Positions 1 to 41,995 of a stretch of DNA of 41,995 bases are shown here, piece by piece. The notes beneath the pieces were generated by a model, which made no database searches, was not told the origin of the DNA, and saw nothing but the letters and a program-made list of their open reading frames with translations. Position 1 is the stretch's first letter; every line of letters starts with the position of its first letter. The translations under genes and the position numbers were made by a program. The stretch spans positions 1 to 41,995 of the forward strand of contig JAHJDO010000036.1 of assembly GCA_018812485.1 (NCBI GenBank). The letters run 5' to 3'. This stretch comes from a bacterium. GTDB taxonomy: Bacteria; JAHJDO01.

Positions 1-831
1 GGTAAATGACGACCAATACTTTTTATAAAGAGGGCTGATTTCCAACATATTAAAGTCACCTGCGATCAAAACTGCATCATGCGATTCGATCCACTCTGAT
101 ATAAAACCAGATTCCTTCTTCTGTAATTCTGCCACTCTTCTGACCTCTGATACCCCGCCCATTTTATTATCGATAACAGCCTCTAACCCATCTCTCGGAG
201 TCTCTAAATGTACATTGAAGAAATTTATATATCCGTTGTTTTCTCCTTCTAATTCCAACTCATATTTTGCAACCATCTCTCCACGGCCGCCTAACATGCT
301 CCTGTTCTTTACGTCAACATTCCTTATCTTCAAACGGCTCGCCAGCCCTAAATATTGCTGAAAAGATAAATACCACCCTTCATCCTGGGGCAGTATAAGC
401 TTTAATGCATTTTGGCTGTCAGTATAAACCTCCTGAAACGCAATGATATCAGGCTCGACTTTCGCAATAAACTCAGCTAAAGAAGTTGCATCAACATTAG
501 TACCGAGATTAAAGGTCATAATCCTAAGCTGGTCCTGTGCGTTTTGAGCCTTTTGCCATGGTACAGAAAAAGGCACATTAAATCCCATAATGCAAAAGAA
601 AATCACAGCAAAAGAGACAATATTTACTATAAGTATACCTGTCTTTCTTACAAATAGCCAAATTATAAAAAGGAACCCAAGAGGAAAATAAAGTACCCAA
701 AGGGGCGCCATCTGGAATAGATTAGCCAACCACCCCAATCTTGCCGGCCAATACGGGCTAGCCCATAAAACACAAAGTATCCCAAGATACAATACGGAAA
801 ATAACCAAAGTAATGATTTTACTGATTTCAT
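1..831 (-). CDS. Endonuclease/exonuclease/phosphatase-fold membrane protein (3' end cut off)
   Basis: The reading frame runs from an ATG at 831 to the left edge (277 codons, no stop), so the C-terminus is missing. The first ~85 residues hold about three hydrophobic segments. The EEP fold follows: RIMTFNLG near residues 103-110, EPDIIAFQEV near 126-135 with the metal-binding Glu, an NVHLETPRDG stretch, and GDFN at 258-261. The terminal SDH-type motif lies beyond the edge. The family includes DNase I-like nucleases and phosphodiesterases; membrane-anchored members are common beside envelope genes, and the substrate cannot be read from sequence. The start forms an ATGA overlap with the gene upstream (828-831), so it is probably the distal gene of the same operon. 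The family call is firm; the role is open. Confidence 0.85.
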   Translation of the reverse strand, partial: MKSVKSLLWLFSVLYLGILCVLWASPYWPARLGWLANLFQMAPLWVLYFPLGFLFIIWLFVRKTGILIVNIVSFAVIFFCIMGFNVPFSVPWQKAQNAQDQLRIMTFNLGTNVDATSLAEFIAKVEPDIIAFQEVYTDSQNALKLILPQDEGWYLSFQQYLGLASRLKIRNVDVKNRSMLGGRGEMVAKYELELEGENNGYINFFNVHLETPRDGLEAVIDNKMGGVSEVRRVAELQKKESGFISEWIESHDAVLIAGDFNMLEISPLYKKYWSSFT

Positions 832-2288
832 AAAACCCCTTCCTCAATATAAGCAAGGAAATGCCCGCTTGAGCGAAAATTCTGATTAAAGTGTTTCCTG
901 GAACCTAAAAATGCGCTCTTTATGCCGCGCCGAAATATTCTTTTACCTGCATCAAGGTAATCTTTTCTTGTATAACCGCTGATTTTATACCCGTATCCAA
1001 ATGCATGCACGATAAGTAAATTTAAATCAGGATGTGCACCTTTAGATTTTTGTGCATCTGCAGTTGTATAATAAAAGGAATCCCCTTCTGATGTAAGCCC
1101 TTCTTTCATAAGCCAGTCAAGCGCCATAAAAATCGACTCCTTTGCAATCTCACTTCCTGTCAGCATATGGTATTTAACAATCGGTTCTAAAAGCAGCCCT
1201 GTCATAAAGGGAGACCCGCCATACTCATCCCGCCTTGCACCTTCTTCCGGATCATGAGAATAAAGGTTATGAATAAATCCTCCTCGTTCAGGCCATTCTT
1301 TTTGAGTCTTGTATAAATTCTGCATAAATTGAGACGCCAGATCTAAATATTCCTCGTCATGCGTCAATTCATAGTAGACAAGTATCCCTAAAAATGGAAA
1401 TGTAAATCTACGTTCAGTAAAAAAACGCTCGTCATTCTTCCTGTAATATGCTTTTTCAATCTCATTATGTTCCTTAATATAGTTTGCCATCCATTTAGCG
1501 ACTTGTAAAGACCTCTGGTCCCCTGTCAAAAGATAATCATCAGCCATTGCCTGGATAAATACGTATCTAGGATTTTTATGCGGTGTATTACCTTTTTCAG
1601 GACCCTCTCTTATAATAATATCATCGCGATACTTTATTGCCTCTTTGCGAGCATCTACAAAATATTCTGGCTCACCTGTACGGACATAAATCTGATAAAA
1701 TGTATGCACAGTATCATAGAAGAAGTCCTTTCTAACATCCCTTTTATACGGGTCGTTCTTTCTCTTAGAATATACACCTAAAAGTTTTTTATCATATTCC
1801 ACAAAACTATTTTTATCCATTGGCACTTGCTCATCTACAACCTCGCTATCACAAAGCCATTTAGCAGGAAGCACAATATACGCCTCTGGCACATCCCATG
1901 CCACCTCTGTAAGTGCAATATCTTTTGTTTTCCTCGGCTGGCCCCACTTCATTACGACAGGCTTAAATTTATTCCCCTCTTCCATCTTGAGCCTAAACTG
2001 CACTAACACTGACCTTATAGAATTATCATAAGGCCATCTTGCAAGTATCTTAGTAGCTATAGGAATTTCAGTCTCCCCGTCAAAAAACACAATATCCTTA
2101 TCTGACTGCAACTGTCCCACCCCAAAAGGCACTCCAGTAGAAACCAACACCTCTTCATTTAGAGTTTTACCTAAACGAATAACCGTAGCTTCAATAGTGC
2201 CCTGTATATGCTGTGTAGCGGCAAAACTCGCTTTGCCAAAAACAACCAAACCAACCAAAACTAAAACAATAAATTTAACCTTCACCAT
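828..2288 (-). CDS. Exported RIFT-barrel plus alpha/alpha-toroid protein, glycan lyase or hydrolase-like
   Basis: The 486-residue product starts with a signal peptide (charged MVKVK, then a hydrophobic core, ending near FAA at 22-24). Residues ~27-125 look like the N-terminal RIFT barrel of the YetA/PcRGLX exo-rhamnogalacturonan lyase group: a 'STGVPFGVGQL' opening, 'evP' strands and a 'WPYDNSIRSVLVQF' segment matching the usual W-P-D-G-S-x-R-W pattern. Residues ~165-470 are helical-hairpin repeats typical of a six-hairpin toroid. I cannot assign catalytic residues. An AGGGG Shine-Dalgarno precedes the ATG at 2288. Placed after the synthesis genes, it may trim or release the secreted polymer in the periplasm or outside. 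The fold is moderately sure, the substrate unknown; a non-catalytic glycan-binding role is also possible. Confidence 0.7.
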   Translation of the reverse strand: MVKVKFIVLVLVGLVVFGKASFAATQHIQGTIEATVIRLGKTLNEEVLVSTGVPFGVGQLQSDKDIVFFDGETEIPIATKILARWPYDNSIRSVLVQFRLKMEEGNKFKPVVMKWGQPRKTKDIALTEVAWDVPEAYIVLPAKWLCDSEVVDEQVPMDKNSFVEYDKKLLGVYSKRKNDPYKRDVRKDFFYDTVHTFYQIYVRTGEPEYFVDARKEAIKYRDDIIIREGPEKGNTPHKNPRYVFIQAMADDYLLTGDQRSLQVAKWMANYIKEHNEIEKAYYRKNDERFFTERRFTFPFLGILVYYELTHDEEYLDLASQFMQNLYKTQKEWPERGGFIHNLYSHDPEEGARRDEYGGSPFMTGLLLEPIVKYHMLTGSEIAKESIFMALDWLMKEGLTSEGDSFYYTTADAQKSKGAHPDLNLLIVHAFGYGYKISGYTRKDYLDAGKRIFRRGIKSAFLGSRKHFNQNFRSSGHFLAYIEEGVL

Positions 2289-2310
2289 ATTTCCCCTTCA
2301 CATATTGTAG

Positions 2311-2330
2311 TTGCCCAATTTATTGGGCAA
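2311..2330. repeat. Perfect 9-bp inverted repeat across a stop codon
   Basis: TTGCCCAAT, two bases, then ATTGGGCAA form a perfect hairpin spanning the stop codon (2320-2322) of the deacetylase-like gene and the 31-base gap before the next gene. No T-run follows in the direction of transcription, so it is not a typical intrinsic terminator. It could be an mRNA-stabilising or processing hairpin. Confidence 0.5.
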
Positions 2331-3393
2331 TCTCATAATCACGATACTCCCCAGGCTCTCCGCCTTCCCCAGCCTCTGCCGCCTTCACAATATTATACAT
2401 CTCCCTAGCTGTTACATAATGCAGCTTAAACTTAGCTCCGTCATTATATCTAGTTTCCAGATAATCATACAAATCATGCATAGGTTTACCTAACAAACAA
2501 TCGAGATTCCTTTCCTGCGCGCCATGCGTATGTACCTTAATAAAAATCCAATCATCTTTGCCTTTAACTCGTATATCCTGCTCCACCCATAAATCCACCC
2601 TATCTTTAGTAGGCGGATTTAAACCAGTAATCTCTCCATTCTCAATCTTAGGAAACACCCCAGGTCTCCGAGTCTTCCAGTTTAAAGCAAGCGGCCCCTG
2701 AATTATCATCAAATCTCCATTCTCAATATTTCCCACCTTCACATCTACTCCTCTATCATGCGACTTAGGCTTATCTGGATCATCTTTAGCATAATAAATA
2801 CTATTTATCTTCCGCGTCTGAGTATTGCTAGGCGCTGAAGGTAAGGTAAAATCCGCATAACAACCAAGCTCTTTCAAGATCATAAGCTCATTATTTACGC
2901 CACACCATCTCCCATCTTTCCTGGAATTATCTAAGGCCCAATTTCCATGTATAAATCCGAATTTAACTTCGTTAGTTTCTTTATCTCTAGATAATAAGCC
3001 ATGCTTCTGAAAATCCTTTTTGCCTGTTTCTATCTTTTCTCTCAAACCATCAGGGGTATCATTATCATGGTGTAAATGTATCTCTACCTCACCAAATCCT
3101 CTTTTGCATAAGCCGGCAATTTTATCTAAATACTCTGCCTCATACTCCTCTATAGGATAAAAAAACGTATGCCGAGGAAACCGTCCTTCAGAATCTTTAT
3201 GTCTCTTTGCCAAATTAGGATACCTCTCAACCCAAGCATCTACTCTACTTCTACCTTTACCATTCATCCCCCACTTCGGCTCAAAATGATCCACCACACA
3301 AAACACAACATGCCTCATACCGGGAAACTTCCCATCCCTACCCATGCACTGCTTTATATAACTTGGTAACCAGATATCTATATTTTTGTACAT
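2320..3393 (-). CDS. Histidine-rich polysaccharide deacetylase-like protein
   Basis: The 357-residue protein has no signal peptide or membrane segment. Its conserved-looking motifs suggest a metal-dependent beta/alpha-barrel deacetylase: VVDHFEP (D35, H36), EIHLHHD (H106, H108, H109), FIHGNW (H149) and IKVHTHG (H288, H290). This order resembles carbohydrate esterase 4-like or LamB/YcsF-like folds but lacks the canonical FDDGP and RPP motifs of NodB. The start at 3393 overlaps the epimerase gene by 16 bases and has only a weak GGATAG ribosome site; the next Met is residue 17. The C-terminus (AAEAGEGGEPGE) is low-complexity and acidic. A role in removing acyl groups from a sugar precursor is an inference from motifs and context. 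Confidence 0.6.
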   Translation of the reverse strand: MYKNIDIWLPSYIKQCMGRDGKFPGMRHVVFCVVDHFEPKWGMNGKGRSRVDAWVERYPNLAKRHKDSEGRFPRHTFFYPIEEYEAEYLDKIAGLCKRGFGEVEIHLHHDNDTPDGLREKIETGKKDFQKHGLLSRDKETNEVKFGFIHGNWALDNSRKDGRWCGVNNELMILKELGCYADFTLPSAPSNTQTRKINSIYYAKDDPDKPKSHDRGVDVKVGNIENGDLMIIQGPLALNWKTRRPGVFPKIENGEITGLNPPTKDRVDLWVEQDIRVKGKDDWIFIKVHTHGAQERNLDCLLGKPMHDLYDYLETRYNDGAKFKLHYVTAREMYNIVKAAEAGEGGEPGEYRDYEIAQ

Positions 3394-4328
3394 AACATTA
3401 AACTATCCGAAAAATACTCAATGGTACTACAAAGCCCCTCTTCAAAATCAACAGTAGGATTAAAATTCAACATCTTCTTTATCTTACTTATATCTGCCAG
3501 CGTATCTTTTACATCTCCCGCCCGTTTAGGAGTAAATCTCGGCTTTATATCTTTCTTAAGGATCCTATTTACATATTCAACAATATCCAAGACACTATAC
3601 GCCTCACCACAGGCAACATTAAAGACTTCACATTTTATGCCAGGCGTAGTAGCTGCCTTTATATTAGCCTGAACCACATTCTCTACATAAGTAAAGTCGC
3701 GGGTCTGTGTACCATCACCGTGAATAGGCGGATTCTCATCCTTAAGTATGCAGGCAATAAACTTCGGTATTACAACTGCATATTCATTTTCAAGGCTCTG
3801 TCTCGGCCCAAAGACATTAAAATAACGAAGATTAACTGTCTCAAGACCATAGATCTCACTAAAGATTCTACAATAATACTCTCCTGCAAGCTTAGTAAGT
3901 GCATAAGGAGATACTAAAAGCGGATAAAGCTCCTCTTTTTCAGGTAATTTATCTGTCTCCCCGTAAACAGAGCTCGAAGAAGCAACTACTACTCTTTTAA
4001 CTTTAGCATCTCTAGCCACATTTAAGATATTCAGTGTCCCATTAATATTCACGTCATTATAAAGCTCTGGATTTCCAAGAGACTTTGGAACACTCCTCAA
4101 AGCTGCCTGATGTATCACATAATCCACACCTTGCATACTCTTAGAGACTATCTTTTTATATCTTATGTCTCCTTCTACAAGCTCTATCTTATCTAACACA
4201 CCTTCTATGTTCTCTATCCTTCCTGAACTGAAGTCATCAAGAACAACTACCTCATCACCATTTTTCAACAGGGCATCAACAATATGCGACCCTATAAAAC
4301 CTGCACCACCAGTAACTAAAAACTTCAT
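3378..4328 (-). CDS. NAD-dependent UDP-sugar 4-epimerase (WbpP/GalE-like SDR)
   Basis: This 316-residue extended short-chain dehydrogenase has the NAD-binding TGGAGFIGSH at 6-15, catalytic Ser in the SSSSVYG region (117-123) and YALTK (Y142, K146). The stretch NLRYFNVFGPRQ followed by VIPKF and a 'HGDGTQTRDFTYVENV' segment is close in pattern to UDP-GlcNAc/GalNAc 4-epimerases of the WbpP group, though UDP-glucose 4-epimerase or a decarboxylating SDR cannot be excluded. It would supply a cytoplasmic nucleotide sugar for the transferases upstream. A strong AAGGAGG precedes the ATG at 4328. Confidence 0.85.
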   Translation of the reverse strand: MKFLVTGGAGFIGSHIVDALLKNGDEVVVLDDFSSGRIENIEGVLDKIELVEGDIRYKKIVSKSMQGVDYVIHQAALRSVPKSLGNPELYNDVNINGTLNILNVARDAKVKRVVVASSSSVYGETDKLPEKEELYPLLVSPYALTKLAGEYYCRIFSEIYGLETVNLRYFNVFGPRQSLENEYAVVIPKFIACILKDENPPIHGDGTQTRDFTYVENVVQANIKAATTPGIKCEVFNVACGEAYSVLDIVEYVNRILKKDIKPRFTPKRAGDVKDTLADISKIKKMLNFNPTVDFEEGLCSTIEYFSDSLMLCTKI

Positions 4329-4348
4329 AACTTTCCTCCTTTTTTGTA

Positions 4349-5488
4349 TTACCTATGCGTCCTATCCCACATAACACTCTGTCTTCCCATCAAAAACTTA
4401 AAAAACCCTAGTAAAAGAGCTATATTCATTGATACAAAATAATAACAAAATCCAAAGAGCCTTATATGAATGCGCGTATTATTCAAAATCCGTCCTAATA
4501 ACGCAATTAAATAAAAACTAACCTGTGCTAAAAATAACATCAAATAAATATCTTCTCCCACCAAAAACGCATTTAAAAATAATAACGCTGTTAATAGGAA
4601 CGGAGCAAACCACCTTAATACCTTATGAGACCAGAATGCAAACGAACTAAACCCATGCAAAGGATTCAAAATCCGCCAGGTCAAAAATAGCGACTGAAAA
4701 TCTCCTGCGCCGATTCTTATCCGCCTCGCCATCTCCTGAACTATTCCCTTGGCTGTCTCCTCGTATGCAATTGCCTCAGGCTCATACAAGACCTTATAGT
4801 TTTTCTCCAAAATCTTCATTGGAATCAAAAAATCTTCTACTATGGTGTCACTGGGGACAGGTGTAAAAAGGCTCTTTCTTATGGCATATATAGCTCCGTT
4901 TGCCCCTAATAAAGACCCGCGGCTGCCCTCTATCCTTTTCAGAAATGTCTCATACTTCCAATAAAACCCTTCCAGCTCGCCTATTTTTTTATTATTACCG
5001 TTATTATCAAAGCATAATCTGCCGCAAACAGCCCCAACCCTCTCATCACCAAAATTCCTGACAAGTTTTTGTATCGCATCTTTCTTAAAAAATGCATTAG
5101 CATCACTTAAGACAATAATCTCATTCTTCGCCTTTGGGATAGTCCTATTCAATGTCTCAGCCTTACCTCTCCTGATTCTATAACCAGCCAATCTTATACC
5201 TTTACTGGAATATCTTTTTACTATCTCATTTGTTTTATCATACGATCCGTCAGAGGCTATTATTATTTCTAAACATTTCTTTGGATAATCAAGGTCTAGA
5301 AGATTTCCTATCTTGGTCTCTATAACATCTTCTTCATTATAAGCGCTTACTATAATCGTAACCGGCAAAAGCCCATTCGACTTACGAAACTTGATCTTCA
5401 TGAACTTCCTCAAAGAAAGAAGTATCAGAGGATAGATACAATATACATGTACTATTAAACCTATTATTATCCAAAATAAGATCTTCAT
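4349..5488 (-). CDS. Membrane glycosyltransferase, GT2, processive-synthase type
   Basis: The 379-residue protein has one N-terminal membrane helix (~3-25), a GT2 catalytic domain and about three C-terminal helices (from ~293). Visible motifs are VSAYNEEDVI (48-57), ASDGSYD (78-84), SDANAFF (128-134, in the DxD position), VED (217-219) and RRIRIG (255-260), the last standing where Q/RxxRW sits in hyaluronan, cellulose and PNAG synthases. This suggests a polymerising or inner-membrane transferase using a UDP-sugar. The replacement of the canonical Trp in the RxxRW-like motif leaves processivity uncertain. Start and stop overlap with the acyltransferase as ATGA (5485-5488). Confidence 0.85.
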   Translation of the reverse strand: MKILFWIIIGLIVHVYCIYPLILLSLRKFMKIKFRKSNGLLPVTIIVSAYNEEDVIETKIGNLLDLDYPKKCLEIIIASDGSYDKTNEIVKRYSSKGIRLAGYRIRRGKAETLNRTIPKAKNEIIVLSDANAFFKKDAIQKLVRNFGDERVGAVCGRLCFDNNGNNKKIGELEGFYWKYETFLKRIEGSRGSLLGANGAIYAIRKSLFTPVPSDTIVEDFLIPMKILEKNYKVLYEPEAIAYEETAKGIVQEMARRIRIGAGDFQSLFLTWRILNPLHGFSSFAFWSHKVLRWFAPFLLTALLFLNAFLVGEDIYLMLFLAQVSFYLIALLGRILNNTRIHIRLFGFCYYFVSMNIALLLGFFKFLMGRQSVMWDRTHR

Positions 5489-5991
5489 TTCACTATCCTT
5501 GCTGGTATCCCTACCACTGTTACATTATCCGGTACATCCTTTACAACCACTGCATTCGCCCCAATCTTCACGTTATTCCCAATCTTTATGCCACCCAAAA
5601 TCTTTGCGCCACTACCTATAAAGATATTACTGCCTAATAAAGGCACCTCTATTGGCATGCCGCTCCTGGCAGCACCTATTACCACTCCGCTCTCCAGCAC
5701 TATATTCTCCCCACCCTTAACATTGCTATTTATAACAACACCTATCCCATGCATCACGACAAATCCCTTCTTAAAATCCACGCCTCTTCCGATAACACAC
5801 CCATTTACTAATTTATTAATCTCCAGGATTATCCAGCTAACTACCTCAAGTTTAATACAATGAAAAAACTTAGACATCCTATAAAACACCATACAAGAAG
5901 TCCCATCACTAAAAAGGATCTTTAAGAACTCCTTTAAAGAACATTTTCCATAAAAACACTCAGCTTTATAAACTAGATCTTTTATTATCAT
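5485..5991 (-). CDS. Left-handed beta-helix (hexapeptide) acyltransferase
   Basis: The 168-residue protein resembles serine acetyltransferase and colanic-acid acetyltransferases. The N-terminal ~65 residues are helical. The rest is built of hexapeptide repeats (IGRGVDF, GIGVVINSN, GVVIGAA, NIFIGSGAKILGG, IKIGNNVKIGANAVVVKDVP) ending in VVGIPARIVK, the normal end of this fold. The MHG pattern near the active site ('VVMHGIGVVI') carries the expected catalytic His. It probably O-acetylates a sugar of the polymer using acetyl-CoA. The ATG at 5991 lies 26 bases inside the upstream gene and has GGAG four bases ahead, so coupled translation is likely. Confidence 0.85.
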   Translation of the reverse strand: MIIKDLVYKAECFYGKCSLKEFLKILFSDGTSCMVFYRMSKFFHCIKLEVVSWIILEINKLVNGCVIGRGVDFKKGFVVMHGIGVVINSNVKGGENIVLESGVVIGAARSGMPIEVPLLGSNIFIGSGAKILGGIKIGNNVKIGANAVVVKDVPDNVTVVGIPARIVK

Positions 5992-8257
5992 ATATCTCCA
6001 TCACCCTCCGAGCATTCCCCAACCAAGTATGCTCCTTCAAAACCTTCTCCCTAGCCTTCTCTCCCAACAGCTTTCTCTTACTAGCATCTTTTACTAATAT
6101 TTCCAATCTTTCTTCCAATGACCTGGAATCTCCAGGCTCGAATAAAACCCCATCCTTATCATCTTCTATTATGCTTTCTATAGGCTTATACTTAGGCGCT
6201 ACTACAGCCTTTCCCATAGCCATATATTCGAATAGTTTAATAGGAGAACGATACTCATTCGAGCCCGGCACCACACAAATATCCATAATATCAATATAAT
6301 CAGGTATGCGCTCATACGGAATTGCCCCCGTAAAAACCACTTTCTCCTCTAAGTCTAAACTTTTAACCTTAGACTTTAAACTATCCTTTAATACCCCGTC
6401 TCCTATAAGAAATAGACAGGATCGGACCTTCTTAGATACATTACTAAAGGCATCTATCAAGCTTTCAATATTGTGCCACTTTACAAACCAGCCAATAAAC
6501 CCGATAAGGACCTCTCCATTCTTTTGTACATAACGCGGAATAAATATATCTTCATCTACGGCATTAGGTATAACAAAAACTTTATTGACATCCACACCAT
6601 GCTGTTTGATTCTCTCTTTCAAGAATTCGGACACCACTATTATTGCATCTGCATTTAAAAATACATATTTCTGAATCCTTCTAGCCAGTCCTACAAAAAA
6701 CTGCCCCCTCACCCTTTCTTCACCTGAAACTTCATTGGCTTCTAAGATAATAGGGATATTAAACTTCTTAGCCAGCCACACTCCTACAAACGTAAAGAAT
6801 GCGTATCTTTCATAAATAAAATCAATTCTTTTATGCCTTAAAACTTTCTTAAGTTTAAAATAAACCCTAAAGTTATACCCTATTTCCAAGATCTCAAATA
6901 AAAACTGTGGAAGAAACTTACTAAGAAAACTAAAAAACCTGCCTATGCCTTTCTTTTTACCATAGGGATTCCCTCCCTGTGTCTTTTCAGCATCCACCCC
7001 GCTGGGAGAAACCACATAAACCTTATTTCCTAACCTCCTAAACCCCTTAATAATATTTGCAACATGCACCCCTTCTGCACCTGTTCCCTGTGTGCGATGA
7101 TGGTACAGTATATTGCGCATCCTCTTTACTAAGCTTAATTCTTCAAAGAGTTTCTTTGCATTCTTTGTCCAACCATAATTCAAAACATTCTGCCTCAAAC
7201 CATTCCTGTCCCATTTCTTCTCAAATGCCGCTTCAATTCCATTTTCAAGTTCAGACACGTAACCAGGCCTGACCAAAATCCCTGCGTCTTCAGTCCTAAT
7301 CAATTCCGGAATACCGCCTACCTTTGATGCAACAATTGCTGTCCCGCACGCCAATGCCTCTAAAACCACATTAGGGCACCCTTCATTCCTGCTTGGCACA
7401 CAAAGTACATCACAAGAGTTCAGCCATAAAGGAATATCAGAATGCAGCTGCGAACCATAAAATTTAACCCTATCTTCGAGACCTAAAGTCTCAACCTTTG
7501 CCCTTAACTCATCTTCTAAGCTACCTCTTCCCACAATAGCCAAATTAATACCCTCAGGTAAATCCTTCATCGCGTCTATTAAAAGGTCTATACCCTTGAT
7601 CTTTTCTAAATTACCTATATAAAGAATGCTCTTTTTATCCTGCGGTAAACATAACTTATCTCTGGAAGGTATTCTATCTACAGGCCTAAATAAATCAGTA
7701 TCCACACCATTAGAGATAACCTCAATTTTTTCTTTATCTATCCCGAGTCCTATTATCTTTTCCTTTAAGGCATTACTCACAGCAATCACTTTCTCTGCCC
7801 TTTTCAAAGCGTACACGATCATCCTTCTTCGAAAAAAGTACCGAGTCACAACATTCACATCAGTCCCGTGAACTTTCATTACAAACGGTGTTCTAAGAAG
7901 TTTGGCTATCAAGGCAGAACCAAAACCATCAGGATACGCCCAGGAGCAGAAAATAACATCAAATTTAAATGTCTTATATATCTCCTTTACCTTCTTAATA
8001 ACCCCGATAAAAAAGAAAAACCCGTATAATGACCTTAAAATCTTCGGAATGACCAGATATCTCGGATGATGAACCTCTATGCCGTCAATAAGTTCTTTCT
8101 CCGGAACATACGCTAATGAATATTTAAAAAACGGCAATGGCGCAACTATCTTTAACTCACACAGTTTAGAAAGTTCTGTAAACTGCTGTTTATTAAACAT
8201 AGCTCTACTGGGTTCCATAGTATTTGGAAATAGATTACTTATGATTAACGTCTTCAT
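5966..8257 (-). CDS. Tandem fusion of two GT4 glycosyltransferases
   Basis: This single 763-residue frame carries two complete GT-B, GT4-family enzymes. Module 1 (~1-378) opens MKTLIISNLFPNTMEPSRA, has KVHGTDVN, VISNGVDTDLF, ILYIGNLEKIKG and the ENEGC-type acceptor RNEGCPNVVLEALACG. Module 2 (~380-760) opens MRNILYHHRTQGTGAEGVH and has VIPNAVDEDIF, LIGFIGWFVKWHN and SPIKLFEYMAMGK. Each has the length of an independent GT4 protein. Met380 (ATG at 7118-7120) could have been the start of a separate gene, but the GAGG ahead of it directly abuts the ATG, which is poor spacing for re-initiation. The product would add two consecutive sugars. The start at 8257 has GGAG four bases upstream, inside the previous gene. 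Confidence 0.85.
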   Translation of the reverse strand: MKTLIISNLFPNTMEPSRAMFNKQQFTELSKLCELKIVAPLPFFKYSLAYVPEKELIDGIEVHHPRYLVIPKILRSLYGFFFFIGVIKKVKEIYKTFKFDVIFCSWAYPDGFGSALIAKLLRTPFVMKVHGTDVNVVTRYFFRRRMIVYALKRAEKVIAVSNALKEKIIGLGIDKEKIEVISNGVDTDLFRPVDRIPSRDKLCLPQDKKSILYIGNLEKIKGIDLLIDAMKDLPEGINLAIVGRGSLEDELRAKVETLGLEDRVKFYGSQLHSDIPLWLNSCDVLCVPSRNEGCPNVVLEALACGTAIVASKVGGIPELIRTEDAGILVRPGYVSELENGIEAAFEKKWDRNGLRQNVLNYGWTKNAKKLFEELSLVKRMRNILYHHRTQGTGAEGVHVANIIKGFRRLGNKVYVVSPSGVDAEKTQGGNPYGKKKGIGRFFSFLSKFLPQFLFEILEIGYNFRVYFKLKKVLRHKRIDFIYERYAFFTFVGVWLAKKFNIPIILEANEVSGEERVRGQFFVGLARRIQKYVFLNADAIIVVSEFLKERIKQHGVDVNKVFVIPNAVDEDIFIPRYVQKNGEVLIGFIGWFVKWHNIESLIDAFSNVSKKVRSCLFLIGDGVLKDSLKSKVKSLDLEEKVVFTGAIPYERIPDYIDIMDICVVPGSNEYRSPIKLFEYMAMGKAVVAPKYKPIESIIEDDKDGVLFEPGDSRSLEERLEILVKDASKRKLLGEKAREKVLKEHTWLGNARRVMEIYDNKRSSL

Positions 8258-9293
8258 AAAGCTCCATATACTCCTTAGTCATCCTATCTAAACTGAATCT
8301 TTCCTTAACTATCTCAAGACCTTTTTTTCCCATCCTGTCTCTTAATTCTTTATCCTTCAACACTTTAATAATTGCTTTGGCCAATTCTTTAGCATTACTC
8401 TTAGGTACAAGAACACCTGATTCAGCATCTTTTACAACTTCTTTATTTCCTCCTACATTTGTTGCAACAATAGCCTTCCCTGCTGCCATTGCCTCCAATA
8501 AAGTAAGAGAAATACCTTCCATCGTTGATGATAACGTAAATACATCAAAAGCCTTCATTAAATCTTGCACATCATCTCTCATACCCAAAAACAAAACCTT
8601 TTCTTCTAGCTTTAAGTCCCTAACTTTGGACTCTAAGCAATCTCTTAAATGACCATCTCCGACAATTACAAGTATTGCATCTTCAATCTCTTTACAAATC
8701 AGAGCAAATGCCTCAAGAAGCGTAAAATGATCCTTTTCTTCAGACAACCGCGCAACATTACCAATTACTGTACAGTCTCCAAACTCATTTACACTTCTAT
8801 TACTCTTACCATTCACACTAACGCCGTTATAAATTACCTTGACCTTACCAGCATCAACTTTATTATGCTTCAAAAGCTCTTTTTTGGCATCTTCAGAAAC
8901 CGCTACAATCTTTCTATTTAAATTCCATATAAATCTATTAACCTTCTTTTCTGCCCTGCCATGTCTTGTATTAATACACGGTATACCAGCCATCTTTGCA
9001 GCAATACCCCCATATATAAGAGGTCCAAAATTATGCGTATGCACCAAATCGATTTTTTCTTTTTTCAAAATCTTAAACAATCTAGCTGAAATCCCAAGAT
9101 CAAAATCCGGTCCCTTTTCTAGACTAAAGACCTTAATACCTTTATCCTCTGCCTCCTTTGCCAATTCTCCTTTTTTATCAATACAGGCTATACTGGTACG
9201 TAAGCCTCTACTATTAAGCTCATTAGAGAGATCTATCACAAGCTTTTCTAACCCACCACATTCCAAATTTAAAACAACCTGCAATATATTCAT
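8235..9293 (-). CDS. GT4 glycosyltransferase
   Basis: I place the start at the ATG at 9293, one base after the upstream stop codon; an in-frame start at 9368 would add 25 residues inside the upstream gene that are not GT4-like. The 352-residue protein begins MNILQVVLNLECGGLEKLV, the normal GT4 opening with a Gly-rich donor loop. It carries VHTHNFGP, NTRHGRAEKKV, VIYNGVSVNG, IGNVARLSEEKDH, LVIVGDG and SSTMEGISLTLLEAMAAGK with the paired Glu residues. It is a cytoplasmic, retaining glycosyltransferase; the sugar is not determinable. It overlaps the tandem-GT4 gene downstream by 23 bases. Confidence 0.88.
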   Translation of the reverse strand: MNILQVVLNLECGGLEKLVIDLSNELNSRGLRTSIACIDKKGELAKEAEDKGIKVFSLEKGPDFDLGISARLFKILKKEKIDLVHTHNFGPLIYGGIAAKMAGIPCINTRHGRAEKKVNRFIWNLNRKIVAVSEDAKKELLKHNKVDAGKVKVIYNGVSVNGKSNRSVNEFGDCTVIGNVARLSEEKDHFTLLEAFALICKEIEDAILVIVGDGHLRDCLESKVRDLKLEEKVLFLGMRDDVQDLMKAFDVFTLSSTMEGISLTLLEAMAAGKAIVATNVGGNKEVVKDAESGVLVPKSNAKELAKAIIKVLKDKELRDRMGKKGLEIVKERFSLDRMTKEYMELYEDVNHK

Positions 9294-9294
9294 A

Positions 9295-11511
9295 TTAATT
9301 CTTAAAATCAATCGGCACCTCTGATACCGCAACCCTAAATTTACCTGAATCTGCCAAAGGAATATCATCTACAAAATCAATATTAAGTTCTGTCTTATCT
9401 CCTAAAACTTTACAGATCTCTTTCTTTAAAAAATCCAGCCTGTCTCTCTTAAGAGGCTTTTTATTTATAATCTTCAAATTAACTCTATCTTTTGATTTCT
9501 GACTCACTTGAAATTTTTCCACCTCTTCAAATTCTTTCATAAGATGCGGAAAAAATTCTCCCGGCACAAATTTTCCGTCTAATGTCTGAATAGTATCTAA
9601 TATCCTGCCCTCTACATCCTCTATCAAAGGCAAGCCTCTTCCACAATCACATTTTCTCTCACTATAAACTGCCAGATCTCCTGTCTTGTATCTAATAAAA
9701 GGCATGGCATAGTTATGCAAGTCTGTTATAACAACTTCTCCTATCTCTCCGTCTTTAACAGGCTCACCATCCTTTAAAATCTCCACATAAAGATTATCTA
9801 CGTTGAGATGCAGGCCATTATGCTTCTCACACTCTGCACCTATAAGCATAAACTCCCTGTTTCCATAAGTATTAAAGACCTTACCCCTAAAGACCTCTTC
9901 TATTAACTCTCGCTGGTATTCATAGAGTTTTTCAGCCGCACTAATAATAGATTTAACCCTGACACATTCTTTACCGCTATCTTTTATAAATTTTGCAAAG
10001 TTATAAAGTGGTGTAGTGTATCCGACAATTGCCTCTGGCTTAAACTTGTTAAGTTCCTTAAGATATTTATCCATCACTATTTTATTTAAATGGAACGAAT
10101 TCAAAATCTTTTTCCTTAATATAAAATTATGCAATAATTTCTTGTGCTTTTTAAAAATTGACTCCGCACCTATAGAAGCACCCCATATATATAGAACTTT
10201 TCTACCATCCTCGCATCCGGCCCACTTGTACCCACGCATTGCAACAGCAACCCTCCAATCATAACTATCCCTATCATGTGCAAATTGCAATGGTACACCT
10301 GTTGAACCCCCTGTTGCCTTTTTAATCAGCCGATCTCTAAAATTCTCTGCAATCATGCTCTCTCTATTATTCTTTATATCTTCCTTGGAAATAACAGGTA
10401 ATTTCCTGAAATCATCATAACTTTTCATATCTTTAGGCTTAAGTTTAAGACGTTTAAAAATCTTCTGATAATACGGCACATTCTGATAAGAGTGGTACAA
10501 AAGTAACATCAACTCTTTCTGTTGCTTCCGCAATAAATCTTCTCTTGAACACCACTGATTCTTCTCTAATTCTTTCAAATACAATAACGTCCTACGCTTT
10601 CTTAAAAATGTTTCGTAAAAAGGGAGTATCTTATCCCTAAAGAACTTCCCGTATATATTGCCCAATGTACTCTGAAATATCCGAACAATTAACCCTATAT
10701 GGTTTTTACTCAAAATACTAAACGGAGAATACAGCAATGACTTTATCTCATGTATAAATGCATCTTTTATATCGCCGTTCACAAAATACGCCCAACCTGC
10801 GTAAAAATACCGCGAACTATATACTTGCATCTTCAAAAGTACATGCCATTTTAAATGTTTCCTGATAACTGCCATCTCATTAGAAAGCATCTTTTTTGCA
10901 TTGGAAGGAGAACTAATTCCATTAGCTTCAGACCTAATCCTTACAAGTGTCTTATTTATGTACGTTGCCTTACATCTTTTACTAATCCTAATCCACATAT
11001 CCCAATCTTCCACTGCCTTAAATTCAGGCCTCTCATCAAAAAGCCCCACCCTATCTATACATTCTCTCCTAACTAAAACACTCGAATTACTAAACACATT
11101 CTTAATAAGTAATTCCTTATAGGAAATATTTCTTGTCCTTTTTATCCGACCGTTAATTGTATGGTCTTTACAACCTACCAGCCCTATTCCATCATTCATC
11201 TCTTTTATCTGCGTTTCTAATTTCTCTTTTAACCATATATCGTCCGCATCCAGAAAAGCAATATATTCACCTTTTGCCATTTTTATACCTAAATTCCTCG
11301 CACTCGCAGGCCCACCGTTTTCCTTGTATATGTATTGAATCCTATCTAAATATGGCGTAAGCACTTCTTTTGTATTATCAGTTGAACCGTCATCTATAAC
11401 TATAATCTCAGTATTTGTATAGGTCTGCTTAAAAACAGACTCCAACGCCTCTTTTATATACTTATCTGCGTTATACGTAGGAATTATTACACTAACTAAT
11501 GGTCTTTTCAT
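9295..11511 (-). CDS. Fusion: GT2 glycosyltransferase plus CapK/PaaK-like adenylate-forming domain
   Basis: Residues ~1-300 are a GT2 enzyme: SVIIPTYNADKYI, VIDDGSTDNT (39-48), AFLDADDIW (85-93) and the ED of 'AVEDWDMWIRI' (~166-176). Residues ~315-738 match the CapK/phenylacetate-CoA ligase-like family often seen in capsule loci: a 'LLYHSYQNVPYYQKIF' opening, the phosphate-binding ATGGSTGVP (399-407), FNTYGNREFMLIGAEC, and YKTGDLAVY. CapK-like proteins are usually free-standing at about 430-450 residues, so this is a full-length domain joined to a transferase. The chemistry of CapK proteins is not settled; activation of an acyl or amino-acid substituent is one idea. Start is an ATGA overlap at 11508-11511. 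Confidence 0.87.
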   Translation of the reverse strand: MKRPLVSVIIPTYNADKYIKEALESVFKQTYTNTEIIVIDDGSTDNTKEVLTPYLDRIQYIYKENGGPASARNLGIKMAKGEYIAFLDADDIWLKEKLETQIKEMNDGIGLVGCKDHTINGRIKRTRNISYKELLIKNVFSNSSVLVRRECIDRVGLFDERPEFKAVEDWDMWIRISKRCKATYINKTLVRIRSEANGISSPSNAKKMLSNEMAVIRKHLKWHVLLKMQVYSSRYFYAGWAYFVNGDIKDAFIHEIKSLLYSPFSILSKNHIGLIVRIFQSTLGNIYGKFFRDKILPFYETFLRKRRTLLYLKELEKNQWCSREDLLRKQQKELMLLLYHSYQNVPYYQKIFKRLKLKPKDMKSYDDFRKLPVISKEDIKNNRESMIAENFRDRLIKKATGGSTGVPLQFAHDRDSYDWRVAVAMRGYKWAGCEDGRKVLYIWGASIGAESIFKKHKKLLHNFILRKKILNSFHLNKIVMDKYLKELNKFKPEAIVGYTTPLYNFAKFIKDSGKECVRVKSIISAAEKLYEYQRELIEEVFRGKVFNTYGNREFMLIGAECEKHNGLHLNVDNLYVEILKDGEPVKDGEIGEVVITDLHNYAMPFIRYKTGDLAVYSERKCDCGRGLPLIEDVEGRILDTIQTLDGKFVPGEFFPHLMKEFEEVEKFQVSQKSKDRVNLKIINKKPLKRDRLDFLKKEICKVLGDKTELNIDFVDDIPLADSGKFRVAVSEVPIDFKN

Positions 11512-13985
11512 TTTTTGTCATTGCGATGCGCCTCCGGCGCAGAAGCAATCTCCCTATACATCTCAATAATCTTCTCTACCACAACATTCTCTGAAAAATT
11601 CTTTATAGCCTGCCTTCTCGCTCTTCTACCTTTATCCTTTCGATAACTCTCATCCATATATTTTTCAAGAGCCTTAGCCAATTCCCCTTCTTTACTCATA
11701 TCAATACTCTCTCCGCCATCACCTACCATCCATTCAACGACAGGATGCTTGTTTACTATTGAAGGCAATCCGGAAGAAAGCGCCTCTAAAAGTGCAATAG
11801 GCATCATTTCTTTGAGAGAGCATAAAGTAAATACATCAGCAATTCTATAAATTTCATTCATCCTCTCATGAGGAAAATCAGTCAAAAATATAAATCTATC
11901 TTTTAATTTTTTTCTAGCCATAGCCTTAAGTTCATGAGTCTGATCCGTAGAGGAGCCAGCCACAACAAGAAAGCCCTTTGTTTTAACCATTTCATTTATC
12001 AAATAATCAATCCTCTTATGAGTACTTTTTATAGCCGCAACACACAAAACCACAAAAGCATCCCCAGGAATCCCAAATCCTTCCCTCATATCCCTCCTCA
12101 CCAGATTGTAGGGGAGGTTTAAACCTCCCCTACAATCTGGTGCTGCCAAAGGCTTAAACCTTTCCGTATTCACAAAATTAGGAATAACAAACGATTTTTT
12201 CCCATTAAGCCCAGCCATCTTAGCCTCTTCAAGATGCAAAGGTGCAAGATGCTGCAGATAATCAAATTTCTTAATAAATTCAAAATCTTCCTCCGTACCA
12301 TGTGCCAAAATAACCTTTGATTTTATGAGTCCAACTTTCTTCGCTATTCTTAAAATATTTGCTACATCAGGATCCTGCGTATGAATAATATCGAATTGCT
12401 TTAGCATAGCCTCAGGAAGAAAATTGAAAGCGAATGTAGTTTGCTGCATTTGAAAAGCCGAACCTAAACCAAAATGCCAACTAAAAGACGGCAAAATGTT
12501 AAGGAGGCTTTTCGATAATCTTGAGCCACATCTAATACAAGAAATATTTTTTTCAAAACCATTCTTTTTTATTCCGCTTCCTTTATAAAGCATGATGTGT
12601 ACATATTTTTCCTTAAGGGCATGAGATAAATCATTAGCCCATGTTTCAACCCCCCGTTTAATATGTTCGAGTCCTGAAGAAATGACGCAAATGTTGAATT
12701 TTTCTTTTCTAATTGACTTATGTTTATTTTCCATTACTTCAATTGAATCCCTTATAAAACAATTCCATCGACCTACCATCTCCTTTTTATGTTCCAAGGT
12801 CTTATCCTTTACAAAATTACCATATACATGTCCTATTGCCTGAATCAAGCTATCTATATCGGATTCCACTAAATTTAAAGCGGCTTTCTTTTGACCAAAC
12901 ATTTCCATAAGTCCCTTTAATTTTTGGGCATAAAATTCATTTGCATATAAGCCTATAGTCGGCACACCATTAGACAAAGAAAATAAGCAAAAATGGTAAG
13001 AGACACCTATTGACAGACATGCTTTTTTTATAAGGCCCTGAATATTCTCGTGAGAGATATCTCCTTTATAAATTTTTATACGGCTAGATTTCTTTTTCAC
13101 TGACTCCAAGATCCTCTCTGCAGTCTCTATATCTGAATCATCTTTTCCGAAAGTAAGAGGCACAAAAAGAAAATCTTCATGCAAAAACACTTCTAACATT
13201 CTATCTATAAGCAATGCATATTTAGCCAACAAACCAGCGTTTTGAGTCGAGTAAAAGGCGAATCTGAAGTTTAAGAGTATGATTTTCTTTGACGTAGCTT
13301 TAAATGTTTCAGAATTTATATCTTTTAATGTTAAAGCATCATCTGCTGTGATATAAATATCACTCAAATCACATCCCAGCCTTTCTAATGCTTTATAAGA
13401 CTCTCTTTCTCTTAAAGAAAGTAAATTTATATTTTTTATACCTTCATTCACGATCAACCTACTAAAGGTTTTATTAATAGGTCCGATTGTCTGACCAGAA
13501 AATATCACTGGCTTATTCATAAGTCTATATAATCTAGCAAAGGCCATTTTACATATAACCGGGCCAAGCCCCATATCATTTATATTACCTCCACCAACAA
13601 CCCAGTACCCATTTGTAGCTTCAAATATTTCTGTCCAAAATTTAATGTTTCTATTTGACAACAAATGAAATTTGAATTTTCCAAAAAATTTGACATTAAT
13701 ATAAAGAAATACCATTCTTATGCCGAAAAAAAATAAAAATAACGATAACCAAAACTTACCAGAATTGCAATTAATTCTCCAATTTGGCATTTTTAATAAA
13801 TTATTATTATTATTAACAAATTTTACCCTGCTATTATGACTATGAAATTTCGGCCCTGCATTTTTATCTATTATGAAAAAGTTCCATTGCGTTTTAGTAG
13901 CTAACGTATCTACTAAATTGAACAGCATTGCATTGTCTCCAATATTTTTACAATTACCGCTATCGATTAAAATATTCATTTTCAT
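11508..13985 (-). CDS. Fusion: polysaccharide pyruvyltransferase-like domain plus GT4 glycosyltransferase, with two inserted repeats
   Basis: The 825-residue frame joins two enzymes. Residues ~1-400 match the pyruvyl-transfer family (WcaK/CsaB-like): GNCKNIGDNAM, YWVVGGGNINDMG (127-139), FSGQTIGP (162-169), LRERESYKALERLG, ADDALTL and a late 'GVSYHFCLFSLSNGVPTIGL' with the conserved His. Residues ~430-820 are GT4: SSGLEHIKRGVETWA, VILAHGTEEDF, VIPNFVNTERF, AIKSTHKRIDYL and SLKEMMPIALLEALSSG. Between the two Rossmann lobes a perfect palindrome encodes residues 615-629, an extra loop absent from normal GT4 proteins. The last 14 residues come mostly from another repeat. It likely adds a sugar and pyruvylates the chain, if both domains remain active. 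Confidence 0.85.
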   Translation of the reverse strand: MKMNILIDSGNCKNIGDNAMLFNLVDTLATKTQWNFFIIDKNAGPKFHSHNSRVKFVNNNNNLLKMPNWRINCNSGKFWLSLFLFFFGIRMVFLYINVKFFGKFKFHLLSNRNIKFWTEIFEATNGYWVVGGGNINDMGLGPVICKMAFARLYRLMNKPVIFSGQTIGPINKTFSRLIVNEGIKNINLLSLRERESYKALERLGCDLSDIYITADDALTLKDINSETFKATSKKIILLNFRFAFYSTQNAGLLAKYALLIDRMLEVFLHEDFLFVPLTFGKDDSDIETAERILESVKKKSSRIKIYKGDISHENIQGLIKKACLSIGVSYHFCLFSLSNGVPTIGLYANEFYAQKLKGLMEMFGQKKAALNLVESDIDSLIQAIGHVYGNFVKDKTLEHKKEMVGRWNCFIRDSIEVMENKHKSIRKEKFNICVISSGLEHIKRGVETWANDLSHALKEKYVHIMLYKGSGIKKNGFEKNISCIRCGSRLSKSLLNILPSFSWHFGLGSAFQMQQTTFAFNFLPEAMLKQFDIIHTQDPDVANILRIAKKVGLIKSKVILAHGTEEDFEFIKKFDYLQHLAPLHLEEAKMAGLNGKKSFVIPNFVNTERFKPLAAPDCRGGLNLPYNLVRRDMREGFGIPGDAFVVLCVAAIKSTHKRIDYLINEMVKTKGFLVVAGSSTDQTHELKAMARKKLKDRFIFLTDFPHERMNEIYRIADVFTLCSLKEMMPIALLEALSSGLPSIVNKHPVVEWMVGDGGESIDMSKEGELAKALEKYMDESYRKDKGRRARRQAIKNFSENVVVEKIIEMYREIASAPEAHRNDKK
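11517..11552. repeat. REP-like hairpin repeat forming a protein C-terminus
   Basis: Read on the minus strand, GAGATTGCTTC, a central GC-rich hairpin (TGCGCC/GGCGCA, three-base loop) and TCGCAATGAC form a unit of the widespread 'gagattgcttc...cgcaatgac' type of interspersed bacterial repeat. Outer arms ATTGC/GCAAT also pair. It supplies exactly codons 812-823 (EIASAPEAHRND) of the pyruvyltransferase-GT4 fusion and ends six bases before the ATG of the next gene. Confidence 0.75.
12099..12142. repeat. 44-bp perfect palindrome inside a glycosyltransferase gene
   Basis: The half-site AGATTGTAGGGGAGGTTT is followed at once by its exact reverse complement; the symmetry extends without mismatch from 12099 to 12142 and breaks on both sides at the next base. 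It is open in the gene's frame (codons ~615-629, PDCRGGLNLPYNLV). The sequence type (TGTAGGGG...CCCCTACA) is that of short interspersed palindromes found in many bacterial genomes. In mRNA it would form a 22-bp hairpin. Confidence 0.9.
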
Positions 13986-14911
13986 TTTTTATTCTTAAAG
14001 GTTTTTGTCCCATATGGGCAACATACAACATAAGCTCTCACCCTACCAAAACAATTAGACCAACGCATAGCTATATCTAACAAAATCAACTGTAAATGCC
14101 TTTTTCTGATCATTGTCTTCATAGGCTTAAAAAATCCACATACCAATGCAACACCACCCAATAAAGTCCTCAATATCGCACGGATGATTATAAAATGTTT
14201 TCTGACCTCTCTATGTCTCCTTTCAAGAATAACCGAGCCATATCCGAACCAAAATTCTCTTTTCAGCAAACTTCTGATATTTGTGCGTTGCTTATGGTAT
14301 GCTACGGCATCATCATTATATTTGATAAATACATTTGATTTTTTATACATTCGTAATGCAAAATCTATATCTTCACATGTAGAAAGCCCTACATCAAATC
14401 CACCTAATCCCTCAAAAATATTTTTCCGGATTCCTATATTACCGCCTGCAAAAAACCTGCTATCCAATCGCCCTTTTTTTACTCTATTGACCTTTTTACT
14501 ACATTTTCCAGACCAATAATCGCTTATTAAATCTTTATTTATATCTACATATATATTTCGACCGGAAAAAGCTCCGTATTTTTCATATTCCCATCCTTGT
14601 AAGATCTTTCGCAACCAACTTTTTTCAGCAATTTGGTCGGAATCGAAAAATATAAAAATCTCACCTCCTGCGACCTTTGCACCTGTATTTCTCGCAGCAG
14701 AAGGACCTTTGATAGTATCCTCCATAACATATTTCACAGGATATTTTTTGATAACTTCTCTGGTTTTATCATTCGAATTATTATCTGCAATTATGATTTC
14801 GTACTTATCTCTTGGGTAATCTTGCGTTAAAAGTGATTTAATGCATTCATCTATCACTTTCTCGCCATTATATACAGCTATAATAACCGAAACAAAAGGC
14901 TTATTATTCAT
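13982..14911 (-). CDS. GT2 glycosyltransferase
   Basis: The 309-residue protein opens FVSVIIAVYNGEKVIDECI and has IADNNSNDKT, the DxD-like FDSDQIAEKSW, GNIGIRKNIFEGLGGFD and CEDIDFALRM (acceptor-site ED). The C-terminal ~60 residues contain one hydrophobic stretch ('AILRTLLGGVALVCGFF') that may sit on the membrane. Its N-terminal half is strikingly like that of the GT2 at 16757-17668 (both have YNGEK, SLL-QDYPRDKYE and DNNS-DKT), so the two are probably local duplicates. ATGA overlaps link it to both neighbours (13982-13985 and 14908-14911). Confidence 0.88.
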   Translation of the reverse strand: MNNKPFVSVIIAVYNGEKVIDECIKSLLTQDYPRDKYEIIIADNNSNDKTREVIKKYPVKYVMEDTIKGPSAARNTGAKVAGGEIFIFFDSDQIAEKSWLRKILQGWEYEKYGAFSGRNIYVDINKDLISDYWSGKCSKKVNRVKKGRLDSRFFAGGNIGIRKNIFEGLGGFDVGLSTCEDIDFALRMYKKSNVFIKYNDDAVAYHKQRTNIRSLLKREFWFGYGSVILERRHREVRKHFIIIRAILRTLLGGVALVCGFFKPMKTMIRKRHLQLILLDIAMRWSNCFGRVRAYVVCCPYGTKTFKNKK

Positions 14912-15825
14912 GATTGTTTTATTCCTATTTTATATTGATAAATTTTACCTTTTAGCTTCCAGTAGTTTATTTCCGCATCTATTCCTTTGAATCCATCCTT
15001 AGTCAGAAATGATAATATGCGTTTAATGCCAATGTGTAAAAATTGTCTTATTAAATACCGAGGGATACCAAAGAGCTTTACTACATTTACACTATCATCA
15101 AAATAAGCCATAGATCTTCCGACACGAAATGCCCTTTTATAAATCCATCTTTTTTCCATTTGTTCTGGCCTAATCTGATGAAAAACAATAGCGTTTGGCA
15201 AATATATAGTCTTATATCCAGATTTCTCTAAACGGAGTAATAATTCAGTCTCATCGCCAACAATATCCACAATATTATCTTTGCAAGATGGCCCTATAAA
15301 TCTATTAAATTTCAATCCTTGTTTAAACACTTCCCGTTTGATAGCCATATTGGGTCCCCACACTTTATATGCACTATATACGCCTTCTAAGTCCTCCCAT
15401 TCTGTAATAGCGTAAGCTTCCTTATAAAAAGAATGGTTTATTTTACGGTTATGAGGCCATCTTGGCAAAATTCTGCCTCCAAATATAAAATGCTCTGGCC
15501 AACGTTTTGTGCCTTCCCATATTTCTTTTAGCCAATTTTTACTGGCTATAATATCGTCATCTGTAAAAACAAATAAATCTCCTTTGGCTAAAGATAAAAT
15601 ATAATTTAAAGCATTAGTCTTACCCAACGAAGTCTCAACCAGATACTTAACAGGTATCTTCCTAGAAAAGTTGCCTATTACATCCTGCGTAGACCTTTCT
15701 CCCGCATTGTCAACCACCAGTATTTCCCAAGTCAAGTCTCCTATATCTAACTCACAAAAACTCTCTAAAGTCTGAGCTAATAAATCTGGACGATGGTATG
15801 TTGAAATTAATATTGAAATATCCAT
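14908..15825 (-). CDS. GT2 glycosyltransferase
   Basis: The 305-residue protein opens MDISILISTYHRPDLLAQT, with VVDNAGERST, the three-Asp metal motif VFTDDDIIASKNW, a middle segment 'KVWGPNMAIKREVF' and DIVGDETELLLRL as acceptor/catalytic site. A long 'FHQIRPEQMEKRWIYKRAFRVGRS' stretch follows the catalytic core, as in many rhamnosyl- or galactosyl-transferases of this type. No membrane segments are evident. It is the second of four GT2 genes in a row; the sugar it transfers cannot be read. Confidence 0.87.
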   Translation of the reverse strand: MDISILISTYHRPDLLAQTLESFCELDIGDLTWEILVVDNAGERSTQDVIGNFSRKIPVKYLVETSLGKTNALNYILSLAKGDLFVFTDDDIIASKNWLKEIWEGTKRWPEHFIFGGRILPRWPHNRKINHSFYKEAYAITEWEDLEGVYSAYKVWGPNMAIKREVFKQGLKFNRFIGPSCKDNIVDIVGDETELLLRLEKSGYKTIYLPNAIVFHQIRPEQMEKRWIYKRAFRVGRSMAYFDDSVNVVKLFGIPRYLIRQFLHIGIKRILSFLTKDGFKGIDAEINYWKLKGKIYQYKIGIKQS

Positions 15826-15843
15826 AATTTTTTTATAACAATT

Positions 15844-16764
15844 TTAAATAATGTTTTTTCTAAATCTTTGCACTATAATACCCGAATAATAAAATATAAT
15901 AAGCTGCTTAGAAAATTTCTTTGTTCCTTCATTTTCCTTTAAATATAGCCAGATGGATTGAATAAATCTAATAATGACCCAAAATGGAACCCCCAAAATA
16001 TATTTTCTTCTATCTTCTATAGTCCTGGATGCCAATACCCCATCATAAAAATGCCATCTACGAAAATAGCTCTTTTTCAGTCTATCAGGAGTAACGCTAT
16101 GTCTGACAATAGCTTTAGGCTGATAAACAATTTTTTTTCCTCTTAACAACATCTTATTAAAAATATCTGTTTCTTCATGAGAGAATAATTTTTCGCCAAT
16201 TCTACCCAACTCAATATTAAAAACACCGATCTCTAGCAATGTTTTCTTAGAAAACGCCATGTTCGCTCCAAGAATAGGATATTTTTTTGTGGTAATTATA
16301 AACTCTTCTTCTCCATAGTCTAATAATCCTATATTTGCCCAAATTGTCCTAGTAAGCCATTTCGGCTTATCTTCCGTTAATATGGGAATCGTCTTCCCAC
16401 CTACGCTATCTGCTTTATATTTATCAAATGTGTTATATAAATTTTTTAACCAATCTCTTTCTGCTATAGCATCATCATCAATAAAAGCCACTATGTCTCC
16501 CTTACTTTCCTTTACGCCACTATTTCTCGCATATGAGAGTCCCTGATTCCCTTCAAAAACATAACGTAGCCTTCCATTAGAATTTTTTTGGAATTCTTTT
16601 ACTACTTTTCCTGTATCATCTCTAGAATTATTATCAACCACAATTATTTCGTAATCAAAATTACCTTTGTATTCCTGATCAAGAAGGCTATTTAAAATAT
16701 CGCTTAAACAAGCACAACGATTATAAGTACAAATTATTACACTGATAAAATTTTTATTAGACAT
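15844..16764 (-). CDS. GT2 glycosyltransferase
   Basis: The 306-residue protein opens FISVIICTYNRCACLSDIL and has VVDNNSRDDTGKVV, AFIDDDAIAERDW as nucleotide-sugar metal site, LGANMAFSKKTLLEIG and SHEETDIFNKML as acceptor/catalytic region. The late part (RPKAIVRHSVTPDRLKKSY) parallels the previous gene. It overlaps the next gene upstream by 8 bases (16757-16764). The family is sure; specificity unknown. Confidence 0.87.
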   Translation of the reverse strand: MSNKNFISVIICTYNRCACLSDILNSLLDQEYKGNFDYEIIVVDNNSRDDTGKVVKEFQKNSNGRLRYVFEGNQGLSYARNSGVKESKGDIVAFIDDDAIAERDWLKNLYNTFDKYKADSVGGKTIPILTEDKPKWLTRTIWANIGLLDYGEEEFIITTKKYPILGANMAFSKKTLLEIGVFNIELGRIGEKLFSHEETDIFNKMLLRGKKIVYQPKAIVRHSVTPDRLKKSYFRRWHFYDGVLASRTIEDRRKYILGVPFWVIIRFIQSIWLYLKENEGTKKFSKQLIIFYYSGIIVQRFRKNII

Positions 16765-17668
16765 AATATATTCTATTCTTAATTGATCCTATTAACATGC
16801 CGATTTTTTGTCCCATAAATGCAATGAGATCAAGAAACTTTTTTCTCATTCTATGTTTTTTTTCTTCCTTTTCACAAAAACTTAATTCTAATCTTATGAT
16901 TTTTCCTATCATATGAATTAGCACATAAAGATCCTTCATGGTTTCTCTGAATTTCCTCTTAGGTCTACTTCGTCTATATTTTTTATACAGTAAAGTTTCT
17001 CCTATCCCCCACTTAACCCTCTGTTTAAACATTGATTTAATTGTTGATCTGTGCTTATGCAAAACTACTGCATCAGGAATAAATTTTATTTTATAATTCG
17101 TATTAAGCTGCATTCTCCAGGCCAAATCACCATCGCCACCGGATACCCACTTTTTTTCAAAATACCCTATGTTTTCAAAAACTATTTTTCTATAAAATGT
17201 ATTTGCAGTTTGAGGATAAGGTAAAAAGTTATGATTCAATGTAACATCTTGAGAAAGTGTATTTTCTTTAATTAAATATTCTTCTACATAGTTTTTAGGT
17301 TTGGTACCTTTTATTATGCCAGCTACGCATCCCGTATTATCTTTTTTAAAGGCGCCTGCACCTACCCTTATCCAATTCTTAAATGCTATGCAATCAGCAT
17401 CTATAAAAGCCAATATTTCTCCTTTGGCATAACGTATTCCTTCATTGCGGGCAGCATAAGACGTACGAATTTTATCTTCCACTATATACCTGACAGGATA
17501 CCTTCTGATGATCTGTGCTGTCTTATCTCTAGAATTGTTATCCACTACAATTAATTCATATTTATCTCTAGGATAATCCTGGTCTAAAAGCGACTCAATG
17601 CAGCCTTCGATTATCTTTTCGCCATTATACACAGGGACAATTACTGAAACAAAAGGCAAATTATTCAT
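16757..17668 (-). CDS. GT2 glycosyltransferase
   Basis: The 303-residue protein opens FVSVIVPVYNGEKIIEGCI and has VVDNNSRDKTAQII, AFIDADCIAFKNW, TANTFYRKIVFENIGYF and SGGDGDLAWRM in the acceptor position (GDGD rather than ED). Its first 60 residues closely match the GT2 at 13982-14911, pointing to duplication. The tail is basic (KEEKKHRMRKKF). The start forms a TAATG junction with the asparagine-synthase homologue upstream (one shared base, 17668). Confidence 0.87.
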   Translation of the reverse strand: MNNLPFVSVIVPVYNGEKIIEGCIESLLDQDYPRDKYELIVVDNNSRDKTAQIIRRYPVRYIVEDKIRTSYAARNEGIRYAKGEILAFIDADCIAFKNWIRVGAGAFKKDNTGCVAGIIKGTKPKNYVEEYLIKENTLSQDVTLNHNFLPYPQTANTFYRKIVFENIGYFEKKWVSGGDGDLAWRMQLNTNYKIKFIPDAVVLHKHRSTIKSMFKQRVKWGIGETLLYKKYRRSRPKRKFRETMKDLYVLIHMIGKIIRLELSFCEKEEKKHRMRKKFLDLIAFMGQKIGMLIGSIKNRIYYV

Positions 17669-19452
17669 TATAGATTGCCTCTATCTTTATAAAAGACTTT
17701 GCTCTCTCCATCTAAAAAAAATCTATTCCAAAGTTCAAATGTTAGTAAAACGCCTATCTGGATCTCGTAATTCGATTTACCTTGAAAATGTTCATTCAAT
17801 AATTTCTCAACTTCTTGATAATTAAACATTTGTCTGTTTTTAAATCTTTGGCTTAATAATATAGAACTCACAAAATCTTTCAAAATAGTTCTATACCATT
17901 TTTCATAATTGCATGTTTTTTTAGAAACTATTCTCATTTTATCCTTTAACAATTCCAACCTCCAATGAATTGCCTTTTCGAATCTATTCGCGTTTAAAGA
18001 AAGTCCTTTGCCTTGCTGGCGAATTTTGGCCATGCTGGAAAAATATTTAACAAGTAATTTTTTACAAATAATATCATTTGTTTTGAGTTTTTCTGGCATT
18101 TGTATACAAAAATCCATGTAATCATAATCAGTAAATGGCATTCTTGTCTCTAAAAAATTTCTCATAATAATCTTTCCATAATTAATGAAACGTCTTTGTC
18201 GCTGTGTAAGGTTTAAATAATTCAAAGGATTGTGTTTTTCTTTGATCTTTATATCTTGCCATAATGCAAAAAACTTATCTTTCCCAAGTTCTATTTCCTT
18301 ATTTAAATCTTTGGAAAATATCCTTCTTCGTAAATCCTCTTTAAACGTATCGAAAGAAGAAAACACAACCGATTTATCCTTACCTTGACAGTGAGTATAC
18401 ATACTACGAGGTAAAACGCCACCCAAATAACCGTCTAAAGCAATATCAACATGTTGCTTCATTTCGTCACTAATATTAAGGATATTGTAATGATTGCAAC
18501 TAACTAGACCATCGCAATAAAAAACGCCTCTTCTTATAAAGTCTATGAGGTATTCATATTTTATTCGCACATAATGATGTAAAGATTTTATTTTCTTACT
18601 AATTTGTTTAGCATATCTTTCATCTTCGCTACCTTTCTCTCCAAAGGTAAAAGTATATAATGGGCGCTCTTTCTTTTCCATAATCGCTAGTATTATTCTA
18701 GAATCCAAACCGCCACTTAATGGAATACCAACTTTTAACTCGTCTTTTGTCATTCTTTTAACAGCCTGATTTGTAATTTCTTTGAACTTAAAGAGATAAT
18801 CATTCTCTGAATAAAAACTATCTTCTTTAAAATTGAAATCCCAGTATCTTTTGAAATTCAAATTATTTTCATCTAAGCTTAATACTACTGTGCTTGCATA
18901 GGGAAATATATTTATACCTGCTACTAATGTTTTATCCCCTAAAACATATTCGTAAGAAAAAAAGTCAACGACTCCTTTTATGTTGAGTTTTTTCTCAAAA
19001 TCTGGGTCAGATATAATAGCTTTGATCTCCGAAGCAAAAAATATTTTATTTTTATACTGCGCATAGTAAAGCGGCCTCAGTCCCATCCTATCATTCATAA
19101 TAGACAAATTTTTCTGTTTCTTATTCCAAATTATTAAAGTAAAATTTCCATTTATAAAGTTCACTAATCCTTCGCCTTTTTCTCTAAATAATCTTAACAA
19201 TTTATCCATTGTTGTCTTGCCTTCTACGCTTCCAGACCAAGAAAATATCTCTCCATCCAAAACCAATATAACATCCTCGTGTTCTAACCAAAATTCATCT
19301 TTTCTTTTAAATGGTAGCTCAAAACATCCTAGTAATAGATTCTTGTCTCGATAAACATTCTTTTGCCACTCAGTATTGTAGTCTAGCGAATTTATAGCTA
19401 ATTCTTCTGTGTTGCTATTATAATTATTTAATAAACAAAATAACTTTGCCAT
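17668..19452 (-). CDS. Asparagine-synthase homologue lacking the glutaminase nucleophile
   Basis: The 594-residue protein has both AsnB-type domains. The N-terminal Ntn-hydrolase domain keeps the fold markers DRMGLRPLYYAQY (121-133) and FASEIKAI (139-146), but begins MAKLFC instead of MCG: the catalytic Cys2 of class II glutamine amidotransferases is absent, so it should not hydrolyse glutamine in the normal way. The synthetase domain has an intact PP-loop, PLSGGLDSR (244-252), and KMTxxE-like C-terminal features, so ATP-dependent adenylation looks possible. Free ammonia, or an amine acceptor as in beta-lactam-synthetase-type homologues, are alternatives. In a glycan locus, amidation of a uronic acid is a plausible role, perhaps with the complete AsnB homologue at 28188-30020. 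It follows the methyltransferase by four bases. Confidence 0.83.
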   Translation of the reverse strand: MAKLFCLLNNYNSNTEELAINSLDYNTEWQKNVYRDKNLLLGCFELPFKRKDEFWLEHEDVILVLDGEIFSWSGSVEGKTTMDKLLRLFREKGEGLVNFINGNFTLIIWNKKQKNLSIMNDRMGLRPLYYAQYKNKIFFASEIKAIISDPDFEKKLNIKGVVDFFSYEYVLGDKTLVAGINIFPYASTVVLSLDENNLNFKRYWDFNFKEDSFYSENDYLFKFKEITNQAVKRMTKDELKVGIPLSGGLDSRIILAIMEKKERPLYTFTFGEKGSEDERYAKQISKKIKSLHHYVRIKYEYLIDFIRRGVFYCDGLVSCNHYNILNISDEMKQHVDIALDGYLGGVLPRSMYTHCQGKDKSVVFSSFDTFKEDLRRRIFSKDLNKEIELGKDKFFALWQDIKIKEKHNPLNYLNLTQRQRRFINYGKIIMRNFLETRMPFTDYDYMDFCIQMPEKLKTNDIICKKLLVKYFSSMAKIRQQGKGLSLNANRFEKAIHWRLELLKDKMRIVSKKTCNYEKWYRTILKDFVSSILLSQRFKNRQMFNYQEVEKLLNEHFQGKSNYEIQIGVLLTFELWNRFFLDGESKVFYKDRGNL

Positions 19453-19456
19453 TATT

Positions 19457-20227
19457 TTACCTGTTAAACTCCTTCCTCAGCACAACCAAATTAAGATTAC
19501 TATTTTTTTCAGACAAAAACATTCCATCTAAAATATAATAAATTGGTGCAAGGAAGTTATCTATTAGTAAGCCTACTTTACGTAATACTCTATTTTTAAA
19601 TTTTCCAAATATTAATCGATTAAGGAAACAATAAAGCGGATATACTCCTACAATTCTGACATTATTCATCTTTAAAATATCCTCATAAATATCTTTGCTA
19701 CGCAACTTCACATGACTGGCAATATCCATGTCTTGAGACCCGAATGAGTCTGTAATAAAAATAAAACCATTAGCGCCAGATAAGCTGGAAATGTTTGCAA
19801 GTGCTTGTCCAAAAGCTTTATCGTCTGTGATGTGATACAAGACATCAAAAACATTCAAAATATCAAATTTCTGGCTAGCATTTAGCATTAACGAAGATGA
19901 AGAAATATCTTTCTGGAAAAAACGATAGTTTGGATATTTTCTCTTCAAGTTCCCAATACTGATAGCAGTAATATCAAAACCAGTAATACTTTTTGCTTTT
20001 TTGGAATGATAAAAATTTACGAAAAACCCAGTACCACACCCAATATCACAAACTGTTTTATGAAAAATCTCGATGCCATGTAATAATAAAGCTTTTTTAA
20101 GTGCTCGCAATTTTGCTTTATAGAGAAAATTGTTATAATGCTTACTAAAACTAATATGACCTACTCTTGATAGATCAAATCCTTCTGATAATCGCTTTTC
20201 CCAATAATTTTTAGCATTATATTTCAT
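19457..20227 (-). CDS. Class I SAM-dependent methyltransferase
   Basis: The 256-residue protein begins MKYNAKNYWEKRL and has the SAM-binding motif I VCDIGCGTGFF (59-69), an acidic end of beta-2 (ITGFDI) and 'FDILNVFDVLYHI' as motif IV region. This is the UbiE/COQ5-like layout common in glycan loci, where it may O-methylate a sugar. An AGGAG lies about ten bases ahead of the ATG. Its start follows the largest gap in the window (20228-20307). Confidence 0.82.
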   Translation of the reverse strand: MKYNAKNYWEKRLSEGFDLSRVGHISFSKHYNNFLYKAKLRALKKALLLHGIEIFHKTVCDIGCGTGFFVNFYHSKKAKSITGFDITAISIGNLKRKYPNYRFFQKDISSSSLMLNASQKFDILNVFDVLYHITDDKAFGQALANISSLSGANGFIFITDSFGSQDMDIASHVKLRSKDIYEDILKMNNVRIVGVYPLYCFLNRLIFGKFKNRVLRKVGLLIDNFLAPIYYILDGMFLSEKNSNLNLVVLRKEFNR

Positions 20228-20307
20228 ATTTATTTTTCTCCTTTATATTTTAAATATTGCCTTAACGAAATTATTAATTTAGAAAAAATAAATGACTATA
20301 GTCTCAT
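20228..20307. other. Largest gene-free gap (80 bases)
   Basis: The AT-rich gap holds the ribosome-binding site of the methyltransferase gene and a 10-base palindrome, GACTATAGTC (20294-20303). I see no convincing -35/-10 pair or terminator, although an AT-rich stretch could act as a weak internal promoter. Confidence 0.4.
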
Positions 20308-21537
20308 CTATCCTTTTCTCTTATCTATGCAATGTTTATATATATCAACCAATCTTTTATTTAACTTTCTTATATTAAATTTTTCAGCAACAAGTTTTTG
20401 GCCATGCTTCCCCATTTTTAAACAAATCTCTCGATCTCGAATAAGATATTCTAATTTGCTTGTTAAGCTATCAATATCTCTTTCGGCAACAAGAAAACCA
20501 GTCTCACCATCTTTTACTAATTCAGGTATACCACTATGATAAGTAGAAACAACAGGCAATCCAAAACCTTGTGCCTCCATTAAAGATACAGGTATGCCTT
20601 CCATATCGCCATCTGCTGAAGTTACACATGGAAGAACAAAAATATCAGCAGAATCCATTGACTCCCGAACTTCTTTTTTAGTTCTCCACCCTAGCAGCTT
20701 TATGTGTTCGTTCATACTGAGACTATTAAGCATTAACTCAATTCTCTCTCTCAAAGGTCCATCTCCAACAATAATATATTCCATATTAGCGTAATTATTC
20801 ATAAGATTTTTAGAAGCAAGGATAGCAAATTCGATTCCCTTTTTTTCTACTAGCCTTGCTACTGTTATTATTTTAATTTTATTATAAGAGTTTGGTTTAT
20901 TTTTTTTAAGCGCAACATCTTCTACAAGTATACCTGCGTGATGAACTATTATTTTGTCTATAGAGCAGCCTAAATCTAATAAGCACCTTTTCCAATATTC
21001 GCTAACAGGCAGAAAAAGATCTCCTTTCTCAAACAAGGGTCTGTACACATTTTTACCATGCTCATTTATAAATAAGGATAGGTCATAGCCATGGAAAGAT
21101 GTGACAAGTTTTATATCAAAAACCTCCTTTAAAAATAAAATCTTCAATGCATTTGAACCAAAATGACAATGAATAATGTCATATTTTTTCTCAAAAAAGG
21201 GCCTGCATTTAAATAAATTATTGATTGCATGATATCTTCCATATTTCTTAAAATTCAAGCATCTTTTTATCGCAAATGGATTTTTATGAAAATTCCTAAT
21301 TATTATAAACAATGCCCCCGTTAATCTCTCGCTCCTCTTCTTGGGACTATAAAAATAATGCACTTTATCTAAAAGATTGTACGTAATAATTTCTTCATGA
21401 ACCTTACAATTGTATTCTTTTTTTTCAAAAGCAAAAATATCGACTTCATGGCCCAAATCGATCAAGCCTGTTATCTGATTCAGGATAAATGTTTCAGACA
21501 TACTCGGGAAATGTCCTACAATAAAAGCTATTTTCAT
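20308..21537 (-). CDS. GT4 glycosyltransferase, WcaL/AmsK-like
   Basis: I choose the ATG at 21537, which makes an ATGA junction with the upstream stop and has GGAGG seven bases ahead; a TTG two codons earlier (21543) is less likely. The 409-residue protein opens KIAFIVGHFPSMSETFILNQ, a typical WcaL/AmsK start. It continues with CHFGSNA, SFHGYDLS, VHHAGILVED, IITVARLVEKKGIEF, YIIVGDGPLRERIE and ADGDMEGIPVSLMEAQGFGLP, which contains the Glu pair. In colanic acid and amylovoran loci such enzymes add a hexose to a lipid-linked repeat unit at the cytoplasmic face. The family call is firm. Confidence 0.9.
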   Translation of the reverse strand: MKIAFIVGHFPSMSETFILNQITGLIDLGHEVDIFAFEKKEYNCKVHEEIITYNLLDKVHYFYSPKKRSERLTGALFIIIRNFHKNPFAIKRCLNFKKYGRYHAINNLFKCRPFFEKKYDIIHCHFGSNALKILFLKEVFDIKLVTSFHGYDLSLFINEHGKNVYRPLFEKGDLFLPVSEYWKRCLLDLGCSIDKIIVHHAGILVEDVALKKNKPNSYNKIKIITVARLVEKKGIEFAILASKNLMNNYANMEYIIVGDGPLRERIELMLNSLSMNEHIKLLGWRTKKEVRESMDSADIFVLPCVTSADGDMEGIPVSLMEAQGFGLPVVSTYHSGIPELVKDGETGFLVAERDIDSLTSKLEYLIRDREICLKMGKHGQKLVAEKFNIRKLNKRLVDIYKHCIDKRKG

Positions 21538-22304
21538 ATACAAACCTCCATCATTTTTGATAATCTCTTCTTCTGTCGCTGCAAAATTATTTTGGAAGAG
21601 AATAACAAATTCCTGCGAATAGGTCTATTTGAACACACAAAAATAAACCTTGCCTTGTCCCCCCATGCCCTAGCTATCCCCACTGGTACAATATTAGAAA
21701 AATCAGTATTATCATGTAAAAGTTTCGAAATCCATTCCAAATGACACAATTCATCTCCTTTCACTTCTATCGCGGAATTACCTGTATTACAACCAAGTTC
21801 AAAAACAAGATACTTTGTGCGCTTAGATACTTCCCGTAATAGTCGACACCCCATTTCTAAATCTATATTTCCCCTAGTAATCCACTGAAATACACTAAGC
21901 ATAAGTGTTAAATCATAATACTTATCACGTTTTACAATTAATTCATCCGTAACAGTCTCACCCGACCAATTTACATTAAAATTAAAAAGATTTGAAATTT
22001 TTCTGCCAAGCTCTAAATATCGTTTATTGTTTTCAAAGGCGTCTACTGATATTCCTAATTTGGATAGTTGATATGTATAAAATCCTGCATTTGCGCCAAC
22101 ATCTAATACTACTTTAACCTCTTTCTTAATATCAAAAGAATTGGAAATAAGCTTCCATTTATGAAAAGCTGACTCTCTATTGCTGGATGTTTTTAAGTGT
22201 TCCAACCCTTCCAAAGGTATTGGGTGATAGACCAGTGCAGATCCTGCTATTGGATCTTTCTCTAGCGACTCTACTATATTTTCGATCTGAGCTTTCCTAT
22301 TCAT
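21534..22304 (-). CDS. SAM-dependent methyltransferase-like protein
   Basis: The ATG at 22304 overlaps the upstream stop as ATGA and has GGAGG five bases ahead, so I prefer it to the TTG at 22316. The 256-residue protein has SAM motif I VVLDVGANAGFYTY (65-78), an acidic 'AFENN' after strand 2 and 'YDLTLMLSVFQWI' in the motif IV position. This resembles FkbM-type or 'hypothetical methyltransferase' families of glycan loci. It always-adjacent partner here is the unknown 231-residue protein upstream, which may share its substrate. The fold is fairly sure, the target unknown. Confidence 0.75.
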   Translation of the reverse strand: MNRKAQIENIVESLEKDPIAGSALVYHPIPLEGLEHLKTSSNRESAFHKWKLISNSFDIKKEVKVVLDVGANAGFYTYQLSKLGISVDAFENNKRYLELGRKISNLFNFNVNWSGETVTDELIVKRDKYYDLTLMLSVFQWITRGNIDLEMGCRLLREVSKRTKYLVFELGCNTGNSAIEVKGDELCHLEWISKLLHDNTDFSNIVPVGIARAWGDKARFIFVCSNRPIRRNLLFSSKIILQRQKKRLSKMMEVCI

Positions 22305-22996
22305 ACTATCCTCCAATTTCTTTTAAATTGACGACAATCAGGCAGAAATAACTTGATTATATTTTTATGAATAAAATACTCGTGGTTTTGTCCTGCGATC
22401 ATCTCAAACATTGGTGTAAATCTCTCCAAAATAAGTGGACTAACAATTCTTGCAAAACAATCAGTAATACCTAAAATTCCCATAACTGCAATCTTATGTT
22501 TCCCATCAAACACCCACCATCGCTCATCAGGACTTTTGAAAATTGTTATCGGTAGTGTTTTACCTAAAAAAATTTCTTTTTTGCACTTTTCAAACATTGA
22601 CTGCATATAATTAACTGAGAGATACACTCCCCTTCTTAAATCCAATCTCCCGCTTAGGGCACGTATATAATATTCGGAATTTCGTACATCATCTCTTCTC
22701 TCAAACATATGCATCAATTCAATATATGGGCTATTCAAAATTGGTATACCTGTAAGAGTATACTTGTCATTGAGGAAGTCGGGATTGACTCTTAATGTCT
22801 TGATGTCTACTCCGAGTTCCGATAGCTTTCCTGCTTTAATTATATATTTCCTAATAACAGCGTCTTGATCAGATCCTCTAGAAAAAGGAGGTAGACCTAG
22901 ATATTTCACACCATGTTTCTGAACAAAAAAGAAAGTCTTCTTAAAGAAACGAAGTCTTTTATTTAAAGTTTTCAAAATTAATTCTTTTCCCTTCAC
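22301..22996 (-). CDS. Unknown protein with a ParB-like DGKHKIA motif
   Basis: I do not recognise this 231-residue protein as a whole. It starts with a strongly basic segment (KGKELILKTLNKRLRFFKK) and has no signal peptide or membrane helix. Residues ~148-172 read LPITIFKSPDERW then WVFDGKHKIAVMGILG, recalling the 'dG.HR..A' nucleotide-binding motif of the ParB/sulfiredoxin fold; H167 with K166/K168 would be the candidate phosphate-binding site. ParB-like folds bind CTP or ATP, and related proteins occur near polysaccharide and methyltransferase genes. It is coupled (ATGA) to the methyltransferase downstream, so joint action on a nucleotide-activated or phosphorylated sugar is a possible role. 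Confidence 0.6.
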   Translation of the reverse strand: MKGKELILKTLNKRLRFFKKTFFFVQKHGVKYLGLPPFSRGSDQDAVIRKYIIKAGKLSELGVDIKTLRVNPDFLNDKYTLTGIPILNSPYIELMHMFERRDDVRNSEYYIRALSGRLDLRRGVYLSVNYMQSMFEKCKKEIFLGKTLPITIFKSPDERWWVFDGKHKIAVMGILGITDCFARIVSPLILERFTPMFEMIAGQNHEYFIHKNIIKLFLPDCRQFKRNWRIV

Positions 22997-23007
22997 AATA
23001 AAACTCC

Positions 23008-24597
23008 TTATATTTTAATAAGGGTCAAATCATTTCTCTCGGCAACAATACCTCCTAACTTTTTTATATCATTGGCCGCTTCTTTATCAACAAATTCGGG
23101 ATTCAGTAAGATATAAGAAACATTGTATTTCGATAATAATCCTCTTCTTGTTTCTTCAGAAGCATCTTCTTCAAAGAAAGCTATATTATCTATGCGTCTT
23201 TGAAGGCTATCTTCTATCAAAGGATTATCGTGTCCTTTAAGTAACGATACTACCTTTCCACTAAAGGTAGGCAATATCCACGATGTTTTTGGATCGCTCA
23301 TAACAACTTCATATGTCCCTATTTTATCTTTTAAAAAAAAGAATTTATTAACTAAACTTGGCCTTTCAGACTTGTGAAATACAATCTTATTGCCCCTTAG
23401 AGAAACAAAATCTGAGAGATATTCTTTTTTTGTTAAATTCAAATTGTAAGCCACTGCACAGATCGAAATTACTATAAAAAACGACTTGACTAAGTCCTGC
23501 TCTGTTCTGTAGAACATTGTCTGTTTTAGAGACCTTAACGAAAAAAGTTTCCATTGTCTGAATTTATAGGCAATAGCTAGATGTAAATAAAACGCTGTAA
23601 AAAATATAAAACGGCCACCAAAGGGTATCGGAAAATAATACGATATAATATAGACAGCTGAACAAGACAAAAAACAATAGGTAATAAACCAATTTTTTTT
23701 CTGTATAATAAAATTCCAAATAAAAAATATTCCCAACAACATTGGGCCTAAGCCAATAATTGCTAGTTTGGAATGAAGTGGGTGCAAAGTATGCAATAAA
23801 TTCCCTACCTGTTGCGTAGCACCAGAAGAACGTGTTGTAGAAAAGAACAACTTATACATGGAGAAATATGGCCATAAAAAACAAAAGGTTACAGACAAAA
23901 ATGGCAATAATATAACTAAAATCCGTTCTTTAAGACTTGGCCTCTTTTCAATGATAGCTAAAACTATAGTTGTCAAAAATAATAGAGTTGCAGTTGGTGG
24001 ATGACATAGAAATGTCACAAAACTCAAAAGAATGGACAAAAAATAATATCCCATCTTATGCAATCTAAGATATCTGACAATAAAATACACCCCCCATAGA
24101 AAACATGCAAAAGAAAAAGCAGAGGGATATGATAAATTATAAATCAAGGTTCTAAACTGATATGAATTACTCCATGGAAATATCCCACCCCAAAAGAATA
24201 ACATTACTATTAGCATATAAAACGGCAATTTTTTGTCTTTGAAATACTCCCTGATAAAATAATACAGCCCTGTCAAAAACATGAGAATATTAGCAATACT
24301 CGCCAATGCCATAGTTTTAAAAACATCGGATCCCGATATTTTTTTAAAAACCGCCCAGAATAATAGATAAATTGTGTATCTTGGAGAAGCTACAGTAGAA
24401 TTTATATGTGGGTTCTTAGGTGTAATAAGATTACTAGACAATTCTTTCAAACTAGCTGTATGTTCCCAAAAATCTCTTGTATATTTAAGATAAGGGTAAT
24501 TAAAAGAAGTCATACTAAAAAAGATTAATATAACAGCCGCAAGTATCCAATAGTTAAAATCCATTTTTTTAGACTTGGTCGATGTGCTATTTAACAT
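23008..24597 (-). CDS. Polytopic membrane protein, GT-C-like
   Basis: The 529-residue protein has roughly 9-11 hydrophobic helices and a soluble C-terminal ~130 residues. After the first helix a loop with YLKYTRDFWEHTASLK carries acidic residues where GT-C transferases (PMT/ArnT/GT39-like, lipid-phosphate sugar donors) have their catalytic Asp. I cannot see a further family signature, so a polymerase-like or unknown membrane role stays open. The ATG at 24597 lies inside the upstream gene with GGAGG four bases ahead. If GT-C, it would act on the periplasmic side using a polyprenyl-phosphate sugar. Confidence 0.6.
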   Translation of the reverse strand: MLNSTSTKSKKMDFNYWILAAVILIFFSMTSFNYPYLKYTRDFWEHTASLKELSSNLITPKNPHINSTVASPRYTIYLLFWAVFKKISGSDVFKTMALASIANILMFLTGLYYFIREYFKDKKLPFYMLIVMLFFWGGIFPWSNSYQFRTLIYNLSYPSAFSFACFLWGVYFIVRYLRLHKMGYYFLSILLSFVTFLCHPPTATLLFLTTIVLAIIEKRPSLKERILVILLPFLSVTFCFLWPYFSMYKLFFSTTRSSGATQQVGNLLHTLHPLHSKLAIIGLGPMLLGIFFIWNFIIQKKNWFITYCFLSCSAVYIISYYFPIPFGGRFIFFTAFYLHLAIAYKFRQWKLFSLRSLKQTMFYRTEQDLVKSFFIVISICAVAYNLNLTKKEYLSDFVSLRGNKIVFHKSERPSLVNKFFFLKDKIGTYEVVMSDPKTSWILPTFSGKVVSLLKGHDNPLIEDSLQRRIDNIAFFEEDASEETRRGLLSKYNVSYILLNPEFVDKEAANDIKKLGGIVAERNDLTLIKI

Positions 24598-26731
24598 ACT
24601 CCCTCCATACTATTTCTAATTGGCCCTTTTCTTCGGATAATTTGATTTTTATACTGCCTTGCAGGAATTCCCAAGTTTTGCCTTCTTCTAACTCTAACCC
24701 ATCTAGAGTTATCAGAACTGGTTTATTATCTGTTACTATCTCAAGATAGGTTGCATTCTTGTAGGTAACTTCAGCCCTACCTTTCTTGATTCTAGATAAA
24801 AACCATTCAGCATCTGTTAGCAATATATCGTATTTGTATCTACCTGATATAAATCTTGTACCTATAATCTCTGAATATCCTGGAAACTTAACTTTTAGCC
24901 CAATAGCTGAAGGGTACGCTGATTTATTATTGGAATTCATAACCTCTATGTTCTCCACTTCAAAATTTTCGTCATATACATCCGGCATAAAGAGCGTGAT
25001 AAATCCGACCTTTGACTTACCTTCTGAAATCATTACTAAATCAACATCCGGATCGTGAATATAACCAGCCGGAGGATATATTTCCTTGCTATCCATAATG
25101 TCTTCCTTATACCAATCTTGGTCATGTGGGTAGAAAACATCCATCTTATAGCCATCTTGTTCTAATTTAATATGACCATCTTTTAGCATAGACTGACCTT
25201 TTAAATGCCAGGTAAGAGCTGTTTTTTTATTTGTTTCCCCTTCAGCATTATCCATTACTACAAGATAACTGCTATCTCCTTTAACCAGAGTCGAAACTCT
25301 AATATGTCTCCAGCCGTGCCAATCAGTAATTTCTGTTTTGCTAATATCAGCTTCTGACATATTCTCAAAAAAAGCAACTTCAGCAAACTGAGGCGGATCT
25401 TGTTCCCAAACACTCATATCCGGAATAATCTTTGATAATAATAATGCAAATCCTCTCTTTTGAATCTGAAAACCATTTAGCCTAAATCTATCTATCCTTG
25501 TATCACGATAATCTTTGCGGCCCACAGGTACCCATTTATTTCTCTTTACAATCATATCTTCAACTACAAAAGGAACTCCATACATTAGACTTACAATACA
25601 ATTAGTCGCTTTATACTTATGCCATCCGCTATAACGCAAGTTAAGCAAGGAATACAAACTATCCTTATCCCATCCTTCTCTAAACACAATCTTATCCGGA
25701 CCAACAGGCCCTGGGTCGTGGGGAAAATTACCCGGAGCTTCTATGTAACACGATCCAATTTGCGGTGTTACAGGTTCTATCTGGTCGTCCCAAAACTTAA
25801 GCCCATAGACAAAATCAAGATCATTTTCTTTAACCAACCCTGATTTAAGCATTCTGTTTGCAAGCCATTTATAACGGCCATCAGAAAAAATATGTGTCCC
25901 CAGCATCATAGTATCAGGCATAATATGCGGATGAACATCATTATAGCCAGGTGCCATACCATTTGGCGGCCATTGTTTAAGGATCCACTCGAAAGATTTA
26001 CGACAATTCTCATTCCCCAATAAAGACAATATAGGATGATACCGAGCAGACACATAAGCATTATTAATCCATACGCCTTGATAACTTAATGAATCATCGG
26101 TATTACGAAAATTCCCCCTCCAAAGAACTGCTTTCTCCTCAACATAATCAAAACATTTCTTTGCTAATTCAGGGTATTTTTCCTTTATAATCTCACCAAA
26201 TACAGAAAGTGCCCCATATCCTATTTCCTGATTCTCATACGGACCCTGTGGTAATCTTTTAAAAGCAAAGGCATAAAGCCAATCTACCCATTCTACAGTA
26301 AAAGTCCTATCCGTTATTGCCTTAAACCATTCAACAATAATATCTTTTTCATGTTCTGTGAATAGACTAGGAATATCTTTTATATCTAAATAATAAATAC
26401 CCCTCATCATTGCTTGGTATTGAATGTATTTAACACTATGGGCTGGTTTAGAAAATTTCTTCTCTTTTGCCTCCTCTATCAAAATATTCTTAAGAGTCTT
26501 AGCATAAGAAATGTCCTCGGTTAAAATATAAGATAAAGCAACTCGATGTATTTGAAAAGATATATGGTTATTTATAAGGCCTTGTATATCCTCTTTCCGA
26601 TAAGAAACGTCCTGAGCTTTAGAGAAATCTGTAAAAGAAAATAGAAAAATAGCGCTCAAAACACTTAAAATAATATTCTTTGTTGAAAATTTCTTTTGAC
26701 CCTTCATGTTTTTCACCTTGTTTGTGTTCAT
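24587..26731 (-). CDS. Exported heparinase II/III-like polysaccharide lyase homologue
   Basis: The 714-residue protein has an N-terminal signal (~18-40, FSTKNIILSVLSAIFLFSF, cut near KAQD). Residues ~50-320 look like an alpha-helical toroid ('YGALSVFGEIIKEKYPELAKKCFDY', shortened here as an example of its hairpins); the later part is beta-rich. The join carries a heparinase II/III-type segment: VFREGWDKDSLYSLLNLR, then GWHKYKATNCIVSLMYG and VPFVVEDM. Heparinase families usually have H-x3-D at this point; here the His is kept and the expected Asp is replaced by Asn, so activity is uncertain. It would act in the periplasm, trimming or editing a uronic-acid-containing chain. It meets the flippase as an ATGA overlap. 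Confidence 0.72.
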   Translation of the reverse strand: MNTNKVKNMKGQKKFSTKNIILSVLSAIFLFSFTDFSKAQDVSYRKEDIQGLINNHISFQIHRVALSYILTEDISYAKTLKNILIEEAKEKKFSKPAHSVKYIQYQAMMRGIYYLDIKDIPSLFTEHEKDIIVEWFKAITDRTFTVEWVDWLYAFAFKRLPQGPYENQEIGYGALSVFGEIIKEKYPELAKKCFDYVEEKAVLWRGNFRNTDDSLSYQGVWINNAYVSARYHPILSLLGNENCRKSFEWILKQWPPNGMAPGYNDVHPHIMPDTMMLGTHIFSDGRYKWLANRMLKSGLVKENDLDFVYGLKFWDDQIEPVTPQIGSCYIEAPGNFPHDPGPVGPDKIVFREGWDKDSLYSLLNLRYSGWHKYKATNCIVSLMYGVPFVVEDMIVKRNKWVPVGRKDYRDTRIDRFRLNGFQIQKRGFALLLSKIIPDMSVWEQDPPQFAEVAFFENMSEADISKTEITDWHGWRHIRVSTLVKGDSSYLVVMDNAEGETNKKTALTWHLKGQSMLKDGHIKLEQDGYKMDVFYPHDQDWYKEDIMDSKEIYPPAGYIHDPDVDLVMISEGKSKVGFITLFMPDVYDENFEVENIEVMNSNNKSAYPSAIGLKVKFPGYSEIIGTRFISGRYKYDILLTDAEWFLSRIKKGRAEVTYKNATYLEIVTDNKPVLITLDGLELEEGKTWEFLQGSIKIKLSEEKGQLEIVWREYVK

Positions 26732-28191
26732 ACTGGCCTAAACATTGAACAACATGCTTCTTTAATAATTTTGATATCACCTCTATTAATTTCACCTAAT
26801 ACCAAAAGTAAGACTAAGTAGCTCAAGGATAAAATAAAATACTCAAGTATCAGCCAATAACCAGAGATGTTTATATACTTACTAATGACAAAAAGACCTC
26901 CTGCTGCTAAAGCTACTCTCAATAAAGTATTTAAATCTACAATGGCGCCAAACTCCTTGCACAAATAAGCTCCTGATACTATCAAACCTATGATAGAAAC
27001 CATAGTCGTTGCCAGCGCAGCTCCGAATATACCATATGAATTGATAAAAAAGTAATTCAGTGCGACTGCAATTGGTAATAACACAAGTGAAATAACAAAA
27101 CTGTAAAAAGGTTTATTTTTAGCCGCTATAATATTCAGAAACAGGGAAAAAATCGAAAAAGCAATTATCCCTAACGTTAACATTTTCAAAGGGTTACTTG
27201 CAGGTAAATATTCTGGTGTAAATAACAATGAAATAAACTCTTCGGCTGTAGAACTTATTATTACTGCAACTGGCAGTAAAATCACCAAACCAAATCTCAC
27301 CGCTTGTCTGATATATTTTTTTAATAACTGTATATTACCTTCAGATACGGCTTTGGAAAAAGAAGGGAAGGTCACCATTATAATCGCTGTCATTAGGTAA
27401 AAAAGAGGCCTTGAAAAATTATACGACACCGAGTAAAAACCTGTCATTACATCATTTTTCAACACCCCCTTAACAAACCATATGTCAATATGAATTAACA
27501 GCATAGATGTCAACATATATAACAAATAGGGAATCCCAAATGTAATAATTTCAGGTCTAAGGTTCCGTATTTCCTTTTTTGTTTTTTGATATTTTAATCC
27601 TTTAATGAAAAATAATGTTATGAGAATTGCAAAAAATGAAGCCATCATATTTGCAACTAATATCCATCTTATTCCTAATCCGATAACTATAAAGATACTG
27701 ACAACTATTGTTTTAAACAAAGCATAGCTAGACATTGCAAAACTCTGTTTTAAAAATTCTCTGCGTCCGTTTAAAATTCCTAAATTTGCATAATATATCC
27801 CATAAAAGGGAATATCGAGGCCTGCTATTAGTAAAAGTAACAGCAGCTGGTTATCTTTGAAAACCTGGGAAATCAAAGGGCTAACAAGAAAAAATATCAT
27901 TAAAATAATTAAACAATAAGGTAAAAATATTTTTTTCATTGAATTTATAACTGAATCGATCATCCCTTCATCTTCGCTTATGACCTTTCTATATGTAGAT
28001 GGTATCCCAATCATGACAGTATACTCTACCCACAATAATACCGACATGATTAAACCATACACCCCATATACCTTTGGTCCTAGTCTTCGCGCTAAAAATA
28101 TATGAATAACAAACCCACAAGCTAAGGTTATAATTCGGCTTAACAATAAATAAATGCTACCTTGGGCATTTTTTTTAGTATCTACTATCAT
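26728..28191 (-). CDS. wzx: Wzx-like polysaccharide flippase (MOP superfamily)
   Basis: The 487-residue protein has about 12-14 membrane helices. Its start, NAQGSIYLLLSRIITLACGF then LARRLGPKVYGVYGL, is the typical opening of the PST/Wzx branch of the MOP superfamily (arg-rich 'aR.LGp..yG.y.l' loop). GGAG lies five bases before the ATG at 28191. It should flip a polyprenyl-diphosphate-linked repeat unit from the inner to the outer face of the inner membrane. Finding it in the same operon as a Wzm/Wzt exporter is notable. Confidence 0.9.
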   Translation of the reverse strand: MIVDTKKNAQGSIYLLLSRIITLACGFVIHIFLARRLGPKVYGVYGLIMSVLLWVEYTVMIGIPSTYRKVISEDEGMIDSVINSMKKIFLPYCLIILMIFFLVSPLISQVFKDNQLLLLLLIAGLDIPFYGIYYANLGILNGRREFLKQSFAMSSYALFKTIVVSIFIVIGLGIRWILVANMMASFFAILITLFFIKGLKYQKTKKEIRNLRPEIITFGIPYLLYMLTSMLLIHIDIWFVKGVLKNDVMTGFYSVSYNFSRPLFYLMTAIIMVTFPSFSKAVSEGNIQLLKKYIRQAVRFGLVILLPVAVIISSTAEEFISLLFTPEYLPASNPLKMLTLGIIAFSIFSLFLNIIAAKNKPFYSFVISLVLLPIAVALNYFFINSYGIFGAALATTMVSIIGLIVSGAYLCKEFGAIVDLNTLLRVALAAGGLFVISKYINISGYWLILEYFILSLSYLVLLLVLGEINRGDIKIIKEACCSMFRPV

Positions 28192-30020
28192 GTAATCTCC
28201 TTATAAGAACGTGGGGGACGTTCAAAACAGCGGCCATCGAGAAACAAACGGGCCCAAATTTCAGCAAGAATGACGCTCCACAAACGAGTTATTTGGTATT
28301 TATTATAACGGTCTCCTTGTCGCGCACGTAAACGTTCAATATCAGACACTTTGAAAAAACCACGTGAACGAACATTTTTGCTTCGCAGAAATAAATCTCC
28401 AAGATTCTCCAAGGCTATAGTCATGTCGCGACCGATGCTCATACGCTGGCCGTACTTAGGGCGATTTAAAATAGAAGGTGGAAGAATAGACCTAACAGCC
28501 TCGCGTAGAACGTTCTTACCAGTCATCTTCCAACTTATCTTATACCGTTCAGGAATACAGGAAGCCAGTTCTACTACTTCGTGGTCTAAAAAAGGTACTC
28601 TTGCCTCTACAGAATGAGCCATGGATAAAGAATCAACCCGCTTTAGCTGAAACTCTACCATAATTCCCTTTTGGTCGTATCGCAAAAGGTGATTTAGACA
28701 TTCTGGTTTGAAAAATAGTTCATTGGGTGGAATAACAGGAATTTCAGGAGTAGAAATAAGGCGTGGTGGGGCACAACGACTGCCTCGCCAGTAAACTGCT
28801 GTAGCCAAGCGTCCACCTAGGCTTACGGGAGGAATACCAGAGTAATCAAAGCGATAGAGATCTCTCCTCCAAGAAGAAAGCAGTGGTAATCGACTACTCG
28901 CTACTTTGTATCGTGGATAACCTGCAAATATTTCATCAGCCCCTTCACCCACAAGGAGAACTTTAGCGTGTGGTGCTACTTTTTGGAAAATGTAATATAA
29001 TGGCGGAGTATCAGTACGTGCAATTGGCTCTTCTAAGCTCCAAACCACACGCGGCAAAAGATCACGAAGATCTTCGGGAGTAATTATAAGTTCAGTATGA
29101 TTAGTTCGGTATGCTTTTGCGACTTCTGCAGCATATGCAAATTCCGGATCATCAGGACCATAACCCGCTGTAAATGTCTTAACTCTACCATTAGTTTCTT
29201 GCGCCATTAAAGCAACAATGGTACTTGAATCTAATCCCCCACTCAAAGCAGCTGCAATCGGTACGTCCGCAACAAGCCGTCTCTGTACAGAAGTCCGTAG
29301 AGATCCCTGTAGACGATCAGCCCATTCTTTTAAATTTGCTTTTTCTGCTCTAAAATATGGTATATCCCAGTACTGCCGCATTTCTATTTTACCGTTTTTG
29401 TAAAATAGCCAGTGACCAGCTGGAAGTTTGTATATATCACGAAAGCAGGTCATTTCAGCTGGTCCAAAATTATTATTCATAATCTGCTGAAGTGCAACTC
29501 TGTTAACATCCCGGCTCACTCTAGGAACTAACAATAATGCCTTTATTTCGGAAGCAAAAGAAAACCAATCTTCCCCTAAGGAATAGTAAAGTGGTTTTAT
29601 TCCTAACCTATCGCGAGCCAATAAAATAGAATTATTTTTCTTATCTATAATAGCTAATGCAAACATTCCATTCATCATCGTTAAGGCAGCCAGCCCATAC
29701 TCTTCGTAGAGATGGACAATAACCTCAGTGTCACTTCGAGTCTTCATAGTATGCCCAGCCCGTTTCAAATCAGCGCGAAGCTTTTGGAAGTTATAAATCT
29801 CACCATTACATATGACGCCAATAGTATTATCCTCATTAAATATAGGTTGACGCCCCCCTTCTAGGTCGATTATGCTCAATCTACGATGACCCAGATAAAT
29901 ATTTGCTTCTGGGTATATCTCGTAGGTTTCATCATCTGGACCTCGATGTGACAAAATACGCGCCATCCTACGTATAACTTTCTCATCCTTTATCCCCACG
30001 GTACCTACTATGCCACACAT
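28188..30020 (-). CDS. asnB: Glutamine-dependent asparagine-synthase-type amidotransferase
   Basis: The 610-residue protein is complete: MCGIVG with the Cys2 nucleophile, glutamine-site residues in HRRLSIIDL, CNGEIYN and RSDTEV, DRLGIKPLYY, and an intact synthetase PP-loop AALSGGLDSST (258-268). It converts an activated carboxylate to an amide using glutamine. In polysaccharide loci such proteins (including exosortase-associated amidotransferases) are thought to amidate uronic acids or amino-acid substituents, but plain asparagine synthesis is equally possible. Sampled 60-base rows of this gene are clearly richer in GC than rows of the flippase beside it (for example 31 of 60 versus 14 of 60), which suggests a separate origin. 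Confidence 0.88.
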   Translation of the reverse strand: MCGIVGTVGIKDEKVIRRMARILSHRGPDDETYEIYPEANIYLGHRRLSIIDLEGGRQPIFNEDNTIGVICNGEIYNFQKLRADLKRAGHTMKTRSDTEVIVHLYEEYGLAALTMMNGMFALAIIDKKNNSILLARDRLGIKPLYYSLGEDWFSFASEIKALLLVPRVSRDVNRVALQQIMNNNFGPAEMTCFRDIYKLPAGHWLFYKNGKIEMRQYWDIPYFRAEKANLKEWADRLQGSLRTSVQRRLVADVPIAAALSGGLDSSTIVALMAQETNGRVKTFTAGYGPDDPEFAYAAEVAKAYRTNHTELIITPEDLRDLLPRVVWSLEEPIARTDTPPLYYIFQKVAPHAKVLLVGEGADEIFAGYPRYKVASSRLPLLSSWRRDLYRFDYSGIPPVSLGGRLATAVYWRGSRCAPPRLISTPEIPVIPPNELFFKPECLNHLLRYDQKGIMVEFQLKRVDSLSMAHSVEARVPFLDHEVVELASCIPERYKISWKMTGKNVLREAVRSILPPSILNRPKYGQRMSIGRDMTIALENLGDLFLRSKNVRSRGFFKVSDIERLRARQGDRYNKYQITRLWSVILAEIWARLFLDGRCFERPPRSYKEIT

Positions 30021-30022
30021 TT

Positions 30023-31171
30023 TCAGCCAAACCTTTCTATTTTTAACTTCACTTTATAATTTTTGTCAATTTCAAATTGCATAAAAGGACAATTTTCACA
30101 TAATCCTGTCATATTATTATTTATAAGCTCTCTTCTGTACGCATTTGCTTGTACAGAGTTCCATATTTCTTCAAAAGGCGCTTTGAGAATATTGCCAAAA
30201 GGTTTCCGAATAGCATAACAATTAATCACATCTCCATTTGGCGCTATTGTAGCCATAGAAAAACTTTCACAAATACATCTTTTTGTCATCCGAAGATCAA
30301 CATTATAACAACCTTCGATTTCATCCATTAAATATGGCGGATCATAAACCACATATATACCTAATTTCTTGCCACGATCCTGACATTCTTTAAGTTTGTC
30401 ATGCAGGGTCTGGAGAGAATAATCTCGTCCGCGACCAATTGGAGATACAGCCATATCATGAGGCTTTTGATCCATATCAATAATAGTTTGAGTAATCCCA
30501 TCTTCCATATACAATCGTTCGAGCTCCAATTTTAATTTCTTTACACCCAATGAGGCACATAAATTAACAAGTTCTGTAAGTATCTGTATGTTGTCATTTT
30601 GAACTACACAAGTGACAGTGACAGGCAAAATAGTTGCAAGGGCCTTGATAGTTTTTACTGCTTTATCATATGATCCCTTGACTCCACGTATTGAATCGTG
30701 GATATTTTTAGGTCCATCAAGAGAAATGCATATAGTGATGATATTACGGCATCTACTGAGTGCATTAATATCAGAATCCTTGATAAGTGTGCCATTTGTC
30801 GAAATTATGATATTCCTTGTCTTATCTAAATGTTGAATCAGTTCAATAATATCCGGACGAACGAATATCTCTCCACCCATGAGACTTACTTTTTTTAAAT
30901 AAGTATTATGATCAAAAAAATCTGATATCTGATCCAAAGTCATTTCTCCTCTTTTAGTTAAAGCAGCTCTATCTTGATAGCACATTTTGCAGCGAAGATT
31001 GCAACGTTGTGTAGGCTCAAACATAACTGCATCCGAAAGAGAAACGATTCCATTCTCAATGAAGTTGCAAACTCTTTGGACTAGCTGGTTATGTTCGATT
31101 CTCCTATTAATATTCCGAGCGACTGTATAACCGCCAAACCGAAGCAAACTCTGTTTAATGATTCTTTGCAT
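30023..31171 (-). CDS. Radical SAM/SPASM protein
   Basis: The 382-residue protein has the radical SAM cluster motif C57-x3-C61-x2-C64 (RCNLRCKMCYQD), the GGE-like MGGEIFVRPD for SAM binding and ISLDGPKNIHDSIRG. A C-terminal SPASM-type region follows: RCICESFSMATIAPNGDVINCY, split here into its parts, then CENCPFMQF. The usual roles are maturation of peptides or modification of sugars, nucleosides and lipids through a 5'-deoxyadenosyl radical. About 45 residues precede the cluster. The next gene upstream is of the same type, so the two may act in sequence. Substrate unknown. Confidence 0.86.
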   Translation of the reverse strand: MQRIIKQSLLRFGGYTVARNINRRIEHNQLVQRVCNFIENGIVSLSDAVMFEPTQRCNLRCKMCYQDRAALTKRGEMTLDQISDFFDHNTYLKKVSLMGGEIFVRPDIIELIQHLDKTRNIIISTNGTLIKDSDINALSRCRNIITICISLDGPKNIHDSIRGVKGSYDKAVKTIKALATILPVTVTCVVQNDNIQILTELVNLCASLGVKKLKLELERLYMEDGITQTIIDMDQKPHDMAVSPIGRGRDYSLQTLHDKLKECQDRGKKLGIYVVYDPPYLMDEIEGCYNVDLRMTKRCICESFSMATIAPNGDVINCYAIRKPFGNILKAPFEEIWNSVQANAYRRELINNNMTGLCENCPFMQFEIDKNYKVKLKIERFG

Positions 31172-31175
31172 GCTC

Positions 31176-32300
31176 TTACAACTCCTTATTTAAAACATAC
31201 GTTTCAACATTAGCTGTTTTATACTTAATATTACGATTTTCACATTCACTACAAAAAGAAATTTGGTCGATATTATCCCGGAATAATTTAAGAAAAGACT
31301 TGGCTTTTGCAGATGAAATCATATCTCTTAAACGCTGATTCTTGACATTACCTAAAATACAAGTAGCGTTAAAATCATTCTCACATGACACTACATCCCC
31401 GTTACTGAAGATTGTCAGATTGGCGTAAGGCCTGTGGCAATAAAAACCATTTTTCTGTATACGATGTTTTTTTGTCGGTAATCCTTTATAGCTATATTGT
31501 TGAAACTTTTCCAAAGTAGGTGTTATATCTTCTTCTACATTCAACTTGTCACGTTGAACTACTGCGGAACGGAATGTTACAAGGTCTACTCCAAGACGCC
31601 TCGCAAACTCCTTTACTTGACCTATTTGATGTTCGTTATGTTTCATTACAATAAAACGTAATATTATTAGAGGATGTTTTTTTCCTTTTGACTCGCGTTC
31701 AGCTATAAGATTTTTAATAGACTTAACCACAAGATCAAAATTACCTCCTTTACGGTATTTCTGGTATATAGTCTGGTCAAGCCCGTCAACAGCTACAATC
31801 AGACTGTCAAGCCCTGAATCTATAACTTGGGCCGCATATTCTCTATTATCAAAAAAATGTCCATTAGTGCTAGTGTGAACAAGAAGGCCATTATCCTTTG
31901 CATAGCGAATCATTCTAAAAACATCCTTGTTTATAAACGGTTCTCCCCAAGACCATAAAGCTACAAAACAAGCGTAATCTTTTACCTGGTCAATTATATT
32001 GCGATACATCCCAAATGGCATTAAGGTCTGTGGGCGTTTCATTATTCCAGCTCCTGTAGCACAAGTAAGACAATGGAGATTACATATATTGGTCGGCTCA
32101 ATCTGCAATATAGGCGGAACGCCAATGCGGACAACTAATCTCTTTATTGACTGAACAGCTTGAATAAAAAGATTCAACCGTTTGCGTAACGACATAGCCC
32201 GCAATTGAAATTCTAATTGATCAAAGGTCAACAAGTAGTCTCCCTTAAGAAGCAATTGTATACCTGTTTTAACAGCATTATTAAAATTGAGTCTATTCAT
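31176..32300 (-). CDS. Radical SAM/SPASM protein
   Basis: The 374-residue protein has C73-x3-C77-x2-C80 (NICNLHCLTC), a SAM-binding WSWGEPFINKD, the STNG turn and VDGLDQTIYQKYRKGG. The SPASM-type end has FYCHRPYANLTIFSNGD, VVSCEND and FCSECENR, supplying extra cluster cysteines. A stretch of about 60 residues precedes the radical SAM core. It is a paralogue in layout, not in close sequence, of the protein encoded at 30023-31171. Start and upstream stop overlap as ATGA (32297-32300). The reaction cannot be inferred; sugar or peptide modification are both possible. Confidence 0.87.
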   Translation of the reverse strand: MNRLNFNNAVKTGIQLLLKGDYLLTFDQLEFQLRAMSLRKRLNLFIQAVQSIKRLVVRIGVPPILQIEPTNICNLHCLTCATGAGIMKRPQTLMPFGMYRNIIDQVKDYACFVALWSWGEPFINKDVFRMIRYAKDNGLLVHTSTNGHFFDNREYAAQVIDSGLDSLIVAVDGLDQTIYQKYRKGGNFDLVVKSIKNLIAERESKGKKHPLIILRFIVMKHNEHQIGQVKEFARRLGVDLVTFRSAVVQRDKLNVEEDITPTLEKFQQYSYKGLPTKKHRIQKNGFYCHRPYANLTIFSNGDVVSCENDFNATCILGNVKNQRLRDMISSAKAKSFLKLFRDNIDQISFCSECENRNIKYKTANVETYVLNKEL

Positions 32301-33364
32301 TTTAATTTACCTTTAATAGGTTTAAGTTTTGAAATAGATCCGGCAATAATTCCATAAATCATACTTAAATGATGAAAAGGCATAAGTAAAAATACCCCTA
32401 TACCTGCGGATAAACTGTGACTCCGAACAATGGAAGATACTACAGTAAAAAACAATGCTATAAAGTAAATACTAATCAATATTGATAGTAAGACACCTAC
32501 CTGAATATTTACGAAGGAATATAATCCCATGATTGAAAATACAACAATAGCTAAGAGTACAAAAAAATGCGGACTCTTAACAAAAACATGATGTTCACGT
32601 GCAACAATTACCTTTTCAGAAGCAGTACAGGCACTAAGTCGCAGAAATGTGATGAACGTCGTCACTCTTCTATGCCATACAGGATTCTCAGGGAGGAATT
32701 TTATCTGAAATCCAGCGTCTCTAATTCGCCCGGCCATATCCATATCACCTCCTAGAGGTATATCTTCAGAAAAATATCCTACTTGGTTAAAAACATTTGC
32801 AGGAATAACCATATTCTCCTTACGTGGATAATACTGACTTTCTCTATGTCCGTCGCCTCTCCGTAGATCTCCTGTACCTAAAAACGAATTGAGAATACAA
32901 TCCAAAGCCCGAGGAAACCATCCCATTCCCTGAGGAAGTATATCTGGCCCACCCAATGCCCCGGTATCTTCACTTAAAGCAACCTCAAATTTGTGCAACC
33001 AATCAGGCTCAAACGTACAGTCATCTAAAGTAAATACATAGTACCTGCCCGGTAGTTTCTTAATGGCGTAATTACGTGCCTCATGTAACCTTGATTCTAT
33101 GAACCAGCTATATTTAACTCTATGCCTCTCCGGAAGATATAAAGTGTTGATGGAAAATTTGTATTTATTAAGCCTTTCTTGAAAAAACTGTCTTAGCCCA
33201 TTCAGTACGTTACAATCTATTAACACAACTTGAAAAAGCTTTTTTGGATAGTTGAGGTTATCCAGTGAAGATAAACATCTTTCTAAATCCTCAAGTGAAT
33301 GAACTACTGGAATAACTATTGTAAAAACGGGTTTAGAAACTGTTGTTTTATCTATAAAATTCAT
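32297..33364 (-). CDS. GT2 glycosyltransferase with C-terminal membrane segments
   Basis: The ATG at 33364 has an AAGGAG eight bases ahead, better placed than for the TTG at 33370. The 355-residue protein has FTIVIPVVHSLEDLERCL, VVLIDCNVLNG, VFTLDDCTFEPDW as metal site, GGDMDMAGRIRD in the acceptor position and two to three C-terminal hydrophobic helices ('FFVLLAIVVFSIMGLYSF', 'VGVLLSILISIYFIALFF'). The membrane tail suggests an enzyme held at the inner membrane next to the lipid acceptor. Confidence 0.82.
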   Translation of the reverse strand: MNFIDKTTVSKPVFTIVIPVVHSLEDLERCLSSLDNLNYPKKLFQVVLIDCNVLNGLRQFFQERLNKYKFSINTLYLPERHRVKYSWFIESRLHEARNYAIKKLPGRYYVFTLDDCTFEPDWLHKFEVALSEDTGALGGPDILPQGMGWFPRALDCILNSFLGTGDLRRGDGHRESQYYPRKENMVIPANVFNQVGYFSEDIPLGGDMDMAGRIRDAGFQIKFLPENPVWHRRVTTFITFLRLSACTASEKVIVAREHHVFVKSPHFFVLLAIVVFSIMGLYSFVNIQVGVLLSILISIYFIALFFTVVSSIVRSHSLSAGIGVFLLMPFHHLSMIYGIIAGSISKLKPIKGKLK

Positions 33365-33382
33365 TCTCAACTCTCCTTCTTA

Positions 33383-34276
33383 CTAGTAAATCAACCTACC
33401 GTTAAAGTCATGGAGTAGATTCAACGTTGTCTTTGATAATACTTTGCGTTTTTTTAATATCTTGGGTAAATCAACAATACAGGCACTTATCCCTTTAATA
33501 AAATCTATTAACAAGAAATTCTTAATTGCAATTATCAAAAGATATCCCCACCAAAATACTCCATATGAAATAACATATCGCCAGGGTAGATGTTCTACAG
33601 CCAGCCATATTCTATTCCGCGCATTATAATACACCCACCTCCCACGAGGTCTTTCAGAAGGAGTGAGGCGGTGTAAAACAACGATATCTACAGCCCACAT
33701 AATACGATAGCCGCTTTCTATTGCACGCCACGATAGATCAAGTTCTTGACAATTATAGAAATGTTCATAAGAAAAATCGCCTATTTCCTTAATTAAATCC
33801 TTACGAAGGGCAAAACCTACTCCACAAAAATATGTAGCTTGATAGTCAGTTTTAAAAATTTTTTTATCTCTTCTTGGTATTGCACCAATTTCAGGTTTCA
33901 TGGTAGCGGCATGAAGGGAATTTGTAGCAAGAATTCCTAAATTAGGATCTTCTTCAAATCTCCTACAAATACTAGATAGAGCATCTCGACTTTCAAAACC
34001 AGCATCATCATCAAGAAATACTAAAATATCGCCTTTAGCTACTTTAATCCCCTCATTACGTCCTCCACTAACTCCTTTGTTCGAATCCAACTCTATTACT
34101 ACAGCCTCCGGCCAATATTTCCGCACCATCTCAGGTGAGCCGTCATTTGAACCATTATCTACCACAATAAGCTCAAAGACCGCAGTCTGTTCTTTAAGAG
34201 ATAAAAGAGTCTTACGAAACTCGTCGTAGCGATTCATTGTAATTAAAATAAGACTAACCGAGTACTTCTGTGACAT
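33383..34276 (-). CDS. GT2 glycosyltransferase, rhamnosyltransferase-like
   Basis: The 297-residue protein opens VSLILITMNRYDEFRKTLL and has VVDNGSNDGSPEMV, VFLDDDAGFES, YFCGVGFALRKDL and NCQELDLSWRAIESG. The layout (VDNGS...GVSGGRNEG) is that of WbbL/RfbF-like rhamnosyltransferases, but the sugar is not proven. One hydrophobic segment (~235-255) lies near the C-terminus. It leaves a 12-base gap to the next gene. Confidence 0.86.
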   Translation of the reverse strand: MSQKYSVSLILITMNRYDEFRKTLLSLKEQTAVFELIVVDNGSNDGSPEMVRKYWPEAVVIELDSNKGVSGGRNEGIKVAKGDILVFLDDDAGFESRDALSSICRRFEEDPNLGILATNSLHAATMKPEIGAIPRRDKKIFKTDYQATYFCGVGFALRKDLIKEIGDFSYEHFYNCQELDLSWRAIESGYRIMWAVDIVVLHRLTPSERPRGRWVYYNARNRIWLAVEHLPWRYVISYGVFWWGYLLIIAIKNFLLIDFIKGISACIVDLPKILKKRKVLSKTTLNLLHDFNGRLIY

Positions 34277-34291
34277 TTTTTAAACCTTTCT

Positions 34292-34960
34292 CTATATATG
34301 AACAAATCCAAACTTAAATTTTTTTTTCTTTAAATCTTGTAATATATGCACTAATGCCTCTATTGTATATTTATTGTTATCATGAAATAGAAGAATATCC
34401 CCGGGTTTAATAGTTCTTGAATTTATTCTTTTTAATATAAAATCCTTTCCTTTCATCTTGTAGTCCTTTGCTGATTTAGTCCATAGTACAGTAGTAAGGC
34501 CAAGCTGCTTTGCGATCCGTATAGTATTCAAACTAAATCTTCCTTCGGATGGCCTCATTATATTTGTAACACAGCCTGTGATTTCTTGTATTACCTTTTG
34601 AGTATTTAGCAATTCTTCTTCTATTTCAAAAGACTTTAACCTATGCAGATTCTTATGAGTAAATGTATGAATCCCTATTGAATGGCCTCGTTTTACTATT
34701 TTTTTCGCTATATCAGGATATTTCTTCACATTTTCACCTACTAGAAAAAATGTTGCTTTTATAGAATATCTATCAAGGATATCCAAAACCTGTTCAGTAT
34801 ATACGTCGTCAGGCCCATCATCAAAAGTCGCTGCTATCGTATTTTTACTATCTGTTCTCCATTTAAAATATTCTTTTTTAAATATTGACTGGCAGATTGG
34901 AAAAATAATTCCCTTAATTATTTCTGCAATTTTCGCACAGCCTAACGATCCTTTTTGCAT
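34292..34960 (-). CDS. NodB-type polysaccharide deacetylase
   Basis: The 222-residue protein has the carbohydrate esterase 4 motifs in order: FDDGPD (46-51, base and metal Asp), H98-x3-H102 (GIHTFTHKN), RPSEGRF at 136-142 (variant of RPPxG), and LLFHDN (191-195) with the catalytic His. No clear signal peptide is present, only a mildly hydrophobic start, so it may act in the cytoplasm on a lipid-linked precursor or a UDP-sugar. The ATG at 34960 lies 47 bases inside the previous gene, with GGAG six bases ahead, which supports this start. Confidence 0.88.
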   Translation of the reverse strand: MQKGSLGCAKIAEIIKGIIFPICQSIFKKEYFKWRTDSKNTIAATFDDGPDDVYTEQVLDILDRYSIKATFFLVGENVKKYPDIAKKIVKRGHSIGIHTFTHKNLHRLKSFEIEEELLNTQKVIQEITGCVTNIMRPSEGRFSLNTIRIAKQLGLTTVLWTKSAKDYKMKGKDFILKRINSRTIKPGDILLFHDNNKYTIEALVHILQDLKKKKFKFGFVHI

Positions 34961-36035
34961 TTTTTCTCCAGTCGCAGTTTTTTACTACATACTCCCTACC
35001 TTTTTTCCCCAGCCTTTCACGAAGAGTTTCGTTATCTAACAACATTAGCATTTTATCTGCAAGGTCATTGGCATCTTCGCATTTAAAAATCAATCCTCTG
35101 GAGCCATTACCCACCTGTTCAAGCATTCCATTGAGGTCCGGAATAATTACCGGTAGTTCCAAGGCCATATATTCGAAGACTCTAAGAGACGCGGCTATTT
35201 CTGTAGCTATTGTTCTTAAATTAGTAACAAGTCCTATCTTAGAGCGAGAAAGATAATAAGGTATATCTCTATGATCGACCCATCCCTTGAAGATAAAATT
35301 ATTCTGTAATTTTCTTTCTATAACCCTGCGCTTTAAATTAACAAGATCTCTCCCTTCTCCTATAAATAGAAATTTTACTTGAGGGAATTTCTTTAATACC
35401 TTTTCTGCAGCCTCAGGAACTAATAGCACACCATCATCTCTTTCTATGCCGCCTGCATAGATAATAAACTCTTTTTTTTCTCTCTGTGGCTTAAATATAG
35501 TTAGATCAACTCCATGAAAGATGAGTTCAATATTACGTATGTTTTTAGATTTTAATTTTTCTCCTAAAGACTTAGACATAACTATGGTAATATCGGAATA
35601 CTTTGCAGTTAAATAATCCAATCCCTTTCCTAAAAAATTAACCAATTTATTCGGGGAATGACAAGTTAAAATATCGTCCATATCAAATACTATAGGCTTA
35701 CCCTTCAGTCTTGCAACTAGAAGAGAAGGAAAACCAGCAACTACATTATGGGCATAAATAATGTCAAATTTCATGAATAACAATTTGAAAAATATTTTTA
35801 CCATTAGAAACATATAAGCAATCTCTTTGAATCTAACAAAGCGTGTAATCCTGCCTAAATCTCTAATATCTATGGATGTAAAATCCCTGTCTATATTATC
35901 GGTTGACAAAAAAGGGGCGATTACTGATATATTGTGGTTTCTCTCAATCATTCTTTTTGTAACCCAATAAACCCTTATGCCGCCACCGCCCCTAAGAGGC
36001 CAAAATGTGTCATGAGATACAACAGCTATTTTCAT
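34914..36035 (-). CDS. GT4 glycosyltransferase
   Basis: The 373-residue protein opens MKIAVVSHDTFWPLRGGGG, with YAHNVVAGFPS, VFDMDDILT, LIFHGVDLTIF, IIYAGGIERDDG, FLFIGEGRD and EYMALELPVIIPDLNG. The Glu pair of GT4 is partly altered in the last motif (RVFEYMALELP, where the second Glu sits in a different context), but the order is right. Cytoplasmic retaining transferase, sugar unknown. The 3' end overlaps the deacetylase gene. Confidence 0.86.
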   Translation of the reverse strand: MKIAVVSHDTFWPLRGGGGIRVYWVTKRMIERNHNISVIAPFLSTDNIDRDFTSIDIRDLGRITRFVRFKEIAYMFLMVKIFFKLLFMKFDIIYAHNVVAGFPSLLVARLKGKPIVFDMDDILTCHSPNKLVNFLGKGLDYLTAKYSDITIVMSKSLGEKLKSKNIRNIELIFHGVDLTIFKPQREKKEFIIYAGGIERDDGVLLVPEAAEKVLKKFPQVKFLFIGEGRDLVNLKRRVIERKLQNNFIFKGWVDHRDIPYYLSRSKIGLVTNLRTIATEIAASLRVFEYMALELPVIIPDLNGMLEQVGNGSRGLIFKCEDANDLADKMLMLLDNETLRERLGKKGREYVVKNCDWRKNAKRIVRLCENCRNN

Positions 36036-36040
36036 TTCTT

Positions 36041-36979
36041 CTACTCCATATCTTCGCCGATTTTTATAAAGTTGAGTCTATGTAGTTTTAAGACCAAATC
36101 TGCCAATACTCCTACAGCGCCAATCATAACCCCAGAAACAACCAGCATTAAATCTGACTCTGGAACATTATGTACAATAAAAGCATGATATATAAACCTT
36201 GAAGTACCAACAAATAAAATAAATGTCGTCAGAGGCACGAAAAACTTCAAAGGCCTAAAATACATAACTGTTCTATTAATAGTATTAAAATAATTAAACG
36301 TATCGCGAACAGGATGAAATGAAGATCGGCCTTTTCTTTTGTAATACTCTATAGGTACATACTTAACAGAATAACCATTACTCAAGAATGCCAGCGTAAT
36401 CGTACTCACCCATGAATGCCCGTCTGGCAGTATACCGAAAAATTTAAATACTGGTTTTTTCTTAAAAGCCCTTAAACCGGAATTTAAATCTGGTATCTTT
36501 TTCTCTGTGATAAAACACGCTAATTTCAAAAGCACCCACTTTGCTGGCTTACGTAAGAACTTCAATGACCCGTTCTCCTGCTTTCTTGCACCAACAACCA
36601 TATCAAACTCAGGCAAGGATGAAACTAACTTTGGTATCATATTGGCAGGATATGTTCCATCACCATCCAGCATGACAATAAATTTGCCTTTTGCATTCAA
36701 AATCCCTGTTTTCCTAGCTGCTCCAACACCTCTATTGCCTTTATGTCGAATCAATACCACATCTTTCATACTAGAAACTATCTGCGCTGTTTTATCTGTA
36801 GAACAGTCATCAACTACGATTATTTCATATCCATAATCTACCTTTGCCATGGCTAATTTGATATCCTTGATAACTTGAACAATTGCAGATTCCTCATTAA
36901 ATACTGGTATAACTATACTGGTTGTAATCGCTCCCGTCTTATTTCGAACTTCTTCTAATTGTGGCATTATTTGTGCCAT
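36041..36979 (-). CDS. GT2 glycosyltransferase, dolichol-phosphate-mannose-synthase/GtrB-like
   Basis: I place the start at the ATG at 36979, which has a well-spaced GAGGTG; a GTG at 36997 would overlap the ABC gene. The 312-residue protein has TSIVIPVFNEESAIVQVI, VVDDCSTDKT, VMLDGDGTYP as metal site and IPDLNSGLRAFKK, the classic DPM1/GtrB pattern, followed by two C-terminal membrane helices. Such enzymes load a sugar onto polyprenyl phosphate on the inner face; the GT-C-like protein at 23008-24597 would be a possible user of that donor. Confidence 0.9.
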   Translation of the reverse strand: MAQIMPQLEEVRNKTGAITTSIVIPVFNEESAIVQVIKDIKLAMAKVDYGYEIIVVDDCSTDKTAQIVSSMKDVVLIRHKGNRGVGAARKTGILNAKGKFIVMLDGDGTYPANMIPKLVSSLPEFDMVVGARKQENGSLKFLRKPAKWVLLKLACFITEKKIPDLNSGLRAFKKKPVFKFFGILPDGHSWVSTITLAFLSNGYSVKYVPIEYYKRKGRSSFHPVRDTFNYFNTINRTVMYFRPLKFFVPLTTFILFVGTSRFIYHAFIVHNVPESDLMLVVSGVMIGAVGVLADLVLKLHRLNFIKIGEDME

Positions 36980-36984
36980 GATAA

Positions 36985-38220
36985 TCACCTCTTCCACAGT
37001 ACTTTTGGGGCGAATATTCCGCCCATGTGTTTGGTTGAATCCGTTACTTCTATTTTTAAAATACCATCTTCCCTTATTGCATAAGGATGAATCATCTCTT
37101 TATCCCAGATACCGACTTTTGTAAAATAAATCCCCGGAACTAGGATTATCTCTCCCAAATCCAGCTCTATTGAGCCTTTTCCTTGGATGCTCTCTATAGG
37201 GAATCCATCGTTCTTTGTACTAGCTGAACAACAGAGTATGCCGTCTGCCCTGATTATTTCTAAATAAAAAATTGGATTTTCTATCTTTGCCTTTGTTTCA
37301 TATTCTATTTTTACAGATAGAGACTCACCTACTAAAAAGCTATCTGCCTGCTTGTCTTTTCCATCGTACAAGAAAATATTTGATATCTTGGCAAATGGAT
37401 CCTCCTTTAGTTTTATCTTATACCCGTCTGATGTACCTTTTTTCTTAAGCTCTTCTTCTCTTCTATCGTAAACTATATTTCTATAGTAAGGAATAATCTC
37501 TTCCGGAGTCCCTTCTTTTAATGCCGTCCCTTTGTCAATAAGTATCACTCTTTTACATAGATTCTGAACCAGAGAAAGATGATGTGATACTAGTACTATG
37601 GTTACACCAGAATCAAGTAGCTCTCTCATCTTATGTGCACACTTTGCCTTAAATGCCATATCGCCTACTGCTAAAACTTCATCAACCAACATAATGTCCG
37701 GATCTATATGGGCTGCAACAGAAAAACCCAATCTCGTATACATACCAGACGAATATCTCTTGACCGGAGTATCTATAAACTCTTCAATTCCAGAGAATTC
37801 CACAATACTGTCAAATTTTCTTTCTATATCCTTTTTAGACATTCCTAGAATGGCACCATTAAAATAGATATTCTCTCTCCCTGTAAATTCAGGATGAAAT
37901 CCTGCAGTTATCTCAATCAAAGCAGAAAGCTTTCCCTTTATATTAATTTCCCCTTGAGTAGGCTTTATTATCCTGGATAACAACTTTAAAATTGTACTCT
38001 TTCCCGCTCCATTAGGACCGATAATTCCTAAAACACTACCTTTCTTAACTTGAAAAGTAACATTTCGTAATGCCAAAAATTCATCATTTGATAATATTCC
38101 GTTATCTCTATTTAGGGGTTTTGACCTCTGGAACAAATTAGGTATTGCATCTCTTAGAGAATAAAGCTTATCTCCCTTTTGAAATTTTTTCCATACATGG
38201 TTAAATTCTATTACATTCAT
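36985..38220 (-). CDS. wzt: ABC-transporter ATPase of polysaccharide export, Wzt-like
   Basis: The 411-residue protein has Walker A GPNGAGKST (68-76), signature YSSGMYTRLGF (156-166), Walker B IMLVDEVLAVGD (176-187) and the switch VSHH. After the ATPase (~1-250) comes a beta-rich domain (~265-405) like Wzt-C, which in O9a-type systems recognises the terminal cap of the glycan. It pairs with the permease upstream (14-base gap) and drives export of a finished or lipid-linked polymer across the inner membrane. Confidence 0.92.
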   Translation of the reverse strand: MNVIEFNHVWKKFQKGDKLYSLRDAIPNLFQRSKPLNRDNGILSNDEFLALRNVTFQVKKGSVLGIIGPNGAGKSTILKLLSRIIKPTQGEINIKGKLSALIEITAGFHPEFTGRENIYFNGAILGMSKKDIERKFDSIVEFSGIEEFIDTPVKRYSSGMYTRLGFSVAAHIDPDIMLVDEVLAVGDMAFKAKCAHKMRELLDSGVTIVLVSHHLSLVQNLCKRVILIDKGTALKEGTPEEIIPYYRNIVYDRREEELKKKGTSDGYKIKLKEDPFAKISNIFLYDGKDKQADSFLVGESLSVKIEYETKAKIENPIFYLEIIRADGILCCSASTKNDGFPIESIQGKGSIELDLGEIILVPGIYFTKVGIWDKEMIHPYAIREDGILKIEVTDSTKHMGGIFAPKVLWKR

Positions 38221-38234
38221 CTTAGCCTCTCAGG

Positions 38235-39023
38235 TTAAATCTTTTCTGCAAATAATGGTTCAGTTTTGTGGAAAATCATTAAACCGCCAACAAAAATTGA
38301 TAACGCCCAAATACCAGCATAGATCAGCCAAAAAATATCCGGTGATTTGTGTAATACAATTGTCGCGTTGATCGCTTCTAATATACTCCCCACAGGATTC
38401 AGCAAGAGAATCGTTTTCCATTTTCCAAACATTCCTGCTTCGTAAAAAACAGGCGTAAAAAATATTCCAAAGGTTAACACTACATCTGCTATGTATTTAA
38501 CGTCTCTAAAGAACACATTCCCGCATGATAAAATCATGGCTAATCCCATAGTTATTAAAACAAGGATTGCTAATATCAATGGAATCCATAAGATATGTAT
38601 ACTTATGGGTATCTTTACAAATATAAATATTATTGCTAAGGTTGTCCCTGCTATCAAAAAATCAAATAATTGTGCTAAAACATATGAAACGGGAAAAACT
38701 TCCTTTGAAAAATAAATCTTCTTCACTATATTCATATTTGCCACAAGGCTATTTGCTGAAAATTTAAGGGCTCCTACAAAAAATGCCCAGGGCAAAGCCT
38801 TAACAGTTATAGAAATAATTTGTGTTAACTCTAAAGGCTTACCCGTAAGGATCGACATTGCCTTTTTAACCATAATCCCTGATAAAACAACAATTGTCGG
38901 CATAAATATCGCCCATAAGAAACCCATAATAGTCTGCTTGTATCTAATCTTAATATTTCTAAAGGTTAAAGCGAGTAAAAGCTCTCTATACTGTATGAAT
39001 TCTTTTAGTATTTCCTTAAGCAT
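38235..39023 (-). CDS. wzm: ABC-2 permease of polysaccharide export, Wzm-like
   Basis: The 262-residue protein has the YRELLLALTFRNIKIRYKQT opening and G-FLWAIFMPT loop typical of ABC-2 permeases (TagG/Wzm), and about six helices with an amphipathic N-terminal helix. It is followed by its ATPase, with which it should form the polysaccharide exporter in the inner membrane. Family placement is firm. Confidence 0.92.
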   Translation of the reverse strand: MLKEILKEFIQYRELLLALTFRNIKIRYKQTIMGFLWAIFMPTIVVLSGIMVKKAMSILTGKPLELTQIISITVKALPWAFFVGALKFSANSLVANMNIVKKIYFSKEVFPVSYVLAQLFDFLIAGTTLAIIFIFVKIPISIHILWIPLILAILVLITMGLAMILSCGNVFFRDVKYIADVVLTFGIFFTPVFYEAGMFGKWKTILLLNPVGSILEAINATIVLHKSPDIFWLIYAGIWALSIFVGGLMIFHKTEPLFAEKI

Positions 39024-39041
39024 ATATGCCCTTCCTTTTAA

Positions 39042-40304
39042 TTAAAGTGTTATTTTTATAAGTGTATAAAAAAGCATGATGACTCCCATAGATGCAAATC
39101 CTATATTTCTTATATCTCGTCCTGCTAAACTATTTACAAGACTTGTATCTTTTTCTTTTGCCACGTTAAATAAACTCGCTGATAAGGCAAATAACATATA
39201 CGGTAATGGTATATACAGCCTCGAAAGAAAAAATGCAGCTGCTGCAAAACCTATTAAAGATGCCTGTAAACCATAAGCATAATTTTTGAGATGAGACTTG
39301 CTTTTCTGAATAAGTGAAAGACCTTTAAAAGAGCTATAGAATAAGCCAACCCAGAAAAATAGACCTAATAGACCTGCCTCTGCAAGAGCTAACACAAAAG
39401 AATTATGTGCGGTTAGGCCATAATCCTCCATATACATTTTATAGCCAACCCCAAATATAGGATTGGACTTTACAAGCTGAATACCGTAATACCAGGCATC
39501 CACCCTGTTGTACGCTGATGCTTCATCCGTTGATAAGGACGCCAATCTTGAAGGACCTAATGCAAAGACTAAACCAATAAACAAAACACCAATAATTATA
39601 CCGAACACAAGTTTTTTTGACTTTTTAATAAAATAAAAGGCTCCGGCAGCCATAAGAGCAAGTAAAGCACCTCTTGAATTAGTTAGATATAATGCATAAA
39701 GTAAATATCCAAGTATAGGAATTGTAATTAGTTTTGATATAAACTTTGTTTTTCCAAATAAAAAAGCAATTAATATTGATGCAACAAGAACAAAAGCTAA
39801 ACCAAGGTCATTAGGATCGCCGAAGATACTAATCCAGATGATTCGTCCGGGGACATTTGGTTCATGTGGATTGTATATCAATCTTTGGCCAGCCCATCCA
39901 TATCCAGTGTTAAATTGATAAATACCTTGAATTGCAAGTAATAACGTGAGAAGTATTAATAGATATATAGTAATTTTAAACTTTCTCTCTGAATTTATTA
40001 TGAGAACGAAAAGAAAGTACGTGACAACTATCTTGAAAAACTCTCCAAATGTCATCATAAGTCCTGCAAAATAAGTATGAGCTACATGAGAAAGTAAAAA
40101 CGCCAGAAAAAGGCCAAGCATGAGCTTATTCTGCGGAGCCTTGAATGTATCAAATTTTTTCTTCATCATAAGAGTCAACATCAATGATGCAACTGCGACT
40201 GTAGTTAATATGTCCATCATCTGCCAGCCGTAGAATATAGGGATCCATTCAGCTGGCCTTAGATATATTGCTGTTATGTATAATAATAAGCAAAAGAATG
40301 CCAT
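39042..40304 (-). CDS. O-antigen ligase/polymerase-like membrane protein (Wzy/WaaL family)
   Basis: The 420-residue protein has about 11-12 helices with LTNSRGALLAL near the middle and a large loop with YNRVDAWYYGIQLV and AHNSFVLALAEAGLLGLFFW, the Wzy_C signature. It opens LLYITAIYLRPAEWIPIF, like the ligase-like proteins of exosortase A loci ('YLRP.EW'). It either polymerises repeat units or transfers the chain to its acceptor on the outer face of the inner membrane. It lies directly after the kinase gene (19-base gap). Confidence 0.88.
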   Translation of the reverse strand: MAFFCLLLYITAIYLRPAEWIPIFYGWQMMDILTTVAVASLMLTLMMKKKFDTFKAPQNKLMLGLFLAFLLSHVAHTYFAGLMMTFGEFFKIVVTYFLFVLIINSERKFKITIYLLILLTLLLAIQGIYQFNTGYGWAGQRLIYNPHEPNVPGRIIWISIFGDPNDLGLAFVLVASILIAFLFGKTKFISKLITIPILGYLLYALYLTNSRGALLALMAAGAFYFIKKSKKLVFGIIIGVLFIGLVFALGPSRLASLSTDEASAYNRVDAWYYGIQLVKSNPIFGVGYKMYMEDYGLTAHNSFVLALAEAGLLGLFFWVGLFYSSFKGLSLIQKSKSHLKNYAYGLQASLIGFAAAAFFLSRLYIPLPYMLFALSASLFNVAKEKDTSLVNSLAGRDIRNIGFASMGVIMLFYTLIKITL

Positions 40305-40323
40305 TTTTATTTATCCTTTTTAT

Positions 40324-41115
40324 TTACATATACCTATATAAATACTGCGGGAGGTGGTATTCTACGCTGGTCATTACGTAGCCTAGGACCTTTACGCGGG
40401 CTTGGTCTAATAGTTGTTTTGCATGTTGGACAATATTGCGTTGAGTACGCCCGGCTTGTATCACCATAAGTACTCCATCAACCTGAGCACCTATTACACT
40501 TGGGTCAGTAACAGGTAGGACAGGCGGGGCATCAATTATGATATAGTCAAAATTGTTCTTTAATATCTTCAATAAATCTCTCATCCTGTAGGATGATAGA
40601 AGTTCTGCAGGGTTTTTAGGGCCTTTGCCTGCAGGTAGTAAGGTTAAATTTTCTATACCTGTCTTTATAAGCACATTGTTAAGTAAAAGGCTATCCTGCA
40701 AGTATTCTGACAGGCCTGAATCCACCTTATCTATACCGAGGATATTATGTATTTTGCTTTTCCTTAGATCAGCATCTACAAAAACTATAGATTTGTTATT
40801 CAAGTCATGCGCCATAGTAATAGCCAGATTTAAGGCAGTAATGGTCTTACCCTCGCTATTTATAGAGCTTGTGATAGCTATGGTTTTAATGGGCCTTGCA
40901 GTTGAAGAAAGGGATAAAAGATTTGTGCGAAGTGTCTTATACTGCTCAGCCACAGGAGACCTGGGATCAGAGAATGCGACTACATGTTCATCTATATTAA
41001 GGTCTTTTGTAATCTGCGGGTCTATTTTTACCACATATGAATGTTGTGGTTTCTTGTCGATTCTTGATAAACGGTCTTCTGCTGCTTTTTTTAAGGCTTG
41101 TGTGATTTTTCCCAT
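40324..41115 (-). CDS. CpsD/CapB-family bacterial tyrosine kinase
   Basis: The 263-residue protein has Walker A ITSSINSEGKT (81-91), Walker A' VFVDADLRK (111-119) and Walker B IIIDAPPV (192-199), the BY-kinase set. The end carries a short tyrosine cluster (Y253, Y258, Y260, Y262), candidate autophosphorylation sites. No membrane helix is present, so it needs a separate chain-length/activator protein, which may be the protein cut off at the right edge. These kinases control polymer length and export. It lies 2 bases after the ExeA-like ATPase gene. Confidence 0.9.
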   Translation of the reverse strand: MGKITQALKKAAEDRLSRIDKKPQHSYVVKIDPQITKDLNIDEHVVAFSDPRSPVAEQYKTLRTNLLSLSSTARPIKTIAITSSINSEGKTITALNLAITMAHDLNNKSIVFVDADLRKSKIHNILGIDKVDSGLSEYLQDSLLLNNVLIKTGIENLTLLPAGKGPKNPAELLSSYRMRDLLKILKNNFDYIIIDAPPVLPVTDPSVIGAQVDGVLMVIQAGRTQRNIVQHAKQLLDQARVKVLGYVMTSVEYHLPQYLYRYM

Positions 41116-41117
41116 GA

Positions 41118-41921
41118 TTATATCTCCTTTTCCTTTATAGATTCCTCTATAATATCTTTGTCTATTTTTGGTTTACTATATATATATCCATTTAATAATG
41201 CGTGGTCGCATAGGGAATTTATAAGACGTGGTATACCCTGTGAATATTCGTATATCCTATCCAGCGCTTCTGGTGTAAATACATCAGAACCGTTCTGTGT
41301 GGCCTGTAAAAGTCTATGTTTTATATATCCTTCTGTATCTTCCTTATCCAAAGGCATTAAGTGATACTGCAAACTAATCCTCTGTCTGAACTGGGCGAGA
41401 GATTTAAGGTGCAGTTTTTCTCTTAATTCCGGTTGCCCTATCAGTATTATCTGGATAAGTTTTTCCTTTTCTGTCTCGAGATTAGATAACATGCGGATTT
41501 CTTCTAAAACCCTCGGCGAAAGGTTCTGCGCCTCATCTATCATGAGGACAATATTATTATCATGTGACAATTCAGATATTAGAAAATTATTTAATTGATT
41601 GAGAAGACGTGCCTTTGTCCCCTTTACCGGAGCCTCACCTAAGTCATCAAGGACTGTAATAAGTAAATCCTTGGCACTTATGTGCGTATTTATTATAAGA
41701 GATACCTTTGTATTGGGGCCCAGGCGGTTTAAAAGTGCCCTGCATACTGTTGTCTTACCTGAACCTATTTCACCTGTAATCACCACAAAGCCTTTACGCT
41801 CGTTTATGGCATATGCCAGACTATCCAAGGCCTCTGTGTGTTTCTCGCTTGGGTAGAAATACTTTGAGTCTGGTGTCAGGTTGAATGGGTTTTCTTTGAA
41901 TCCGTAGAATTTTTCGTACAT
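41118..41921 (-). CDS. ExeA-like AAA ATPase
   Basis: The 267-residue protein opens MYEKFYGFKENPFNLTPDS, the usual start of ExeA-like proteins, with Walker A GEIGSGKTT (50-58), Walker B VLMIDEAQNL (125-134) and arginine-finger-like RQRIS. An exosortase-associated branch of this family sits beside chain-length and kinase genes in exopolysaccharide loci. Its job there is not well known; it may power assembly of the export machinery. The start is three bases after the stop of the upstream gene. Confidence 0.9.
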   Translation of the reverse strand: MYEKFYGFKENPFNLTPDSKYFYPSEKHTEALDSLAYAINERKGFVVITGEIGSGKTTVCRALLNRLGPNTKVSLIINTHISAKDLLITVLDDLGEAPVKGTKARLLNQLNNFLISELSHDNNIVLMIDEAQNLSPRVLEEIRMLSNLETEKEKLIQIILIGQPELREKLHLKSLAQFRQRISLQYHLMPLDKEDTEGYIKHRLLQATQNGSDVFTPEALDRIYEYSQGIPRLINSLCDHALLNGYIYSKPKIDKDIIEESIKEKEI

Positions 41922-41923
41922 AA

Positions 41924-41995
41924 TTATGGTTTAGTTATGATTGTGTAGACTATCACTATGTTGACAAATGCTACACTTGCCAGGACCCATGTCCA
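41924..41995 (-). CDS. C-terminal end of a membrane-anchored protein (5' part off the edge)
   Basis: A frame enters from the right edge and stops at TAA (41924-41926). Its 23 residues, beginning WTWVLASVAFVNIVIV, form one membrane helix ending YTIITKP. No family can be named from this fragment; a chain-length determinant (Wzz) or a T2S-type anchor would fit the neighbourhood. Confidence 0.6.
   Translation of the reverse strand, partial: WTWVLASVAFVNIVIVYTIITKP

Follow-up and report, generated by a model that had tools for sequence, protein, structure and literature searches.

The window (the whole 41,995-nucleotide stretch of DNA analysed here) carries, on the minus strand at 11508–13985, an open reading frame for an 825-residue protein in which Pfam matches define a polysaccharide pyruvyl transferase domain (PS_pyruv_trans; PF04230, E 4e-25; residues 14–347; 12945–13946, minus strand) joined to a GT4 (glycosyl transferase group 1) domain (Glycos_transf_1; PF00534, E 1.8e-19; residues 630–790; 11616–12098, minus strand). 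The gene lies in a long polysaccharide cluster with glycosyltransferases, asparagine-synthase-like proteins, a flippase-like protein, an ABC exporter and an O-antigen-ligase-like protein; two neighbouring cluster proteins (529 and 714 residues, encoded at 23008–24597 and 24587–26731, both on the minus strand) match no Pfam family.

Positions 12099–12142 of this gene (CACCAGATTGTAGGGGAGGTTTAAACCTCCCCTACAATCTGGTG) form a perfect 44-bp palindrome with arms of 22 bp. A check of the window sequence confirmed that, as an earlier sequence-only reading had claimed, every base pairs with its mirror. From base composition, approximately 1e-8 palindromes of this kind are expected per 42 kb, and no other even palindrome in the window has a half longer than 6 bp. 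The same reading took all 44 bp to be the repeat, which holds for the central 26 bp but not for the ends. The 26-bp palindromic core, GTAGGGGAGGTTTAAACCTCCCCTAC (12108–12133, no strand assigned), is a dispersed repeat unit, being the commonest palindrome in samples of two related Omnitrophota genomes, G147 and G150, and recurring in a scan of GTDB genomes. The outer 9-bp arms, CACCAGATT (12099–12107) and AATCTGGTG (12134–12142; neither assigned a strand), pair perfectly with one another and are locus-specific. Within the core, GTAG (12108–12111) is paired with CTAC (12130–12133), and the stem runs 9 bp further.

In the protein the palindrome corresponds to codons 615–629, and the Glycos_transf_1 domain begins right after it, at residue 630. 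That the frame stays open here was also noted correctly, as the open reading frame has no stop in this stretch. The accompanying idea that GT4 proteins run straight from RFKPL to REGFGIP proved wrong; homologues instead have a short linker, the length of which varies across the GT4 family. The linker of the window protein is 12–15 residues longer than in homologues, the majority of the 35 compared being clearly shorter there. In the closest homologue retrieved (L128, 32% identity) the linker is 15 residues (45 bp) shorter, and the main, 12-residue alignment gap falls on CRGGLNLPYNLV; from these two figures, a gain of 36 bp (the core and approximately one arm) and one of 45 bp (the whole palindrome plus 1 nt) are both possible. 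The proposed comparison with orthologues thus yielded homologues without the peptide, but none closer than L128, and no empty allele of the window GT4 gene (for which the single arms to seek are CACCAGAT and ATCTGGTG) was found. Likewise, no orthologue of the whole fused protein was found in 21 Omnitrophota genomes, which hold separate-domain homologues only (31–32% identity). Among solved structures only weak GT4 matches (5d00 and 2jjm) were found; these start after the insert, so the loop is not directly visible in them.

A search for other copies in the genome of origin (G000, a 2.68-Mb MAG of 172 contigs) had been suggested, and such copies do exist, but only three are close: that in the window gene and two GGCAGG variants on the Omnitrophota-like contig C55. 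Two more distant relatives, of the GTAGGGGACAGG type, lie on contigs C5 and C81, and the core is absent in the four congeners of G000. Scanning GTDB species genomes for TGTAGGGSAGGTT...AACCTSCCCTACA returned 54 stretches (the core with T/A neighbours, the GGCAGG variant included), the majority in Candidatus Omnitrophota; the remainder came from two MAGs, one of Acidobacteria and one of Anaerolineaceae. With a looser pattern, palindromes were present in each of the 22 genomes tested, at 1–27 per genome, the reversed control giving 0–1. Searches for the core in viral contigs found none, and those in plasmids gave partial matches only (E ~1). In the close pair G147 and G150, two cores dominate the long palindromes, the window's own GTAGGGGAGGTTTAAACCTCCCCTAC (55 copies) and GTAGGGTGGGTTTAAACCCACCCTAC (38 copies); the repeat unit is accordingly 26 bp and the outer 9-bp arms of the window copy are extra. 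The samples of this pair hold 113 copies in 1.05 Mb, 105 intergenic and 4 in genes, with ~90% of the sequence coding; as some contigs were picked for having hits, the density cannot be extended to the genomes as a whole.

Variants of the core were also encountered. At L073:4514-4569, which is inside a gene, and at L108:6084-6139, it is nested in a second palindrome, CCCTCTCCCC...GGGGAGAGGG, with an inner 4-bp stem that differs between the loci. A related core, GGCAGGTT NNN AACCTGCC, is present at several loci of the Acidobacteria MAG S-RSF-IL-17 (for example L097:4694-4726); in one open reading frame of this MAG, a stretch including the peptide encoded by the palindrome occurs as a tandem duplicate (two copies of FETNLKPL..ETPRDVGQVxNLPY).

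The 26-bp core contains stops in two of the three frames and, owing to its symmetry, reads the same on both strands; copies in genes therefore encode an identical peptide. The in-gene copies read RGGLNLPY or RAGLNLPY, preceded by a variable residue, with one common frame throughout. Other genes that carry the element mid-gene, named here by reading of their sequences rather than by Pfam, encode FolC, a second GT4 protein, an acyltransferase/ELM1-like fusion, and two membrane proteins resembling a polymerase/ligase and a GT39-type transferase. At the insertion site 18 FolC homologues in Omnitrophota have ~11 residues fewer. In the second GT4 gene (L075) the element took the place of a native stretch of similar length and is not a simple insertion. 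By way of warning, a peptide such as CRGGLNLPY or CRAGLNLPY in a predicted protein marks inserted mobile DNA and not a conserved protein motif.

Comparison of orthologous sites between G147 and G150 identified 14 that are filled in both genomes and up to 25 that are filled in one only, indicating fast turnover of the family. The figure of 25 is an upper bound, since at two of the sites (L267:14009/L253 and L367:19858/L242) the partner genome has a decayed or altered copy, and part of the one-sided sites may be losses. Clean presence/absence pairs include L090/L177, L116/L163 and L250/L310; other one-sided sites lie in indel-rich intergenic regions. With MITEs in mind, which have the terminal inverted repeats of a parent transposon and a target-site duplication, alignments of filled and empty sites were inspected and revealed no consistent target duplication; at a single site, L258:11631, there is a 13-bp direct repeat on either side.

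The proposal that a REP-like mobile palindrome entered the gene in frame and was tolerated as a loop between domains is thus borne out by a family dispersed over many unrelated loci, by its presence and absence at orthologous sites in relatives, by the single open frame, and by homologues that do not have the peptide. We consider it probable that the 44-bp palindrome belongs to a REP-like mobile family with a 26-bp core, mainly intergenic in Omnitrophota, and that this copy was accepted in frame in the GT4 gene. On this model it would have entered the gene in the sole stop-free phase of the core, adding a net length that is a multiple of three, and would have been retained because the added loop (~12–15 residues, where the two GT lobes meet) is tolerated. 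Against it stand the presence of only three close copies in G000, the absence of the family from the congeners, and a nearest homologue of the window protein at no more than 32% identity.

The outer arms are perfectly complementary yet different at nearly every locus; among the 65 core matches at GTDB-scan loci, 19 have arms of at least 6 bp (0.09 expected), 1 bp of pairing having been demanded by the search itself. In the orthologous pair L078/L095 one arm has lengthened from 5 to 11 perfect pairs via three clustered complementary substitutions, L077, L087 and L089 differ from one another by a single compensating pair in an arm, and one core pair shows a symmetric double change. The empty allele at L090/L177 already has the left arm, the right arm being new, whereas those at L116/L163 and L250/L310 have neither arm. 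Asymmetric decay of arms is likewise seen at some sites. Fold-back template switching is reported to make and mend hairpins (PMC8794818), and fold-back extension is likely to be the general cause of the perfect arms, the sequences which point to it being those of other loci. The empty alleles with neither arm, the asymmetric decay and the conserved flanks of many G147 and G150 cores speak against it. By such a process, one flank of the window copy would have been copied onto the other during replication (by template switching at the hairpin), lengthening and mending the stem. The more ambitious proposal of a self-extending family, in which the 26-bp core inserts and the fork then back-copies a flank to give a locus-specific perfect stem, also in genes where it would create new inter-domain loops, we put forward as tentative and, on balance, rather doubtful.

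Alternatively, the hairpin may have moved as a 44-bp unit together with its outer arms, in which case subfamilies would have outer stems of their own, the window copy would be a member of one of them, and template switching would not be needed; we regard this as quite plausible, albeit somewhat disfavoured. In G147 and G150 the core often has conserved, partly symmetric flanks (TATTGTTAATAA, TGTGGATAA, TTGAAAGTC; for example at L367:19858), and the conservation of TATTGTTAATAA and TGTGGATAA implies that longer forms of the element exist. Movement of the entire hairpin would also fit the 15-residue excess over the closest homologue, which is about the length of the entire palindrome, and the empty alleles that lack both arms. 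However, a second copy with the arms of the window copy was not found, arms vary at nearly every locus, and the lengthening in L078/L095 took place on the spot. With regard to the flanks themselves, several cores in loci L238–L367 (G147 and G150) are bordered by TTATCCACA / TGTGGATAA, or by TATTGTTAATAA; the TTATCCACA / TGTGGATAA flank matches the DnaA box consensus, and both types of flank could form the termini of a longer element.

Returning to the preferred reading, of a core that moved and arms that are specific to the site, movement would be by a single-strand (HUH/Y1-type) transposase. A Y1_Tnp gene (PF01797) is present in 21 of the 22 genomes, including one in G000 on C55, so that a Y1 transposase is indeed there in the genome of origin. 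Family palindromes lie within ~1.5 kb of 5 of 30 Y1 loci, and no excess of flanking palindromes over background was apparent across these 30. Four of the five appear to be one conserved locus, with the order, in G147, of an S1-domain/rpsA-like gene, a palindrome, a tyrosyl-tRNA-synthetase-like gene, the Y1 gene, a palindrome, and a sugar nucleotidyltransferase-like gene. REP biology (PMC3733652) makes a Y1/RAYT mobiliser a fair guess.

A strong RNA hairpin had also been anticipated, and the predicted fold of the transcript agrees, with a 20-bp stem of -44 kcal/mol (z -9.2), a stability equalled by none of 200 shuffled sequences. Such stability, together with the concerted changes by which pairing is maintained in the stems of some orthologous copies, could be taken as a sign of selection for an RNA element of the operon mRNA (a pause, an RNase site or an attenuator) rather than of a passenger. 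We think this improbable. No Rfam family matches anywhere in the window, the copies lie in unrelated genes and intergenic sites, and many are missing in a close relative; the concerted changes are explicable by template switching without selection (PMC8794818). That copies are scattered over unrelated loci speaks against the hairpin having a dedicated role in the GT4 gene, and the window copy there would have no dedicated function. Finally, the reading of the extra residues as an ordinary protein loop, with a palindrome due to chance or misassembly, draws on the variable GT4 linker and the metagenomic origin of the contig, but is refuted by the recurrence of the core in many independent assemblies and genomes, and has next to no probability given also the negligible chance expectation, a site 12 kb inside the contig and an intact reading frame.

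The taxonomic assignment of the copies in the MAG merits caution. C55 (L028 1-6115) shares 99.97% identity across 6.1 kb with an Omnitrophota MAG contig, JAHJHC010000100 (L084), so that it is probably a misplaced contig in one of the two bins, or else reflects a very recent transfer. RpoB groups G000 with its congeners G002–G004, away from the sampled Omnitrophota, and tetranucleotide composition does not place the window contig (C36) in either lineage. The window contig may be Omnitrophota DNA binned with another lineage; the nature of the palindrome is unaffected by this. As side observations, C55 has an open reading frame of 2497 residues (L028:4056-11549, plus strand) that contains internal repeats and for which no Pfam match passes the cut-off (the best, DUF7229, being below it), and in G000 (L381, G000:C141:5429-6940), G003 and G004 (L369, L372) the open frame that contains rpoB runs to ~2640 residues, a length that would accommodate an rpoB–rpoC fusion and points to one in this small lineage.

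The family has features in common with several known systems. GTAG REPs are short dispersed palindromes, mostly intergenic and sometimes in genes, of genomes with Y1/RAYT-type transposases (Di Nocera et al. 2013, PMC3733652), and their tag is unpaired, at one end of the stem only (PMC3733652). The Omnitrophota family likewise consists of multi-copy, mainly intergenic short palindromes with GTAG at the stem end (with only the three close copies in the genome of origin), but its GTAG is paired with CTAC in a fully symmetric stem that continues into locus-specific arms; the window copy, in which the tag is paired, therefore falls outside the canonical GTAG REPs. Rickettsia palindromic elements (RPEs; Ogata et al.) are palindromes inserted in frame in unrelated protein-coding genes, to which they add a peptide (PMC3733652, PMC6649704), and they end in CGTC (PMC3733652). 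In-frame insertion in unrelated genes (the window GT4 gene and several others) is shared with the window family, which differs in its 26-bp core, its GTAG/CTAC symmetry and the peptide encoded. Many RPEs are longer, about 100–150 bp. An RPE identity was rejected as CGTC is at the ends neither of the core nor of the 44-bp palindrome. Coding palindromes in Nematomorpha mitochondria (PMC6649704) and template-switch hairpins (PMC8794818), for which fold-back copying in replication has been proposed as maker and mender, are inverted repeats that likewise pair perfectly and lie in coding or RNA genes; in contrast to these, the window family has a dispersed repeated core centred in each lengthened palindrome. 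The family thus works like GTAG REPs and RPEs, yet belongs to neither by their defining tags.

Intragenic REPs (PMC3733652) and coding palindromes (PMC6649704) were already known. A search of the literature on palindromes in Omnitrophota found nothing relevant and, as far as we have searched, neither the family nor its apparent centre in Omnitrophota nor its locus-specific stem extension has been described. With stems that are perfect yet locus-specific, sequence alone can serve to test fold-back template switching at mobile hairpins. Protein-coding palindromic repeats, best known in Rickettsia, now extend to uncultured Omnitrophota, where they turn over fast between close relatives.
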